From Corynebacterium freneyi (GTDB lineage: Bacteria > Actinomycetota > Actinomycetes > Mycobacteriales > Mycobacteriaceae), in NCBI RefSeq assembly GCF_030408835.1, contig NZ_CP047357.1, positions 372,001-436,000 on the forward strand: a DNA stretch of 64,000 nucleotides, written 5' to 3'. Shown here in pieces: positions 1-64,000 of the stretch; the first letter of the stretch is position 1; each line of letters begins with the position of its first letter. The notes under the pieces were generated by a model. That model did no database searches. It was not told the DNA's origin and saw nothing but the letters and a program-made list of their open reading frames with translations. The translations under genes and the position numbers were made by a program.

Positions 1-184
1 CGTTCGCGCCAAGAAGGAGACCCGTCGTCCGGACGGCTCCTACATCTCGTTCGACGAGAACGCCGCCGTCCTGATCAAGGCCGACAACGAGCCCCGCGGC
101 ACCCGCATCTTCGGCCCGGTCGCGCGTGAGCTTCGCGACAAGAAGTTCATGAAGATCGTGTCGCTCGCACCGGAGGTGATTTAA
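1..184 (+). CDS. rplN: 50S ribosomal protein L14 (uL14), 3' part only
   Basis: The gene enters from the left edge; codons run from base 2 to a TAA at 182-184, giving the last 60 residues. The readable text ([28 protein letters not shown], ending [10 protein letters not shown]) is the conserved C-terminal half of L14, which binds 23S rRNA at the subunit interface. It is followed directly by rplX with no gap, as in the spc operon. The start lies outside the window. Confidence 0.97.
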
Positions 185-499
185 GTGAAGATCCGCAAGG
201 GCGATACCGTCCTGGTCATCTCGGGTCCGGACAAGGGCGCGCAGGGTGAGGTCATCGAGGCCTACCCGGCTCGCGACAAGGTCCTGGTCTCGGGCGTCAA
301 CAAGATCAAGAAGCACGTCGCGAACTCCGCCCCGGAGCGCGGCGCCTCGTCCGGTGGCATCGTCACCCAGGAGGCCCCGATCCACGTGTCGAACGTCATG
401 CTCGTCGACGAAGACGGCACCCCGACTCGCGTCGGCTACCGCTTCGATGAGAACGGCAAGAAGGTTCGCATCTCCCGTCGCACCGGGAAGGACATCTAA
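185..499 (+). CDS. rplX: 50S ribosomal protein L24 (uL24)
   Basis: A 104-residue protein of normal L24 length that begins with the KOW motif ([20 protein letters not shown]), which contacts 23S rRNA and helps start 50S assembly. The start is GTG at 185, immediately after the rplN stop, with a strong Shine-Dalgarno GGAGGTGAT at 172-180 inside the end of rplN. This points to translational coupling. It sits between rplN and rplE in standard spc order. Confidence 0.98.
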
Positions 500-501
500 G
501 C

Positions 502-1071
502 ATGAGCGAGAACTACACCCCCCGCCTCAAGGCGCGCTACCGCGCCGAGATCCGCGAGAACCTGCAGAAGGAATTCTCCTTCGACAACGTCATGCAGATT
601 CCGGGCATCACCAAGGTCGTCGTCAACATGGGCGTCGGCGAGGCCGCCCGCGACTCCAAGCAGATCAACGGTGCGCTCAACGACCTGACCCTCATCACGG
701 GCCAGAAGCCGGAGCTGCGCCGCGCCAAGAAGTCGATCGCCAACTTCAAGCTGCGTGAGGGCATGCCCATCGGCGCCCGCGTCACGCTGCGCGGCGACCG
801 CATGTGGGAGTTCCTGGACCGTCTGCTGACCGTGGCCCTGCCGCGAATCCGCGACTTCCGCGGTCTGTCCGACAAGCAGTTCGACGGCCACGGCAACTAC
901 ACCTTCGGTCTCTCGGAGCAGTCCATGTTCTACGAGATCGACATCGACAAGATGGACCGCCCCCGCGGCATGGACATCACCGTCGTGACCACCGCCACGA
1001 ACAACGACGAGGGTCGCGCCCTGCTGCGCGAGCTCGGCTTCCCGTTCAAGACCGGCCAGCAGAAGGACTAG
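502..1071 (+). CDS. rplE: 50S ribosomal protein L5 (uL5)
   Basis: The 189-residue protein contains the L5 signatures [11 protein letters not shown] and the [17 protein letters not shown] loop region; L5 binds 5S rRNA in the central protuberance. ATG at 502 lies two bases after the rplX stop, with GGGAAGGA at 485-492 as ribosome binding site. In most bacteria rpsN or rpsZ (S14) and rpsH follow at once. Here the operon is broken: S14 is absent and S8 appears 1.6 kb downstream. A GC hairpin follows at 1110-1138. Confidence 0.98.
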
Positions 1072-1109
1072 TATCCGGCTGCACTGCCGCCGGCTCGGTG
1101 GCTTCGTGA

Positions 1110-1138
1110 CCCCCGCGTCCCGATGAGGGAGGCGGGGG
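1110..1138 (+). terminator. Terminator-like hairpin after rplE
   Basis: Seven-base perfect arms CCCCCGC (1110-1116) and GCGGGGG (1132-1138) enclose a 15-base loop, 38 bases past the rplE stop. There is no T run after it (CTTCGCG), so termination strength is uncertain. Its position at the break of the spc operon supports the call. Confidence 0.55.
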
Positions 1139-1401
1139 CTTCGCGTTTCGGGTGAAGCCGCATAATGTGATGTGCGACACGTTGGCCGCCGTCGAAAAGC
1201 GATCGCGGACGGTTCAATGTCTCCCTCGGCGCCGGATTCGTCGCCTTTTTTCATCCCGTCAACCTGCGACTTGTAACAAAAAGGTCACGAACGTCGGCCG
1301 AAGAGGTAACATCCGTGACCCTGGGCATCGGATGAACATGCGGTAAGAACCGCAGGCCCACGACTTGACACCGCTCTCAAGAAACGGCACGGTTTCCACT
1401 C
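1139..1401 (+). promoter_or_regulatory. Upstream region of the SGNH hydrolase gene
   Basis: No gene is seen here. A possible -10 TAACAT (1307-1312, TANNNT pattern) is followed by a small perfect hairpin TGCGGT-AAGA-ACCGCA (1339-1354). A TTGACA hexamer sits at 1365-1370 but has no good -10 at the right distance. No clear Shine-Dalgarno precedes the ATG at 1402. The hairpin would lie in the mRNA leader if the 1307 element is used. All of this is read by eye and is tentative. Confidence 0.35.
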
Positions 1402-2313
1402 ATGAAGAAGTCTCTCTCCACCAAGGTCCGCTCCGCGGCCATCGCCGCCGTCACGGTTCTGGGCCTCGGCCTGGGCGCCGCCGGCGCCACCGCCCAGCCC
1501 GCCCTGCCCGCCATCCCGGAGATCCCGGCCATTCCGGGCGTCCCGAACCTGAACCCGGCGCCGCCCACCGGCCCGAAGCAGGTCGTCACCTTCGGCGACT
1601 CCTTCACCGCCAACGCCGGCAAGTCCGGCCCGCGCGGCCTCGAGCCGGGTCAGATGCCGGTCGTGGCCAACTGCGCCACCGACAAGGAGAACTGGCCGAA
1701 GATCGCCGCCAAGAACACCGGCAAGTCCCTCGGCGACTGGTCCTGCAACGGGATGGGCGGCGCCCCCGTCGTCCAGCTGGTCGGTTACGTCGAGGCCGCC
1801 ATCATGCATGGCGACCTGGGGCCGGGCACCGAGGACGTCGTCTTCATGTACGGCGGCATGGACGCCCTGCAGTGGGTCGACGTCGCCGGCAAGATGCAGA
1901 ACATCGGCGAGCTGAACAACACCCTGTACCAGCAGGAGCTCACCCACGTCGCCAACCGCATCCGCGAGGTTGCCCCGGGCGCCACGATCCACCTGGCCTC
2001 CTACCCGGAGTACGCCACCAACGACGAGCTGTGCCTGGCCAACCTGCCGGGGCAGACCATCCCGATCCCGGCTCCGGGCGGCACGCAGATCCAGGAGGCG
2101 TTCCGCGACTCCATCGCCAACGCCGCTCGCAACATCGGCGCCAACTTCATCGACGTCTACCAGCAGTCGATCGGTCACGGCACCTGCAACCCGGTCGACC
2201 GTGATCGCTGGGTCGCCGGCTTCATGGACCCGAACATGGGCCCGATGACCAACCACCCGACCATCGACGGCCAGTACGCGATGGCCGACATCATCGCCCC
2301 GCACCTCCGCTAG
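1402..2313 (+). CDS. Secreted SGNH/GDSL-family hydrolase (lipase/esterase type)
   Basis: A 303-residue precursor. Residues 1-32 form a Sec signal peptide (basic [10 protein letters not shown], a hydrophobic Ala/Val/Gly stretch, then ATAQPA), followed by a Pro/Ile-rich linker. The mature part opens with the SGNH block I (VVTFGDSFT, nucleophile Ser67). A C-terminal His285 in TNHPT fits the catalytic histidine; the expected Asp two to three residues before it is not obvious. Cysteines are consistent with an extracellular disulfide-stabilised fold. SGNH enzymes cleave ester bonds in lipids or acylated glycans; the substrate here is unknown. It is a single-gene unit between two terminators, inserted between rplE and rpsH, so it is probably transcribed independently of the ribosomal genes. 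Confidence 0.85.
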
Positions 2314-2333
2314 ACTCGGACTTCTTCGCGAGC

Positions 2334-2374
2334 GCCCCGCCCGGCGCCGACCACCAGGTCGGTTCGGGCGGGGC
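2334..2374 (+). terminator. Terminator after the SGNH hydrolase gene
   Basis: Ten-base perfect arms GCCCCGCCCG (2334-2343) and CGGGCGGGGC (2365-2374) lie 20 bases after the stop codon. The tail is CTTCGCGTT, without a real T run, but the stem is strong and well placed. Confidence 0.7.
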
Positions 2375-2671
2375 CTTCGCGTTCCCCGGAGGCGATTTGG
2401 GCCGCGGGCCCGCGTACTGGTAGGTTCGAACGGTCCGCTCCATGGACGCGCACCCCGCCATGCCCTCGGCACGGCGGTGCGGCCGGAGCAGGATTGCCAA
2501 GCAAATACTTTGCTGAAGGCCCCCCGCCCCGAATTACAGCGTCCCGCGCGTATCGGGTGGCGAGCCAACCGGGCTACTGAACCCGGCTGGCGCCAGTTGC
2601 CCCGAAAATCGCGTGGATCACGTGATGGGGTGGGAAGGAACCGCAGCGAGAAAGGAACGCGGTCACTCAAC
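2375..2671 (+). promoter_or_regulatory. rpsH: Promoter and structured leader of the rpsH operon
   Basis: No gene is seen here. The 15-base palindrome AGCAAA-TAC-TTTGCT at 2500-2514 contains TACTTT (TANNNT), a possible -10 element. Downstream are two consecutive hairpins. The first has arms GCCAACCGGG (2564-2573) and CCCGGCTGGC (2582-2591) with one A-C mismatch. The second is two-tiered: CCCC (2600-2603) with GGGG (2627-2630), and ATCGCGTG (2608-2615) with CACGTGAT (2619-2626). A ribosome binding site AAAGGA (2651-2656) follows. The layout suggests a regulatory leader for the second half of the spc operon, perhaps an autoregulatory site. That function is inference. Confidence 0.5.
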
Positions 2672-3070
2672 ATGACCATGACTGATCCCATCGCCGACAT
2701 GCTGTCGCGCGTGCGCAACGCCAACAACGCGTACCACGACACCGTCACGATGCCGTCGTCCAAGCTCAAGGCGAACATCGCCGGAATCCTCAAGCAGGAG
2801 GGCTACATCGAGGACTACAGCGTCGAGGACGCCAAGGTCGGCAAGACCCTGACCCTGAACCTCAAGTACGGCCCGTCCCGTGAGCGTTCGATCGCCGGCG
2901 TCCGCCGCGTGTCGAAGCCGGGTCTGCGCGTGTACGCGAAGTCCACCAACCTGCCGAAGGTCCTCGGCGGCCTGGGCGTGGCCATCATCTCCACGTCCCA
3001 GGGCCTGCTGACCGACCGTCAGGCCACCGAGAAGAAGGTGGGCGGGGAAGTCCTCGCCTACGTCTGGTAA
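2672..3070 (+). CDS. rpsH: 30S ribosomal protein S8 (uS8)
   Basis: A 132-residue protein beginning [18 protein letters not shown], the universal S8 N-terminus, and ending with the conserved [10 protein letters not shown]8 binds helix 21 of 16S rRNA in the central domain. ATG at 2672 was chosen over the in-frame ATG at 2678 and over upstream in-frame codons because the protein then matches the family from its first residues; AAAGGA at 2651-2656 precedes it with rather long spacing. It opens a six-gene run rpsH-rplF-rplR-rpsE-rpmD-rplO. Confidence 0.97.
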
Positions 3071-3085
3071 GGGGGATATCGAACA

Positions 3086-3622
3086 ATGTCGCGTATCGGC
3101 AACAGCCCCGTCGTCGTCCCGAGCGGCGTCACCGCCACCATCGACGGCCAGAACGTCACCGTCAAGGGCCCGAAGGGCGAGCTGACCACCACCATCCCGG
3201 AGCCCATCACGGCGTCCCAGGAAGATGGCCAGATCGTCGTCGCCCGTCCGGACGACCACCGCAAGAACCGCTCTCTCCACGGCCTGTCCCGCTCGCTGAT
3301 CGACAACATGGTCATCGGCGTCACGCAAGGCTACACCATCAAGATGGAGATCTTCGGCGTGGGCTACCGCGTCCAGAAGAAGGGCAAGGACCTCGAGTTC
3401 GCCCTGGGCTTCTCCCACCCGGTCCTCATCGAGGCCCCCGAAGGCGTGACCTTCGACGTGGACGGCAACACCAAGCTGTCCATCACGGGCATCGACAAGC
3501 AGCAGATCGGACAGATCGCCGCCAACATCCGTCGTCTGCGGAAGGACGACCCCTACAAGGGCAAGGGCATCCGCTACGAGGGCGAGCAGATCCGTCGCAA
3601 GGTCGGAAAGACGGGTAAGTAA
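3086..3622 (+). CDS. rplF: 50S ribosomal protein L6 (uL6)
   Basis: The 178-residue protein starts [19 protein letters not shown] and ends with the L6 signature ([22 protein letters not shown]). L6 sits near the sarcin-ricin loop. The start is supported by GGGGGA just upstream. Its TAA shares bases with the ATG of rplR (TAATG at 3620-3624), so the two are translationally coupled. Confidence 0.98.
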
Positions 3623-4020
3623 TGAGCAACAAGAACGAAAAGCGCCTCCCGGTCGGCAAGGACATCTCGACGCGTCGCCGCGTCGCCCGCGCCCGCCGCC
3701 ACGCGCGCCTGCGCAAGAACATCCGCGGCACCGCCGAGACCCCGCGTCTCGTGGTCCACCGCTCCTCGCGCCACATGACCGCCCAGATCATCGACGACAC
3801 CGTCGGCCGCACCCTGGCCTCCGCGTCGACCCTGGACGCGGACATCCGGGCGATCGAAGGCGACAAGAAGGCCCGCAGCGCCAAGGTCGGCGAGGTCCTC
3901 GCCGCCCGCGCCAAGGACGCCGGCATCGACTCGGTCGTCTTCGACCGCGGCGGTTACCAGTACCACGGCCGCGTGGCCGCGCTGGCCGACGCCGCCCGCG
4001 AAGGTGGCCTGAAGTTCTAA
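3622..4020 (+). CDS. rplR: 50S ribosomal protein L18 (uL18)
   Basis: A 132-residue protein with a basic N-terminus and the L18 core [16 protein letters not shown] segment (here [19 protein letters not shown]), ending [26 protein letters not shown], the classical C-terminal signature. L18 brings 5S rRNA to the 50S subunit with L5. It overlaps rplF by one base and is followed after 37 bases by rpsE. Confidence 0.98.
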
Positions 4021-4057
4021 TGATGCAGACCAACAAGTTCTACGGAAGGAACGCGTG

Positions 4058-4687
4058 ATGCCGGGACGTGAACGGCGTGACGGCGGACGTGGCTCCGCCG
4101 ACAACCAGAACAACAACAACCGCCGCGACGGCGGTCGCGGTGGCCGCGACAACCGTCGCCAGCAGGACGAGCGCAACCAGTACATGGAGCGCGTCGTCAC
4201 CATCAACCGCGTGTCCAAGGTCGTGAAGGGCGGTCGTCGCTTCAGCTTCACCGCCCTCGTGATCGTGGGCGACGGCGAGGGCAACGTCGGCGTCGGTTAC
4301 GGCAAGGCCAAGGAGGTGCCGGCCGCGATCCAGAAGGGCGCCGAGGAGGCTCGCAAGAACTTCTTCCGCGTGCCGATGATCGCCGGCACCATCACCCACC
4401 CGGTGCAGGGCGAGGCCGCCGCCGGCGTCGTCATGCTCCGTCCGGCCGCCCCGGGTACCGGCGTCATCGCCGGTGGCGCGGTCCGCCCGGTGCTCGAGTG
4501 CGCCGGCATCCAGGACGTGCTGTCGAAGTCCCTGGGCTCCGACAACGCCATCAACGTCGTCCACGCCACCGTGGACGCCCTCAAGCAGCTGGTGCGCCCC
4601 GAAGAGGTCGCCGCTCGTCGCGGCAAGACCCTCGAAGAGGTCGCCCCGGCCGGTATGCTGCGCGCCCGCGCGGGACAGGGAGCGTGA
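4058..4687 (+). CDS. rpsE: 30S ribosomal protein S5 (uS5)
   Basis: A 209-residue protein. The first 45 residues are a Gly/Asn/Arg/Asp-rich extension ([15 protein letters not shown]), typical of actinobacterial S5. The double-stranded-RNA-binding fold follows ([22 protein letters not shown]) and the core [16 protein letters not shown]5 affects translational fidelity. ATG at 4058 was chosen over the overlapping GTG at 4055 because GGAAGGA (4044-4050) is then seven bases away. Confidence 0.97.
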
Positions 4688-4692
4688 TTGAC

Positions 4693-4878
4693 ATGGCTCT
4701 GAAGATCACCCAGCTCCGCGGCACCGCGGGAACCAAGCAGAACCAGAAGGACTCGCTGCGCACCCTCGGCCTGAAGCGCCGGCACCAGTCCGTCGTCCGT
4801 CCGGATACCCCGGAGGTCCGCGGCCTGATCAACGCCGTGCGTCACATGGTCGAGGTCGAAGAAGTGGCGGGGGAGTAG
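4693..4878 (+). CDS. rpmD: 50S ribosomal protein L30 (uL30)
   Basis: A 61-residue protein starting [27 protein letters not shown], the standard L30 N-terminus. It is five bases downstream of the rpsE stop, and its ATG at 4693 gives the family length. The rplO start follows seven bases after its stop, so expression as one polycistronic message is clear. Confidence 0.97.
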
Positions 4879-4885
4879 GTAAATC

Positions 4886-5332
4886 ATGACTGATCCCATC
4901 AAGCTCCACGACCTGGCTCCGGCCCCGGGCGCCAAGAAGGACAAGAACCGCGTCGGCCGCGGTGAGGCGTCCAAGGGCAAGACCGCCGGTCGCGGCACCA
5001 AGGGCACCAAGGCCCGCAAGCAGGTCCCGGCGGCGTTCGAGGGCGGCCAGATGCCGCTGCACATGCGCCTGCCGAAGCTGAAGGGCTTCAAGAACCCGGC
5101 GAAGGTGACCTTCCAGGTCGTCAACGTCTCGGATCTGGCCCGCCTCTTCCCGGAGGGCGGCGACGTCACCGTCGCCGACCTGGTCGCCAAGGGCGCCGTG
5201 CGCGCCAAGCAGCCGGTGAAGATCCTGGGCAACGGTGACATCGACGTCAAGGTCAACGTCACCGCCGACAAGTTCTCGGGCTCCGCGAAGTCCAAGATCG
5301 AGGCCGCCGGCGGTTCCGTCACCGAGGCGTAA
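4886..5332 (+). CDS. rplO: 50S ribosomal protein L15 (uL15)
   Basis: A 148-residue protein with the glycine-rich basic N-terminal tail ([19 protein letters not shown]) and the [18 protein letters not shown] segment diagnostic of L15, a late-assembly 23S rRNA-binding protein. In most bacteria secY follows directly; here two strong hairpins end the unit and about 34 kb of siderophore and transport genes intervene before secY at 39335. Confidence 0.98.
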
Positions 5333-5373
5333 CGGCCTTGGTTCCGGGTCACCCCGCGTGACCCTGGGCGACG

Positions 5374-5409
5374 GCGGGTGGTTCGGCTCCGGTCGACCAC
5401 CCGCTTTTT
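5374..5409 (+). terminator. Rho-independent terminator after rplO
   Basis: Perfect nine-base arms GCGGGTGGT (5374-5382) and ACCACCCGC (5396-5404) are followed immediately by TTTTT (5405-5409), 41 bases past the rplO stop. This is a textbook intrinsic terminator. Confidence 0.95.
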
Positions 5410-5411
5410 CG

Positions 5412-5440
5412 CGCCCCTCCCGGTTCGTCCGGGAGGGGCG
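5412..5440 (+). terminator. Second tandem hairpin after rplO
   Basis: Perfect twelve-base arms CGCCCCTCCCGG (5412-5423) and CCGGGAGGGGCG (5429-5440) with a five-base loop lie two bases after the first terminator. There is no T run. It probably backs up termination between the highly expressed ribosomal operon and the iron-regulated island. Confidence 0.75.
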
Positions 5441-5634
5441 CTTCGGCGTTATCGGGCGCGGCGGTCGTGCGCAACGGTGCTTGCCGGTTCGTGCAGCCGG
5501 GGTAGCGCGCGTGCGGGGCGGCGGCGGTGGTGCGCGGGTGGATCGGGATGCGTTGGATCCGGTAGAGGAATCAGGTAAGGGCAGGCTATCGTAAGCGAGT
5601 CTGGGTTGGTTTCACTATTGCGGAAGGTTACTCA
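5441..5634 (+). promoter_or_regulatory. Upstream region of the MbtG-like gene, weak DtxR-like site
   Basis: No gene is seen. The stretch 5571-5589 matches the DtxR consensus TTAGGTTAGSCTAACCTAA at about 11 of 19 positions, mostly in the left half (TCAGGTAAG). It could be a degenerate iron box, but it is clearly weaker than those at 19598 and 38992. The ribosome binding site GGAAGG (5622-5627) is seven bases before the ATG at 5635. Confidence 0.3.
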
Positions 5635-6894
5635 ATGTACGATTTGCTCATCGTCGGTGCGGGCCCCAAGGCAGCCGCCATCGGGGCACGGTGCGCGGCA
5701 CTGACGTCGCTCGGCCGGCCGGCGCCGACGGTGGTCGCCGCCGATCCCCTCGGAGTCGGCGGATACTGGATGCCGGACGGGGGATGGACCGACGGTCTGC
5801 AGCGGTTGGGGACCGCCCCCGAAAAGGATCTCGGGTTCCCCTACACGTCCGCCGACGCCGAGCTCGACGAAGCGCTCTTCTCCTTCTCCTGGTGCGCCCA
5901 CCTGCGCCACCGCGGGACGTACGACAGCTGGATTGATCGCGGGCGACCCGCCCCCACCCACAGGGAGTGGGCGGAGTACCTCCGCTGGGGCGTCGCCCGC
6001 AGCGGAATGCCGGTCATCCGCGAACGGGTTACGGAGCTGGAGGCGGATGGGGCGGGCTGGCTCGCGTCGCTCACCGACGGTTCCCGCACCCGCGTCATCC
6101 GGTCCCGGTCGGTCATGATCACGGGTCCCGGGCCCGCCACCCGCCGCATCACCCAACATCCCGCCGTGTGGTCCCTGGCCCGTTTCTGGTCCGGCGGCGC
6201 GGCGGAACTCCGGGGCCGCAGAATAGTCATCCTCGGGGCCGGCGAATCCGCCGCCGCCGCCGTGGCCGAGAGCGTCCGGGCGGACGCCGCCGAAATCACC
6301 ATCGTGGCCCCGGGTCCCACGGTGTTCAGCCGCGGCGAAAGCTACCTCGAAAACCGCGTGTACACGCATCCCGACGAATGGGGCGGCCTCGCCGAGGCGG
6401 ACCGCCACGCCGTCATCGCGCGCACCGACCGCGGCGTGTTCTCCAAGGAGAACCAAGGCGTCGCGGCGTTGTTCGGGGGCCTCCGGTTCGCCCGCGGTGC
6501 GGCGGTGTCCGTGCTGGAGCGCGACGGCGGGGTCATCCCCGTCGACGCCCGCGGCGCGACGCTGTCCGGTGCCGCGGACATCGTCGTCGACGCCCGGGGC
6601 GGCGACGCCACCTGGTTCCTCGGGCTCCTCGGCGCCGACGCCGCCGCCGCGCTCCCCTCTCGCCGGGAAAGGGACCTCGAGCGGCGCATCGATTGGAACT
6701 GCCGGGTCGAGGACATGTCCCCGCCGCTGTTCCTGCCCACGCTCGCCGCATTCCGGCAGGGCCCGGGCCTGGCGAACCTGAGTTGCCTCGGAACGCTGGC
6801 GGGCCGGGTTGTCGACGGGGTCGATGTCCTGGCGGGCGATCGCGGAGGGGCGGGGGATCGTCCCGCGGCGACCGTCGGCACGCACGGAGGCTGA
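5635..6894 (+). CDS. mbtG: Siderophore L-lysine N6-monooxygenase (MbtG-like)
   Basis: A 419-residue protein of the SidA/IucD/PvdA/MbtG family of flavin N-hydroxylating monooxygenases, which use FAD, NADPH and O2 to hydroxylate the side-chain amine of lysine or ornithine. The N-terminal FAD Rossmann motif is VGAGPKAAAIG (from residue 7). The second nucleotide motif ILGAGESAAAAVAE lies near residue 200. The length matches MbtG. It is the first gene of the island, near the MbtK-like acyltransferase, so it most likely makes N6-hydroxylysine for the hydroxamate arms. Ornithine as substrate cannot be excluded from sequence alone. Start: ATG with GGAAGG at 5622-5627. Confidence 0.87.
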   Translation: MYDLLIVGAGPKAAAIGARCAALTSLGRPAPTVVAADPLGVGGYWMPDGGWTDGLQRLGTAPEKDLGFPYTSADAELDEALFSFSWCAHLRHRGTYDSWIDRGRPAPTHREWAEYLRWGVARSGMPVIRERVTELEADGAGWLASLTDGSRTRVIRSRSVMITGPGPATRRITQHPAVWSLARFWSGGAAELRGRRIVILGAGESAAAAVAESVRADAAEITIVAPGPTVFSRGESYLENRVYTHPDEWGGLAEADRHAVIARTDRGVFSKENQGVAALFGGLRFARGAAVSVLERDGGVIPVDARGATLSGAADIVVDARGGDATWFLGLLGADAAAALPSRRERDLERRIDWNCRVEDMSPPLFLPTLAAFRQGPGLANLSCLGTLAGRVVDGVDVLAGDRGGAGDRPAATVGTHGG

Positions 6895-6916
6895 GCCGCG
6901 GCGGCGCGGGCCGGGG

Positions 6917-7561
6917 TCAGCGCCCGGGGCTCCAGTCGGCTCGATGGACGGCCGACAGGCGAATCGTCCGGTCCGGGCGGACCTCGATTATCGTCCCCCC
7001 GGTCACGCCCGCTTTCGCGAGCGCCCGGTGGATGCGCGCGTTCCGGTGGTCCGGATCCGCCACGATGGTGTCGCAGAAGGGATCCGCATCGAACAGGGCC
7101 TCGATGAGATCCCGGAAGAACGAGGGGAAGACGCCCTTGCCCGTGAGCGACTCCTCCCCGATGGCGATGTGCACGCCGAGGTCATGGGGCGTGGACGGGT
7201 ACACGGCCCCGACTTCGTCGCGGTGCGCCCGGTAGATCTCGACGTACCCGATGTCCCGTCCCCCGTACGACAAGATGCACGGTACGGAATACGTCCCGCC
7301 CAGACGCGCGATCGCGTCGGCCCGCCACCGCCCCGGGGGCCAGGGCTGTTCCCAGGTGTCGGCGAGATGCGGCTTGCGCATCCACGCCGAAATCCGTTCG
7401 GGATCGTTGCTGTCGGGGTCGACGGGGCGCAGGTCCATGTCTCCGACGCGCGGGGGCACCGGAGGCCCGTCGGGCAGCACGGACTCGGGGCCGAGGTCGG
7501 TTCGCAGCCGGGGCAGCCCAGCTGCTTCCTGCGTCGCCGACGTGGCGGGGGTCTGGTTCAC
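6917..7561 (-). CDS. mbtK: Siderophore lysine N-acyltransferase, GNAT family (MbtK-like)
   Basis: A 214-residue protein of the MbtK/IucB-type GNAT group that acylates hydroxylysine. Recognisable segments are ISAWMRKPHLADTW, the IGYVEIYRAHRD motif, GVHIAIGEESLTGKG and the acyl-CoA-binding region near VADPDHRNARIHRALAKAG. With the MbtG-like enzyme it would make N6-acyl-N6-hydroxylysine, the iron-binding hydroxamate. It reads opposite to its neighbours. The start is GTG at 7559-7561, with AGGAG (complement of 7572-7576) about ten bases upstream. The spacer between them is almost entirely a C9 run on the coding strand (G9 at 7562-7570), which could slip and alter initiation. Confidence 0.85.
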   Translation of the reverse strand: MNQTPATSATQEAAGLPRLRTDLGPESVLPDGPPVPPRVGDMDLRPVDPDSNDPERISAWMRKPHLADTWEQPWPPGRWRADAIARLGGTYSVPCILSYGGRDIGYVEIYRAHRDEVGAVYPSTPHDLGVHIAIGEESLTGKGVFPSFFRDLIEALFDADPFCDTIVADPDHRNARIHRALAKAGVTGGTIIEVRPDRTIRLSAVHRADWSPGR

Positions 7562-7607
7562 GGGGGGGGGACTCCTGTTCCCGGGGAGAATCGTAGATGG
7601 ACTATGG

Positions 7608-7626
7608 TAAAGCTAGCCTATTCAAG
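7608..7626 (+). promoter_or_regulatory. DtxR/IdeR-like iron box between mbtK and the FecCD genes
   Basis: Bases 7608-7626 match the DtxR consensus at about 12 of 19 positions, with the core CTAGCCTA intact. The box lies between divergent mbtK (start 7561) and the first permease gene (start 7638), so it could silence both when iron is plentiful. A binding assay is needed for certainty. Confidence 0.55.
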
Positions 7627-7637
7627 GATGGTGACGC

Positions 7638-8654
7638 TTGATAGATGCAAGTGCGGGGGGAAAGAATCGGCTCCTTTCGACGACGCCGCGCCGGATCGCG
7701 GCGTACCCGCTGATGATGCTGCTGTCCGCGGCGGCCGTCGCCGCGAGTCTCGCGCTCGGGACCGCGCGACTGCCCCTGCCGGACGTGTGGGCGGCCATCC
7801 ACGATTTCGACCCGGAAAACCCCGCCCACGTCATCGTGCGGGAAACGAGGCTCCCGCGGACCCTCGTCGCCGCGATGGGCGGGGCCGGGTTCGCGGTGGC
7901 GGGCGTGGCCATGCAGGCGCTCATCCGCAACCCCCTCGCGGACCCCGGGCTCCTCGGCGTCAACGCCGGCGCCTCCTGCGCGGTGGCTGCCGCCGCGGTC
8001 CTGGGCATCTCCGCACCGGGGGACCAGGTCCGCTGGGCCCTCGCCGGCGCCTTCGCCGTATCCGCGCTGGTGATGTGGCTGGGTACGCTGACGCCCATCC
8101 GGCTGCTGTTGGTCGGGGTCGCGGTGACCTCCATCCTCACCGGCCTGACGACGGCCGCGACGCTCGTCGAACCCCGGGCATTCGACTTGATGCGCGGCTG
8201 GGCCACCGGTTCGGTGGACGGCCGCGGACTGGACGTCGTCGCGGCCGCCGGGCCCATCGTCGGCGCGGGAATACTCGTCGCGTTCGGCTGCGCCCGGGCC
8301 CTGGCCGCGATGCAGCTTGGCGATGAATCCGCGGCGTCCCTGGGAATCGGAATCCCCGGAATCCGTCTGCTCGTCGTGGCCGCGGTGGCGTGCATGGCCG
8401 GCGGCGCGACCGCTGCGGCGGGGCCGATCGCTTTCGCGGGGCTCCTCGCCGCACACATCGCGAGGCTCCTGGTCGGGCCGGATCCGCGCCGCATGATGGG
8501 CGTCGCGCTGTTCGCCGGCGCCGCGCTCCTCATCGTCGCCGACGTCGTCGGCAGGTTCATCGTGCAACCCGCCGAAATGCCCGCCGGGCTGGTGGTCGCG
8601 TTCCTCGGCGGACCGCTGCTGATCGCCCTCGTGCGGCGGAAGGGGATGAAATGA
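7638..8654 (+). CDS. Ferric-siderophore ABC transporter permease, FecCD family (1)
   Basis: A 338-residue polytopic membrane protein of the FecCD/BtuC family. Characteristic parts are RLPRTLVAAMGGAGFAVAGVAMQALIRNPLADPGLLGVNAGA, the family signature just after TM2, and the C-terminal GPIAFAGLLAAHIARLL. About nine or ten hydrophobic segments are visible. It would form one half of the channel that imports ferric siderophore. The start is TTG at 7638, supported by AAGGA at 7624-7628; ATG codons nearby are out of frame. Its stop overlaps the ATG of the second permease (ATGA), so the two are coupled. Confidence 0.9.
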   Translation: MIDASAGGKNRLLSTTPRRIAAYPLMMLLSAAAVAASLALGTARLPLPDVWAAIHDFDPENPAHVIVRETRLPRTLVAAMGGAGFAVAGVAMQALIRNPLADPGLLGVNAGASCAVAAAAVLGISAPGDQVRWALAGAFAVSALVMWLGTLTPIRLLLVGVAVTSILTGLTTAATLVEPRAFDLMRGWATGSVDGRGLDVVAAAGPIVGAGILVAFGCARALAAMQLGDESAASLGIGIPGIRLLVVAAVACMAGGATAAAGPIAFAGLLAAHIARLLVGPDPRRMMGVALFAGAALLIVADVVGRFIVQPAEMPAGLVVAFLGGPLLIALVRRKGMK

Positions 8655-9742
8655 CGGCAAGCACCGTGCCGGGGCGGGCGACCTGGACGGTGGGTTGGCG
8701 CGGCCGACCGGTGCGATTCGAGCGCCGCGCCGTCGTCGTGGCCGCCGTCGCGCTCGCCGGGCTCGCCGTGCTGGCGCTGTTCAGCATGGGCGTCGGCCCC
8801 GCATCCGCGGACCCGCCGACAGTATTGAAGGCGCTGTTCGCGGCCACCGGCGACCCGGCCACCGCCGGCGCCCTGAAATGGCGGACGCCCCGCATCGCCG
8901 TGGCGATCGTGGGCGGCGCCCTGCTGGCGCTGGGCGGCGCGCTCTTCCAGGTGCTCACCCGCAATCCCCTCGGCAGCCCGGACATCATCGGCTTCAACAC
9001 GGGCGCATACACCGGCGCGCTGCTGGCCACGATGCTCCTGCCGCCCAGCCGCGGCAGAAACATCGGCGTCGGCGGCGTCAGCGTGCACGTCGGCGACTAC
9101 GTCCCGGCGCTCGGCGCGTGCCTGGGCGGACTCGCCACAGCCGCCCTGGTCCTCGCACTGTCCGGCGCCCGCGCCCGGGGTGCCGACCACCGGCTCATCG
9201 TCGTCGGCATCGCGACGAGTGCCACCCTCACGGCCGTCAACGCCTACATCATCATGAAGACGGACATCAACTACGCGTCCGCGATGACGTCATGGAGCTT
9301 CGGATCGCTCAACGGGCTCCGCGCTCCCGACGCCGCCCCGCTGATCCTCGCGCTGCTCGCCATCGCCGTGGCGGTCCCCTGGGCGGCGCAGGCGGGGAAG
9401 GCGATGATGTGCGACGACGACGTGGCGACGGCAATCGGGGAACCCGTGCGCCGCACCCGCGTGGCCTTCCTCGTCATCGGGGTCACGGCCACCGCCGTGG
9501 TCACCGCGGTCATCGGCCCCGTCATGTTCGTCGCGCTCGCCGCTCCCCACATCGCCCGCGGGCTGACCCGCTCCGCCGGACTCGCGCTCGTCCCCACCGC
9601 GATCATCGGGAGCCTGCTGCTGCTCGGCGCCGACACCATCGCCCGCGCCGGGAGCATTGAAATCCCCGCGGGCGTGGTCACCATGATCATCGGCGGCGCC
9701 TACTTCTTCAGGTTGCTCCTGGGCGCCCGCGGGCGACGCTGA
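8651..9742 (+). CDS. Ferric-siderophore ABC transporter permease, FecCD family (2)
   Basis: A 363-residue partner of the preceding permease, with the same family marks: LKWRTPRIAVAIVGGALLALGGALFQVLTRNPLGSPDIIGFNTGAYTG and FVALAAPHIARGLTRSAG. FecC/FecD-type proteins form a heterodimeric channel. ATG at 8651 overlaps the upstream stop by four bases. The matching ATPase (18663-19454) and binding lipoprotein (37947-38933) lie elsewhere in the island instead of in this operon. It converges with mbtD, the two stops being 38 bases apart. Confidence 0.9.
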   Translation: MTASTVPGRATWTVGWRGRPVRFERRAVVVAAVALAGLAVLALFSMGVGPASADPPTVLKALFAATGDPATAGALKWRTPRIAVAIVGGALLALGGALFQVLTRNPLGSPDIIGFNTGAYTGALLATMLLPPSRGRNIGVGGVSVHVGDYVPALGACLGGLATAALVLALSGARARGADHRLIVVGIATSATLTAVNAYIIMKTDINYASAMTSWSFGSLNGLRAPDAAPLILALLAIAVAVPWAAQAGKAMMCDDDVATAIGEPVRRTRVAFLVIGVTATAVVTAVIGPVMFVALAAPHIARGLTRSAGLALVPTAIIGSLLLLGADTIARAGSIEIPAGVVTMIIGGAYFFRLLLGARGRR

Positions 9743-9780
9743 GGCCGCCGGGCCGCGGGAACGCGGGGCCGGGGGCCGCG

Positions 9781-12700
9781 TCAGCGGCGCACCCGGAGGT
9801 CCGCGATCGTCGCGGTCGACAGCAGTTCCGAGACCGGGACGTCGACGCCGACGTCGGCCAGCTTCCGCTGCAACTCGATGGCCTGCAGGGACGTGAGACC
9901 GAGCAACACCAGGGCCTTCCCTGGGTCGACCTGGTCCGCGTCGGGGTACCCCAGCACCGAGGCGCACAGCCCGCGGACGTCCGCGGCGGCGTCGTCGCCC
10001 GGCCCCGCGGGAGCGGTGGCGGGTGGGGTGGCGGAGCCGGTGGTTGCGGTGGTGGCGCACGCGGTCGGGGAGACGACGGCGGAGGCCACGTCCCCGTCGA
10101 GGTAAGCCGGCGCCCCCAGCGCGTCGTAGACGCGCCGGAGCATGCCCCAATCGGCCGCCGCGACGACCCCGACCCCGGGCCGCATGCGAATCGCCGCGGA
10201 CACCGCCGTGACCGGGTCGAAAGGCAGCAGCCCGGTGCCCCCGTCGGCGGCACGGACCGCGTCGAAGCCCGGGGCGTCGTTCGAACCGGGCCACAATCCC
10301 CATCGGACGACGCGCCACTCCGGCCGATTGGCGCAATGGGCTTCGGCCGCGGCGACGGCGGCGGCGTAGGCCGTCGTATCCGGGTGCGCCAGCGTCGCCG
10401 CAATCGACGAACTCACCACGACCCGGCACCCCTCGGACAGCGGCAACCGGGCCAGGAGCCGATCGACGGCCGCCGACCGCAACCACGCGGCGTCGGAAAG
10501 CGAATCCGGGGAATCCAGCGACGGGTACGCCGACGCCGCGTGGATCACCGCCGTCGCCGGCCGCCCCACGGCGATGGGGGAAGGATCCGCCGAGATCGCG
10601 CCACCGCGGCTTTCCTCTCCGCCCACGTCGCGGTCCTCGCCCTCGTGCAGATCCACGCGCACGACGTCCATCGGGATCCCGGCGGCCCGTGCCGCGGCGG
10701 CGAGGTCGCGCGGGATGCGCGACGGCTCCCGCGTCAGCAACGTGATCCGGCCCGCCCCCAGGGCGATGAGGGCCCGGACCACGTGCCGCGCGACCTGGCC
10801 GCGGCCACCCGTGACGACGACGTGATCGAGGGCCCCGGCGCCGGCGGGGGACTCCCCGGCGTCGGGCGGACGAAGGCGCGGGACGAAAGTGCCGGAGTCG
10901 CGGACGGCGAGCGCCGCTTCACCGCGGGCGTTCAATGCCGCGACCGCCGCGGAGATGCACTCCGGCGTCATGTCGGGCCCCGGGAGGTCGATGTGCCGGA
11001 ACCTGTACCCGCGCCGCGCCGCGAAGGCCCGCGCCAACGGCACGCACGCCGACTGCGCCGGCGAGGCCTCCGTCCCGTCCACCGCGTGCGCGCCGTACGT
11101 GAGGAAGACGAGCCGGGAGCCGCGCGGCGCGGCGGGCACCTCGTCGAGCGCCTTCCCCGTGGCCCGAATCGCGGTGGCGACGTCCCGGCCGCCGATGTCC
11201 GGCGACGGCGTACCGCACATGATTGTCGACGGCGCATCGTCCGCGGTGGCCCCGGCTTCCGGCAGGCCCTGTCTCCGCGCGGCATCGGCCAACCCCGTGG
11301 CCCACTCCGGCGCGGAACCCGCCTGAAACGGCGACGGCCGCTCCTGGCCCAGGTGCGGCAGCCGCACCCACCTCTCCTCCAGAATGACGGGCGGCGCCGG
11401 CTCGGCGGCGTCCGGGGCCGTGGGGGAAGCGGGGCCGACCCCGGCGCCGGGTGCCCCGGAATCCCCGGGGGAAAACCAAATCCGCGTTTCCGCGAAGGGC
11501 GACGCCGGGAAGTCCGGCGGGAATCCCACGTCGGCGCCGGGCCCGGCCGCCGAAACCGGTGCCAGCCCATTGGCCAACGCCGTCCGCCACCCCTGCGCCC
11601 ACGTTTCGGGCCCGGCCGGGCCCGCACCGTCCGCGGTCGGGATGATCAACGGAGCCGAACCCGGCCGCGCGTGCCGCACGGTCTCGTCGATCGAACGCCC
11701 GATGGTTGCGAGCGCCGACATTTCCACGAACGCGACGTCGCCGTTTCCGGACGCCGCCTCGACGGCGTCGGCGAAGCGGACCGGGTTGCGCACGTTCGCG
11801 TACCAGAATTCCGCCTGGTCGCCGCCGGGCGGAATCGGGGCGCCGCACAATGCCGGGCTGACGCACTCCATGCGCCCCTCCCGGAATCCCGTCTCGCCCA
11901 GCTCCGCGTGGAGCCGCGAGATGAACGGCCCGCGGATCGGCGCCACCGCCGGCGTGTGCGCCGCGTACCCGACCGGCAGGAGCCGCGCGAATCCCCCGGA
12001 CCGCGCGACCTCGTCGATGACGCCGGTCACCGCGTCCCGGGTACCGCCGACGCAGCACAGCGACGGGGCGTTGTGCACGGCGAGCTCCGCGTCGCCCGCC
12101 CACCCCGCGATGGCGGCGCGGCACCTCCGTTCGTCCCAGCCCACCACCGCCATGGCCTGTCGAGGCAGCGCGGCGACCAGCCCGGAGCGCGCCGCGACCA
12201 CCGCGCAGGCGTCGGCGGGGGACGTCATCCCGGCGAACACCGCGGCGGCGATTTCGCCCTGCGAATGCCCGATGGCTGCGTCGACCGGCAGCCCGGCGCT
12301 TTCCCACAGGGCGGCGACGGCCATCATCTGCGTGAACAGCGCGGGCTGAACCGTGGTTTCGTCGACGTCGGCGGACGCGCGAGGATCCAGGAGATAGTCC
12401 CGGACGTCGATGCCGTGGTCGACCGCGAAGCGGCCGATGTACTCGTCCGCCACCTCGCGGACCACCGCGAACTCCCCGTGGAGGGGCGCGAGCAGGCCCG
12501 GGCGCTGTTGGCCCTGGCCGGGGAACACCGCCACCGTCTTCGGCCGCCGCGAAGGAACCGTGGCCGCCGCCACCCGCGGATGCGGGCGCCCCTCCGCGAT
12601 ATGGGCCAGCGCCGAGCGGAGCTCAGCCCCGCCCGAAGCGGACACCACCGCCCGATGCGGGGCGCGGGGGCGGGTGGCGGAAAGAGCATGCGCGACCTGC

Positions 12701-12810
12701 GCGGGCGTCGTCTCCGGACGCCTGCCGAGGTAGGAAAACAGCTGACGCGCCTCGGCGCGGAGCGACTCGGCCGTGCGCGCTTCGAGGACGATTGCGTCGG
12801 TGACGTTCAT
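9781..12810 (-). CDS. mbtD: Polyketide synthase MbtD-like: AT-KR-ACP
   Basis: A 1009-residue protein, about the length of mycobacterial MbtD. Order: a short N-terminal linker; an acyltransferase (FPGQGQQ; nucleophile Ser183 in GHSQGE); a ketoreductase (NADPH motif VVTGGRGQVA near residue 667; SSSIAA and Tyr in AYAAAVAAAEAH); and a C-terminal carrier with Ser974 in LGLTSLQAI. The carrier has Thr where Asp normally precedes the serine (DSL). The AT specificity loop reads YAAH, closer to the methylmalonyl-type YASH than to the malonyl-type HAFH. With MbtC it should add one ketide and reduce it to a beta-hydroxyacyl unit joining two amino acids. ATG at 12810 overlaps the mbtC stop. Confidence 0.88.
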   Translation of the reverse strand: MNVTDAIVLEARTAESLRAEARQLFSYLGRRPETTPAQVAHALSATRPRAPHRAVVSASGGAELRSALAHIAEGRPHPRVAAATVPSRRPKTVAVFPGQGQQRPGLLAPLHGEFAVVREVADEYIGRFAVDHGIDVRDYLLDPRASADVDETTVQPALFTQMMAVAALWESAGLPVDAAIGHSQGEIAAAVFAGMTSPADACAVVAARSGLVAALPRQAMAVVGWDERRCRAAIAGWAGDAELAVHNAPSLCCVGGTRDAVTGVIDEVARSGGFARLLPVGYAAHTPAVAPIRGPFISRLHAELGETGFREGRMECVSPALCGAPIPPGGDQAEFWYANVRNPVRFADAVEAASGNGDVAFVEMSALATIGRSIDETVRHARPGSAPLIIPTADGAGPAGPETWAQGWRTALANGLAPVSAAGPGADVGFPPDFPASPFAETRIWFSPGDSGAPGAGVGPASPTAPDAAEPAPPVILEERWVRLPHLGQERPSPFQAGSAPEWATGLADAARRQGLPEAGATADDAPSTIMCGTPSPDIGGRDVATAIRATGKALDEVPAAPRGSRLVFLTYGAHAVDGTEASPAQSACVPLARAFAARRGYRFRHIDLPGPDMTPECISAAVAALNARGEAALAVRDSGTFVPRLRPPDAGESPAGAGALDHVVVTGGRGQVARHVVRALIALGAGRITLLTREPSRIPRDLAAAARAAGIPMDVVRVDLHEGEDRDVGGEESRGGAISADPSPIAVGRPATAVIHAASAYPSLDSPDSLSDAAWLRSAAVDRLLARLPLSEGCRVVVSSSIAATLAHPDTTAYAAAVAAAEAHCANRPEWRVVRWGLWPGSNDAPGFDAVRAADGGTGLLPFDPVTAVSAAIRMRPGVGVVAAADWGMLRRVYDALGAPAYLDGDVASAVVSPTACATTATTGSATPPATAPAGPGDDAAADVRGLCASVLGYPDADQVDPGKALVLLGLTSLQAIELQRKLADVGVDVPVSELLSTATIADLRVRR

Positions 12811-14138
12811 GACCGCCCCTCTTCCGGAAAGCCCACCAGGGCGTGGGTGACGGTGCCGCTGATTCCCAACGCGGAGATGCCGGCCGTGCGCCAGCCGCCC
12901 CGCGCCGGCCACGGTTCTTCCCCCGCGAGCGCCAGACCGGAACCGGCCCAGTCGATGGCGTCCGACGGTTCCCCCTCGAGGAGATGGCGCGGGATACTGC
13001 CCTCGCGGGCCCCGGCCATAAGGGCGCAGAGGCCGAGGCCGGAAGCCGCCGCCTGGGCGTGGCCCAGATGGCTTTTCGCCGAACGGATCGGGATGCGGCG
13101 CCCGTCCGCCGCGGCGGCGGCCCCGTACGTCGCCCCCAACGCGGCCAGCTCCACGGGATCCCCCGCCCGCGTGCCGGTGCCGTGGGCCTCGACGACGTCG
13201 ACGTCGTCGTACCCCAAGCCGGAAATATCGAGGCAGCGCCGGATGGCCTCTTCGTGGGCGTCGCGATCGGGGACGTGCATCGGCGAACGGCCGCCGCCGT
13301 GCGTCGACGCGGAGGCATGGACGACCGCGATGGGGGTCCTGCCGCCGCCGCGGGCGGAACCGGCCGTCTCCAGGAGAAAAGCCGCGGACCCCTCGGACCA
13401 GACGACGCCCCGATCCTCTTTGCCGAAGGGGCGGCAACGCCCGTTCGCGGCGAGGGCGCCGAGCCGGGAGAACTCCACGAGCATGCCGGGGGAGCACAGC
13501 ACGCTGACGCCGCCGGCGATCATCGTCGGCGCGGCGCCCGACCGGATCATGGCCGCCGCGTGGTCGATCGCCGTGAGCGCGCCGGCGCATCCCGCGTCGA
13601 TGGTCACCGACGGGCCGCGAATGTCGAGCGCGTTGCTGATGCGCCCCGAAATGGTGCTCGCGGAGACTCCGACGAGCAGATCGCCGTGATACTCGCCCGG
13701 AACGCCGAAGCGGGGGCCGTAATCGTCGTGAAGCGCGGCGAATGCCACGCCCGCGTCCCGCAGCCTGTGGTCGCCCGGCCGCAGACCGGCGGCTTGGAAG
13801 GCGCGGAAAGCGCAGCGGACGGCGACGCGCTGGTGGGGGTCGATGAGGGCGGCCTCCCGCGGCGATACGCCGAACGCGGCGGGGTCCCACATCGTCGCCC
13901 CGGGGATCAGGCCGCAGGAATCCGGGATTCGCCCCCACCCCGGCGCATCCCCGAGACGGAGCAATCCTTCGACGTCCCAGCCGCGATCGCGTGGCAGCGG
14001 GCCGAGCGCGTCCGCGTCCCCGGACAGCGTCCCCCACAGCGTCGCCAACGAGGTGGCCCCGCCCGGGGCCTCGAGGGCGACGCCGGTGATCACGATTGCC
14101 CCGTCGTCGGCGAGGAGATCCTTCGGTGCGGCGATCAT
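12807..14138 (-). CDS. mbtC: Stand-alone ketosynthase, MbtC-like
   Basis: A 443-residue beta-ketoacyl synthase, matching MbtC in length and in having no other domain. The catalytic Cys184 lies in TIDAGCAGAL; the two histidines are in EAHGTGTRAGDPVE and KSHLGHAQAAASG. It would extend the peptidyl chain with the unit held on MbtD. ATG at 14138 was chosen because it gives the standard MVIVGxA-type N-terminus (AIVITGVALEAPGG) and overlaps the thioesterase stop (ATGA). Its own stop overlaps the mbtD start. The three genes 14905 to 9781 form one coupled operon. Confidence 0.9.
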   Translation of the reverse strand: MIAAPKDLLADDGAIVITGVALEAPGGATSLATLWGTLSGDADALGPLPRDRGWDVEGLLRLGDAPGWGRIPDSCGLIPGATMWDPAAFGVSPREAALIDPHQRVAVRCAFRAFQAAGLRPGDHRLRDAGVAFAALHDDYGPRFGVPGEYHGDLLVGVSASTISGRISNALDIRGPSVTIDAGCAGALTAIDHAAAMIRSGAAPTMIAGGVSVLCSPGMLVEFSRLGALAANGRCRPFGKEDRGVVWSEGSAAFLLETAGSARGGGRTPIAVVHASASTHGGGRSPMHVPDRDAHEEAIRRCLDISGLGYDDVDVVEAHGTGTRAGDPVELAALGATYGAAAAADGRRIPIRSAKSHLGHAQAAASGLGLCALMAGAREGSIPRHLLEGEPSDAIDWAGSGLALAGEEPWPARGGWRTAGISALGISGTVTHALVGFPEEGRS

Positions 14139-14905
14139 GGGACGGGCACCGCCACGGGGGTGCACGCGCGTCCGAGGAATTCGGCGACCGCCGGCAGCTG
14201 CGTGGACAAATAGAAGTGCCCGCCGCGGAAGAGCGACACCGAGCAGTCGGCCGTCGTGTGCGCGCGCCATCCCCAGAGCCGGGTGAAGGGGACGATCGGA
14301 TCGGAGTCACCGCCCAGAACCGAGATCGGGCACGAAACCGCGGCGTCTTTCCCGCATCCGTAGGAGTCGGTCATGGCGTAATCGGCTCGGAGGGCCCCGA
14401 TCGCCAGGGAGACGAGGTCCGGGTCGGCGAGGATCGCGTCGTCGGTTCCCGCCAGGCCCACCAACCGGTCGATGATCCCCCGGTCGGTCACGGGGTGCCG
14501 GGGCTCCGCCGCGACCGCGTGCGGCGGAACGGCCGCCGAAACGACGAGGTGCGCGACCGGCAATCCCTCGCGCCCGCAGCTCCGGGCGAGCTCGAAGGCG
14601 ACCAGTGCCCCCATGCTGTGGCCGAAAATCACGAGTTCACGCGTATCGGCGGCCGGTTGCGCGGCCAACTCGCGGGCGACGGCGTCGGCGATGTCCGTGA
14701 TTGACCGCGCCGGCGTCCGCCCGATCCGGTCCTGGCGCCCCGGGTACTGGACCACCGAGGGGGTGCACCAGGGCGCGCAAAGGTCGGACAGCTCCCGCTG
14801 CGACGACGCCCCGGCGCCGGCGTGGGGGCAGAGAATCAGGTGCGGCCCCGCGTGGCTGCGGGAAACCGAGAACCTGCGCAACCAATGGTCCTGCGTTGTG
14901 TGCAA
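14135..14905 (-). CDS. mbtT: Type II thioesterase of the siderophore pathway (MbtT-like)
   Basis: A 256-residue alpha/beta hydrolase of the GrsT/TesA/MbtT editing thioesterase family. It shows LILCPHAGAGASS (oxyanion region), nucleophile Ser97 in FGHSMGALVAFELAR, an acid in LGGDSDPIVP and the C-terminal histidine in GGHFYL. Such enzymes remove wrong or stalled acyl groups from carrier proteins. The start is TTG at 14903-14905, supported by GGAG (complement of 14913-14916) seven bases upstream. It is first in the thioesterase-mbtC-mbtD operon and divergent from the IrtA-like gene. Confidence 0.88.
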   Translation of the reverse strand: MHTTQDHWLRRFSVSRSHAGPHLILCPHAGAGASSQRELSDLCAPWCTPSVVQYPGRQDRIGRTPARSITDIADAVARELAAQPAADTRELVIFGHSMGALVAFELARSCGREGLPVAHLVVSAAVPPHAVAAEPRHPVTDRGIIDRLVGLAGTDDAILADPDLVSLAIGALRADYAMTDSYGCGKDAAVSCPISVLGGDSDPIVPFTRLWGWRAHTTADCSVSLFRGGHFYLSTQLPAVAEFLGRACTPVAVPVP

Positions 14906-14977
14906 TGTCAGACTCCGACGTCGTTATCGAGGTGATGGGGCGGAATGAGGGCGCGAAACCGCGCGCAAAAAACAAAC

Positions 14978-14996
14978 TAAGGCTAGCATTACCAAT
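14978..14996 (+). promoter_or_regulatory. DtxR/IdeR-like iron box in the divergent thioesterase/irtA region
   Basis: Bases 14978-14996 (TAAGGCTAGCATTACC core) match the DtxR consensus at about 13 of 19 positions. The site lies midway between the TTG start at 14905 and the ATG at 15042, so it can control both the PKS operon and the ABC transporter operon. Confidence 0.6.
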
Positions 14997-15041
14997 GTTG
15001 TAATGTCGGGCCTTTTTGGCGGGATCTCGGAAGGATGGTTC

Positions 15042-16898
15042 ATGGAGACGGCGGAAACGGCGCGGGACGTGCCGGTGGACGGGGGGACGCGCTCCGGAGG
15101 ACCCCCGGAAGCGGCGCCGGGGCACCGCGAACCCGGGCGTGAGGGACCCGGGCGCGACGAACCGGCCGGGTCGGTTGCGGCCGGATCCCTCGCGGAACTC
15201 ACCGAACCGGTGGCGGGGCAACTTCGGGTGGCCGCCGCGTTGCAGGTCGTGGCGTCCGTCGCCGCAGTGGCGCCGTTGGCGCTCATCGGCGTGATCGGGA
15301 CGCGCCTCGTCGAAGGGCGGACCGTGGGGGCCGGGATTGTGGCGGCGGTCATCACCGCGCTCGCGGTGAGGGCGCTCGCCGAAGCCGCCGCGCTCGCCGT
15401 GTCCCATTCGGCCGACGCACGTCTGCAGCACCATCTGCGGTGGCGGATCGTCACGGCGCTGTCGCGGGCGCCCTTGCGCTGGTTCAGCGCGACACCCTCG
15501 GGCACGGTGCGGCGCGCGGTGACGGACGACGTCGATGAACTGCACTTCCTCGTCGCGCACGCGCGCATCGAGCAAGTCGCGGGAGTGGTGACGCCCTTGG
15601 CGGGGCTCGCCTGGTGCGCCGTCCTCGACTGGAGGCTGGCGCTCGTCGCGGCTATCCCGCTCGTGGCCTACGGTGCTGCGTCCGCGGTGGCCATGCGGGG
15701 GGCGGCGGGGAAAATGGAGCGGATCGCGGAGACACTCGGCACGATGAGCGCGGCCATCGCCGATTTCGTCCACGGCATCGCCGTCGTGAAGATCTTCGGC
15801 ACCCAGAAGACCGCCCACGAGCGGTTCGTGGAGGCCAGCCGGGAGTACCGGGCCACCTACGGGGCCTGGGCGCGGAGCCTCACGATGGGATCCGCGGTGG
15901 CCGGCGTCATGCTCTCGGCCCCCGTGATCCTGCTGATGATGATGGCGTTCGGGCTGTGGTTCATCGGGGCCGGGTGGGTGGGGCCGGTCGAGGTCATCAC
16001 CGCGGCGCTGATCGCGATGGTGATTCCGTCGACCGTCGTGTCCCTGGGGTTCAGCGCCCAATATCGCAGGCAGGCCGAGGCGGCGGCGCAGCGCATAGCC
16101 GACATCCTCCGCGTCGAGGCCCTGCCGGAGGCCCGGGAACCCGCCCGGATCGCCGACGGATCCATCGAGATCGATCGCGTGACGTACCGGTACGGGGATG
16201 GCGCGGCGGTCCTCCGGGACGTGACCCTGTCCGTTCCCGACGGCGCGAAAGTGGCCCTCGTCGGTCCCTCGGGAGCCGGGAAGTCGACGCTGGCGACGCT
16301 CGTCGCGCGTTTCGACGACCCGTCGTCGGGCGCAATCCGGATCGGGGGCGCCGATGTCCGGGACATTCCGCCCGCGCAGCTCAACGACACCGTCGCCTTC
16401 GTGCTGCAGGACACCGAGCTGGTCAGCATGTCCATCGCGGACAACATCCGCCTCGGGCGCCCGGGGGCGACGATCGACGAGATCCGCGAAGCGGCGCGCC
16501 GGGCGCAGGTCCACGACGACATCATGGCGCTTCCCGACGGTTACGCGACGCCCGTCGACTCCGACGCATCGCTGTCCGGGGGACAGCGACAGAGAATCGC
16601 CATCGCCAGGGCGCTGCTGAAGAATGCGCCGGTGGTCATCCTCGACGAGGCCACCGCTTTCGCCGACCCCAACTCGGAGGCGCAAATCCAGCGTGCTTTG
16701 AGCGCCCTTGCGGCGGACTCCACGGTGCTGGTCATCGCTCACCGCCTCCACACCATCGCCCATTGCGACCGGATCGCCGTGCTCGACCGCGGGAAGGTCG
16801 CGGAGTGCGGCACGCATGACGAGCTGCTGGAGCTCGGCGGACTGTACGCCGATCTGTGGGGGCGGCTCAACGCGGACGAAAGGGGCGGGAAGGAATGA
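15042..16898 (+). CDS. irtA: ABC transporter, fused TMD-NBD, IrtA-like without SIP domain
   Basis: A 618-residue half-transporter. After about 50 low-complexity residues come six hydrophobic helices (roughly 60-340), then an ATPase: Walker A GPSGAGKST (Lys414), signature LSGGQ (from 511), Walker B VVILDEAT and switch IAHR. With the next gene it resembles the mycobacterial IrtAB pair, an exporter-fold machine that imports ferric mycobactins. Mycobacterial IrtA carries an N-terminal siderophore-interacting flavin reductase domain; none is present here. ATG at 15042 was chosen over 15003 because GGAAGGA (15029-15035) precedes it. Export of siderophore instead of import is an alternative. Confidence 0.78.
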   Translation: METAETARDVPVDGGTRSGGPPEAAPGHREPGREGPGRDEPAGSVAAGSLAELTEPVAGQLRVAAALQVVASVAAVAPLALIGVIGTRLVEGRTVGAGIVAAVITALAVRALAEAAALAVSHSADARLQHHLRWRIVTALSRAPLRWFSATPSGTVRRAVTDDVDELHFLVAHARIEQVAGVVTPLAGLAWCAVLDWRLALVAAIPLVAYGAASAVAMRGAAGKMERIAETLGTMSAAIADFVHGIAVVKIFGTQKTAHERFVEASREYRATYGAWARSLTMGSAVAGVMLSAPVILLMMMAFGLWFIGAGWVGPVEVITAALIAMVIPSTVVSLGFSAQYRRQAEAAAQRIADILRVEALPEAREPARIADGSIEIDRVTYRYGDGAAVLRDVTLSVPDGAKVALVGPSGAGKSTLATLVARFDDPSSGAIRIGGADVRDIPPAQLNDTVAFVLQDTELVSMSIADNIRLGRPGATIDEIREAARRAQVHDDIMALPDGYATPVDSDASLSGGQRQRIAIARALLKNAPVVILDEATAFADPNSEAQIQRALSALAADSTVLVIAHRLHTIAHCDRIAVLDRGKVAECGTHDELLELGGLYADLWGRLNADERGGKE

Positions 16899-18619
16899 TC
16901 CGCGCACTGTTGTCCATCGTCGACGATGGGCGCCGCCCACGCGTCGTCGCCCAACTCCTGGTCGCCGTGGTGTACGGGGCGTTGTCGGGGGCGGCGATGG
17001 CCCTGCTGGTCCCGTTGGCCCGTGCGCTCGTCGACGATCCCCCCGCCGCGACGGGGTGGCTCGTGGCCCTGGCAGTGCTGGTCGCGGTCGCCGCGGCGCT
17101 GCATTTCTTCCAGGCCCTGGCGATGAACGCGATGGCCCTGGAAGTCGTCGGCGGCATGCATGAACGCGCGGCAGATGCCCTGGTCGACGTCCCGTTGTCG
17201 TGGTGCACCCGCGAGCGTGCGGCGTCGGTGTCGGACGCGCTCATCACGGGCACGACCGCGGTGGGGATGTCCGTCGCCCATCTGCTGAGCCCGGTGGTGT
17301 CCACGTTCTCCGGCGGAATTGTCCTGGTCATCGCCGTCGGCGCGCTCGACGTGTCGCTGGCGGCGGCGCTCCTGGCCGGGGCGCTGATCCTCTGGGGGAT
17401 GAACCGTTGGGCGGGAAAGGTCGTCGAGCGGGGGGAGCGCGACGTCCACGCCCGGCGCATCGCCGTGCAGGGCGCCGTGGTCGACTTCGCCCGGCACCAG
17501 GCCGTGCTGCGGGCCTCCGGGGTCGACGCGGCGTCGTACGCGCCGATCGCCGGGGCGCTTGACGACGAACGGGTGACGAACCGGAGGGTCGGGGCGAAAA
17601 CGACGGTGGCCTCGATGCTCGGCGGCGCGGGGGTCCAGGCCGTCTTGTCAGCGGTCATCGTCATGGCGGTGTACGGCGGAATCGGCGGTGCCACGGATGC
17701 GGCGACCACGTTGGCCGTCATCGCCTTGGCCGCGCGGTTCACCGGCCCGCTGACCGAGCTGGCCGGTTTGTCCAGCGCCCTGCGGGTGACCGCGACCCGG
17801 ATCGGCCGCATCTCCGAAATCACCGGGGCACCGTCGCTTCCCCGTCCCGTGGAAGGGGCTGAGCCGGACGGGGCCGGGACCGTCGTATTCAAGGACGTGG
17901 TCTTCGGGTACGAGGGGGAGGGGCCCGTGCTGAACGGCCTTTCCTTCTCGGTCGCGCCGGGCGAGGTGGTGGGGCTCATCGGCCCGTCGGGCTGCGGCAA
18001 GAGCACCGTGCTGAAACTCATCGCCCGCTTCATGGACGTCGGTTCCGGGTCGGTCACGGTGTCCGGGCATGACGTCCGGGAGTACCGGGCCACCGACCTG
18101 ATGGGCCAGCTGTCGGTGGTGTTCCAGGACGTGCACCTGTTCGACGGCACGTTGTGGGACAACATCGCGGTCGGGCGCCCGGACGCGGGACGGGACGAAA
18201 TTCTGGCCGCGGCCCGCGCTGCGGGCGTCGGGGAAATCGCGGCGCGCCACGACGACGGATTCGATCTCCGGGTCGGGGAAGGCGGCAAACGGCTGTCCGG
18301 CGGCGAACGGCAGCGCATCTCCCTTGCGCGGGCGTTGCTGAAGGACGCCCCGATCGTCCTCCTCGACGAGGCCACCTCCTCCCTGGACGCCCACAACGAG
18401 CACCACGTGTTGCGGGGCATCGGCGAACTGGCCCGCACCAGGACCGTCATCATGGTCGCCCACCGGCCGTCGGCCCTGCGGCACTGCGACCGGTTCATCG
18501 TCCTGGGGCCCGACGGGAGCGTCGAGGCGACGGGCGACGAGGCGACCCTGGTCGAGGTCAGCGACACCTACCGGAGCTTCCGGGAGGCGGGAAACGCGGC
18601 GGCGGCCTGGGAACTCTGA
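16895..18619 (+). CDS. irtB: ABC transporter, fused TMD-NBD, IrtB-like
   Basis: A 574-residue partner of the IrtA-like protein, close to IrtB in length. An N-terminal membrane domain (about residues 15-290, including FSGGIVLVIAVGALDVSLAAALLAG) precedes an ATPase with Walker A GPSGCGKST (Lys369), signature LSGGERQRISLARALLKD, Walker B IVLLDEAT and switch VAHR. ATG at 16895 overlaps the upstream stop (ATGA), implying matched production of both halves. It converges with fecE; a small GC hairpin separates them. Confidence 0.82.
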   Translation: MIRALLSIVDDGRRPRVVAQLLVAVVYGALSGAAMALLVPLARALVDDPPAATGWLVALAVLVAVAAALHFFQALAMNAMALEVVGGMHERAADALVDVPLSWCTRERAASVSDALITGTTAVGMSVAHLLSPVVSTFSGGIVLVIAVGALDVSLAAALLAGALILWGMNRWAGKVVERGERDVHARRIAVQGAVVDFARHQAVLRASGVDAASYAPIAGALDDERVTNRRVGAKTTVASMLGGAGVQAVLSAVIVMAVYGGIGGATDAATTLAVIALAARFTGPLTELAGLSSALRVTATRIGRISEITGAPSLPRPVEGAEPDGAGTVVFKDVVFGYEGEGPVLNGLSFSVAPGEVVGLIGPSGCGKSTVLKLIARFMDVGSGSVTVSGHDVREYRATDLMGQLSVVFQDVHLFDGTLWDNIAVGRPDAGRDEILAAARAAGVGEIAARHDDGFDLRVGEGGKRLSGGERQRISLARALLKDAPIVLLDEATSSLDAHNEHHVLRGIGELARTRTVIMVAHRPSALRHCDRFIVLGPDGSVEATGDEATLVEVSDTYRSFREAGNAAAAWEL

Positions 18620-18634
18620 GCCGGGACGCCGCCT

Positions 18635-18660
18635 CGGCGCCGGGCCCGGTTCGGGCGCCG
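18635..18660. terminator. Possible bidirectional hairpin between irtB and fecE
   Basis: Seven-base arms CGGCGCC (18635-18641) and GGCGCCG (18654-18660) lie between two converging genes, ending two bases before the fecE stop. No T run is seen on either strand, so the call is tentative. Confidence 0.4.
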
Positions 18661-18662
18661 GG

Positions 18663-19454
18663 TCACCGGCTCCGGCCGAGGGGCACGATCAGGGGGCGGT
18701 CGCTCACCGGGTCCTCGAGCAGGACCGCGTCGAGGCCGAATACGTCCCGGAGCAGGTCCACGGTGAAGACCTCCCCGGGCCGCCCGGCGGCCACGACCGC
18801 GCCGTCGCGCATGACCACGGTTTCATCCGCGTAGCGCGCGGCGAGAAGAAGATCGTGGAGGACCACCCCGACCGTCTTCCCGTGATCGCGGTGCAAGTCC
18901 CGGATGAGCTCCAGGACCTCGATGCAGGTGGCCAAATCGAGGTACGTGGTGGGCTCGTCGAGCAACAGCACCTCGGTGTCCTGCGCCAGGGCCATGGCGA
19001 TCCAGGCGCGTTGGCGCTGCCCGCCCGACAGGGCGTCGACCTCCTCGTCTGCGAAGCCGTCCATCCGGGTCAGGGCCAGGGCCCGCGCCACCGCCCGTTC
19101 GTCATCCCCGTCCCAGGGCCGCGTCAGGGACCTGTGGGGGTGCCTGCCGAGCGCGACGAGATCGGAGACCAGCAGGCCGTCGGGGGCGGACGGCGCTTGC
19201 GGGAGCAGCCCCAGTTTCCGGGCGACCGCCTTGGTCGGCAGCCGGTGGATGTCCCTGCCGTCGAGGATCACGGTTCCGCCGCGGAGCGGGACGAGCCTGG
19301 CGCACGATTTGAGCAACGTGGATTTCCCGCATCCGTTGGGGCCGACGACGACGGTCAGCTTCCCGGCCGGCAGCGTGACGCTGACGTCGCGGAGCACCTC
19401 GTGATTTCCGTATCCGACGCGAAGGCGGTCGGCGTGCAGGGGTGGGGGATGCAC
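18663..19454 (-). CDS. Ferric-siderophore ABC transporter ATPase, FecE/FepC family
   Basis: A 263-residue ATPase of the iron-chelate class: Walker A VGPNGCGKSTLLK, Q-loop LGLLPQAPSAPDGLLVSDLVALGRHPH (typical FepC/FecE wording), signature LSGGQRQRAWIAMALAQ, Walker B VLLLDEPTTYLD and switch VLHDL. It would power the two FecCD permeases at 7638-9742, from which it is separated. The start is GTG at 19452-19454, with GGGAG about seven bases upstream on the coding strand. It is divergent from the first NRPS gene, and the strong iron box at 19598 could serve both. Confidence 0.9.
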   Translation of the reverse strand: MHPPPLHADRLRVGYGNHEVLRDVSVTLPAGKLTVVVGPNGCGKSTLLKSCARLVPLRGGTVILDGRDIHRLPTKAVARKLGLLPQAPSAPDGLLVSDLVALGRHPHRSLTRPWDGDDERAVARALALTRMDGFADEEVDALSGGQRQRAWIAMALAQDTEVLLLDEPTTYLDLATCIEVLELIRDLHRDHGKTVGVVLHDLLLAARYADETVVMRDGAVVAAGRPGEVFTVDLLRDVFGLDAVLLEDPVSDRPLIVPLGRSR

Positions 19455-19597
19455 CGGTTTCTCCCGTCTCGGCCGACGCGGCCGCAGTATGGGCCAACGG
19501 CCCGATTCGGTCGGCGCGGGCGCGATTCGGGGCGCCCGATCCGCCCGCGCCGCAAGTTCGGATTTAAAGCTACCGCGTTGGACCTAAGTATGTATGC

Positions 19598-19616
19598 TTA
19601 GCCTAGGCTAACGCAA
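19598..19616 (+). promoter_or_regulatory. Strong DtxR/IdeR-like iron box upstream of NRPS 1
   Basis: Bases 19598-19616 contain the perfect 14-base palindrome TTAGCCTAGGCTAA (19598-19611) and match the DtxR consensus at about 15 of 19 positions. The site ends four bases before the GGAGG ribosome binding site of NRPS 1. Bound repressor would block the promoter or early elongation. It also faces fecE on the other strand. Confidence 0.75.
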
Positions 19617-19628
19617 CTTAGGAGGCGG

Positions 19629-22600
19629 ATGGTGGCGGAATCGGCGCGCGCCGACCGGTTGGCGGCGCTCCGGCGACGCCGGGCGGCGCAGGTGGCGGGG
19701 GTGGGCGAACGTGGCCCGGGCGCATCGGAATCCGATGCGCGGGTGATTCTCACCCGGGCTCAGCGCCGGCTGTGGGAGGCCGCCCGGACGGATCCCACCG
19801 GCGGGGCTTTCACGGTCGGGATGAGTTACCGGTTCCGGGATTCCGTCCCCGTCGGCAGGCTCATCGCGGCGCTGGACCGGGTGGCGGCGGCGCACCCCGC
19901 CCTACGTTCGACGCTGACGACCCCCGGTGCGGGACCATCGCCGGAAGAGGCCGCGTCGGCCGCGGCCCCGCGGGTCATCGTGCATGACCGGCCCCCGGCG
20001 CCGCCGCGCGTCGTCGACGAGTCGGACCACGCCGACGCGGCCGCCGAAGCAATGGAAATGCGGTGGGACCTGCACCGCGAGGCCCCGGTGCGGTTCATCG
20101 TCGGTGTCGCCGGCGCGGACGCCGCCCGGTTGGCGATCGTCGCCCACCATCTGTGGTGGGACGACGCGTGCTGGGCGATACTCGCCCGCGACGTCGACGC
20201 CGCCCTGCGCGGGGAACACGTGCCGCCGAGGTCCCTCGCCGCGCCGGAACCGACGCGCCCGGCGCCATCTGCCGGGGACGGGCGGGGAGCCTCGGCATGC
20301 CTGCCCACCGGGCTCGTCGCGAAACCCGGATGGGGGGCAGCGCCGGCGCAATCCATCGAAACGCCGATTGCCCCGAAAACCGGTCGCCGAGTCATGGAGC
20401 GGTGCCGCGAACTCGGGGTGCGCCCGGCGGCCGTGGTGTTGGCGGCGCTCGCGGAGGCGATGCCCTCGCCGGAAGCCGGCGTCACCGTGGCGATGCCCGT
20501 CCTGCTGCGCCACGGCGACCCGGCCGAGGGCGCCCCGATCACGTACCGGGGAAACAGCGTGCTCATCGACGTGCCGCCGGGATGGACCGGCGATGACGCG
20601 GTGCACTCCGCCGCCGGCCACCTGGCGGACGCCCTCGACGACGCCGAACTGGACATCGCCGACGTCCTGCAACGGCATCGCACGACGATGCCGGACGTCA
20701 GCCTCGTATTCGAGGAAACTCGGGCGCCCGGGCCGTGCGGCTCGACCGGTGCGCCCCTGCGCAACGGGATCATCGGCGAGCCCCTCTCGGTGCGGGCGAA
20801 CACCGCGGGCGGAGCGCTGGAAGTGTCGGTCGACCATCAACCCGGGCGGGTGCCGCCCGGGGTGGCGCACGCATTCGCCGGTCGCCTGGCCCGGGCAATC
20901 CGCGCCTTCGCGGAGCCGGACGGGCCCGCGGAGCCGGACGGGCCCGCGGCGGGCACCACCACCGGCGACGCTGCGGCGGTGGAGGGGACGGACGCGGGAG
21001 GATCCGCCGAGTCCCCGGTCGAACTCATCGCCGAGTGGTTCCGCGACACCCCGGGCGCATGCGCGGTGCGCGAGGGCGACCGCTCCTGGACCTACGGTGA
21101 ACTGGAGACCGAGGTGAGGTCGCTCGCCGGCGAATTGGCCCGGCGGAACCCGCGGCGGGCCCCGATCGCCTATGCCCTGGGCCGGGGGTACCGGGCGATC
21201 ACGGTTCTCCTGGCCTGCCTGAGGGCGGGTATCCCGGTGACCGAAATCAGCCCCAGGGTGCCGGCCGCCCGCCTCGCCGCCATGCTGGTCTCCGCCGACG
21301 TGCACGCGGTCGTGCACGGCGACGACTGCCCGGACGCCGTAAGGCGGGCATGCGGCGACAGGATCGGGTTGTGGGACTTCGGGGACCTCGCCGACCCCGC
21401 CGCGACCGTCGCCGCCGGCGCGTCCCGCGCGGCGGTGGAACCGCCGACGCGCGGGGTCCCGGACGTCGCGCCGGACGGCGACGACGTCGCCTGCGTCGTC
21501 TTCACCTCCGGGACGACGGGGCTGCCCAAACCCGTCGACGTCACCCACCGGGGCCTGGCCCGCCACGCCGAATGGGCGCTGCGCGGACGGCGCCGCCGCG
21601 GCGGCATCCGTCTCCTGCACGCGGCCCCGCCGGGCTTCGACGCATCCATAGGGGAAGTGGTCATGACGTTGGCCGCCGGCGGGGAACTCCTCTGCGCCCC
21701 CGCCGGGACGGAATTCGATGCCCGGCGCATGCTCGATCATGTCGCGGCGTACGGGGCGACGTTCGTCCACGGGGTCCCCGCCGTCGTCGAGCAGCTCGTC
21801 CTTGAGGCGGAGTCCCGGCCGACGGACGCGTTGGGATCGGTCGAATGGGTGCTCTGCGGCGGCGACCGGTTCCCCGGCCCGCTGCGGAACCGGATGCACG
21901 GGATCATGCCGCGGTGCTCGGTCGCGAACTGCTACGGGCCGACGGAGACGACGCTCGCCGCGACGATGGGGATCCTCGCCGCCGACCCCGTGAATCCGGT
22001 GGTGCACGTCGGCGAACCCCGCCCGGATCTGACCGCGGAAATCCTCGACGAGAAGCTGCGCCCGGTGCCCGACGGGCGAATCGGGGAGCTGTACTTGTCC
22101 GGCGACGGATTGGCGCGCGGGTACCGGGGCATGGCGGCGGAAACGGCGGCGCGGTTCGTGGCGGCCCCCGGCGGGCGGCGCCGCTACCGGACCGGGGACC
22201 TGGCGTCCCGGACGCCGGAGGGGCTGGTGTGCCACGGACGGATCGACGATCAGGTGAAAGTCCGCGGCGTACGGTTCGAACCGGGCGACGTGGAGGCCGC
22301 GCTGCTCGCCCATCCCGGAGTCCATGCCGCGGCGGTGACCGTCCGGGACGGGGTCGTCAGGGGTTTCGCGGTCACCGACGGCGGGCACGGCAACCGTCCC
22401 GACCTGGTGGCCCACGCCGCCCGGCTGCTGCCGGAGGCGATGGTCCCGGCGGTCGTCGAGGCGCTTGGGCACCTGCCCCTCAACCGCAACGGCAAAGTCG
22501 ACCGGGATGCGCTGGCGCGGCGGCCCCTGTCGTCGCGGGAATCCGGGGACGGCGGGGCCCGCGCTGCGTCGGCGGCTACGCCCGGAACCCCGGCCCCGCT

Positions 22601-24176
22601 CGACGACGGTGGTCCGGCGGATCGGATCGCGGCCATGATGGCCGAGTGCCTCGGGGCCGACGACGTGGGCGTCGACGATTCCTTCTTCGCCCTCGGCGGG
22701 CACTCGCTGATGGTCCTCCGGCTGACCCACCGGCTCCGGGAACTCGGGCTGCACGTGACCATGCGGGACGTCATCGACAACCCGACGGCCCGGGCGTTGG
22801 CTCGGCTCTCGGGCGACGGCCCCACGGGATCGGGCGCGGTGGCCCGCGTCGGGGACGACGCCCGGTACGGTGCCGGAGACGACGCCCCGGACGGCCCCGC
22901 CGACCACCCGCTGACCCCGGCGCAGCATCGCATGTGGGTGATCGACCGGGTCACGGACGACGGATACCGGATCGTGGTGCCGATGGTGCTTCGGGGACCA
23001 CGCGACGATGCCGCGCTGATCGGCGCCGTCGCCGACGTCGTCGCGGCCCATGAGGGGCTGCGCACCACCTACCCCGTCGTCGACGGACACCCCGTGCAAC
23101 GAATCCACCCGGACGGGCCGACGCTGGCGTGGACGAACCTCCCCGCCGGGGAAGTGCCGGGCCACGTGGCGCAGATGCTGGCCAGGCGCTGGAACGTGGC
23201 GGAGGAGATTCCGGTGCATTTCGAATGCGTGGCCGTGGGCGCGGAACGGGCGGTGCTCGTCGTCGCGGTCCACCACATCGCCGCGGACCACTCGTCCCTG
23301 GAAACCCTCTTCGACCACCTTGCGGCGGCGTACGAGGCGCGTTTGGGGAACAGCCGCTGGTCGCCCGGCCCGATTGCGCAGCCCCGGGACATCGGGGCCC
23401 GCGCCCGCCGGAGCCGATCGGGTCCCGGGGCGGCGGCGCTGGGGCGGTGGTGGGCGGCGGAGCTCGAAGGCTACGTCGATCTGCCCGAACCGACCGCCGC
23501 GCACCCCGGCGCCTCGCCTCGTGCGGGCGTCGTCCGGGCGGCCATCGGCGGGGAGGCGTTCGCCTCCGCCGCCCGCCGCGCCGCCGACGAGGGAATCACG
23601 CCCTTCGCGGGCTTCCTCGCCGAGGTGGCGCGCGTCCTGGCCGCCCACACGGGCCGCGACGATCTGATCGTCGGGGTGCCCGCCGCGATCCCGGACGCCG
23701 CCGCAGCCGAATCGGTGGCCCTCGGCGTCGATTTGGTGCCCGTGCGGCTGAACCGCGCTGACGCCGGCGGCGCCGACGCCCGCAGGGCCGCGTTCGTCGC
23801 GCTGGCCGACGCAATCGGGCACGCCGAGTTGCCGTTCGACGACATCGTCCGCGCGGTCGGGGCGCGGCGCGCCGCCACCACGCGGCCGCTCGTCCGCCAC
23901 CTGGCCCAGGGGCGCAATCAGCGCCGGCCGCGGATGACGGACCGCCTCGAGTGGGCCATCGCACCGACCCGGCCCGCCGACGCGCCGTACGACACCACCT
24001 GGGACTTGGAGATCCGCGACGACGGGGACGCGTTCATCGAGCTCGTCTACGACCGCCGGTACGTCGGCGACGACGTCGCGCGGTCCATGCACCGGGATGT
24101 GCTCGAGGCGTTCACGGCGGCCGGATCCCGGTCGGGCGAACCCGGGGCGAACGTGCCGTGCCCGACCGGATCGTGA
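19629..24176 (+). CDS. Non-ribosomal peptide synthetase 1: C-A-PCP-C (MbtE/MbtF type)
   Basis: A 1515-residue NRPS. Condensation domain 1 (about 38-440) has the motif HHLWWDDA at 173. An adenylation domain follows, with A3 VFTSGTTGLPKP near 624, NCYGPTETT at 767, RTGDLASRTPEG, KVRGVRFEPGD and LPLNRNGKVDR. The carrier domain has Ser1026 in LGGHSL. Condensation domain 2 (about 1095-1500) has HHIAADHS at 1215. There is no thioesterase. The hand-read specificity residues (D-A-G-G-L-G-C-L-A) match no code I know; N-acyl-N-hydroxylysine is a pathway-based guess. Start: ATG 19629 or GTG 19632; GGAGG at 19621-19625 suits either. The trailing C domain probably works with the carrier protein of the next gene. 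An 18-base tandem duplication encodes EPDGPA twice near 20925-20960. Confidence 0.9.
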   Translation: MVAESARADRLAALRRRRAAQVAGVGERGPGASESDARVILTRAQRRLWEAARTDPTGGAFTVGMSYRFRDSVPVGRLIAALDRVAAAHPALRSTLTTPGAGPSPEEAASAAAPRVIVHDRPPAPPRVVDESDHADAAAEAMEMRWDLHREAPVRFIVGVAGADAARLAIVAHHLWWDDACWAILARDVDAALRGEHVPPRSLAAPEPTRPAPSAGDGRGASACLPTGLVAKPGWGAAPAQSIETPIAPKTGRRVMERCRELGVRPAAVVLAALAEAMPSPEAGVTVAMPVLLRHGDPAEGAPITYRGNSVLIDVPPGWTGDDAVHSAAGHLADALDDAELDIADVLQRHRTTMPDVSLVFEETRAPGPCGSTGAPLRNGIIGEPLSVRANTAGGALEVSVDHQPGRVPPGVAHAFAGRLARAIRAFAEPDGPAEPDGPAAGTTTGDAAAVEGTDAGGSAESPVELIAEWFRDTPGACAVREGDRSWTYGELETEVRSLAGELARRNPRRAPIAYALGRGYRAITVLLACLRAGIPVTEISPRVPAARLAAMLVSADVHAVVHGDDCPDAVRRACGDRIGLWDFGDLADPAATVAAGASRAAVEPPTRGVPDVAPDGDDVACVVFTSGTTGLPKPVDVTHRGLARHAEWALRGRRRRGGIRLLHAAPPGFDASIGEVVMTLAAGGELLCAPAGTEFDARRMLDHVAAYGATFVHGVPAVVEQLVLEAESRPTDALGSVEWVLCGGDRFPGPLRNRMHGIMPRCSVANCYGPTETTLAATMGILAADPVNPVVHVGEPRPDLTAEILDEKLRPVPDGRIGELYLSGDGLARGYRGMAAETAARFVAAPGGRRRYRTGDLASRTPEGLVCHGRIDDQVKVRGVRFEPGDVEAALLAHPGVHAAAVTVRDGVVRGFAVTDGGHGNRPDLVAHAARLLPEAMVPAVVEALGHLPLNRNGKVDRDALARRPLSSRESGDGGARAASAATPGTPAPLDDGGPADRIAAMMAECLGADDVGVDDSFFALGGHSLMVLRLTHRLRELGLHVTMRDVIDNPTARALARLSGDGPTGSGAVARVGDDARYGAGDDAPDGPADHPLTPAQHRMWVIDRVTDDGYRIVVPMVLRGPRDDAALIGAVADVVAAHEGLRTTYPVVDGHPVQRIHPDGPTLAWTNLPAGEVPGHVAQMLARRWNVAEEIPVHFECVAVGAERAVLVVAVHHIAADHSSLETLFDHLAAAYEARLGNSRWSPGPIAQPRDIGARARRSRSGPGAAALGRWWAAELEGYVDLPEPTAAHPGASPRAGVVRAAIGGEAFASAARRAADEGITPFAGFLAEVARVLAAHTGRDDLIVGVPAAIPDAAAAESVALGVDLVPVRLNRADAGGADARRAAFVALADAIGHAELPFDDIVRAVGARRAATTRPLVRHLAQGRNQRRPRMTDRLEWAIAPTRPADAPYDTTWDLEIRDDGDAFIELVYDRRYVGDDVARSMHRDVLEAFTAAGSRSGEPGANVPCPTGS

Positions 24177-24295
24177 TCCGGCGGCCCGGCCCGCGTGCGA
24201 TCGCCGCCGACACGCGGCCCACCGAAACACGGCCCCGATACACGACCTCACCATACGACCCACCGAAACGCGACCAACCGAAACAGGAGAAGAAG

Positions 24296-25000
24296 TTGAC
24301 CACCGACGGGACGACGATGACCGGCGACGACGGAAACGCGACCGCGGGCGGACGCGCCGCGGACGAGCGGCGGCCGCCGGCCGTCGTGGAAGAGAGCTTG
24401 CGCCGCTGCGCCGGGGTGCGCGACGCGTACGCCGCGTACGTGCCGACGCACGGGGGCGACGTCGTCGTCGCCTGGGCCGCCACGGACGACGGCGATGCCG
24501 CGCGAGCGGCGCACGACCGGATCGCGGGCCCGGGCGAACTGGAGCCGCGCCACATTCCCGCGGTGATCGTCCCCGTGGCGGCGATCCCCCGGGACGGGGC
24601 CGGCGCCGTGGTGGCCGGGGATTTGCCGGAACCCGCCGGCACGCCTACCGGGACCATCGATCCGCCGGCCGGCGACGCGGAAACCCGGGTCGCCGAGGCC
24701 GCGGGGGCCGCCACCGGCGTGCGATTCATCGGGCGGAACGACAACCTTTTCGCGTTGGGGCTCGACAGCGTGCGGGCCATCTCCATGGCCGCTGCACTGG
24801 GCCGAGACGGGATCGCGGTGACCCCGCGCCGGATCCTGGAGGATCCCACGGTCGCCGGAATCGCCGCCTGCGCGGGGGAACCGGAACGTGCGGCGACGCC
24901 GGCATCGGACACCGCGGTATCCGGTCTGGACGAGGACCAGCTGGCCGCGCTGTTGGCGGACGACCGGGACGCCGGGGATCCGTCGGAAAGCCCCCGATGA
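24296..25000 (+). CDS. Stand-alone peptidyl carrier protein with remnant adenylation subdomain
   Basis: A 234-residue protein. Residues 35-110 resemble the small C-terminal subdomain of an NRPS adenylation domain (VVEESLRRCAGVRDAYAAYV, then RHIPAVIVPVAAIP). The lysine of the A10 motif is missing, the site reading RDGAGAVVAG. A carrier domain follows with the phosphopantetheine-accepting Ser158 in ALGLDSVRAIS. No adenylation core is present, so it must be loaded by another protein. With NRPS 1 it would form C-A-PCP-C plus (A)-PCP, as if the core of a second A domain had been lost. The start is TTG at 24296, with AGGAGA (24285-24290) correctly spaced; ATG 24317 is an alternative. Its stop overlaps the next start (ATGA). 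Confidence 0.72.
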   Translation: MTTDGTTMTGDDGNATAGGRAADERRPPAVVEESLRRCAGVRDAYAAYVPTHGGDVVVAWAATDDGDAARAAHDRIAGPGELEPRHIPAVIVPVAAIPRDGAGAVVAGDLPEPAGTPTGTIDPPAGDAETRVAEAAGAATGVRFIGRNDNLFALGLDSVRAISMAAALGRDGIAVTPRRILEDPTVAGIAACAGEPERAATPASDTAVSGLDEDQLAALLADDRDAGDPSESPR

Positions 25001-28000
25001 GCCGGGGCGGAGGCGAGCCGGCGGCGCTCGTCGTATGCGTGACCCCGGGGCCCGGGCAACGGGATATCGACCCCTCGGGGTGGCTGCCGGATCTCCGGCG
25101 GCTGAGCACCGCGTGGCTGACCGGTTCCGCGGACGCGGTGTCGGGGTGGGCGTCGGTCGACGCGGGACGACCGCAGCCGGGTGCCGCGGACGTGCTCCTG
25201 GTCGTCGGCGCCACCCCCGCCGCGGTGTGGGCCGAGACGAGCCGGCTTCTGCCGGGGATGCCGCCCCACCCGGACGGGAGGTTGGTCCGGCGCGACCCCG
25301 GCACCGGTCCCCGGGACGTCGCCCGATTGCCGGTTTCCGACGGCACCCGGGCGGACGCCCTGCGGAAACGCCTCGCGCGCGCGGCGCGCGGCGACGCCCC
25401 CGCGCAGAGTCCCGCGGTGGACTCCGTCGAGGCAACGGACGGCGCGGAACCGTCATGGGCGACGGTCGTCGACTCCCAGTGGGGACTCGACGGCGTCCCC
25501 GGGACGGTGCTGCACGCGACGTTCGGCCCCGCGGCGGGGGTGCCGATGGCCATCCGGAGGGACACCCACCACCAGTGGGTCATCGACTACGCCACCCGGT
25601 ATTTCACCGCCGAACAAGCGCTGCAGTGGGTGGAGCCGCTGATGACAGGGAACGAATGCCGTCCGTCGGCCCGGGGGATGGCGGAGCAGGTCCGGGAGGC
25701 CCTCCAATCGGAGGAGGGCCGCATCCTGCTCGCCGACGACGACGCCCGCCTGACCCCGGCGGAGGTGGACCGGGCCACCGCCTCCCTGGCCGCGCGGTTG
25801 CGCGCCGAGGGGGTCCGGCCGGGCGACCCGGTCCTGGTCCACGTGCGGCGCGGGGCCGGCGCCGTCATCGCGTGCATCGCGCTGCTGCGCGCCGGCGCGG
25901 TCTACGTGCCGGTCGACGCCGCGTTGCCGCCGCGGCGCGCGAACCTCATCCGGCGGCTGAGCGGCGCACGGGTCATCGTCGGCGAACCGATCGGGGATGC
26001 GGAACCGGTGGACGCCGGGGCGCCCGCCGGGGGCGGGCCGCGGGACACCCCCGTCATCCCCCTCGATCCGGAGGAGTGGGATGCGCGGGACGGGCGGGCC
26101 GAAACAGCCGCGCCAACCCGGCCCGGCGACGGCGGCTGGCACCGGTGGAGACCGGACGAATGCCCGTACCTCCTGTTCACGTCCGGGTCGACCGGCGCGC
26201 CGAAGGGCGTGGCGATGTCGTACCGCTGCATCGACGCCCTGGTCGCCCGGCACCGCGAACGCCCCCGCAGGCTGCCGCGCCCGCGGGTCGCGCAGTTCGC
26301 GTCGACGGGGTTCGACGTGTCCTACCAGGAGATCATGTGCACCCTCGCGGAAGGCGGCGAAATCCGGGTTGTCCCGGAACCCGTGCGCCGGGATGCCGCG
26401 GCGCTGTGCGCGTGGATCATCGCCAACCGGGTGGACACGCTCTACAGCCCGGCGGTGATGCTGCGGGAACTCGCCGCCGCCGCGACCGCGGAGGGGAGTT
26501 CCCCGTTCACCCTCCGGAGGCTCATCCACGCGGGCGAGCCGCTGCTCGCCAACGACGATCTGACCGCGATGCTCCGCGCGCTCCCGGGAATCGTGGTGCA
26601 CAACCAGTACGGGCCCACCGAAACGCACGTGGTCACGGAGAACGTGCTGGACGCCGCCCGGATCGAACCCGGGCCGGTCGGGCTCGGCCGCGCCCTCGGC
26701 GAGGGCTGGGTGACCGTGCTCGACGAGCGGCTGCGCCCGGTCGCGCCGGGTGAGATGGGGGAGCTGCACGTCCGGTCGCCCCACCACGCACTCGGGTATT
26801 GGGGCGACGCCGTCCGCACGGCGCTGGCGTTCATCCCCGATCCGGCGGTCCCCGGCGGACGCCTGTACCGCACGGGCGACCTGGTGCGGGCGGACGCGGA
26901 CGGGGCGATCACGTTCGTCGGCCGGGCCGACGACCAGGTGAAGATCCGGGGCCACCGCGTCGAACCGGGCGAGGTCAGCGCCGCCATCGACGGTATCCCG
27001 GGCGTGCGCCAGGTGGTGACGGTCGCGTGCGGCGGGGCCCCGGGCGAGGACGCGTGGCTGCGCGCCCGGGTGGAGGCGGCGCCGACGGTGACGGAGGAAT
27101 CGATCCGCGCCCACCTCGTCGACCGGCTGCCCGGGTACGCCGTACCGCGCGAGATCGTCGTCGCCGGCTCCCTGCCGCGCACGGACAGCGGAAAACTCAG
27201 CCGCACCGCGGACGTCGGGCACCGGATCCCCGGCCGGCGGCCCGGCGCGGGTGCGCCGGGCGCGGTCGACGAGTCGCCGGTGCGCGCCGCCTGGGCCGAG
27301 GCTCTGGACTGCGATCCGCGGGATCCCCGGGATTTCGTGTCGTTGGGCGGGGATTCCCTGACCGCGATGCGGCTGGCGCGTCGCCTCCGGCTCATCACGG
27401 GCTGGGAGGTGGGCGTCGCCGACGTGTTGGGCGGCACCGCCGACGAGTTGGCGCGACTGCTGGACGGCGAGCGCGGCGGAGCCAGCGGGTGCGGCGGGTG
27501 CGGAGACACCGCCGAATCGTTCCCGATTCTCCCTGCCCAGGGGGATCCCCACGCCCCGTTCGCGCTGCTGGATCAGCAGCAGGCCTACCTCATCGGCCGG
27601 GACGGAGATCTCGGTGGCGGCGAAGTGTCGTGCCACCTGTACCTGGAGTACACCGGCCGACGGTCCGACGTGGACGTCCCGCGCCTGATCCGGGCGCTGC
27701 ATCAGGTGCTGGCGCGGCACCCGATGTGCGCCGCGGCCATCGACCCCGGGACGGGCATGCAGAGGCTGACGCCCGGGGCGCCGCACCTCGAGGTGCCGAT
27801 CGTCGACGCCGGCGACGCGGCGGCCGAGGCCGCGCGGATCCGCCGGCGGATGGCCGTGTCGGTCCGCGATCCGCTCCGGCCCCCGCTGCTGGAGGTCGTC
27901 GTGGTCCGGGACGATTCCGAGGTGCGGACGTGCGTGGACGTCGACGCGCTCATCGCCGACGCCCGCAGCATCCACCTCCTCCTCGGGGAATGGGACGAGG

Positions 28001-30873
28001 CCTACGCGACCGGCCGCATCGCGGGGCCACCGCCGCGGACCACGTTCCGCGACTACGTGGAGTCCCATCGGCGGTGGCTCGACGGGGCGGGGGAGGAGGC
28101 CCGCGCCGCCGACCGCGCCTACTGGTCGACGGCCGTGGCCGATCTTCCCCCGCCACCCCAGTTGCCCCGGGAATCGGGCGCCGGCGACGCGGGGATGTTC
28201 CGGCACCGGCGGCACGACCTCCCCGCCGACATGTGGGCACGGGTGGCGCGGCATGCGCGGGAGCGGGGGCTGACGCCGTCGACGGTGCTGCTGGCCGCCT
28301 ACTCCTGCGCGTTGGCGAACTGGTCCGCCCACCGCCGGTTCACGCTGAACGTCCCCCGTTTCGGGCGGGCCGGCGAGGCCCCCGATCTCGACGCGATCGT
28401 CGGCGAATTCGCCTCGTTCACGCTGCTCGACGCGGACCTCCGGGACGACGCCTCCTTCCACGCCATCGCGCGGCGCCTCCAGCGGAGGCTGCACCGCGAT
28501 CTGTCGCACACCTCCGTCTCGGGCATGGAGGTCGTCCGCGAGTTGTTCCGCCAGCGGGGCACGTCGGATGAACCCGTCGCCCCGGTGGTGTTCACCAGCG
28601 AGCTCGGCATCGGCGGCGATCTGTCGTCGCTCGCCGGCGGCGCCATGTCCCAGGAATGGGCGATCAGCCAGACCCCGCAGGTCGCTCTCGATCTCCAGGT
28701 CGCCGACCACGGGGAGTCGGTCGCCCTCCGCTTCGACGTCCTCGACGCGGCCATCCCGGACGACGTCGTCGACGGAATCTGGGGGAACCTGCTGGATCAG
28801 GTCCATCGGCTTGCCGACGCCGCGGCGTGGCTGTCCCCGCCCGCCCCCGCGGCGCGGGCCCGTGCGCTCCGCGACCGCGGGGACGCGGGCCCGCCGGAGC
28901 GGTGCGCCGAACCCCTCACCGCCTGGATCGACCGGCGTGCCGACGGGGACGACCCGTGGTGCATCGCCGGCGACGGCGCCGTCACCTACCGGCAACTGGC
29001 GGGCCGGGTGTCCGCGGGGATCCGGGGGCTGGCCGGGAGGGGCGTCGCGGACGGGGCCCCTGTCGCCGTCGCGGTGGCCGATCGGTGCGAGGCGGTGATC
29101 GCCTCGCTGACGGTGAGCCACGGCGGTTGGTGCGTCGTCCCGCTGGATCCGTCGTCGCCGCCGGCGCGAATCCGGGAACTCGTCGACCTGGCCGGGGCGA
29201 CGCTGCTCATCACCGACCGGGGCGATTGCGCCGACGCCGCACCGGTCGTCGTCACGCCGCGGGAAATCGCCCGCGCCGGCGGCGCCCCCGCCGCGGCGAC
29301 CCCGGCGACGCGGTCGGCGGGCGAATGCGCCGCGATCCTCTTCACCGGCGGATCGACGGGGCGCCCCAAAGGCGTCCGGGTGCCGCGGGAAGGCCTCGAG
29401 GCCTGCGTGGCCGCCACCGTCGCGATGTGCGGCCTCCGCGCCGGCGACCGTTCGCTGCTGCTCGCGCAGCCCCACCACGACATGTCCATCCTGGACGTGT
29501 ACGTGATGGGCGCAGTCGGCGGCGCCGTCATCGCCCCGGCCGATCCGGACGGGGCCGAATGGGCGACCCTGGCCGAGCGGCACGGCGCGACCGTCGTCTG
29601 CGCGGTGCCGGCGGCCGTCGACCTGCTGACCGAAGGGGCGCGGGCCACCGGGGCCGCGCTCGCCGACTTGAGGATCGTGCTCACCGGCGGCGATTGGGTG
29701 GCGCCGGAGCTCGTCCGCCGGGTCCGCGACCACGCGCCCGACGCCCGAATCTGGAGCATCGGCGGGCCGACGGAGACCACCGGGTGGAACATCGCCCACC
29801 GCATCACCGGGGACATCACCCCGCCCGGATGGACGAGCGTGCCCTACGGTCGCCCCCTGCCCGGGGCGCACTACCGCATCGTCGACGAACGGGGGCACGA
29901 CCGCCCCGCCGGAGTCGAGGGCGAACTCACCGTCACCGGCCCCGGCGTGATGCTCGGGTACCTCGGGCAACCCGGGGGTTCCGGGTTTTCCGCGGACTCC
30001 GCGAACTCCGCGAACTCCGTGGACTCCATGGAACGCGCGTGGGAGTGGGCGTCGCGCACCTACGCCACTGGCGACCGTGGGGCCTGGCGACCGCCGGGGC
30101 TCGTCGAATTCCGCGGACGCGCAGACCGGCAAGTGGAAATCCGCGGCCACCGCGTCGAACCCGCCGAAACCGAGGCCCGCATGCGCGAAATCCCCGGGGT
30201 GTCCGCCGCCGCGGTCGTGCCGCTTCCCGGCGGGTCCGGCGTCCGCGGACTGGGCGCCGCCTACGCGGGGTCCGCCCGCGAACACGACGTGCTGGATGCG
30301 CTGCGGGAGGTATTGCCGCCGTATTCGGTGCCCGGGCACCTGCTCCGGGTGGACGCCGTGCCCGTGACCCCCAGCGGGAAGACCGATCGCCGCATGGTGC
30401 ACCGCCTGCTCGTCGAACGCGCCGTCGCGGCGCACGCCACGGCATCATCCGCCCCCGCGGGCCCCGGATCGGCGCATGCGGGCCCCGGCGCCGACCCCCT
30501 CGCGCTGCTCATCGCCGACATCTGGGCGGAATCATCCCGGGTGGACGCCATGGATCCCCAGGTCCCCTTCCTGCGGGCCGGCGGTGATTCGTTGGGCGCG
30601 CTGCGCGCGGTCACCGCCATGCGGGAGATCTTCGACCCCGGAATCCCGGTGACGATCCGGACCCTGCTGCACGGAGCCACCGCCGCGGACTGCGCGGCGG
30701 CGCTGCGCGCGACCCCCGATGGCCCCGAGTTCGAGTCGCTGGCCTCCGACTACATGGGGGCCGGCGCGGACGCCACCGGCCCCGACCCGAACCCGGGCAC
30801 CGCCCCGAACACCGGGATGGACCCCGACACGGAAACCGACACGGACACCACGAAGGAAGCACAATTCGCATGA
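24997..30873 (+). CDS. Non-ribosomal peptide synthetase 2: A-PCP-Cy-A-PCP (starter and heterocyclisation)
   Basis: A 1958-residue NRPS. The first 200 residues match no complete domain; part looks like a condensation-domain remnant. A1 follows (LLFTSGSTGAPKG from 392; NQYGPTET at 536; RTGDLVRADADG; KLSR), then PCP1 (Ser787 in LGGDSL). Next is a cyclisation domain with the diagnostic DxxxxDxxS motif (D983-D988-S991) in place of HHxxxDG. A2 (FTGGSTGRPKG from 1449; IGGPTETTGWNI) and PCP2 (Ser1865) complete it. With no N-terminal condensation domain, A1-PCP1 looks like the loading module, and Cy-A2-PCP2 would add Ser, Thr or Cys and form an oxazoline or thiazoline, as MbtB does. A1 keeps Asp at position 235, expected for an amino acid and not an aryl acid; the hand-read code D-V-Q-Y-I-A-Q-V-V is near proline codes. 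ATGA overlaps link both neighbours. Confidence 0.88.
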   Translation: MSRGGGEPAALVVCVTPGPGQRDIDPSGWLPDLRRLSTAWLTGSADAVSGWASVDAGRPQPGAADVLLVVGATPAAVWAETSRLLPGMPPHPDGRLVRRDPGTGPRDVARLPVSDGTRADALRKRLARAARGDAPAQSPAVDSVEATDGAEPSWATVVDSQWGLDGVPGTVLHATFGPAAGVPMAIRRDTHHQWVIDYATRYFTAEQALQWVEPLMTGNECRPSARGMAEQVREALQSEEGRILLADDDARLTPAEVDRATASLAARLRAEGVRPGDPVLVHVRRGAGAVIACIALLRAGAVYVPVDAALPPRRANLIRRLSGARVIVGEPIGDAEPVDAGAPAGGGPRDTPVIPLDPEEWDARDGRAETAAPTRPGDGGWHRWRPDECPYLLFTSGSTGAPKGVAMSYRCIDALVARHRERPRRLPRPRVAQFASTGFDVSYQEIMCTLAEGGEIRVVPEPVRRDAAALCAWIIANRVDTLYSPAVMLRELAAAATAEGSSPFTLRRLIHAGEPLLANDDLTAMLRALPGIVVHNQYGPTETHVVTENVLDAARIEPGPVGLGRALGEGWVTVLDERLRPVAPGEMGELHVRSPHHALGYWGDAVRTALAFIPDPAVPGGRLYRTGDLVRADADGAITFVGRADDQVKIRGHRVEPGEVSAAIDGIPGVRQVVTVACGGAPGEDAWLRARVEAAPTVTEESIRAHLVDRLPGYAVPREIVVAGSLPRTDSGKLSRTADVGHRIPGRRPGAGAPGAVDESPVRAAWAEALDCDPRDPRDFVSLGGDSLTAMRLARRLRLITGWEVGVADVLGGTADELARLLDGERGGASGCGGCGDTAESFPILPAQGDPHAPFALLDQQQAYLIGRDGDLGGGEVSCHLYLEYTGRRSDVDVPRLIRALHQVLARHPMCAAAIDPGTGMQRLTPGAPHLEVPIVDAGDAAAEAARIRRRMAVSVRDPLRPPLLEVVVVRDDSEVRTCVDVDALIADARSIHLLLGEWDEAYATGRIAGPPPRTTFRDYVESHRRWLDGAGEEARAADRAYWSTAVADLPPPPQLPRESGAGDAGMFRHRRHDLPADMWARVARHARERGLTPSTVLLAAYSCALANWSAHRRFTLNVPRFGRAGEAPDLDAIVGEFASFTLLDADLRDDASFHAIARRLQRRLHRDLSHTSVSGMEVVRELFRQRGTSDEPVAPVVFTSELGIGGDLSSLAGGAMSQEWAISQTPQVALDLQVADHGESVALRFDVLDAAIPDDVVDGIWGNLLDQVHRLADAAAWLSPPAPAARARALRDRGDAGPPERCAEPLTAWIDRRADGDDPWCIAGDGAVTYRQLAGRVSAGIRGLAGRGVADGAPVAVAVADRCEAVIASLTVSHGGWCVVPLDPSSPPARIRELVDLAGATLLITDRGDCADAAPVVVTPREIARAGGAPAAATPATRSAGECAAILFTGGSTGRPKGVRVPREGLEACVAATVAMCGLRAGDRSLLLAQPHHDMSILDVYVMGAVGGAVIAPADPDGAEWATLAERHGATVVCAVPAAVDLLTEGARATGAALADLRIVLTGGDWVAPELVRRVRDHAPDARIWSIGGPTETTGWNIAHRITGDITPPGWTSVPYGRPLPGAHYRIVDERGHDRPAGVEGELTVTGPGVMLGYLGQPGGSGFSADSANSANSVDSMERAWEWASRTYATGDRGAWRPPGLVEFRGRADRQVEIRGHRVEPAETEARMREIPGVSAAAVVPLPGGSGVRGLGAAYAGSAREHDVLDALREVLPPYSVPGHLLRVDAVPVTPSGKTDRRMVHRLLVERAVAAHATASSAPAGPGSAHAGPGADPLALLIADIWAESSRVDAMDPQVPFLRAGGDSLGALRAVTAMREIFDPGIPVTIRTLLHGATAADCAAALRATPDGPEFESLASDYMGAGADATGPDPNPGTAPNTGMDPDTETDTDTTKEAQFA

Positions 30874-32267
30874 CCCACGGAAAAACCACCGACCGCATGA
30901 GCAACCGGGCAATCGCCGACCCCGCCGACCCCGCCCGCACCGGGACGACCGCCGACGAACGTCCCGCCCCCTGGTGGCTGCTGGGGCTCAGCCTCGCGTT
31001 GCTCACGTTCTTCACCGACGACTACATCATCGCCGGCATCCTGCCCGAGGTCGCCGACGGGCTGTCCGTCCCGGAAGCCGCCGCCGGCCAGCTCGTCACC
31101 GCCTTTTCGTTGACCATGGCCGTCGGCACGCCCATCGCCGCCGTCCTGCTGGCCCGGATGTCCCGCCGGATCCTGTTCCCGGCGGCATTGGCGGTGTTCG
31201 TCCTGGCGAACCTCGGCATGACTGTGACCACGGCGTTCGCGGTGGCGATGGTGCTCCGCGTCATTTCCGCGGCCGCCGCCGCGGCCGTCCTCCCGGCCAT
31301 TTTCGCCGCCGCCGCGGACCTGTCCCCGGACTCGGCGCGGGGCCGCTACCTGGCGGTGCTGTCGATGGCGGTGTCGGGCGCCGTGGCCTTCGGCGTGCCG
31401 CTCGGCGTGTGGATCGCGTCGGCCCTGAGCTGGCAGGCGACGTTCGCGGCGATGGCCGGGCTCGGGGCGGTGAGCGCCGCCGTCGTCGCCGTCACCTTCC
31501 CCGGGGCGCCCGTCCAGCCGCCGACCCCGATCCGGAAGCAGCTGGCGGTCCTCGCGCAATGGCGCATCTCGCTCGCACTCGTCGGCGGTGCCCTGTCCAT
31601 CATGGGCGCGCTGACCCTCGTGACCTACGTCGCCCCGTTCCTGTCGGAAACGCTCGGCCGCGACGACATGCGGCCCCTGGCGTTCCTGGTGTTCGGCGTG
31701 GCCGCCACGCTGGGCACCGTCGCCGGCGGGTGGTCCACGGACGCGAAAGGCCCCGATCGGACCATCGTCACGGGGCTGAGCATCTACATCGCCGTGATGG
31801 CGGCGTTCTTCGTCGCATGGTGGGCCCGGCCGGTGGGGCTCGGGTGGTTCCTTCCGCTCGTCGTCGCCTGGGGAGTGTTCACCTACTGGTCGTCGTCCGC
31901 GATCCAGGTGCGCCTCCACCAGCTCGCCGGCCCCTACACCACGCAGGCGCTGGCGATGAACAGCTCGCTGGGGGCGGTCGGCGTGGCCGCCGGCGCGGGC
32001 CTCGGCGGCGTCCTCGTGGCCGCCGCGCCGCTCGGCGCCCTGCCCATCGCCGGCGCCGCGCTGTCCCTCGCCGGTCTCTTCGTGCTCCTGCGGGCGTTCG
32101 CCGGCGTCCCCGAACCGGTCGCCGGCGAAACGGACGCGGACGAAACAAGCGCGGACGAGACCAGCGGCGACGAGTCCAGCGGCGACGAGACGAGCGCGGA
32201 CGGTGAGCCACCGAACCGGCGAGCACGCGACCCACACGTGCCCGACCGGCAAGCGACGAACGAGTAA
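30870..32267 (+). CDS. MFS transporter, candidate siderophore exporter
   Basis: A 465-residue major facilitator protein with about twelve hydrophobic segments between residues 30 and 420 (for example [22 protein letters not shown] and [17 protein letters not shown]). Between TM2 and TM3 it has a loop like that of the DHA1 drug-efflux group ([11 protein letters not shown]). Embedded in the NRPS operon (ATGA overlap with NRPS 2, then mbtH), it is most likely the exporter of the finished siderophore; no substrate can be read from the sequence. The last 45 residues are an acidic tail of repeated SxDE(T/S) units, encoded by a short direct repeat near 32130-32200. Confidence 0.8.
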
Positions 32268-32293
32268 GTGACCGACGAGAAAGAAGTGACGGA

Positions 32294-32506
32294 ATGAATC
32301 CTTTCGATGATCCCGAGGGCCGCTTCATCGTGGTCGTCAACGACCGGGGCGAATACTCGCTCTGGCCGACGTTCGCCGAGGTTCCCGACGGGTGGCGGGC
32401 GCGCAGCGGTGAGCTGAGCCGAGCTGAGGCGCTGACTTTCGTCGAGCGCGCGTGGACCGACCCGCCGGGCTCCGGCCGGCGCCCCGAAGGCGGGGACGAT
32501 GACTGA
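32294..32506 (+). CDS. mbtH: MbtH-like NRPS accessory protein
   Basis: A 70-residue protein with the MbtH family pattern: [33 protein letters not shown], including the invariant tryptophans and SLWP. MbtH proteins bind adenylation domains and are needed for their solubility or activity. The stop overlaps the start of NRPS 3 by eight bases, so the two are made together. The C-terminal ten residues ([11 protein letters not shown]) are a variable tail. Confidence 0.95.
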
Positions 32507-35500
32507 CGCCCCCGAAATCCTCCGGCTGAGCCCGCTCCAAGTGGGGCTCGTCGCCTGGCACGACATCTTCGGCGGGGAAGAGGGGTACACCGTCGCCGCC
32601 GCGATGGACGTCGCCGGGCCGCTCGATCGCGGCGCCCTGAAGGAGGCGTGCGCGACGGTCGTCGGCAGGCACCCCCAGCTCTGCGCCCGGTTCCGGCGCC
32701 CGGAGGGGGCGGGCGCGGTCATGGCCGTCCCGCCGAAGCCCACCCTGACGTGGGCGGAACGGGAGGCCACTCCGGAGGACCTCGCGGCGGTCACCGACGA
32801 GTGCTGCCGCGGCGACTGGGATCTGGCGGGCGGGCGGACCCACCGGTTCGCCCTCATCACGGTCGGCCCCGACCGGCACCGCCTCGTCCTCGGGTTCCAC
32901 CATGCAGTCATCGACGCCTGGTCGTTGGGCATCGTCGCGGAGGAGATCGCCACCGCCTACGGCTTCGGCGCCCCGGCATTGCCGCCGGCCCCCGCCCTGC
33001 GGGATTACGCGGCCTGGTTGGCCACCCAATCCGGGGAAGAAGACGCGGCATGGTGGCGCGATTATTTGGCGGGCCTCCCCGGCCCCACGGCGGTCGCCCG
33101 GGGCTCGGCCGAGGTTGTGGCGGAAACCGACGCCGACGCCGCCGACGCCGCCTCCCCGGCGCCGCGGACGACCGTGCGCGACCTGACCGACGCCGAAGGC
33201 TCCGACCTGGAGGCTGCGGCCCGGCGGCTGGGCATCACCCCGGCCGCGCTCGCCATCACCGCCTGGGGCCTCGTCGTCTCCCGGATGATCGGGGAGTCCG
33301 ATTTTGTCCTCGGGGTCTCCATCGCGGGGCGGCCCGCGTCGGTCGCGGGGATCGACCGGCTCGTCGGTGCGCTCACGACGACGGTGCCCCTGCGGATCCG
33401 GCTGATCCCGGGGGAAGCCATCGGCGACGCGTGCCGCCGGGTGCACGCCGACCTCGCCGCCGTCGCGGAGCACGGCGCCCTGCCCCCGCACCTCATCGAG
33501 GAGGCGGCCGGGATCGCGGACCTGTTCGATGTGGCGGTCATCATGCACAACGTCCCCCGGCTCGACGGGCAGGCCGTGGAGCTTCCCGACGGCACCTCGT
33601 GGTCCGCGGTGGATCGCGACACCTACTCGCATTACCCGCTGGTATGCGCACCCGGCTCCGTCGGCGGCCGGTGGTACGTCGCCCTCGACGACGATCGCGG
33701 GCGACTGCCCGGGGCGTTCGACCCCGACGACGTGATCGAGCAGGTCCGGGAGGCGATCGCGTCGATCTGCGCCGACCCCGCGGGCGACTACCGCGGCCGG
33801 GGAGCCGTCCGCGAGGTCGTCGTCGCGGGCGGCGCGCAGGACGCGCACGACGCCGGCGACCCGGAACCCGGGAGGGCCGGGGGAATCGACGCGGCCGTGT
33901 GGGCCCGGGCGGCGGAAACCCCCGATGCCCTGGCGTTGTGGGCCGATGGCCGCTGGTGGACGTACTCGGAACTGGTGCGGTGGGCGCAGGGGATGGCCAC
34001 CCTCCTGCGGGAGAAGGGCATCGGGCCGGGGGACCGGGTGGCGATCCGCCTGCCCCGCCGCGCCGAATACATCGGGAGCCTGTTGGCCGTGCTGCGGGCG
34101 GGCGCCGTCGCGGTCCCCGTCGACCCGGCGGCGCCGAGCGAGCGGAGCCGACTCATCCTCCAGCGCGGCGGGGTGCGGGCCGTGATCGGGGATGGCGCCG
34201 AGGGCCGGGACGACGGAGCCCGCGATGGAGCCGAAGCCGGGGTACGGCGGATTGTCCCCGTGGCCGTATCCGACGTCGAACCGGACGAGACGGTGGGCGA
34301 GCCGAGGAACCGGGCCGCCCACGACGACCCGGCCTACGTGGTGTTCACGTCCGGTTCGACCGGGGTGCCGAAGGGGGTCGTCGCCACGCACGGCGGCATC
34401 CTCGCACTGCACCGGAACCATGCCCTGCGGATCTACGGGTCCGTGGAGCCCCGGCACGGCCGGCTCCGCGTGGCGCACGTCTGGTCTTTCGCCTTCGACG
34501 CCGCATGGCAACCGCAGCTGGCGCTTCTCTCCGGGCACGAGCTCGTGCTTCTCGACGAGGAGACGCGCCGCGACCCGGACCGCGTGGTCTCCATCCTGAG
34601 GGACCTGGAGGTCGACATGATCGACACGTCGCCCTCCATGCTGAAGCCGCTGCGCCGGGCCGGGCTCCTCGAACGCGGGGGCCTGCAGATCCTCGCGCTC
34701 GGCAGCGAGGACATTTCCCCCGACGTGTGGGACGACCTGGCCGCGTGCGAATCCGTCGCCGTGCACAACTTCTACGGCCCGACTGAAACGACGGTCGAGG
34801 TGACCTCGGCGCGCGTGACCCCGGGCAGCCGGCCGATGATCGGCGAACCCGCGATCGGCACGCGCGCCTACGTCCTCGGCGCGGATTTCTCCTCCGTCCC
34901 CGCCGGCTGGCCGGGGGAGCTCTACGTCGGCGGGCCGCAGGTCGCCCACGGGTACATGGGCGACGCGCCCTTGACCGCCGCGCATTTCGTCGCCGAACCG
35001 GGGCACCCGGGGCGGCGGATGTACCGCACGGGCGACATCGTCAGGCTGACCGACGGCGAGGGCGGCCTCACCTACCTGGGGCGCGCCGACCGGCAGGTCA
35101 AGGTCCGCGGTCACCGCATCGAACTCGGGGAAATCGAGGCCGGGCTGCGCAGGTGCGGCGGCGTCGAGGATGCCGCGGTGACCACGGTGGACGACGCACT
35201 CGGCACGCGCGTCGTCGCGGTCGTGGTCGGCGACGCCGAGCCCGGGGAAATCCGCGACCGGGCGCGGAAAATACTGCCCCGGTACCTGGTGCCGGACAGG
35301 ATCCTCGTCGTCGACGCCATCCCCCTCGACGCCAACGGGAAGACGCGGATCCGCGAGTTGGCCGCGGAACCCGGCGACGACGATCCCGGTCGGCGGGAAC
35401 CCGTGACCGTGGCACAGCGCATCGTCGCCGACGCGATCCGCTCGCTGTGCGGCATCGAATCGGTGGGGCTGGACGACGAACTGCGTGCGATGGGAATCGA

Positions 35501-37040
35501 CAGCATCTCGGTCGCCTCCCTCATCGCGGAGCTCCGCCGCCGCGGCGCGGCCATCACCATCCGCGAAGCATGGGAAGCTTCGACGGTCGAGGACCTCGCC
35601 CGACGTTTGTCCGGGCGATTCACCTCGGAGAACGGTGACCGCGGGGAACCCGGCGACGTGTCGACGGCCGTCGCCGGCCCCCTCCCCGCGACCGCCGTCG
35701 ACGGCCCGATGCTGCGGTGGATCCGCCGACGCGGCGAGTGGAAGAGTTACGCGCTCCTGCTCCCGCTGCGCATTACGGATTCGGTGACGCCGGAGCGGGT
35801 GCGCGGCGCCCTGGTCGCGGTGGCGCGGGCCCATCCCGCGCTGGCGTCGCGCTGGATCCCCCGCGACGACGGGACATGGGAGGTGATCCCCTGCTCCCCG
35901 CGCGTCGCCGTGTCAGTTCATCCGGAGCTCGCCGGGGAGAACATCGGCGATGCGGCGCGGAAGGCTCTCGCGGACCTCGACCCGGGAGAGGGCGTGCTCC
36001 TGTCCGCCGCGGTGCCGGCTGAGCCCGATGCCGCGACCGTCGTCGTCTGCATCCATCATCTCGCCTGCGATTCCTTTTCCTTGCGGGTGATCCTCGAGGA
36101 TCTGCGGACCGTGTGGGATCAGCCCGGCGAAACCCCGCCCGAGGAGCCGGCGACCCCGTTCGAATGGGAGGAGTGGCGCCGGTTCCCCGTGCCCGGGGCC
36201 GACGAGTACTGGGAATCGGTCCTGGGGCGTCTGACCACGCTGCCCCGCGACGCGGCACCGGCGACCTACGGCGAAACGAGGACGAAGGGAACGATAGTCC
36301 CCATCACCGCAGATCAGGCCCGGGTATGCGGCGAAAACGTCGTCCTCGCCGCCTACGCCTGCGCGTGGGCCGAGACGATGGGGGACACGGAGCCGGCGCC
36401 CGTGTCGGTGATCCTCGAGGAGCACGGCCGGCGCGCGACGCGATCGCCGATTGACGAAAGGCCCCCGGTCGACGAAAGACCCCCGATGGACGGACGTTCG
36501 TCCCCCGGGCCGCGGTCTCGCGGCCAGGTGCCGGACGTCGGCCGCACGGTCGGTTGGTTGAGCACCCTCTTCCCGCACGTCATCGGCGGGCAGGAGCCGC
36601 CGACGCCGGCCGAGCTGCAATCGCCGGGCACGGTGGCCAACTGGTTGGGCGCCGTGGCGCGCGCCAGGGACGCCGTCGGCGACTACGGGCCCGCGGCCTG
36701 GACGAAAGGCGCGCTCGCGGACGACGGCGGCTGGGCCCCGGCGGACTCGCTCGTCGTGTTCCTCGGCCACACTTCCAGCGCCCTGGGCGGCGGAGGGACC
36801 GTATCGGCGTCGACCGCCCCCGCCACCGCGGCGGCGCTGCCGACGGAGACCGCGCCGGGCATGGTCTGCCCGCACGCCGTCGAGCTCAGCGTGGGCGTCG
36901 ACGTCCGCGCCGATGGCGCGGCGTTGTCGACCGTGTGGCGATGGCAGCCCACGATCGCCGATGACGTGGCGGAAGAACTGCGAAATGCGTTCCATCGCGC
37001 GGTCGCGCTGCTGTCCGGGGATTCGGGGGGCGGAGCCTGA
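32499..37040 (+). CDS. Non-ribosomal peptide synthetase 3: C-A-PCP-C (MbtE/MbtF type)
   Basis: A 1513-residue NRPS. Condensation domain 1 has HHAVIDAWS at 134. The adenylation domain has [13 protein letters not shown] from 615, NFYGPTETT at 757, [23 protein letters not shown] and LDANGKTRI. The carrier Ser1002 lies in MGIDSIS, and the terminal condensation-like domain has HHLACDSFS at 1186. The hand-read A-domain residues (D-A-Q-T-L-L-F-V-E) are not a standard code; N-hydroxylysine is a pathway-based guess. There is no thioesterase, so the final C-like domain may release the chain by cyclisation, as proposed for the terminal caprolactam of mycobactins. Residues about 1315-1345 contain a repeated DERPP unit. 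The stop overlaps the hydrolase start (TGATG). Confidence 0.9.
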
Positions 37041-37918
37041 TGCACGTCGGCATGCACGTCGACGTCCCCGGCGGAGCCCTGCACGTCGCCGTCGACGGGG
37101 AGGGCCCGCCCGTCGTCATGCTGATGGGCGCCGGGGCGCCCGGGCGGGTGTGGCAGGCCCATCACGCCCCGGCCCTCCGGGCGCTCGGGTACTCGACGTG
37201 GGTCGTGGACTGGCGCGGCACGGGGCGAAGCTCGCCGTGGGCCGCCGGATATTCCTGGGCCGACTGCGTGGACGACGTCGACGCGGTGCTCGGGGAAATC
37301 GGGCCCGGGCCGGCCGCGATCGTGGGTACGTCGATGGGCGCCCGCGTCGCCGTCCACCTCGCCGAGCGCAGGCCCGACGACGTGGCGGCGCTGGTGCTGC
37401 TGGCGTTGGGCGATGAGCCCGGCCCTGCCGGGGAACTGTACGCTCGGGCCGTCGCCCGGTACTCCGGGGAAGCCGGGCATGCGGGGCAGGCAGGGCATGC
37501 CGGACGCGACCGCGACGTGTGGGCCGCGATCCAGGCTCTCGCGCTGTCGCCGGCGACGCTGCGGGATCCGGTCCGGGGCCGCGATTTCGTCGACATGCTG
37601 ACGATTTCGGAACCCCCGCGCGGTGCCTCCGCCCATTTCGGTTCGGCCATCGGCGCGGAACCCGTGGCGCGGGCCGCGGCACGGGTTCGGTGCCCCGCGC
37701 ATGTGGTGGCCTTCGCCGACGACATCATCGCCCCGGTGGGCGCGGTGTCGCGGCTGGCCGCGGCATTTCCGCGGGGGACGCTCCGCACAGTGCCCGACGC
37801 CGGCCATCTCGGCTATCTCGAACAAGAGGAGGCCACGGCGGCGGTTATCGCGGACGCCCTCGCCGGGACGTTCCCGGTGCGGGGCCCGGCCCATCGGGAA
37901 GCGGCTGCCCGGGGATGA
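37040..37918 (+). CDS. Alpha/beta hydrolase at the end of the NRPS operon
   Basis: A 292-residue alpha/beta-fold hydrolase. The oxyanion segment MLMGAGAPGRVW follows strand 3; the nucleophile is Ser98 in VGTSMGARVA. The likely acid is in FADDIIAP and the histidine in DAGHLGYLEQEE. A short AGHAGQAGHAGR repeat (near 37470-37505) interrupts the cap region. It overlaps NRPS 3 by one base and is last in the operon. It could release or hydrolyse the siderophore (ferric-siderophore esterase or lactonase), or be a second thioesterase; sequence alone does not decide. Confidence 0.8.
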   Translation: MHVGMHVDVPGGALHVAVDGEGPPVVMLMGAGAPGRVWQAHHAPALRALGYSTWVVDWRGTGRSSPWAAGYSWADCVDDVDAVLGEIGPGPAAIVGTSMGARVAVHLAERRPDDVAALVLLALGDEPGPAGELYARAVARYSGEAGHAGQAGHAGRDRDVWAAIQALALSPATLRDPVRGRDFVDMLTISEPPRGASAHFGSAIGAEPVARAAARVRCPAHVVAFADDIIAPVGAVSRLAAAFPRGTLRTVPDAGHLGYLEQEEATAAVIADALAGTFPVRGPAHREAAARG

Positions 37919-37946
37919 CCCCGGGGCCGGGGCGGGCGCCGGGAAC

Positions 37947-38933
37947 TCAGGATTCGATTTCCGACATGAAGGTGTCCCACACCTGGGGCAGGCCTTCGAC
38001 GGTCGTCGGGTCCTCGCCGGCGGCGATGGCCGCGAGGTCGACCGCGGTGCCGAAGAACGAGAACGGCGTCGCGACGAACCAGAGTTCGCCGAGCGTCCGG
38101 ATCCTCGTGCCCGTGAGGGATGACGCGGTGGGCAACTCGAACAGGGCGTCGGCGGTGTAGTACGTGCCCTCCGGGGCAACGATGAGGTCGGCGTCCTGCT
38201 CCGGGATCAGTTCGGGGGACAGGTCGACCCAGGCGGTGCCGGCGTCGCGCTTTTGGAACTCCGGGCGGTCGAAACCGGCGTCGGCGATGAGCGTCGAGCT
38301 CGGTGCGCCCGGCGGCATGGTGAAGTTCATGGTGCCGAAGGTGTTGCCGAGCAGCGACAGGGTGCGGCCGTCGGACTTCTTCCCGGCCTCGTCGAGGCGC
38401 TTCTGGATGGCCGCGATTTGCCTGGCGACGCGCTCCTCGTCGGCGCCGAGCAACTCCCCGTTCCTCTCCGTCAGTTCCCTCCAGTCGCCCGTGATGGGGA
38501 GCACGACGGTCGGGGCGATCTCCGACAGCTTGTCGAACTGCAGGCCGGTGGGGCCCTCGGGGCCGGTGCCCAGGAGCATGTCGGGTTCCAGCGCGTCGAC
38601 TTCCTCCAGCGGCGGCAGTTCGACGGTCCCGACCTCGCGGAGCTCGACCCCGGCGCCCCTGAGGATCGCGTCGGCTCCTACGTCGGATGCCGAGGTGTAG
38701 ACGATGGCGGGCCGCAGGCCCGCGGCGAGTGCGGCGATGCCGGCGTTTTCGTCGAAAGCGACGAGCATGGCCGGCTCGGTCGGGACGGTCGCCTCGCCCA
38801 CTTCGTGGGTCACCGTGCGGGTGGTGCTCGAATCGGTTGCGCCTGTGGTTTCCGTCTCCGCGGAGCAACCTGCGAAAAAGAGGGCGGTGGCGGCGCCGCA
38901 TGCCATGGCGAGGCGGGCGACTTTTCGGTTCAT
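37947..38933 (-). CDS. Ferric-siderophore-binding lipoprotein, FecB/periplasmic-binding type
   Basis: A 328-residue lipoprotein. The signal peptide ends in the lipobox LFFAGC with lipidated Cys23. The mature protein follows the class III binding-protein pattern: VPTEPAMLVAFDENAGIAALAAG, ALEPDMLLG, FDKLSEIAPTVVL, a long helix (RQIAAIQKRLDEAGKK) and DLIVAPEG. It would capture the ferric siderophore outside the membrane for the FecCD/FecE importer. AAGGA lies six bases before the ATG. A DtxR-like box lies 59 bases upstream of the start (38992-39010). It converges with the hydrolase gene. Confidence 0.9.
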   Translation of the reverse strand: MNRKVARLAMACGAATALFFAGCSAETETTGATDSSTTRTVTHEVGEATVPTEPAMLVAFDENAGIAALAAGLRPAIVYTSASDVGADAILRGAGVELREVGTVELPPLEEVDALEPDMLLGTGPEGPTGLQFDKLSEIAPTVVLPITGDWRELTERNGELLGADEERVARQIAAIQKRLDEAGKKSDGRTLSLLGNTFGTMNFTMPPGAPSSTLIADAGFDRPEFQKRDAGTAWVDLSPELIPEQDADLIVAPEGTYYTADALFELPTASSLTGTRIRTLGELWFVATPFSFFGTAVDLAAIAAGEDPTTVEGLPQVWDTFMSEIES

Positions 38934-38991
38934 GAAGTTTTCCTTGATGTCGGTTGAACGGTGGCGGGCTGAAAGAACGGAACTCGGCCGG

Positions 38992-39010
38992 TGAGGTAAG
39001 CGTCACCTTA
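38992..39010 (-). promoter_or_regulatory. DtxR/IdeR-like iron box upstream of the binding lipoprotein gene
   Basis: Bases 38992-39010 (TGAGGTAAGCGTCACCTTA) match the DtxR consensus at about 14 of 19 positions, with both half-sites clear. On the minus strand it lies between a TTTAAT/TAATTA -10-like stretch and the start codon at 38933, a usual place for an iron-dependent repressor. Confidence 0.72.
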
Positions 39011-39334
39011 ATTAAATGTGAAAGGCATTGCTAAGGTGGGGGTGGCGGGCCCGCCGCGCCACCCCCGCGTCACCGCCGCGCCACCGCCGGGTCTCCGGGT
39101 GCGGCCCCGCCCGGCGGCTCTGAGGTCGCCCTTACCGGAGATCCCACCATGAGGGGGCCGCGGCCCGCCCGTACTGCTAGACTCACAGAGTCCAATAACG
39201 TCCACTATCAGCACACCCGCGCGCGCGGACGCCCCGGTACCACCCGGGGCGGCTCCGCCCCGGCGCCCCGACCACCGCAAACGCCCACCGGCGCGCGGCG
39301 GGGGTCGTCGTAAAGCGGGTTCAGGAGGATGCAC
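39011..39334 (+). promoter_or_regulatory. Upstream region of the secY-adk unit
   Basis: No gene is seen in this 324-base stretch. A possible -10 TAGACT lies at 39178-39183 without a clear -35; if used, the mRNA leader is about 145 bases. The segment 39040-39110 is a C-rich repeat-like stretch (CCGCGCCACCCCCGCGTCACCGCCGCGCCACC). AGGAGG at 39323-39328 is the secY ribosome binding site. Confidence 0.35.
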
Positions 39335-40669
39335 GTGCCTTCCGGTTTCCTGGCGGCCCTGCGTGACCCCGACCTGCGGAAGAAGATCCTGTTCACACTG
39401 GGCATGATCATTCTGTACCGCATCGGCGCGCAGATCCCCACCCCGGGCGTCGACTACCAGACGGTGGCGGCACGCCTTGAGCAGATCACGCAGGACCAGT
39501 CCAGCGTGTACTCGCTCATCAACTTGTTCTCGGGCGGCGCCCTGCTGCAGATGGCCATCTTCGGCATCGGCATCATGCCGTACATCACCGCGTCCATCAT
39601 CGTGCAGCTGTTGACGGTGGTGATCCCGCACTTCGAGCAGCTGAAGAAGGAAGGCCAATCCGGCCAGGCCAAGATGACGCAGTACACGCGCTATCTGACG
39701 GTCGCCCTGGCGCTGCTGCAGTCGTCCGGCATTGTGGCCATGGCCGACCGCGGCGCTCTGCTCGGCGGCAACCAGTCGCTGCTGGTCGAGGGGGCGGGCC
39801 TGTTTGACATGGTCGTCATGGTCCTGGTGCTCACCTCGGGTGCGGTGCTGGTGATGTGGTTCGGTGAGCTCATCACCGACCGCGGCGTCGGCAACGGCAT
39901 GTCCCTGCTCATCTTCGCCGGCATCGCCGCGCAGATGCCCGCCGAGGGCGCCAACATCCTGCAGTCCGCCGGCGGCCTGGTGTTCGCCACGGTGATGGCC
40001 GCGGTGCTGGTGCTCGTCGTCGGCGTCATCTTCATCGAGCAGGGTCAGCGCCGCATTCCGGTGCAGTACGCCAAGCGGATGGTCGGTCGCCGCCAGTACG
40101 GCGGGTCGTCGACGTACCTGCCGCTGAAGGTCAACCAGGCCGGCGTCATCCCGGTCATCTTCGCCTCGTCGCTGATTTACGTGCCGGTGCTGATCACGCA
40201 GATCGTGCAGTCCGGGCAGGACAATCCGTCGCAGGACAACTGGTGGCAGCGCAACGTCATCCAGTACCTGCTGTCCCCGTCGAGCTGGCAGTACATCGTG
40301 CTGTTCTTCGCCATGATCGTGTTCTTCTCGTACTTCTACACCTCGGTGCAGTACGACCCGAACGATCAGGCGGAGAACATGAAGAAGTACGGCGGCTTCA
40401 TCCCGGGCTTCCGCCCCGGCCGCCCGACCGCCGAGTACCTCGGCTACGTCATCACCCGCCTGCTGGCGGTCGGCTCCCTGTACCTGGCGCTCATCGCGGT
40501 GCTGCCGAACTTCATGCTCGATCTGGGCATCGGCGGCTCCCAGGGCGGCATGTCCGGCGGTATGTTCGGTGGTACGGCTCTGCTGATTCTCGTGTCCGTC
40601 GCGCTGACCACCGTGAAGCAGATCGAAAGCCAGCTCATGCAACGCAACTATGAAGGGTTCCTGAAGTAA
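39335..40669 (+). CDS. secY: Preprotein translocase channel subunit SecY
   Basis: A 444-residue protein with ten hydrophobic segments and SecY landmarks: [59 protein letters not shown] (plug and pore region), [13 protein letters not shown], and the C-terminal [36 protein letters not shown] at 39335 was chosen over ATG at 39329: AGGAGG (39323-39328) touches the ATG but is six bases from the GTG, and the resulting N-terminus fits the family. The stop overlaps the adk start (TAATG). In standard spc order it would follow rplO. Confidence 0.97.
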
Positions 40670-41220
40670 TGCGACTCGTTCTCCTTGGTCCCCCCGGTGC
40701 CGGCAAGGGCACCCAGGCCGCCATTCTCTCCGAGAAGCTCGGCGTCCCCCACATTTCCACCGGCGATCTGTTCCGCGCGAACATTGGCGAGGGCACGCCG
40801 CTGGGCCTCGAGGCGAAGTCCTACATGGACGCCGGCAACCTGGTTCCCGACGACGTGACCGTCCGCATGGTCGAGTCCCGTCTGGCGGAGGACGACGCGA
40901 AGGCCGGTTTCCTGCTCGACGGTTTCCCCCGCACGGTTCCGCAGGCCGATGAGCTGGAGCGCATCCTGAAGGGTCTGGGCCTGAAGCTCGACGGCGTCGT
41001 GCAGTTCGACGTGTCGGAGGATGTCGTGGTGGAGCGCATGCTCGCCCGCGGTCGCGCCGACGACACCGAGGAGGTCATCCGCAACCGGATGCAGGTCTAC
41101 GCCCGCGAGACCGCGCCGCTGCTGGACCACTACTCGGACATGGTCATCAGGATCAAGGCCGAGGCTTCGGTGGAGGAGATCAACGCGGCGACGATGGCCG
41201 AGCTGGACAAGCTGAAGTAG
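40669..41220 (+). CDS. adk: Adenylate kinase, short-LID form
   Basis: A 183-residue enzyme that converts ATP and AMP to two ADP. It has the P-loop [13 protein letters not shown], the AMP-binding GDLFRAN and DGFPRT motifs, and a LID reduced to [15 protein letters not shown] instead of the long, sometimes zinc-binding LID of 214-residue forms. The short type is usual in mycobacteria and corynebacteria. It is coupled to secY by a one-base overlap and followed by a strong terminator. Confidence 0.98.
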
Positions 41221-41272
41221 GTCCCTTCCGGCGGTGCCGGGGCCCGGCGTCCCGGTGCTGCTTGACGACGAC

Positions 41273-41307
41273 CCGGCGTGCGCGATGTGTCGCGTGCGCC
41301 GGTTTTT
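41273..41307 (+). terminator. Rho-independent terminator after adk
   Basis: A 13-pair stem (41273-41285 with 41290-41302, two G-T pairs, loop TGTG) is followed directly by TTTTT (41303-41307). It ends the secY-adk unit; map then has its own promoter. Confidence 0.93.
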
Positions 41308-41362
41308 CATGCCCGGGTGGCGCCGTGGCGTGGGCGTGGGCGTGGTTTGTCGCGGGGCGGGG

Positions 41363-41368
41363 TAGTCT
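41363..41368 (+). promoter_or_regulatory. Putative leaderless promoter -10 of map
   Basis: TAGTCT (TANNNT) ends eight bases before the GTG start of map at 41377, with no ribosome binding site between. This spacing places the transcription start at or next to the start codon, the usual leaderless pattern in actinobacteria. Confidence 0.5.
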
Positions 41369-41376
41369 GGCCGATC

Positions 41377-42177
41377 GTGATCAGAATTCGACGCAAGCGC
41401 CCCTCCGTCCCCGCGAAGTCGCCCGCCGAGCTCGACGCCATGCAGGCCGCCGGCGAGATCGTCGGTCGCGCGTTGACGGCGGTGCGGGATGCGGCGGCGC
41501 CGGGCGTGACGACGCAGGATCTCAACGACATCGCCCACGAGGTCATCACGTCGGCGGGCGCGGTGCCGTCGTTTCTCGGGTACGAGGGTTTTCCGGCGTC
41601 GGTGTGCGCGTCGGTCAACGAGGTCATCGTCCACGGCATTCCCTCCCGTGAGCGGGTGCTGCGGGAGGGGGATCTCGTGTCGATCGATTGCGGTGCGGTC
41701 CTCGACGGCTGGCACGGCGATTCGGCGTTGACGTTCGGCGTCGGCACGCTGGCCGAGGACTGGGAGAAGCTCAACATCGCCACGTCCGAGGTTCTGGAGG
41801 CCGGCATCGCGGCGATGGTCCCCGGTGCGCGTCTGACCGACATCTCCCATGCGCTGGAGCGGGCGACGCGCGCGGCGGAGCGGCGTCACGGCATCGAATT
41901 GGGCATCGTCGACGGTTACGGGGGCCACGGCATCGGCCGTGAAATGCACATGGACCCGTTCCTCGCCAACGAGGGCAAGCCGGGCAAGGGCCCGGTCATC
42001 CAGGAGGGGTCGGTGCTCGCCATCGAGCCGATGCTCATCCTCGGCGGCGAGTGGGGATCGGACGAGCTCGACGACGGGTGGACCGTGGTCACCGCCGACG
42101 GTCAGCCGGCGTCGCACTGGGAGCACACCGTGGCGGCGACGGCCGAGGGCCCGCGCATTCTCACCCCGCGGCCGTAG
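41377..42177 (+). CDS. map: Methionine aminopeptidase, type I
   Basis: A 266-residue enzyme that removes N-terminal methionine from new proteins. Metal-binding residues lie in [21 protein letters not shown] (both aspartates), GGHGIG (histidine), and AIEPM and EHTV near the end (glutamates). Length and N-terminus ([28 protein letters not shown]) agree with corynebacterial MapB-type enzymes. GTG at 41377 was chosen over a longer reading frame because the preceding residues are not family-like and a leaderless -10 (41363) fits it. Confidence 0.95.
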
Positions 42178-42261
42178 CCGCCGGATCGCCGCGCCCGTAG
42201 CCCCGGACTCACAGGGGCAGCGGTGAAGGGTGCTCACCGGGTCTTTTCCCGGTTTTCGGGA

Positions 42262-42267
42262 TAGGAT
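42262..42267 (+). promoter_or_regulatory. Putative leaderless promoter -10 of the 42275 gene
   Basis: TAGGAT (TANNNT) ends seven bases before the ATG at 42275, and no convincing ribosome binding site is present. This is the same arrangement as at map. Confidence 0.45.
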
Positions 42268-42274
42268 GTCCCCC

Positions 42275-43684
42275 ATGTCCGATTCTTTCTGGGAGTTGGC
42301 GATCGTCGCGTCGGACGCTCCCGCGGCGGCGATCCGACACCGGGGCAAGGTCACGCCGCTGGGCACCGGAAACCTGCCGGAGCTCATCGCGAAGGCCGCC
42401 GAACGCACCCCCACGACGGAACCCGCCACGCTCGTCCTCGTCCATCCGCGGTCGATGACCGTCGAGGTCATCGGCGGCTGGTTCGCGATGCTGTCCGAAC
42501 TCGGCGTGCATTCCGGCACCGTGCGCACCGTCGCCGACACCGAAGTGCTGGCCACCGCCCGCTTCGGGGAAGGCGACTCCCGCGAGGTCATCGTCGGCGA
42601 CGTATTCTCCGGCGAGGTCTACGGCCGCAGGGGAGCGACCGCGGGCTCCCATGAGCCGCTGGCCGTCGCCATGCCGCGGATGGTCACCGAGGCCGGCGCC
42701 CTGAAGACGTGGCCCGTGCTGGTCGGCAACGAATCCGGGTTCCAGCGGTACATGCCGCAGCTCGAGGGCAGCCACATCCGACCGGCGGCGTGCACCACCG
42801 AGATGCTCGCCGTCGGTGCCCTGGACCCGGATCGGCTGCGCACGATGATGGGCATGGAATCCCGTCGTCGCGCCGAACGGCGGGCGGCGCGGCAGGACGC
42901 GGCCCCCGCCCGGTCGAAGATCCCCTGGTGGTGGTCGCTTCGGCGGCCGGTCTTCGCGGCGCTGGCGGTCCTCGTCGCCGTGGTCGGCGTGATCGTCGCC
43001 TTCGACGGCTTCGAGGGGTCCGATCCCGACGCCACGGTCGATGAGGTCCTCGGCCCCGCGGCAGGCGGGGGCGCCGCGGGAGACGACGACTCCGGCCGTG
43101 ATCCGGCGACGGTGCCCGCCGCCGCCGGCCCGGAGACCCGGTCGGCACCCGAGCCCGTCGCACAGGGAGCGGACATTCCCTCGGCCGTCGGGTACTACTT
43201 CGACCTCTTCGACCCGGTGCCGCTGTTTTCCTCGCTGAACAACTGCTTCGACGGCGAAGGGCGCAAGTACGAGAAGCTCTCGCTCTACTGCGCCGGACGC
43301 GGCCGGGAGCTCAACGACTTCGCGGCGGCCAACGGCCTGCCGGAGCTCGCCCGGCCCGACGCCCACGTGTCCATCCACTTCGACACCCGCAACACGCTGC
43401 CCGGTCCGGTCTCCCATCACCACGAGTGCCTCATCGACTACCAATATCCCCGCGACGACGCGGTCGACGGTGCCTGGGTGGAGGTCAGCGAACCCTGCGA
43501 CCCCGACGATGAACGCTACGAGGGCCCGTGGCCCGAGGACGAGCAGGCCGACATCACCATCCACGACGTCCGGTACGTGTACGAAACCGATGAGGGCGAG
43601 CACCACCCGGTCATCAGGATCTACGGGTTGAAGGACCTCGCCGCCGTCGACGCGATCCTCGAGCACCTCGGCGTGGTGAAGTAA
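42275..43684 (+). CDS. Unknown single-pass membrane protein
   Basis: I do not recognise this 469-residue protein. Residues 1-200 are a cytoplasmic-looking alpha/beta region (SFWELAIVASDAPAAAIRHRGKV, VLVHPRSMTVEVIGGWFAMLSELG). A basic stretch (RRRAERRAARQ) precedes one transmembrane helix at about 224-245 (FAALAVLVAVVGVIVAFDGF). A Gly/Ala/Asp-rich linker follows, then an exported domain with paired cysteines (NNCFDGEGRKYEKLSLYCAGRG; HHHECLIDYQYP; SEPCDPDD), suggesting disulfides. This inside-one-helix-outside layout is seen in sensor or cell-envelope assembly proteins, but no function is claimed. Transcription appears monocistronic, with an inverted repeat downstream. Confidence 0.6.
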   Translation: MSDSFWELAIVASDAPAAAIRHRGKVTPLGTGNLPELIAKAAERTPTTEPATLVLVHPRSMTVEVIGGWFAMLSELGVHSGTVRTVADTEVLATARFGEGDSREVIVGDVFSGEVYGRRGATAGSHEPLAVAMPRMVTEAGALKTWPVLVGNESGFQRYMPQLEGSHIRPAACTTEMLAVGALDPDRLRTMMGMESRRRAERRAARQDAAPARSKIPWWWSLRRPVFAALAVLVAVVGVIVAFDGFEGSDPDATVDEVLGPAAGGGAAGDDDSGRDPATVPAAAGPETRSAPEPVAQGADIPSAVGYYFDLFDPVPLFSSLNNCFDGEGRKYEKLSLYCAGRGRELNDFAAANGLPELARPDAHVSIHFDTRNTLPGPVSHHHECLIDYQYPRDDAVDGAWVEVSEPCDPDDERYEGPWPEDEQADITIHDVRYVYETDEGEHHPVIRIYGLKDLAAVDAILEHLGVVK

Positions 43685-43710
43685 CCCGGCGGACGCGTAT
43701 CCGAACGGCC

Positions 43711-43743
43711 GTCGCAAAGCACCGCGGGACCCTGCTTTGCGAC
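43711..43743 (+). terminator. Inverted repeat, probable terminator, after the 42275 gene
   Basis: Perfect 11-base arms GTCGCAAAGCA (43711-43721) and TGCTTTGCGAC (43733-43743) with an 11-base loop lie 27 bases past the stop. There is no T run, so it could be a protein-binding palindrome instead. Confidence 0.55.
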
Positions 43744-43962
43744 GCCGACCGCCGACCCCGCCACCCCGCATCGGAACCCGGAGAACCCGCATTCGCACAC
43801 GGCGAAAAGGGTGACCGGTGCACGGGACCGCCGAATACCTGAAGTAACCTCAGGTACGTTGACCACGCTCGAGTGCGGCCCACGCGCCCACGCCCGAGCG
43901 CCGCCACCGCAGCCGCCGTGCGCCCGCATGCGCGGCCCCCGACCCCCATCGATCGAGGTCCG

Positions 43963-45207
43963 ATGAACTTCACCCGCATATTCAACTCGCTGCTGTTCAA
44001 GATCATCGTGGCGATCGTGCTCGGCATCGGCTGCAGCTTCTTCTTCCCCGAATGGCTGGCCCGGGTGTTCGTCACCTTCAACTCGCTGTTCAGCGGCTTC
44101 CTCGGGTTCTTCGTGCCGGTGCTCATCTTCTCCCTGATCACCCCCGCGATCGCCTCCCTCGGCCGCGGCGCCGGCAAATGGCTCGGCGTCACCGTCGGCA
44201 TCGCCTACGCCTCCACCGTCATCTCCGGCCTCATCGCCTACGCCGTCGCCAACGGCCTGTACTCGTGGCTCCTCGCCGACCAGGAACTCTTCGAGGCCGC
44301 CGACGTCGAAGCCGGTGGCCTCGCGCCGTACTTCACCATCGAGATGGAACCGCCGTTCGCCGTGATGTCGGCGCTGCTGCTGGCGTTCACCGTCGGCATC
44401 GCCATGACCGCCGTGAAGTCCGACACCCTGCAGGCCGGCGCCGAGGAGCTGCGCGCGGTGATCATGAAGGTCATCGAGAAGTTCGTCATCCCGCTGCTGC
44501 CGCTGTTCATCTTCGGCATGTTCCTGTCGATGGGCATGAACGGCAACCTCACCGAGACCCTGTCGGCGTTCCTGAAGGTCATCGTGCTCGCGACGATCAT
44601 GACGTGGGTGGTGCTGCTGGTCCAGTACCTGCTCGCCGGCGCCTACGCGGGCGTCAACCCCTTCCGCGCGCTGAAGAACATGCTGCCCGCCTACTTCACC
44701 GCCCTGGGCACCTCGTCGTCGGCGGCCACCATCCCGGTGACCCTGAAGTCGACCCGCGCCAACGGAGTCAGCGAGTCCGTCGCCGGCTTCGTCGTCCCCC
44801 TGTGCGCCACCGTGCACCTGTCGGGTTCGATGATGAAGATCGGCCTGTTCGCCTTCGCCGTCATGTACCTCACCGGCGCGGAGCTGACCCTGGGCATGGC
44901 GCTCGGGTTCGTCCTCATGCTGGGCATCATGATGGTCGCCGCCCCCGGCGTGCCCGGCGGCGCCATCATGGCGGCCGTCGGCTTGCTGCAGTCCCAGCTC
45001 GGATTCGACGAGTCGCAGATCGCCCTGATGATCGCCGCATACATCGCCATCGACTCGTTCGGCACCGCCTGCAACGTCACCGGCGACGGCGCGATCGCGC
45101 TGACCGTCAACAAGATGGCCAGCGGCGACGTCGGCGGCGAGAAGTACGACGCCGCCCTGACCGGCACCGGCGGCGCAGGGGTCGAGGCGCGCTCCGGGCG
45201 CGATTAG
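43963..45207 (+). CDS. Dicarboxylate/amino acid:cation symporter (DAACS family)
   Basis: A 414-residue membrane protein of the GltP/DctA/SstT superfamily. It has the serine-rich re-entrant loop (TALGTSSSAATIPVTLK), the later TM7 region (FVVPLCATVHLSGSMMKIGLF) where the glutamate-transporter NMDG motif is replaced by HLSG, and HP2-like APGVPGGAIMAAVGLL. The HLSG variant means the substrate cannot be predicted as glutamate or C4-dicarboxylate with confidence. ATG at 43963 follows GAGG (43955-43958); the longer upstream frame is Arg/Pro-rich and unlike the family. The abiF-like RNA unit follows. Confidence 0.88.
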   Translation: MNFTRIFNSLLFKIIVAIVLGIGCSFFFPEWLARVFVTFNSLFSGFLGFFVPVLIFSLITPAIASLGRGAGKWLGVTVGIAYASTVISGLIAYAVANGLYSWLLADQELFEAADVEAGGLAPYFTIEMEPPFAVMSALLLAFTVGIAMTAVKSDTLQAGAEELRAVIMKVIEKFVIPLLPLFIFGMFLSMGMNGNLTETLSAFLKVIVLATIMTWVVLLVQYLLAGAYAGVNPFRALKNMLPAYFTALGTSSSAATIPVTLKSTRANGVSESVAGFVVPLCATVHLSGSMMKIGLFAFAVMYLTGAELTLGMALGFVLMLGIMMVAAPGVPGGAIMAAVGLLQSQLGFDESQIALMIAAYIAIDSFGTACNVTGDGAIALTVNKMASGDVGGEKYDAALTGTGGAGVEARSGRD

Positions 45208-45254
45208 CTTCGGAAAGCCGCAGACGCCGTCCGCCCGCTGCGTGGGCGCAAGTC

Positions 45255-45283
45255 TTGCCACGCGGCCGGGGACGGACTAGCGT
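45255..45283 (+). promoter_or_regulatory. Promoter of the small structured RNA
   Basis: A -35 TTGCCA (45255-45260) and a -10 TAGCGT (45278-45283) are separated by exactly 17 bases. Transcription would start near 45290, a few bases before the outer hairpin. This is the best two-part promoter I see in the window. Confidence 0.6.
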
Positions 45284-45289
45284 GGGCGT

Positions 45290-45358
45290 CGCAGCGACCC
45301 CGAGGGAAACTGGCCTGCGGTGATTGGACCGCAGAGCGAAGACCCTCGGGGCATTTTT
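45290..45358 (+). ncRNA. Small structured RNA upstream of the Abi/HEPN gene (abiF-RNA-like)
   Basis: From the predicted start (about 45290) the transcript forms an outer stem CCCCGAGGG (45298-45306) with CCCTCGGGG (45343-45351). Inside it is an inner stem CTGCGGT (45315-45321) with ACCGCAG (45328-45334). The internal loops are purine-rich (AAACTGGC; AGCGAAGA). The outer stem is followed by CATTTTT, an intrinsic terminator. So promoter, about 69-nt structured RNA and terminator form a compact unit. It lies just upstream of, and co-oriented with, an Abi-family HEPN protein gene, the position of the known abiF RNA motif. An alternative is a terminator of the DAACS gene, but the inner stem and the dedicated promoter argue for an RNA gene. 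Confidence 0.6.
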
Positions 45359-45379
45359 CTTCGGCAGAAGGGGAACTCG

Positions 45380-46120
45380 GTGGGGATGGGGCCGGAGTTG
45401 TTGGGGGCGGAGAAGTTCGGTTCGTTCGTCGACGAGTGTGGCGGGAACCAAGCTCAAGCCGCGAAACTCGCCGTATTCAATTTTCGGCTTGCCGGTGCTT
45501 ATCTGCCTGCGCTGGCGGCGATGGAGTTGGCGCTGCGCAATCGAATCGCGTCTGCGCTGGCCGAGGAATTCGGGCCCGACTGGCCCGAACGCCTCGCGGC
45601 GGGCGACATCGTGTCTTCATTGCGGTCCAGGCGAAAGTTGAACTTGCTCGATGAGCATGCGGACATGTTCCGGGAAGCCCGAGACCACCTTCGGCGGAAG
45701 GACCGTCCCGCAGAGGCCCCCGACATCATCGGGGCCACGAGCATGGGGATATGGGTCGGTTTGACGGGGCAAGGTGCTCCCCATCGAGCGAAATACTATG
45801 AGTCTCAGCTGTGGACGCCCGTGATCCGAAAGGCTCTCCCCGCGCTCGATGCCGCGTACGGCGGTCGGGTTCGAGGTGGCAGGTATACGTTGAGGGAGAG
45901 CCTCCACCACGACCTGAATCGGCTCCTCGATTTCCGCAATCGCGTGGCCCATCACGAGCGAATCACGCACCTCGATCACGAGGTGATCGTCGAACGACTC
46001 GCGCGTGTGATGACCGCCCTCGTCGAGATCATTCCCGTCTGCCTCGATGACCTGATTCCGATTCCCGATGAATGGTCGAAAAGGCGGATCAACGTCCTGC
46101 AGGGCGGTGCCCGGTGTTGA
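45380..46120 (+). CDS. Abi-family (AbiF/Abi_2-like) protein with HEPN RNase motif
   Basis: A 246-residue soluble protein (244 if ATG 45386 is used) of the actinobacterial Abi family. Marks are FVDECGGNQAQAAKLAVFNFRLAGAY, the RN motif in MELALRNRIAS, a conserved TSMGIWVGL segment, and R186-x4-H191 in LDFRNRVAHHE, the HEPN ribonuclease signature RxxxxH. Related proteins (AbiD/AbiF) give abortive phage resistance, and AbiF-type modules pair a HEPN protein with an upstream small RNA, as here (45290-45358). GTG 45380 or ATG 45386 was chosen because GAAGGGGA (45367-45374) precedes them; a longer frame from 45320 would start inside the RNA hairpin. It is an accessory gene placed just before infA. 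Confidence 0.75.
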   Translation: MGMGPELLGAEKFGSFVDECGGNQAQAAKLAVFNFRLAGAYLPALAAMELALRNRIASALAEEFGPDWPERLAAGDIVSSLRSRRKLNLLDEHADMFREARDHLRRKDRPAEAPDIIGATSMGIWVGLTGQGAPHRAKYYESQLWTPVIRKALPALDAAYGGRVRGGRYTLRESLHHDLNRLLDFRNRVAHHERITHLDHEVIVERLARVMTALVEIIPVCLDDLIPIPDEWSKRRINVLQGGARC

Positions 46121-46247
46121 CGAGCCGGTTGCTTCGGGCTGAGTCGCCGGTACCGGGGGAGGGCTGGGCCGGCCCACCGGAGCGGACCCCGGGGCGGGAT
46201 GGCGGCGGGAGGGACCGGGCAGACCGTGGGACGTGACCAACCTCATT

Positions 46248-46275
46248 TTGAATAACCGCAGCTCGCCGGTAAGGT
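46248..46275 (+). promoter_or_regulatory. Putative promoter of the infA-rpsM-rpsK-rpsD unit
   Basis: TTGAAT (46248-46253) and TAAGGT (46270-46275) have a 16-base spacer and would start transcription about 105 bases before infA. No terminator is evident between the Abi gene and this point, so read-through is possible. Confidence 0.5.
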
Positions 46276-46386
46276 AGACCGCTGGCGAGGGACACGTGTG
46301 CCCGAGCCGCGCTGCGGCATTGCCGCGCAACGTAGCAAAGACATCAGCCAACGGGCCCATCACGGGGTCCGAGAAACGTGGAGGAC

Positions 46387-46605
46387 ATGGCTAAGGAAGG
46401 CGCAATCGAGGTTGAGGGCCGCGTCATCGAGCCCCTGCCGAACGCGATGTTCCGAGTGGAGCTGGACAACGGGCACAAGGTGCTCGCCCACATCAGTGGC
46501 AAGATGCGCCAGCACTACATCCGCATTCTCCCGGAGGACCGGGTCGTCGTGGAGCTCTCCCCGTACGACCTGGAACGCGGCCGAATCGTCTACCGCTACA
46601 AGTAA
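46387..46605 (+). CDS. infA: Translation initiation factor IF-1
   Basis: A 72-residue S1/OB-fold protein ([29 protein letters not shown], ending RIVYRYK), nearly identical in wording to mycobacterial IF-1. It binds the A site of the 30S subunit during initiation. ATG at 46387 gives the family N-terminus; GGAGG (46380-46384) is unusually close (two bases), and a GTG at 46378 in frame is the alternative. rpmJ (L36), usually next, is not found before rpsM. Confidence 0.97.
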
Positions 46606-46850
46606 GACAGCATCCTCCACCGTCCTAGCGGGACGCGGCGTTCACCCAGGTGAGCGCGGGGAAGTGTCCGCAACCCCGGCATGAGCCGGGCGCGCGCACT
46701 CCCATGTCCCGTCAGTTCACCTCCGGCTACGGTGGCCGGAGCCCCGCGCTTTTCAGCCCGCCCACCCGGCGTCCGACCGGGCCACGGCGGGGTCTCGGGC
46801 GGGGACGGCAGTGGAGCAAACCACCGCACCAACCGGAAGGAAATTGCCTC
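46606..46850 (+). promoter_or_regulatory. Structured leader between infA and rpsM
   Basis: No gene is seen. Hairpins: CCCGGC-ATGA-GCCGGG (46675-46690), CTCCGGC/GCCGGAG (46721-46741), and an outer stem CCCCGC (46742-46747) with GCGGGG (46787-46792) enclosing CCCGG (46765-46769) with CCGGG (46777-46781). In E. coli the S4 repressor site lies in the same position, upstream of rpsM, so an autoregulatory leader is plausible here. The ribosome binding site GGAAGGAAA (46835-46843) follows. Confidence 0.4.
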
Positions 46851-47219
46851 ATGGCACGCCTTGCTGGAGTTGACCTGCCGCGCAACAAGCGCATGCAGGT
46901 CGCTCTCACCTACATCTACGGCATCGGCCCCGCCCGTGCCTCCGAGCTGCTGGAGAAGACCGGCATCTCCCCGGATCTGCGCACCGACGATCTGACGGAC
47001 GAGCAGGTCTCGTCCCTGCGCGACGTCATCGAAGCCACCTGGAAGGTGGAGGGCGACCTCCGCCGCGAGGTTCAGGCCGACATTCGCCGCAAGATCGAGA
47101 TCGGCTGCTACCAGGGCCTGCGCCACCGTCGTGGCCTGCCCGTCCGTGGCCAGCGCACCAAGACCAACGCTCGTACCCGCAAGGGTCCGAAGAAGACGAT
47201 CGCCGGGAAGAAGAAGTAA
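46851..47219 (+). CDS. rpsM: 30S ribosomal protein S13 (uS13)
   Basis: A 122-residue protein: [26 protein letters not shown] start and [28 protein letters not shown], the S13 signature. It sits in the 30S head and contacts the P-site tRNA. GGAAGGAAA precedes the ATG with correct spacing. rpsK follows after three bases. Confidence 0.98.
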
Positions 47220-47222
47220 AAC

Positions 47223-47627
47223 ATGGCAGCTCCGAAGTCCGCCCGCGGCCGCCGTACCGGCCGTCGCGTCGCGAAGAAGAACGTGGCCCAGGGCCACGCC
47301 TACATCAAGTCCACCTTCAACAACACCATCGTGTCCATCACGGACCCGAAGGGCGCCGTCATCTCGTGGGCCTCGTCGGGCCACGTCGGGTTCAAGGGCT
47401 CCCGCAAGTCCACCCCGTTCGCCGCTCAGATGGCCGCCGAGAACGCTGCGCGCAAGGCGCAGGAACAGGGCATGAAGAAGGTCGACGTGTTCGTCAAGGG
47501 CCCGGGTTCGGGCCGTGAAACCGCCATCCGTTCCCTCCAGGCCGCCGGCCTCGAGGTCAGCTCGATCTCCGACGTGACCCCGCAGCCGCACAACGGCTGC
47601 CGTCCGCCGAAGCGTCGTCGCGTCTAA
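47223..47627 (+). CDS. rpsK: 30S ribosomal protein S11 (uS11)
   Basis: A 134-residue protein with the S11 core [29 protein letters not shown] and the C-terminal [18 protein letters not shown]. It forms the platform near the mRNA exit path. The start lies three bases after rpsM, and the ribosome binding site overlaps the end of rpsM, so the genes are coupled. Confidence 0.98.
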
Positions 47628-47650
47628 GAGAAGGGAAAGAGGAGAACAAA

Positions 47651-48256
47651 ATGGCCCGTTATACCGGACCCGCAACCCGCAAGTCCCGTCGTCTCCGCGT
47701 CGACCTCGTCGGCGGAGACATGTCCTTCGAGCGTCGCCCCTACCCGCCCGGGCAGGCCGGCCGCGCCCGCATCAAGGAGTCGGAGTACCTGCTCCAGCTG
47801 CAGGAGAAGCAGAAGGCCCGCTTCACCTACGGCGTCATGGAGAAGCAGTTCCGCCGTTACTACGCCGAGGCGAACCGTCGCGCCGGCAAGACCGGCGACA
47901 ACCTCGTCATCCTGCTCGAGTCGCGCCTGGACAACGTCATCTACCGCGCCGGCCTCGCGCGCACCCGCCGCCAGGCCCGTCAGCTGGTGTCGCACGGCCA
48001 CTTCACCGTCAACGGCAAGAAGATCAACGTGCCGTCGTTCCAGGTGACGCAGTACGACATCATCGACGTGCGCCCGAAGTCGCGCAAGATGCTGTGGTTC
48101 GAGGAGGCCCAGGAGGGTCTGGTCGACGCCGTCGTCCCGGCCTGGCTCCAGGTCGTCCCCGAGACGCTGCGCATCCTCGTGCACCAGCTGCCCGAGCGCG
48201 CCCAGATCGACATCCCGCTGCAGGAGCAGCTCATCGTCGAGTTCTACTCGAAGTAA
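47651..48256 (+). CDS. rpsD: 30S ribosomal protein S4 (uS4)
   Basis: A 201-residue protein with the S4 pattern: N-terminal YTGPATRKSRRLRVDL, RRPYPPGQAGRARIKESEYLLQLQEKQKARFTYGV, and the S4 RNA-binding domain RLDNVIYRAGLARTRRQARQLVSHGHFTVNGKKINVPS. S4 nucleates 30S assembly and is an autoregulator of the alpha operon in E. coli. It is preceded by an AAGGGAAAGAGGAG stretch. The zinc-binding cysteines of some S4 forms are absent (C-minus type). Confidence 0.98.
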   Translation: MARYTGPATRKSRRLRVDLVGGDMSFERRPYPPGQAGRARIKESEYLLQLQEKQKARFTYGVMEKQFRRYYAEANRRAGKTGDNLVILLESRLDNVIYRAGLARTRRQARQLVSHGHFTVNGKKINVPSFQVTQYDIIDVRPKSRKMLWFEEAQEGLVDAVVPAWLQVVPETLRILVHQLPERAQIDIPLQEQLIVEFYSK

Positions 48257-48411
48257 GGCTTCGTGCGGGCGCCTCCCGGGCGTCCGCCGGACCCCTTCGA
48301 CCCGGCTTTGCGACGACGACGCCGGGCGTCGTCACGCGAAACGCCGGGGACCCAACGCATCCCCATTCCCTAGGCGTCAAATAGCGGTCGCCACCAGGAG
48401 GATCACAGATC
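48257..48411 (+). promoter_or_regulatory. Spacer between rpsD and rpoA
   Basis: A 155-base gap with one clear hairpin: GACGACG (48315-48321) with CGTCGTC (48327-48333), loop CCGGG. It may attenuate or stabilise the message between rpsD and rpoA. AGGAGG (48396-48401) is ten bases before the rpoA ATG. No convincing promoter is seen. Confidence 0.35.
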
Positions 48412-49428
48412 ATGCTCATTTCCCAGCGCCCCACGCTCACCGAGGATTACATCGATTCCTCGCGCTCCCGGTTCGTCATCGAGCCGCTGGAGCCGGGTTT
48501 CGGCTACACCCTCGGCAATTCGCTTCGTCGCACCCTGCTGTCGTCCATTCCGGGCGCGGCGGTGACGAGCATCCGCATTGACGGCGTGCTGCACGAGTTC
48601 ACCACCATCCCGGGCGTGAAGGAGGATGTCTCCGACATCATCCTGAACATCAAGGGCCTGGTGCTGAGCTCCGACTTCGACGAGCCGGCCACCGTGTACC
48701 TGCGTCGCGAGGGCGGCGGAGCCGTCACCGCGGCCGACATCGAGTGCCCGGCGGGCGTGGAGATCCACAACCCGGATCACCACATCGCCACGCTCAACGA
48801 GTCGGGTCGTCTGGACATCGAGATGGTCGTCGAGCGCGGTCGCGGCTACGTTCCCGCCCAGCCGAACTCCGGCGGCGAGATCGGCCGCATCCCGGTCGAC
48901 CAGATCTACTCCCCGGTTCTGAAGGTCAGCTACAAGGTCGAGGCGACCCGCGTCGAGCAGCGCACCGACTTCGACAAGCTGATCATCGACGTGGAGACGA
49001 AGAACTCCATCACCGCCCGCGACGCCATGGCGTCGGCCGGCAAGACCCTGGTGGAGCTCTTCGGCCTGGCCCGCGAGCTCAACGAGGCCGCCGAGGGCAT
49101 CGAGATCGGCCCGTCCCCGCAGCAGAGCGAGGACATCGCCGCCTACTCCATGCCCATCGAGGACCTGGACTTCTCCATGCGCTCCTACAACTGCCTGAAG
49201 CGCGAGGAGATCCACACGGTCGGCGAGCTCGCCGCCCGCACGGAGTCGGACCTGCTGGACATCCGCAACTTCGGCGACAAGTCCATCAACGAGGTCAAGG
49301 TCAAGCTCTCCGAGCTGGGCCTGTCCCTGAAGGACTCGCCGAACGACTTCGACCCGGGCGCCATCGAGGGCTACGACGCCGCCACCGGGGAATGGACCGA
49401 GGATGCGGAGGTCGGCTACGACGAGTAG
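48412..49428 (+). CDS. rpoA: DNA-directed RNA polymerase alpha subunit
   Basis: A 338-residue protein. The N-terminal dimerisation domain ([43 protein letters not shown]) and C-terminal domain ([55 protein letters not shown], with helix-hairpin-helix for UP elements and activators) are both complete. Length is normal. It is followed 41 bases later by rplQ. Confidence 0.99.
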
Positions 49429-49469
49429 CCCCTCAAGCGCACGCGACTTAAAAACACGAGGAGAATCCC

Positions 49470-50003
49470 ATGCCCAAGCCCAAGAAGGGCGCCCGTCTCG
49501 GCGGCTCCGCTTCCCACCAGAAGAAGATTCTGGCCAACCTGGCGAAGCAGCTGTTCGAGCACGGCCAGATCAAGACCACCGACACCAAGGCCAAGCTGCT
49601 GCGCCCCTACGCGGAGAAGCTGATCACCAAGGCCAAGGGCGGCACCCTGGCGGACCGCCGCAACGCCGCGAAGCTGCTGAACGACAACTACGTCGTCCAG
49701 TACCTCTTCGACGAGCTGGCGCCGAAGTTCGCCGACCGCGAGGGCGGCTACACCCGCATCATCAAGCTGGGTAACCGCAAGGGCGACAACGCCCCGATCT
49801 CGCTGATCTCGCTGGTCACCGAGGAGACCGTCACCACCGAGGCGAACCGCGCGACCCGCGTCGCCGCGTCCAAGCAGGCCGAGGAGGCCAAGACCGAGGA
49901 CGCCGCCGAGGAGGCTCCGGAGGTCGAGGCCGAGGAGTCCACCGACGCCGAGGCCGAGGCCGAGGCCACCGAGGCCGCCGCCGAGGAGGCCGACGAGAAG
50001 TAA
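49470..50003 (+). CDS. rplQ: 50S ribosomal protein L17 (bL17) with acidic C-terminal extension
   Basis: A 177-residue protein. The first 115 residues are the L17 core ([53 protein letters not shown]). The remaining 60 are a Glu/Ala-rich tail ([19 protein letters not shown], then [18 protein letters not shown]), which is common in actinobacterial L17 and probably disordered. AGGAG precedes the ATG. A strong terminator follows. Confidence 0.98.
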
Positions 50004-50028
50004 ACCCCCGCGGTTGACCTTTTCCGCC

Positions 50029-50077
50029 GAGCGCCCCGCCGCCCGTTGATTCGGGTGGCGGGGCGCTCGTCGTTTTT
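50029..50077 (+). terminator. Rho-independent terminator after rplQ
   Basis: Perfect 12-base outer arms GAGCGCCCCGCC (50029-50040) and GGCGGGGCGCTC (50057-50068), plus an inner CCCG/CGGG, are followed within four bases by TTTTT (50073-50077). It ends the alpha operon. Confidence 0.95.
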
Positions 50078-50113
50078 GCGTTGCGGCCGGTCGGCGGGGG
50101 ATCATTGCCAATC

Positions 50114-51076
50114 GTGAACGACAGTGACGCGAATCTTCCCGATCGGGCCCCCGAGCTGGTGCGCCTGCGCCTGGACGTCGCCTACGACGGCACGGATTTC
50201 CATGGCTGGGCGGCGCAGGGCGGGCCCTCCGGGGCGTCGCTGCGAACGGTGCAGGGCACCATCGAGGACGCCCTGTCGAAGGTGTTGCGCCAGGACGCGC
50301 AGCTGACGGTGGCCGGCCGCACGGATGCGGGAGTGCATGCGTTGGCGCAGGTGGCGCACGTCGACGTCACCCGGGAGTCGTTGGACACCCGGTCCATCGG
50401 GGGCGATCCGGCCCGGTTGGTGCGGCGGCTGGCGCGGCTGTTGCCCGATGACGTGTCGATCCGGGCGTGTTCGTTCGCCCCGGAGGGCTTCGACGCGAGG
50501 TTTTCGGCTTTGCGACGTCACTACGTGTATCGCATCACGACCGCCGACTCGGGCCCGCTGCCGACGCGGGCGCGGGATACGGCGACGTGGAACCGCAAGG
50601 TCGACCTGGAGGTTCTGAACGAGTCGGCGCAAGTGCTCGTGGGCCTGAACGACTTCGCCGCGTTTTGCCGGCACCGGCCGAATGCGACGACCATCCGTGA
50701 CCTGCAGTCCTTCGAATGGCGCGACGTGTCCACGGACGCCGAGCCGGAGCTGTACGAGGCCCGCGTGACCGCCGACGCCTTCTGCTGGTCGATGGTGCGT
50801 TCGCTCGTCGGAGCGTGTCTGGCCACGGCGGAGGGCCGACGCCCGAAGGGCTTCACCGAAGGGCTCCTCGACGAACGCGAAAGGTCGCCCCTGGTGCCGG
50901 TCGCCCCGGCGAAGGGGCTGGCGTTGGCCGGCGTCGACTACCCGGACGACGACGAGCTCGCCGCCCGCGCCACGAAGACCCGCGACATCCGCGTGCTGCC
51001 CGGCGAAGAACACCGCGCGGTGGGGAAGGGCTGCCCGGACACGAACCCATGGTTCGACGGGATGCCCGACCGTTAA
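50114..51076 (+). CDS. truA: tRNA pseudouridine synthase A
   Basis: A 320-residue enzyme that makes pseudouridine at positions 38-40 of tRNA anticodon stems. The catalytic aspartate is in AGRTDAGVHALAQVAH; other marks are YDGTDFHGWA, RHYVYRI, FCWSMVRSLVGACLATAEGR. GTG at 50114 was chosen because the earlier part of the frame (from 50081) overlaps the terminator. It follows rplQ as in mycobacteria. Confidence 0.96.
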   Translation: MNDSDANLPDRAPELVRLRLDVAYDGTDFHGWAAQGGPSGASLRTVQGTIEDALSKVLRQDAQLTVAGRTDAGVHALAQVAHVDVTRESLDTRSIGGDPARLVRRLARLLPDDVSIRACSFAPEGFDARFSALRRHYVYRITTADSGPLPTRARDTATWNRKVDLEVLNESAQVLVGLNDFAAFCRHRPNATTIRDLQSFEWRDVSTDAEPELYEARVTADAFCWSMVRSLVGACLATAEGRRPKGFTEGLLDERERSPLVPVAPAKGLALAGVDYPDDDELAARATKTRDIRVLPGEEHRAVGKGCPDTNPWFDGMPDR

Positions 51077-51269
51077 ACTGACCCGAGTCGGGGCATGACC
51101 GCGGGTGCGCCCGCGGAGCATCGGGCCCGCCGTCGTCGCTAGTCGCCGTCGGTGGCCCCACGACCGCTTCGCCGCCGCACCCGCGTTGCCCGCCCCACGT
51201 GCTTCACCCGCGTTCTTTCTCTTTCGACTCTCGTCACTTCGACTCTCTGCCCCCCGGAGGCGCTTCACC

Positions 51270-53561
51270 GTGATTTGGCCCACCATCGTGTTGGTCCTGC
51301 TGCTCGTCGTCCCGGGCGCGATCCTGGGCGGGGCCTCGGGACTGCGCTCGGGCTGGGCGCTTGCCCTCGGCCCCGCCCTCACCTTCGCCGTCACCGGCCT
51401 GGCCGGCTGGCTCTACGGCGCGATCGACGTCGGCTTCTCCACGCTGACCGCCGCGCTGGCGTGGGCGGCGATGATCGTCGTCGCCCTGATCTGGCGCCGT
51501 GTGTGGCAGAAACGGGCGGACGCGCAAGGGTCGGCGTCGTCAAGCGATGAACCCGGCGTCCTGCGCCGCGCCGTCATCGCGCTGCCCGCGGTGACCGGCG
51601 TAGCCGTGGCGTTCGTGACGCTGGCCTGGGCCTCCCTGTCCCGACTCGCCCGCGCACCGGGCGGCATCGAATCCATCCAGCAGTCGTGGGACGTCCACTG
51701 GCACGCCGCGGTGATCAAATACGCGCTGGATACCGGCATGGTGTCGTCGACGCGGATGGGCGAGATCCAGAACCTCGAAACCGGCGGCGAGATGTACTAC
51801 CCGGCCGCCTGGCACGCCTTCGGCGCCGTCGTGGCCGAAGTCACGGGCCTGAGCGTCCCCGCGACGACGAACATCCTGGGGCTCGTCGCCCCCGCCCTGC
51901 TGCTGCCGGCGGGTGCCGCGGCGCTGGGCTGGCGGATGGTCGACCGCCGCAGCTGGACCGCCTCCATCGCCGCCGGCCTGGCCGCGGTGCTCACCACCGC
52001 GCTGCCCGTCATGGCACCCATCGGCGTCTACGTTGGCGCCTGGCCCTACCTGCTGGGCATCGCGCTGACGGGCGCGACCTTCGCCGTGCTCGCGTCGGCC
52101 CCGCATGCCCCGATCCGGATGTTCGCCGGAGCGCTGGCGCTCATCGGCATCGGGCAGCTCCACCCTTCGGCCGTACCGTCGACTGTGTTGCTGCTGGGGT
52201 CCTGGTGGCTGTTCGGCCGCGTGTGGCGGCCGGTGCGCCCCGAGCTCGGCGCATGGAAGTCCCGGTTGCGCGACGTCGGCCTGCTGGCGGCACCCGGCAT
52301 CCTCGCCGCGGCGTTCCTGCTGCCGCAGTGGCTGTCGGCCTCGCAGCAGGCCGAGGACGTCCGCGCCGAATCCGCCACCGTCGACGTCGACCGCGCCGAG
52401 GCCTGGTACCGGGCGGCGGCGATGCTCACCCGCCACGCGGAGGACTACGGATCGATCAAGCCCGTCATCATCGTCGGGCTCATCGGCCTGGTCGTGCTCG
52501 CGGTGCTGCTGCGCCGGTTCTGGCCGGCGGTGTCGTGGCTCGTGTCGGTGGTGTTCACCGCCCACGCGATCAACACCTTCGGCGGGGTCATCGGCGACGT
52601 GCTGGACGCGTACACCGGCCTGCACTACTCGACGCCCCACCGCCTGGTCCTGCAGACCGCACTGCTGATCACCGCGGCGGGCGGCGCCGGCGTGGCCCTC
52701 ATCATCGCGACGGTCGGCGAGTGGGCGGGCCGTCGTAAAGCGGCCCCCGCGCAGATCGACGCCGCCGAACCCGACGCCACCTTCGCCGACCGGATCACGC
52801 GGACGGCCCCGACCCCGGTGCCGGTGGCCGGCCTGCTCGTCGCGGCCGCACTCGTCGCGGGTTTCGTGCCGTGGGCGATCCACCGCATGGCGCCGATCAA
52901 CGACCACGCGTACCTGCAGATCCGGGACAACCGCCTGACCAGCGACCGCGACCTGCGCGCCTTCGACTGGCTCGCCGAACAGCCCGAAGCCCACGAACAC
53001 CGGGTGTTCACCAACCCCAACGAGGGGTCGGCGTGGATGTACATGCGCAACGACATCCCGACGGTGTTCCGCCACTTCGTGTGGCCCGACGCCGACAAGA
53101 CCACGGCGACGTCGATGATCTACTGGCACACCGACAAGATCGGCTGGGGCGAGCCGTGGAACCCGGTCGCCGCCAACCAGGTGGACCTGGCGCTGAAGAA
53201 ACTCGACGTGGGCTTCATTTACGTGTCGCCGCCGTACTTCTGGGGCGACCAGAAGATCAACATGCGCATGCAGGAGGGCGCCTGGTGGTCGCGGGGCCTG
53301 ACGCCGGTGTACCGCGACGAGGAGATCACCATCTACGCGGTCAATGCGGTGATCGCACCGGAGCGCATCGCCGAGATGCGCGAGGACTCGCCGATGCCCA
53401 TGCCGCCGATGACCACCCGCGGCGAGGCGGGCGTGGCCGAGCCGGGCGACCCCGATTACGACGACCCGCACGCGTGGGTGCCGGACTTCTCCGTCGCCTA
53501 CCGCGGCGAGGGGTCGGTGTTCACCGAGGACGAGGAGCAGCTGACGGTGCGCCCGAAGTAG
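51270..53561 (+). CDS. Polytopic membrane protein, DUF6541-like, possible GT-C-type
   Basis: A 763-residue protein. About twelve to fourteen hydrophobic segments fill residues 1-555. The first external loop (residues about 130-180) has the conserved-looking SWDVHWHAAVIKYALDTGM and ETGGEMYYPAAWHAFGAVVAEVTG. The last 200 residues form an exported domain (RAFDWLAEQPEAHEHRVFTNPNEGSAWMYM, FIYVSPPYFWGD). This resembles the actinobacterial DUF6541 group, whose layout recalls GT-C glycosyltransferases acting on lipid-linked sugars; catalytic function is not established. GTG 51270 was chosen since GGAGG (51256-51260) precedes it and the first transmembrane segment begins at once; the longer frame is Arg/Pro-rich. 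Confidence 0.72.
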   Translation: MIWPTIVLVLLLVVPGAILGGASGLRSGWALALGPALTFAVTGLAGWLYGAIDVGFSTLTAALAWAAMIVVALIWRRVWQKRADAQGSASSSDEPGVLRRAVIALPAVTGVAVAFVTLAWASLSRLARAPGGIESIQQSWDVHWHAAVIKYALDTGMVSSTRMGEIQNLETGGEMYYPAAWHAFGAVVAEVTGLSVPATTNILGLVAPALLLPAGAAALGWRMVDRRSWTASIAAGLAAVLTTALPVMAPIGVYVGAWPYLLGIALTGATFAVLASAPHAPIRMFAGALALIGIGQLHPSAVPSTVLLLGSWWLFGRVWRPVRPELGAWKSRLRDVGLLAAPGILAAAFLLPQWLSASQQAEDVRAESATVDVDRAEAWYRAAAMLTRHAEDYGSIKPVIIVGLIGLVVLAVLLRRFWPAVSWLVSVVFTAHAINTFGGVIGDVLDAYTGLHYSTPHRLVLQTALLITAAGGAGVALIIATVGEWAGRRKAAPAQIDAAEPDATFADRITRTAPTPVPVAGLLVAAALVAGFVPWAIHRMAPINDHAYLQIRDNRLTSDRDLRAFDWLAEQPEAHEHRVFTNPNEGSAWMYMRNDIPTVFRHFVWPDADKTTATSMIYWHTDKIGWGEPWNPVAANQVDLALKKLDVGFIYVSPPYFWGDQKINMRMQEGAWWSRGLTPVYRDEEITIYAVNAVIAPERIAEMREDSPMPMPPMTTRGEAGVAEPGDPDYDDPHAWVPDFSVAYRGEGSVFTEDEEQLTVRPK

Positions 53562-53652
53562 GCCGCGCACTCCCGCCCCGCGGCGTCCGTGACGTGCGTC
53601 ACGGGGTGGCGGAAAGGGCGGGAAAAGACTGGGTTCACCGGTGTCGACCACG

Positions 53653-53658
53653 TAGGGT
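53653..53658 (+). promoter_or_regulatory. Putative leaderless promoter -10 of the 53667 lipoprotein
   Basis: TAGGGT (TANNNT) ends eight bases before the ATG at 53667 with no ribosome binding site between, the third leaderless-type arrangement in the window. Confidence 0.45.
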
Positions 53659-53666
53659 GTGGGGTC

Positions 53667-54362
53667 ATGCGCAAGTTCTCCATGTTCGCCGCCGTCGCCG
53701 CCACGACTCTGCTGGTGGTCGGCTGCGGCACCGACGACGTCGACTCCGAGTCCGAGACCATCGCCGACACCTCGGCGCGGCCGTCGTCCACGGCCAGCGA
53801 GCTCGCGGAGCGCCCGGAGACGACCGAGGCCGGCGGCCCGACCATCGCCGATGTCGCGGATGACCGCTTCATGCCGCCGGGCGCCGACAACGCGCGCGTG
53901 TTCCGTCTCGCCGACGGGGCGACGGAATGCTTCGCCAATTCGCTCGGCGGGGACCCGTACCTGACGTGCCGCGCGAACTTCGCCGACCCGCCGATGGTCG
54001 AAAGCTACGAGGGGGGCCGGGTTCCGGCCAACGCGGTGACGTGGTCGCCGGGTGCGGCGCCGACGTTCGCGCACATGAACTTCCCGGACAACGGTTTCGC
54101 CCCGGAGACCCTGCACCCCTATGAGCGGGTGTCGATGTTCGGTTTCACCTGCACGGCGTACGGGGCGGCGACGGTGGAGTGCTCGGGTCCGGGCGGCAGC
54201 GCCTCCCTCGACGCCGGTTCCGTCACGGGTGCGGCCATTCCGGAGCTTCCGGAGGAGCCGGCGCCCGCCCCCGAGGACGATCCCGCCCCGGAGGGGCCGG
54301 CGCTGCCCGACGTCGAGCTTCCCGGCCTGGGCGACGTTCTCGGCCCGCGCGCAGGCGAGTAG
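53667..54362 (+). CDS. Lipoprotein of unknown function
   Basis: A 231-residue lipoprotein with signal peptide and lipobox LVVGC (Cys20). After a Ser/Thr/Glu-rich linker comes a globular region with four cysteines (ECFANSLGGDPYLTCRANF; FTCTAYGAATVECSG), likely two disulfides, and a Pro/Glu-rich tail. It has no family I recognise. It is convergent with the EccE-like gene; the stops are 23 bases apart. ATG 53667 was chosen because it starts the signal peptide and fits the upstream -10. Confidence 0.7.
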   Translation: MRKFSMFAAVAATTLLVVGCGTDDVDSESETIADTSARPSSTASELAERPETTEAGGPTIADVADDRFMPPGADNARVFRLADGATECFANSLGGDPYLTCRANFADPPMVESYEGGRVPANAVTWSPGAAPTFAHMNFPDNGFAPETLHPYERVSMFGFTCTAYGAATVECSGPGGSASLDAGSVTGAAIPELPEEPAPAPEDDPAPEGPALPDVELPGLGDVLGPRAGE

Positions 54363-54385
54363 GGACCGCTTTACGACGACGCCCG

Positions 54386-55393
54386 TCACGCCCGCGCCGC
54401 GAGGATCGGCAGGGGCCGTACGGGCGTTTCGTCGTCTCCGACGGTGAGATGCCAGGCGTGCTCGCCGATGGTCAGGCTCGGCGTCGGCACCGAATCCGGG
54501 GTCGGCGGGGAGGGGATCGGGCCGTCGTGAAGCACGATCGTCGCGGTGGTCGCCGCCCCGTCCACCCGTGCCCCGCGGTCGAGGACGACGACGTCGAGGG
54601 TCGGGTCGCCCGCCGCGGTGGTCAGCACCGCCCCATGGTCGAGGAGGGGCGCGAAGTGCCGCGGGCGATGGGTGCGGATGCCCAGGCGCGCGCCCGTGAT
54701 CAGCGTGGGCACCAACAGGTCCGCCAGGCGGGCGGGATCCGCGGCGACGTCGAGGCGTTCGATGGACGGCAGCGCCATCACCAGCGGCGCCCCGTCGCGG
54801 GTGGTGCCGACCAGCTGCGCCGGGGCGGCGGGGACGTCGACGTCGTGGGCGGGGGTGAACCACAGGTGCGGGCGGCGGACGTGGTTGCGGCCCGGGGCGC
54901 GGGCCAGCAGGCGTTGGGCCTCGGTCGCGGCGTCGCGGTCGAACTCGGCGTCGGACAGCGGCCGCGCCCGCAGGCCCAGCAACCCCAGCCGGTGGATGAA
55001 GAAATCCAGCCGCGGCCGGTCGTGTTCGGGCGGGCCGCCGACGAGGACCGACGTCCACCGGGCCTCCGGCACCCCCAGCTGATCGGCGAAGCCCCGGTAG
55101 CGGTGCCCGGCTTCACCCGTTGGGCGGGCGGTGGAGCGGTGCACCGACACGACGTCGACGGGCACGGGGCATTCGGCGACTGCGTCGACCAGCGCCGACA
55201 TCGGCAGGACGTCCGTCGTCGCGGCGACGACGCGGGCACCGGCGGTCGGAGCGGGATGAGGCCCCCGCCACCGATCGCGCAGGGCCCGGCCGCGCACCGG
55301 GGCGTGCGTCCCGGCGACGATCAGCGTCGCGCCCCCGACCAGCAGCGGAGCCGCGTTGGCCCCGACGAATTCCGTGATTTCCGACCATGCCAT
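54386..55393 (-). CDS. EccE-like type VII secretion component (tentative)
   Basis: A 335-residue protein. A hydrophobic N-terminal segment (residues 7-28, VGANAAPLLVGGATLIVAG) anchors it, followed by a soluble domain (VDVVSVHRSTARPTGEAGHRYRGFADQLGVPEARWTSVLVGG and repeated alpha/beta elements). EccE proteins of ESX systems have N-terminal membrane segments and a large cytosolic domain, and this gene is divergent from eccB within an ESX-4-like locus. Mycobacterium tuberculosis ESX-4 lacks eccE, but some ESX-4 loci have one. The call rests mainly on context and layout. ATG at 55393 is at the edge of the shared promoter region. Confidence 0.5.
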   Translation of the reverse strand: MAWSEITEFVGANAAPLLVGGATLIVAGTHAPVRGRALRDRWRGPHPAPTAGARVVAATTDVLPMSALVDAVAECPVPVDVVSVHRSTARPTGEAGHRYRGFADQLGVPEARWTSVLVGGPPEHDRPRLDFFIHRLGLLGLRARPLSDAEFDRDAATEAQRLLARAPGRNHVRRPHLWFTPAHDVDVPAAPAQLVGTTRDGAPLVMALPSIERLDVAADPARLADLLVPTLITGARLGIRTHRPRHFAPLLDHGAVLTTAAGDPTLDVVVLDRGARVDGAATTATIVLHDGPIPSPPTPDSVPTPSLTIGEHAWHLTVGDDETPVRPLPILAARA

Positions 55394-55473
55394 GTGCCCA
55401 CCCCGGCCCGTTCGCCCCTCGTCGATGCGGTGCACCCCCGCACCGCGGGCCGCCCGGTCGGCGGCCGTCGACG

Positions 55474-55504
55474 GGCAGCCTAGCGTCGGCTGGCCTAGGC
55501 TGCC
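55474..55504. promoter_or_regulatory. Symmetric divergent promoter of the EccE-like gene and eccB
   Basis: A perfect inverted repeat, GGCAGCCTAG (55474-55483) and CTAGGCTGCC (55495-55504), spans the centre of the divergent region. Each arm contains TAGGCT on its outward strand (complement of 55478-55483, and 55496-55501), so two -10 hexamers face away from each other 12 bases apart. Transcription would start near 55471 leftward and 55508 rightward. Such close -10s should compete, and the repeat could be an operator. Confidence 0.5.
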
Positions 55505-55546
55505 GGGCGAAGACCATGGGTGCCGACGATTCGGGGGGAACGTCAC

Positions 55547-56842
55547 ATGCCTCGCACTCCGACCACGCCCGCGCAGATCAGCGGGCACCGTTTTCTCGTC
55601 CGCAGGGTGGAGCACGCCCTGGTGCGGGCCGACGCCCGGATGCTCCACGATCCGCTGCGCACCCGGGGGCGTGCGGTGGCGGCCGGTGCGGCGCTGCTGG
55701 TGCTGGTGCTGGCGGGCACGGTGATTCTCGGCCTGATCCGCCCCCGCGATGGTGCGGCCGACGCCGATCTGCTGCTCGTGCGGGATACGGGCGCGTTGCA
55801 CGTGCGCATCGACGACCGCGTCCATCCCGTGGCGAATTTGGCGTCGGCGCGGTTGGTGCTGGGACAGCCGGCGGAGGCCGTGCGGGTGGGCCCCGACGCT
55901 CTTGCGGGGATTGCGGCGGGGCACCCAGTGGGCATTCCCGCGGCACCGGACATCGCGGCGGGCGACCCCGCGTCCGCGCCGCCGTCGGTGGGGGTGTGCG
56001 AGGAGGCGGCGCCCGGCCTGCACGAGCCGGTCCTGGTGCGTTCGACGGTGGTTCGGATGGGGGAGCTGCCCGCCGGCGGGGCGTCGGCGCTGGTCACCGA
56101 TGGTGAGGCGACGTGGCTGGTCCACGATGGCCGGCGGGCGCGCATCGATGTCGGCGACCCGGTGCTGTCCCGGGCCCTCGGGTTGGCGGCGGCGCCGGTG
56201 CGTCCGGTCGGCGCGCATCTGCTCGCAGCCATTCCGGAGCGCGGCCCCGTGACGGTCCCGCACGTTCCGGGCCAGGGAGATCCGTCCGGTTTTCCCGCCC
56301 CGTTCGACGTGGTGGGAACGGTGGTCGCGGTGGGGCAGCGTCGGGTGGTGGTGCGCGACGACGGTGCCGTGGACGTCGCCCCGGTCGTCGCGGACGTGCT
56401 CGCGGCGGGCGGAGGGACGCGGACGGCCACCGAGGTCGAGCTCGCCGGGATCCCCGTGGCCGCCGGCATCGATGCCGGCGGTCTGCCCGGGGAGATCCCC
56501 GACTGGGCGCCGGCGGAGGGCTGGTTGTGCGTCGACGCCGACGCGGAGACGACCACCGTGACCCACGGGCGGGCGCCGCACGACGTCGTCCCGTACCCGG
56601 GCGCCGACGGGACCGGACCCGGCGTAGACGGCTTTTCGTCGCCGCTGCGGTCGACGACGGCGGTGGACACCGGAGGCGGCGTGCATTTGGTTTCGGCGGG
56701 CGGGACCCGGCACCTGGTGGAAAACCGCGGCGCGCTGGCTGCGCTGGGCTATCCGTCGACGGTCGCGGTGCCGTGGCGGGTGCTCGCGACATTCCGAGAG
56801 GGGCCCGAGCTCACGAAGACCGCCGCATTGGCCGCGATCTGA
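55547..56842 (+). CDS. eccB: Type VII secretion protein EccB
   Basis: A 431-residue protein. The N-terminal signature TPAQISGHRFLVRRVEHALVRADARMLHDPLRTRGRA, then one transmembrane helix (about 48-72, AVAAGAALLVLVLAGTVILGLI), then a large exported domain is the EccB plan. EccB is part of the membrane pore complex with EccC and EccD. ATG at 55547 follows GGGGGGAA. The stop lies inside the 3' end of mycP on the other strand; the two overlap by 32 bases. Confidence 0.9.
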   Translation: MPRTPTTPAQISGHRFLVRRVEHALVRADARMLHDPLRTRGRAVAAGAALLVLVLAGTVILGLIRPRDGAADADLLLVRDTGALHVRIDDRVHPVANLASARLVLGQPAEAVRVGPDALAGIAAGHPVGIPAAPDIAAGDPASAPPSVGVCEEAAPGLHEPVLVRSTVVRMGELPAGGASALVTDGEATWLVHDGRRARIDVGDPVLSRALGLAAAPVRPVGAHLLAAIPERGPVTVPHVPGQGDPSGFPAPFDVVGTVVAVGQRRVVVRDDGAVDVAPVVADVLAAGGGTRTATEVELAGIPVAAGIDAGGLPGEIPDWAPAEGWLCVDADAETTTVTHGRAPHDVVPYPGADGTGPGVDGFSSPLRSTTAVDTGGGVHLVSAGGTRHLVENRGALAALGYPSTVAVPWRVLATFREGPELTKTAALAAI

Positions 56843-58088
56843 CCGCATTCCCGGCGGCACCGCCGGTTGTCCCGTCCCGGCCGACTGCGCCGTCGCGGAT
56901 GGCTCCGCCGGACCATGCCGCACGGGCCACCACCGCGATGACGGCCATGGTCCCGAGGGCGGCGATACGGTGCGAGGGCACGTGATCGACTGCCGGGGGC
57001 GGCGTCGGCGCTGATGCGGCACCCGTCGTCGCATCGCCCTCGTCGGCGCGGATGCCGCGGTCGATGCCGGTGCGGGCCACCGCCGCCACGGGATCGACGA
57101 CGCCCGCGCCGACGCCCACGGTGGTCGCGGCGGGCGACGCGGTGTCGGCGATGATCCGGCGCACCTGCGTCGGCGACAGCGACGGGTCACGCGAAAGGAT
57201 CAACGCCGCCGTGCCCGACACCAGGGGCGCCGCGAAACTGGTGCCCGCGATCGGCGACGTGCGCGACTCCGTGACGTGCAGGTCGGCGATGGTTTCTCCG
57301 TCCGGGGAAGGGCCGACGACGGGGCCGCCGGGTGCGGCGACGTCGACCCAGTCCGCGGTGAGCGCGTACCCGGCCGGGGCGTGGTCGGCGTCCGGCTCCG
57401 GGAAGACGTCGACGGCCGTGACGGCGATGACCTCCTCGAGGATCGCCGGCCAGGCCACCGCGCCGTCCGGGCAATCTCCGCCGGCGTTGCCCGCCGCCGC
57501 GACGACGACCGCCCCGGCTTCCTCGGCGCGTTGCACGGCGGCCGTGACCTCCGGCGCGCCGGGCGGGACGGTGCCGGCAGGCGCGCACGAGGTCAACGAA
57601 ATGTTGATCACCCGCGCCCCGCCCCGCACCGCGGAATCGATGGCGTCGGACAACGACAGCAGCGTGCCCGCATCGCCGGTGGTGTGGCGGATGGACAACA
57701 CCGCCGCGCCGGGTGCGACGCCGGCGAAGGAATCCCCGCCCGGACGACCGGCCGCCAACCCGGCGACGAACGTGCCGTGGGCGTCGCAGTCGTGGAATGC
57801 GTCGGCGGTGCCCGTCACGTCGCCGCCGTCGATGACACCGCCTAACCGCGGGTGATCGGCCACCCCGGTGTCGATGATCGCGATGGTGACGCCCGCCCCG
57901 TCGGACACCTCCCACGCGTCGCGGAACCGCAGCGCCCGCTCGGCGACGGTCGGCTCGGCCACGATCGCCGGCGACGACGCCCCGGTGCCCGTGCAGCGGG
58001 CCTGGGCCGAGACGTCGGAGGGGAGAAGACAGGCCGTCGTCACGCAGAGAAGACCCGCAGACCAGGCGACGGCGCCCCGGAGCCTCAC
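56811..58088 (-). CDS. mycP: Mycosin (subtilisin-like serine protease of type VII secretion)
   Basis: A 425-residue protein. The signal peptide (RLRGAVAWSAGLLCVTTACLL, ending SAQA) is followed by a subtilase domain with Asp73 in AIIDTG, His104 in DAHGTFVAG and Ser284 in AGTSFAAPLVSG. A Pro/Ala-rich linker and a C-terminal transmembrane helix (IAALGTMAVIAVVARAAW) anchor it outside the membrane. Mycosins are needed for ESX complex stability and process some substrates. The start is GTG at 58088, overlapping the eccD stop (GTGA). The orientation relative to eccB, eccD and eccC is that of mycobacterial ESX-4. Confidence 0.93.
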   Translation of the reverse strand: MRLRGAVAWSAGLLCVTTACLLPSDVSAQARCTGTGASSPAIVAEPTVAERALRFRDAWEVSDGAGVTIAIIDTGVADHPRLGGVIDGGDVTGTADAFHDCDAHGTFVAGLAAGRPGGDSFAGVAPGAAVLSIRHTTGDAGTLLSLSDAIDSAVRGGARVINISLTSCAPAGTVPPGAPEVTAAVQRAEEAGAVVVAAAGNAGGDCPDGAVAWPAILEEVIAVTAVDVFPEPDADHAPAGYALTADWVDVAAPGGPVVGPSPDGETIADLHVTESRTSPIAGTSFAAPLVSGTAALILSRDPSLSPTQVRRIIADTASPAATTVGVGAGVVDPVAAVARTGIDRGIRADEGDATTGAASAPTPPPAVDHVPSHRIAALGTMAVIAVVARAAWSGGAIRDGAVGRDGTTGGAAGNAVRSRPMRRSS

Positions 58089-59461
58089 CGGATCAGCCCC
58101 GCGGCGAGATCCGGAATACCGGCGACCACCGCCGCCAACGGCAGGGACACCGTGATGGCCACGGCCTCGATGAGCTCCAGAACCCGCCGCATCGTCGGGG
58201 TGACCCGACTCGACGGCACCGCCGTCACGGCCGTCGCCGCCAGCAACGGCGCGCACACGAGCAACGCCACCGGCCACCGCCCCGCGTCCCACTGCGACAC
58301 CGCGACCCCGATGAGCAGCGACGCACCCGCGCAGGCCAGGGCGGCGGAGGGAATGATCCGGGCATGACCGCGCGACTGGATCAGGCACAGCACCGTCACC
58401 GCGGCGAGCAACCCCAGCGCCCAGCCGCCGGGGGAGCCCACCGCGATCGGGGCGGCCGCCGCGACGAGGACGATTGACGCGCCGGCGACCGTCCCATCGA
58501 GGAAGCGGCCCGCGCGTGACGCGATGACGTCGACGGGATCATCGGGGTCGGGATCATCCGGAAACGGTTCGCCAGCGGCGGGAATGCGCGGCACCCGCAC
58601 CCCGGCCGCCGCCACGCACATGCCGGGGGCCGCGGCCAGGACGATGACGACCAACGCAATGGTCAGGGCGGCGGCGGGCCCGGCCTCGGCGAACCACCGC
58701 AGGGCGGCGGCGAAACCGGCGGCGCCCAGGGCCAGCGTCAACCCGGCCGCGCCGACGGCGGTCAACGCTGCCGCGATGTCGCGCCGGGCGGGCCGGAGCA
58801 TCAGCAGCGCCAGCGACGACACCGCCGCCCCGGGGACGAGCCCGGCGGTGAAACGCCAATCGACCCCGGCATCGGCGGCGCGGATGCCGGTCAGGGCGGC
58901 ACCGCCGAGGGCGGCGCAGACCAGGGTCTGACAGGCGAGGAACGACACGGCGGCGGCGCCCCCGCCCCGGCGCATGGCGATGCGCAGACCACCCGCCGCG
59001 GACAGGGCGAGGGCCCCGGCGACCCCGGCGCCGAGGACCGCGTCGTGAGGGGACATCGCCAGCACGCCGATCACCGCGACGACGGTGGCCGCCGCGGCGA
59101 TCACCGGCCCCACCGCGGCATCGACGACCCCCGTCCCGGGTGCGTCGTCGGCGAGCACGTCGGCGACGTCGATGACCATCGGCGGCGGCGCCGGCCCCGG
59201 ATCATCCACGACCACGAGCCTGTCGCCGTCGCGGACCCCCGCCTCGGCGAGTCCGGTTTCGGAATCGGCGATGGACCCGTCCGGCAGCCGCACCCGCCAT
59301 GACGCGCCCGGCGCGGCCGTGGCCCCGAAGGCGTCGATCAATTCCGGCAGCACCGTGGCCACCGGCGCGTCCGCGGGGACGAGCAGGTCCGCGCGTCGCG
59401 TCGGCCCGTCGCCGGGCATGAAGTCGATTCGCAGCCGCAGCATCGACGACGTCAGTGTCAT
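58085..59461 (-). CDS. eccD: Type VII secretion channel protein EccD
   Basis: A 458-residue protein. Residues 1-90 form a ubiquitin-like domain (MLRLRIDFMPGDGPTRRADLLVPADAPVATVLPELIDAFG; WRVRLPDGSIADSETGLAEAGVRDGDRLVVVD). About eleven hydrophobic helices follow, with a cytosolic loop rich in Asp/Pro (PFPDDPDPDDPVDVI) in the middle. EccD forms the membrane vestibule of ESX systems. ATG at 59461 was chosen because it begins the ubiquitin-like fold. It is coupled to mycP and divergent from eccC. Confidence 0.92.
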   Translation of the reverse strand: MTLTSSMLRLRIDFMPGDGPTRRADLLVPADAPVATVLPELIDAFGATAAPGASWRVRLPDGSIADSETGLAEAGVRDGDRLVVVDDPGPAPPPMVIDVADVLADDAPGTGVVDAAVGPVIAAAATVVAVIGVLAMSPHDAVLGAGVAGALALSAAGGLRIAMRRGGGAAAVSFLACQTLVCAALGGAALTGIRAADAGVDWRFTAGLVPGAAVSSLALLMLRPARRDIAAALTAVGAAGLTLALGAAGFAAALRWFAEAGPAAALTIALVVIVLAAAPGMCVAAAGVRVPRIPAAGEPFPDDPDPDDPVDVIASRAGRFLDGTVAGASIVLVAAAAPIAVGSPGGWALGLLAAVTVLCLIQSRGHARIIPSAALACAGASLLIGVAVSQWDAGRWPVALLVCAPLLAATAVTAVPSSRVTPTMRRVLELIEAVAITVSLPLAAVVAGIPDLAAGLIR

Positions 59462-59548
59462 GGTTTTCCCCCGCCCGCGGTGGCGCGCACCACCGCATGT
59501 CGTTGCACCCGTTCCCCCGTTGGCCGGGCGCGTCCTCTCAGGGTGGCT

Positions 59549-59554
59549 TATGCT
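59549..59554 (+). promoter_or_regulatory. Possible -10 of eccC
   Basis: TATGCT at 59549-59554 would start transcription near 59561, about 46 bases before the eccC ATG. No clear -35 is seen. Confidence 0.35.
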
Positions 59555-59606
59555 CTGCGTCGCGTCCAGCCGAACGGCCGGCGTACTCGGGGGAGGGGTT
59601 TCGACG

Positions 59607-62600
59607 ATGGGGGATGCGCGTTCGCGCGTGACGACGACCGACGGCACCGCCGCAGCGGCGGCGGGGCCGGTGGCGGCGGTGGCGACGGCGCCGGATTCGG
59701 AGGGCATGGTGTCGGGGCGCGCCCCGCGGGTGCCGGGGCCGGTGCCGCGGCCGGGGGACATTAGGCCCGATGCGCCGCCGGAGGCTCCGGAGCCGAAGCC
59801 CGTGCCGTTGATGCGGGCGCTGTTGCCTGTGGTGATGCTCGTCGCGGTGGTGGGCATGGTCGCCGTGATGGTGGTGTCGGGATCTGCTCGTAACCCGATC
59901 ACCTTCATGTTTCCGCTGCTCATGGTGGTGTCGACGTTGGGCATGATGGCCGGCGGCGCATCGGCGGCGGCGGACGTGGGGCCGGCCCGGCGCGACTACC
60001 AGCGGCACCTGGCCAGCGTGCGGCGGGCGGTGGCCGATGCGGTGGGGATGCAGCGGGCCAGCCTGGTCCACGTTCACCCGGATCCGGCGGATGCGTGGAC
60101 GCTGGCGGGGACGTGGCGGATGTGGGAGCGGTCGCCGGAGGACGGTGATTTCGGTGCGGTGCGCATCGGCACCGGGCCACATGCCCCGGCGACGCCGGTG
60201 ACCCCGCCGACGGTGACCGCCCCGGAGAAACTCGACCCCGTGTCCGCGGTGGCGTTGCGGCACGTGGTGCGTTCGGCGCGGTCGGTGCCGGATCTCCCGG
60301 TCGCCGTCGACGTCGGGGTGTTTCCCCTCATCGCGGTGGGCGGTGACGGGGACGAATCGGTGGCGTTGGTGCGGGCGATGGTCGCCCAGTTGGCGGCGGC
60401 GCATCATCCGGAGGATCTGGCCATCGCGGTCGTCGGCGTCGGCCCGGAGTGGGAGTGTGTGAAGTGGCTGCCGCACAACGCCCATCCGCACCGGGCGGAT
60501 GCGTCGGGGCCGGCGAGGTTGCGGGCGTCGACGGTGCCGGGCCTCGTCGAACTCCTCGCCGACGTCGAGGCGCCATTGGTCGTGGTCGTCGCCGATGGCC
60601 GGGACCTGGATCGGGAACCGGCGCAGCTGGAGGGGCTGCTCGGCGCCGAAACCGCGGGGGAGAGCACCGTGTGCGTCATCGCCGCGCCGGTTCCGGGCCC
60701 GGCCACGGCGGCGAGTCCGACGATGGACATGGCCGTGGCCTCGGGGTTGGCGCTGACGGTCGTCGATGGGCGGGTGCGGGCGACGACCGCGGCCGGCGAG
60801 GAGGACATCGCCGCCGCCGACGCCCTCGGCCCCGGTGCGGCGGAGGCGCTGGCCCGGCGTCTGGCCCGGCACGCCCCCACCCGGGTCGGCGGCGATGACC
60901 GGGCGCATCGCGACCCCGTGTTGGCGGAGCTGGACCTTGCGCCGCCGCCTGCCGACCTGGTGTTCCGGGAGCGGCTGGGGCGGGAGCGTCTGCGCATTCC
61001 CGTGGGGGTCGGCGCCGACGGGTCGGTGCTGCACCTGGACCTGAAGGAATCGGCGGAGGGCGGCGTCGGCCCGCATGGCCTGTGCATCGGAGCCACGGGT
61101 TCGGGTAAGTCGGAGTTTTTGAAATCCGCGGTCCTCGCGTTGGCGGCCACGCATGGTCCCGATCAGCTCAATCTGGTGCTCGTCGACTTCAAGGGCGGTG
61201 CGACGTTCCTCGGGTTGGAGGGGTTGCCGCACGTGTCGGCGGTGATCACGAACCTGGCCGACGAGCTGATCCTCGTGGACCGCATGCAGGACGCCATCCG
61301 CGGCGAAATGACCCGCCGACAGGAGCTGCTGCGCGCCTCGGGCAATTTTCCGGGCGTGGCGGAGTACGAGGCCGCGCGCCGGGCGGGACGTACGGATTTG
61401 GCGCCGCTGCCGGCGTTGGTGATCGTCGTCGACGAGTTTTCGGAGTTGCTGGGGCACCGTCCGGAGTTCGCCGAGTTGTTCGTCGCGGTGGGCCGTTTGG
61501 GCCGGTCGCTGCACATGCATCTGCTGCTGGCGAGCCAGCGGTTGGAGGAGGGGCGGTTGCGCGGCCTCGACAGTCACCTGTCCTACCGGGTGGGGTTGAA
61601 GACTTTCTCGGCCGCCGAGTCCCGCAGCGTCCTCGGCGTCCCGGACGCCCATCATCTGCCGGCGACGCCGGGCGCGGGTTTCCTCAAGACCGACGCCGGC
61701 GCCCCGGTGCGTTTCCATTCGGCGTACGTGTCGGGGCCGGTGCCCGCCGATTCCGCGGGCGGGCGGCATGGTGCCGGCGTCGCCTCGGCCGGGCGGGTGG
61801 CGGCGTTCACCGCCGCAGGCGGGCAGGTCGTCGAGGAGGGTTCGCCGCGTGACGACGCATACCAATCGGCGTCGGAGGCAGAGCCGTCGCGCACCGTTTT
61901 GGAGGCCACCGTCGCCGCGATGGCCGGGCACCGGCACTCGGCCCATCGGGTGTGGTTGCCGCCGCTGCCTGCGCGGACGGCGTTGGCCGATGCGGTGGAT
62001 TCGACGCTGCCGGCGCTGACCGCGTCGATCGGGCTCGTCGACCGGCCGCTGGAGCAGCGGCAGGATCCGTTCACCGTGGACCTGTCGGGGCCGGGCGGGC
62101 ATGCGGCGATCGTCGGAGCGCCGAGGTCGGGCAAGTCGACGGCGGTGCGCACGTTGGTGGCGTCGCTGGCGCTGACGACGCGGCCGACGCAGTTGCACGT
62201 CCATGTCATCGATTACGGTGCGGGCGGCTTGGCGGACCTCGCGGGGCTGCCGCACGTGGCGTCGGTGACGCACCGCGGCGACGTCGACAAGCTCAACCGC
62301 GTCGTGTCGGCGGTGTCGGCCGAGGTGGCCGCGCGCGAGGAACGGCACCGCGCGCGGGGCTGGCACACCATCGCCGACGCCCGGACCGGCGGTGAACCGG
62401 ACGTGCTGCTGGTCATCGACGGCTGGCCGGCGCTGCGGCAGGAGCATCAGGCGTTGGGGGATCTGGTGCAGTCGATCCTGTCGGACGGGTTGGCCGTCGG
62501 CGTGCACGTCGCGGTGACCGCGCACCGGTGGACGGAGTTGCGCCCGGCGGTGCGCGATCTGCTGGGCACACGCATCGAACTGCGGCAAGCCGAGGCCATC

Positions 62601-63563
62601 GACTCGGTCATCGACCGCAAGGCCGCCAAACTCGTGCCGGATGCGCCGGGGCGCGGGCTGTCGCCGGACGGGTGCGGCGTGCTCGTCGCCGATTCCGGGT
62701 CCTCGGACATCGCCGAGGTGGCCGCCGTGTGCCGGGCCCGCGGGGATGAGCGGGTACCTGCCCTGAAGATGCTGCCCGCGCGCGTGGAATGGGCCGAGAT
62801 CGCCCCGGCCGTGGCGGGTGGGGCGGTGGCCGTGGGCCTGGATGAAAGTGCCCTGGCGCCGGTGCTTTTCGACGCCGACCGGGATCGCCACCTGCTGATC
62901 TTCGGTTCGGCGGGGTCGGGGCGCACCACCGCGCTGCGGACGATGATCGCCGGCTTGCTGCACACCCGGCCGCGGTTGAAGTTCCTGGTCATCGACTATC
63001 GGCGGGGCCTGATCGACGCGGTGCCCGCCGATCGGCTGGCCGGGTACGCGGGCTCGCCGGCGGTGGCCGAACCGATGGTCGTGGAATTGGCCGAGGCGCT
63101 GCGTGGGCGGCTGCCGGGGCCGGACGTCACCCCGGAGCGCCTGCGGGCACGGGATTGGTGGACGGGGCCCGACATCGCGGTCGTCGTCGACGATTACGAC
63201 CTCGTGTCCGGTTCGCGAGGATCGCCGTTGACGGTGCTCGGAGAGTTCATCCCGCATGCCGCCGACATCGGCCTGCACATGGTGTTGGCCCGCCGCACCG
63301 GTGCGGCCACGCGGTCGTTGCATGATCCGGTGCTCGGCGCGGCGAAGGACCAGGGGGCGACGGGCCTGGTGCTCGACGGTTCCCGCGACGACGGTCCGTT
63401 GATGGGCGTGGCCCTGCGTCAACGGCCGCCCGGTCGGGGTACGTGGGTCGAGCACGGCAAACCGCCGCGCGTGGTGCAGGTGGCCCTGCCGCCGGAGCCC
63501 GGAGGGGCACACCCCGGCGGCGATCGAAACGAGGAGGTGACGCCCGATGGCGGCGACGACTGA
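59607..63563 (+). CDS. eccC: Type VII secretion FtsK/SpoIIIE-type ATPase EccC
   Basis: A 1318-residue, single-chain EccC. Two hydrophobic segments (about 70-115, RALLPVVMLVAVVGMVAVMVV and FMFPLLMVVSTLGMMAG) anchor it. Three ATPase modules follow. The first has Walker A GATGSGKSE (Lys501) and Walker B VIVVDEFSEL; the second has GAPRSGKST (Lys843) with VLLVIDGW; the third has GSAGSGRTT, with Arg1106 in place of the Walker lysine. The first module is the motor; the others bind substrate C-termini in related systems. ATG 59607 follows GGGGGAGGGG. A polymorphic-looking linker (about 720-750) separates modules 1 and 2. The next gene overlaps it by 17 bases. Confidence 0.94.
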   Translation: MGDARSRVTTTDGTAAAAAGPVAAVATAPDSEGMVSGRAPRVPGPVPRPGDIRPDAPPEAPEPKPVPLMRALLPVVMLVAVVGMVAVMVVSGSARNPITFMFPLLMVVSTLGMMAGGASAAADVGPARRDYQRHLASVRRAVADAVGMQRASLVHVHPDPADAWTLAGTWRMWERSPEDGDFGAVRIGTGPHAPATPVTPPTVTAPEKLDPVSAVALRHVVRSARSVPDLPVAVDVGVFPLIAVGGDGDESVALVRAMVAQLAAAHHPEDLAIAVVGVGPEWECVKWLPHNAHPHRADASGPARLRASTVPGLVELLADVEAPLVVVVADGRDLDREPAQLEGLLGAETAGESTVCVIAAPVPGPATAASPTMDMAVASGLALTVVDGRVRATTAAGEEDIAAADALGPGAAEALARRLARHAPTRVGGDDRAHRDPVLAELDLAPPPADLVFRERLGRERLRIPVGVGADGSVLHLDLKESAEGGVGPHGLCIGATGSGKSEFLKSAVLALAATHGPDQLNLVLVDFKGGATFLGLEGLPHVSAVITNLADELILVDRMQDAIRGEMTRRQELLRASGNFPGVAEYEAARRAGRTDLAPLPALVIVVDEFSELLGHRPEFAELFVAVGRLGRSLHMHLLLASQRLEEGRLRGLDSHLSYRVGLKTFSAAESRSVLGVPDAHHLPATPGAGFLKTDAGAPVRFHSAYVSGPVPADSAGGRHGAGVASAGRVAAFTAAGGQVVEEGSPRDDAYQSASEAEPSRTVLEATVAAMAGHRHSAHRVWLPPLPARTALADAVDSTLPALTASIGLVDRPLEQRQDPFTVDLSGPGGHAAIVGAPRSGKSTAVRTLVASLALTTRPTQLHVHVIDYGAGGLADLAGLPHVASVTHRGDVDKLNRVVSAVSAEVAAREERHRARGWHTIADARTGGEPDVLLVIDGWPALRQEHQALGDLVQSILSDGLAVGVHVAVTAHRWTELRPAVRDLLGTRIELRQAEAIDSVIDRKAAKLVPDAPGRGLSPDGCGVLVADSGSSDIAEVAAVCRARGDERVPALKMLPARVEWAEIAPAVAGGAVAVGLDESALAPVLFDADRDRHLLIFGSAGSGRTTALRTMIAGLLHTRPRLKFLVIDYRRGLIDAVPADRLAGYAGSPAVAEPMVVELAEALRGRLPGPDVTPERLRARDWWTGPDIAVVVDDYDLVSGSRGSPLTVLGEFIPHAADIGLHMVLARRTGAATRSLHDPVLGAAKDQGATGLVLDGSRDDGPLMGVALRQRPPGRGTWVEHGKPPRVVQVALPPEPGGAHPGGDRNEEVTPDGGDD

Positions 63564-64000
63564 CCGCGCACCCGGCCCGGCGGTGCTCCACGCATGGGGC
63601 CCGGCCGCCTGCGGTCCCGAGGGCGATGCGGCGTTGATCGACGGGTTCGGGGCGGTCCCGCAGGTCGTCATCACCCCGTCGTACTGGGGCGGGCGCAGGC
63701 GCGAGCTTTTCGCCGGGGAGCTGGTGCGCCGCGGCGCCGATCCCCGGATCGGGGATCTGGCCACGGAATTGATGGGCCTGGAGCATCCGGCCGTCGGCCA
63801 CAGTTTCCTCGTGGAGGTCGAGCCCGGCCGCATCTGCGTGTCCCGCCTCGACTTCGACGCGGGATTGGCCGACGGCCGGTTGTCGTTTCGCGGCGGCGAC
63901 GCGCTCGAGATCATCCGCGATCTGGTCGCCGAGTTGCTCGCCGACGCCGACGGGGCCGACGGCGCCGACGGCGGCGACCGGGTCCCGGATGACGGTGACG
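63547..64000 (+). CDS. Type VII secretion-associated protein, Rv3446c-like (5' part)
   Basis: The window holds the first 151 codons. The N-terminal region (AVLHAWGPAACGPEGDAALIDGFGAVPQVVITPSYWGGRRRELFAGELVRRGADPRIGDLATELMG) and its place right after eccC fit the Rv3446c-type family that lies between eccC4 and the esxT/esxU genes in mycobacterial ESX-4. Its role is unknown. GAGGAGG (63531-63537) precedes ATG 63547. The rest, and probably the small secreted Esx proteins, lie beyond the window. Confidence 0.65.
   Translation, partial: MAATTDRAPGPAVLHAWGPAACGPEGDAALIDGFGAVPQVVITPSYWGGRRRELFAGELVRRGADPRIGDLATELMGLEHPAVGHSFLVEVEPGRICVSRLDFDAGLADGRLSFRGGDALEIIRDLVAELLADADGADGADGGDRVPDDGD

Follow-up and report, generated by a model that had tools for sequence, protein, structure and literature searches.

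A predicted nested-hairpin RNA precedes an AbiF-like HEPN protein gene in Corynebacterium freneyi and probably belongs to one of three RNA classes that track HEPN clades

A compact unit, consisting of its own promoter-like site, a double-hairpin RNA and the gene of a likely RNA-cutting Abi protein, lies 5' of infA in Corynebacterium freneyi. It is located in the window, that is, the whole 64-kb stretch analysed here (NZ_CP047357.1, positions 372,001-436,000; G000:C1:372001-436000), of a 2.88-Mb genome. The unit is probably an AbiF-like toxin-antitoxin/abortive-infection module made of two parts, a HEPN toxin and an RNA that restrains it. This kind of system is already known; the RNA of this branch and its fit to a HEPN clade may be the new part. 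We describe the layout of the unit, the promoter-stem geometry, the covarying stem, the protein family, the AbiF-like fold of the protein model and the tracking of HEPN clades by RNA classes.

All features of the unit are on the forward strand. The promoter-like site (TTGCCA at 45255-45260 and TAGCGT at 45278-45283, spacer 17 nt) was read directly, and a similar geometry occurs at 17 other loci of the RNA class described below as type II. Behind it lies a predicted small RNA or 5' leader of about 65-70 nt (45290-45358), with the 5' end placed from the -10 box and the 3' end from a T5 tract (45354-45358) that is possibly a partial terminator (attenuator). A nested double stem (45298-45351) was indicated by the RNA fold, by the same architecture in relatives and by an inverted-repeat scan, which recovered the same repeat. 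The outer stem has 9 bp (CCCCGAGGG at 45298-45306, CCCTCGGGG at 45343-45351) and the inner stem 7 bp (CTGCGGT at 45315-45321, ACCGCAG at 45328-45334). A Shine-Dalgarno-like stretch, AGAAGGGG (45366-45373), precedes the gene (45380-46120; GTG at 45380, stop at 46120) of a 246-aa protein, which profile and structure comparison placed among the Abi_2/AbiD-F/PD-T4-5-like HEPN proteins. Residues 186-191 of this protein (45935-45952) read RNRVAH, the R-x4-H motif of HEPN RNases. The frame is also open upstream to a GTG at 45320, within the RNA; we favoured GTG 45380 because of the Shine-Dalgarno-like stretch and because a 99%-identical database protein, P0001, whose 90%-identity cluster has 36 members, begins at the same residue. 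Thus, direct reading confirmed what had been predicted originally from the sequence, namely a promoter with 17-base spacing at 45255-45283, nested perfect stems ending in T5 and an RNRVAH gene. Simple sigma-70 and terminator scans of the window did not report the site, whose -10 box fits TAnnnT, not TATAAT, and whose loop exceeds the length allowed in the terminator scan.

The RNA fold of 45285-45365 had an energy of -39.5 kcal/mol (z -2.93), and none of 200 dinucleotide shuffles was as low. Both strands of the window gave one and the same site with a nested perfect stem of 9 + 7 bp. In six chance sequences of equal length, drawn from a first-order Markov model, there were 1, 0, 1, 0, 1 and 2 such stems on one strand, with TTTT behind none of them. 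Because chance sequences hold zero to two such stems, the hairpin alone is only moderately unusual and the case rests on its context. A crude best-stem score in the 160 nt upstream differed mildly between homologues and other ORFs of the same loci (14 or more in 82/176 versus 46/324), and about 24% of dinucleotide shuffles matched the observed score in a crude stem count. Stems are cheap at high G+C, and we therefore put weight on motif, place, promoter spacing and covariation.

In the protein, R186, R188 and H191 of the HEPN motif RNRVAH were invariant in 15 of 15 aligned rows. The best PADLOC match was PD-T4-5 (E 6.1e-9; residues 32-195 against positions 39-204 of 309 in the model), and this profile also matched all 15 clade members. 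The AbiD model matched the window protein only at E 0.0089. Structure comparison of the protein model gave PbAbiF-ncRNA (PDB 8vz6) as the best relative, with 12% identity over 200 aligned residues, and the window protein as modelled has an AbiF-like fold. Pfam Abi_2 (PF07751) reached an E value of at most 0.01 for 14 of the 15 clade members, and the window protein (22.6 bits, E 1.5e-4) did not reach its gathering cut-off of 25.6 bits. The original assignment to Abi_2/AbiF stands with respect to the HEPN motif and the modelled fold but not with respect to the Pfam threshold, and the claimed pairing of a structured RNA with an AbiF-like HEPN gene behind a dedicated promoter-like site was recovered. 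Sequence-profile searches of the PDB did not reach the AbiF chains; the matches listed were designed ankyrin repeats (DARPins) and one exported protein, which we rejected as helix-composition matches. No relatives were found in phage records (E 1e-5) or in viral contigs.

Homologues were drawn from 201 genus genomes (46 with a match), from named genomes (the best 80 of 453 loci), from 394 class genomes (61), from 401 family genomes (103) and, at E 1e-40, from 242 genus genomes (10). For some of these matches the locus was retrieved and its upstream 200-260 nt were read, giving 178 homologue rows that represent 175 distinct genes. Three RNA classes recurred upstream, in agreement with the predicted presence of a conserved structured RNA before homologous Abi genes, and the stems covary (see below). 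Types II and B were labelled by eye and type I by a script requiring GAGG; 67 of the 178 rows are unlabelled, including the dropped doubtful type I calls L002 and L122. L002 carries two hairpins upstream of position 1444 and scores only weakly as type I (E 0.049). The script assigned type I to 79 of 178 rows (77 of 175 distinct genes, two doubtful). This RNA has an outer CCCCGG/CCGGGG stem, an inner RUGC hairpin and a 3' GAGG; CAGAGG was invariant in the 35 sequences chosen for alignment, and the class occurs in Pseudomonadota, Actinomycetota, Acidobacteriota and one cyanobacterium. Type II, in which a GCCC..GGGC outer stem surrounds one or two variable hairpins, was found at 18 loci including the window, the named ones all being Actinomycetota. 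Type B, found at 16 loci of the genus, has a long hairpin and behind it another one that is more conserved. Two tandem RNA copies are present in L201, L202 and L203; those of L201 and L202 lie upstream of a same-strand Abi-family gene, like the two abiF motifs of RCd22.

The suggestion that the RNA might be recognised by the Rfam abiF model (RF03085) failed in the window and in related loci. The model had no match in the window at gathering score or in 45000-45700 at E up to 5, and none in 30 loci (the window's own among them) at E up to 1; 20 loci gave none at gathering score, and a stretch of L138 gave none at E up to 10. In the tested loci or upstream stretch, Rfam 15 gave only tRNA, tmRNA, SRP, glycine riboswitch, group II intron and weak sub-gathering matches, and none of types I, II and B was matched in the loci tested.

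The outer stem closed the inner hairpin or hairpins in all 18 type II folds. A distance of 11-12 nt separated the -10 box of the best promoter-like pair from the stem behind it in 17 of 18 loci, as against 14 nt in the window; the -35 box began with TTG in 16 loci and the -10 box read TAnnnT in 16. Random positions in the same loci scored as high in a median of 0.7% of cases (worst 7%, L004). When TAnnnT was considered alone, it was found at 11 nt in 11 loci, at 12 nt in four and at 14 nt in the window, with only three further matches at any other distance up to 44 nt. This spacing indicates the strand and suggests that the RNA begins a few bases before the stem.

In 13 type II sequences excluding the window, all 91 cells of the seven outer pairs were standard (86.4% after shuffling), 15 cells were changed on both sides (shuffled 3.9), and shifting the partner by one column reduced pairing to 57-58%. 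The numbers of pairs with a double change and of pair types in this stem were not above shuffles, and three of the seven pairs were invariant. The 35 type I sequences gave the same covariation signal, with pair types not above shuffles (107/500). For type B, RNAalifold predicted 16 pairs; in nine of them, one or more of 13 sequences had both sides changed. An automatic alignment that included the window gave six outer pairs in RNAalifold, four with changes on both sides, with broken cells (6/17 at the worst pair) and a covariation term of only -0.09; this weakness is partly due to MAFFT shifting rows.

A covariance model was trained on 13 type II RNAs, with that of the window left out. In the 321-nt upstream stretch, it ranked 45288-45366 first with standard pairs (12.0 bits, E 0.0011), ahead of a competing site at 45225-45261 (10.6 bits, E 0.0031). 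Over the 64 kb, the window RNA was third (12.0 bits, E 0.22) behind two presumably chance sites. The window shares the type II architecture, with an outer GCCC..GGGC stem, an inner hairpin, a TAnnnT box (at 14 nt versus 11-12 nt) and an Abi gene downstream. We take the window RNA as a probable, divergent type II member, chiefly because of its architecture, place and promoter and less because of its sequence.

RNA class was found to track HEPN clade. When the 111 typed rows, which represent 109 different proteins, were placed on a tree, two changes sufficed to explain the RNA classes. This is the minimum possible for three classes; after shuffling, the mean was 31.6 (0 of 200 as low). Type II forms one side of a branch with SH-aLRT 90. 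The evidence is strong but not blind, because types II and B were labelled by eye and the 67 untyped rows were left out. The window clade had 16 rows in a first wide tree, and type II was present in 14; of the other two, P0002, a 64%-identical protein, came without DNA, and L019 showed no such RNA, its upstream region looking disrupted. Type II RNA is kept at L028 and L282, where the Abi genes look frame-broken: that of L282 is split over two frames, and the middle of that of L028 reads out of family.

Some RNAs have no Abi gene close by. The type I model R2, the better of the two models used in this search, gave 47 matches in 33 of 246 class genomes. Among the 30 of these 47 loci that were fetched, a same-strand Abi ORF lay directly downstream in 20, including five training loci and one fragment (L248), and was absent from 10, six of which had E below 1e-7. 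These six (L254, L258, L260, L261, L262 and L265; RNA at 1501, E 6e-16 to 5e-8) lack a downstream Abi-family ORF; tblastn at E 1e-3 detected no Abi remnant in five of them and a 42-residue stretch in the sixth (L260). The type II model R1 was unspecific, with 27 matches in 26 of 242 genus genomes at E 0.01 and an Abi-family ORF downstream in four of the 27, two of which were training loci (L277, the L004 locus, and L278, the L032 locus). The window's own genome gave no R1 match at E 0.01; the filters were stricter here, and known members such as L010 were lost under them. The type II matches at L279, L280 and L284 (about 1501-1565) show GUAA as their 5' flank, as is usual, and no Abi-family ORF was found in 3 kb around them. 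As a lead only, solitary RNAs fit an antitoxin that is able to act alone.

In type III toxin-antitoxin systems (ToxIN, AbiQ), an RNA antitoxin is encoded before an RNase gene, as the RNA is in the window unit; the fold of those RNases is unrelated to the HEPN of the window protein. A further difference is that type III RNAs are pseudoknots (PMC12373285). In AbiFCd/RCd22 of C. difficile, a single promoter yields two transcripts, a short abundant one and a longer one made by read-through, RCd22 binds and neutralises AbiFCd in cis and in trans, and AbiFCd toxicity requires R202/H207 (PMC12373285). The window unit has the same order of promoter, RNA, T-tract, Shine-Dalgarno stretch and an abi gene without its own promoter; however, RCd22 comprises two RF03085 motifs and a separate terminator hairpin, whereas the window has one nested hairpin directly before T5. 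The RNA in the PbAbiF-AbiFr structure (8VZ6) is inhibitory (PMC12737573). PbAbiF resembles the window protein in being an R-x4-H HEPN protein of like fold (compared for the protein alone) with an RNA partner, but identity is 12% and the window RNA has no Rfam abiF match. PD-T4-5, a distant AbiF/D relative borne on an E. coli plasmid, gives Abi defence (PMC9519451). It is the best PADLOC match of the window protein as noted above, but its model has 309 positions versus 246 residues, and the available part of PMC9519451 does not mention an upstream RNA.

Kinship with AbiFCd/RCd22, PbAbiF, PD-T4-5 and AbiD/F led us to take an RNA-restrained toxin as the most likely reading, with a leader acting only in cis as its main rival. 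One promoter would produce the short nested-hairpin RNA; most transcripts would probably end at the T-tract and some would read through into the HEPN gene. The RNA may bind the HEPN dimer and hold the RNase in check, like a type III antitoxin. Phage infection might then disturb transcription or the RNA, so that the RNase is freed and the cell is halted.

The hairpin could instead be a cis-acting leader (attenuator or 5'UTR) that controls the Abi gene, with no free RNA antitoxin, which we consider unlikely. T5 lies right behind the stem, the Shine-Dalgarno-like stretch is near and one promoter-like site serves RNA and gene. Further, abiD1 of L. lactis, of the AbiD/F group, has a structured 5' leader, is controlled through its 5'UTR and has a short terminated transcript upstream (PMC12373285); however, a phage protein acts on the abiD1 leader, and the AbiD model matches the window protein only weakly, as given above. 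A run of at least four T within 14 nt after the stem is present in seven of 18 type II loci and in none of 79 type I loci, and termination is therefore not the conserved trait. RNAs without a nearby Abi gene and the action of RCd22 in trans (PMC12373285) also argue against a leader of this kind.

The place of the unit in the core translation region had originally appeared striking. On its upstream side lie map, as we call a gene for an M24 peptidase, and the gene of an SDF-family (DAACS) symporter, with a 484-residue ORF between them (window 42230-43681) that has no Pfam match at E 0.001; infA (eIF-1a family) is downstream. infA was matched in 30 of 31 genomes searched, and an abi gene was beside it (up to 1.5 kb flank) in none of the 29 other genomes, 24 of which had map there. 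G001 has the most similar infA (91%), and there map immediately precedes it. This comparison indicates that the unit sits in a variable map-infA stretch rather than in a conserved linkage.

The hairpin starts 90 nt past the stop of the symporter gene and ends in T5, as a terminator of that gene unconnected with the Abi gene would. We rejected a plain terminator as very improbable because the stretch from stop to hairpin contains a promoter-like site at nearly the spacing of the clade, and because G015, with a symporter (74.6% identity) before infA and no abi gene, has no nested stem, even at 6 + 5 bp, in the 180 nt behind it; further, this layout recurs before the Abi genes of 17 homologues. 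A guide RNA directing the HEPN nuclease to a target RNA is similarly improbable: the apical part of the RNA is variable and Cas13an HEPN domains group with AbiD/F (PMC12165695), AbiF-type RNA/HEPN pairs being proposed Cas13 ancestors (PMC12165695, PMC12373285), but the apical part is itself a hairpin in 18 of 18 folds and the RNAs studied in AbiF systems inhibit (PMC12373285; PMC12737573). Thus, of the predicted guiding or restraining of the HEPN protein by the RNA, guiding found no positive evidence, and restraint holds only as the role demonstrated for AbiFCd (PMC12373285); overall, the original interpretation was partly supported.

With the RNA-restrained toxin as the preferred reading, the chances seem evenly balanced that the window exemplifies a large and so far uncatalogued group of RNA-HEPN toxin-antitoxin modules in Actinomycetota, Pseudomonadota and others, with at least three covarying RNA classes each inherited with one HEPN clade and solitary RNAs persisting as possible anti-addiction or anti-toxin RNAs. 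In the open-licence literature searched, we did not find the RNA of this branch or the fit between RNA class and HEPN clade described; Cell 2025 (Zilberzwige-Tal) and NAR 2017 (Weinberg) may do so. Three RNA classes following three HEPN clades make a natural series in which the RNA partner is reshaped and the nuclease is kept. With these classes, annotators could search for such modules starting from the RNA, and solitary copies make an antitoxin function in trans directly testable.

The genome of the window contains three more Abi_2/AbiF-like genes (G000:C1:79830-80447, 1751789-1752373 and 2647285-2647968). A hairpin pair lies upstream of the second, and a type B RNA, identified by eye, lies upstream of the third.
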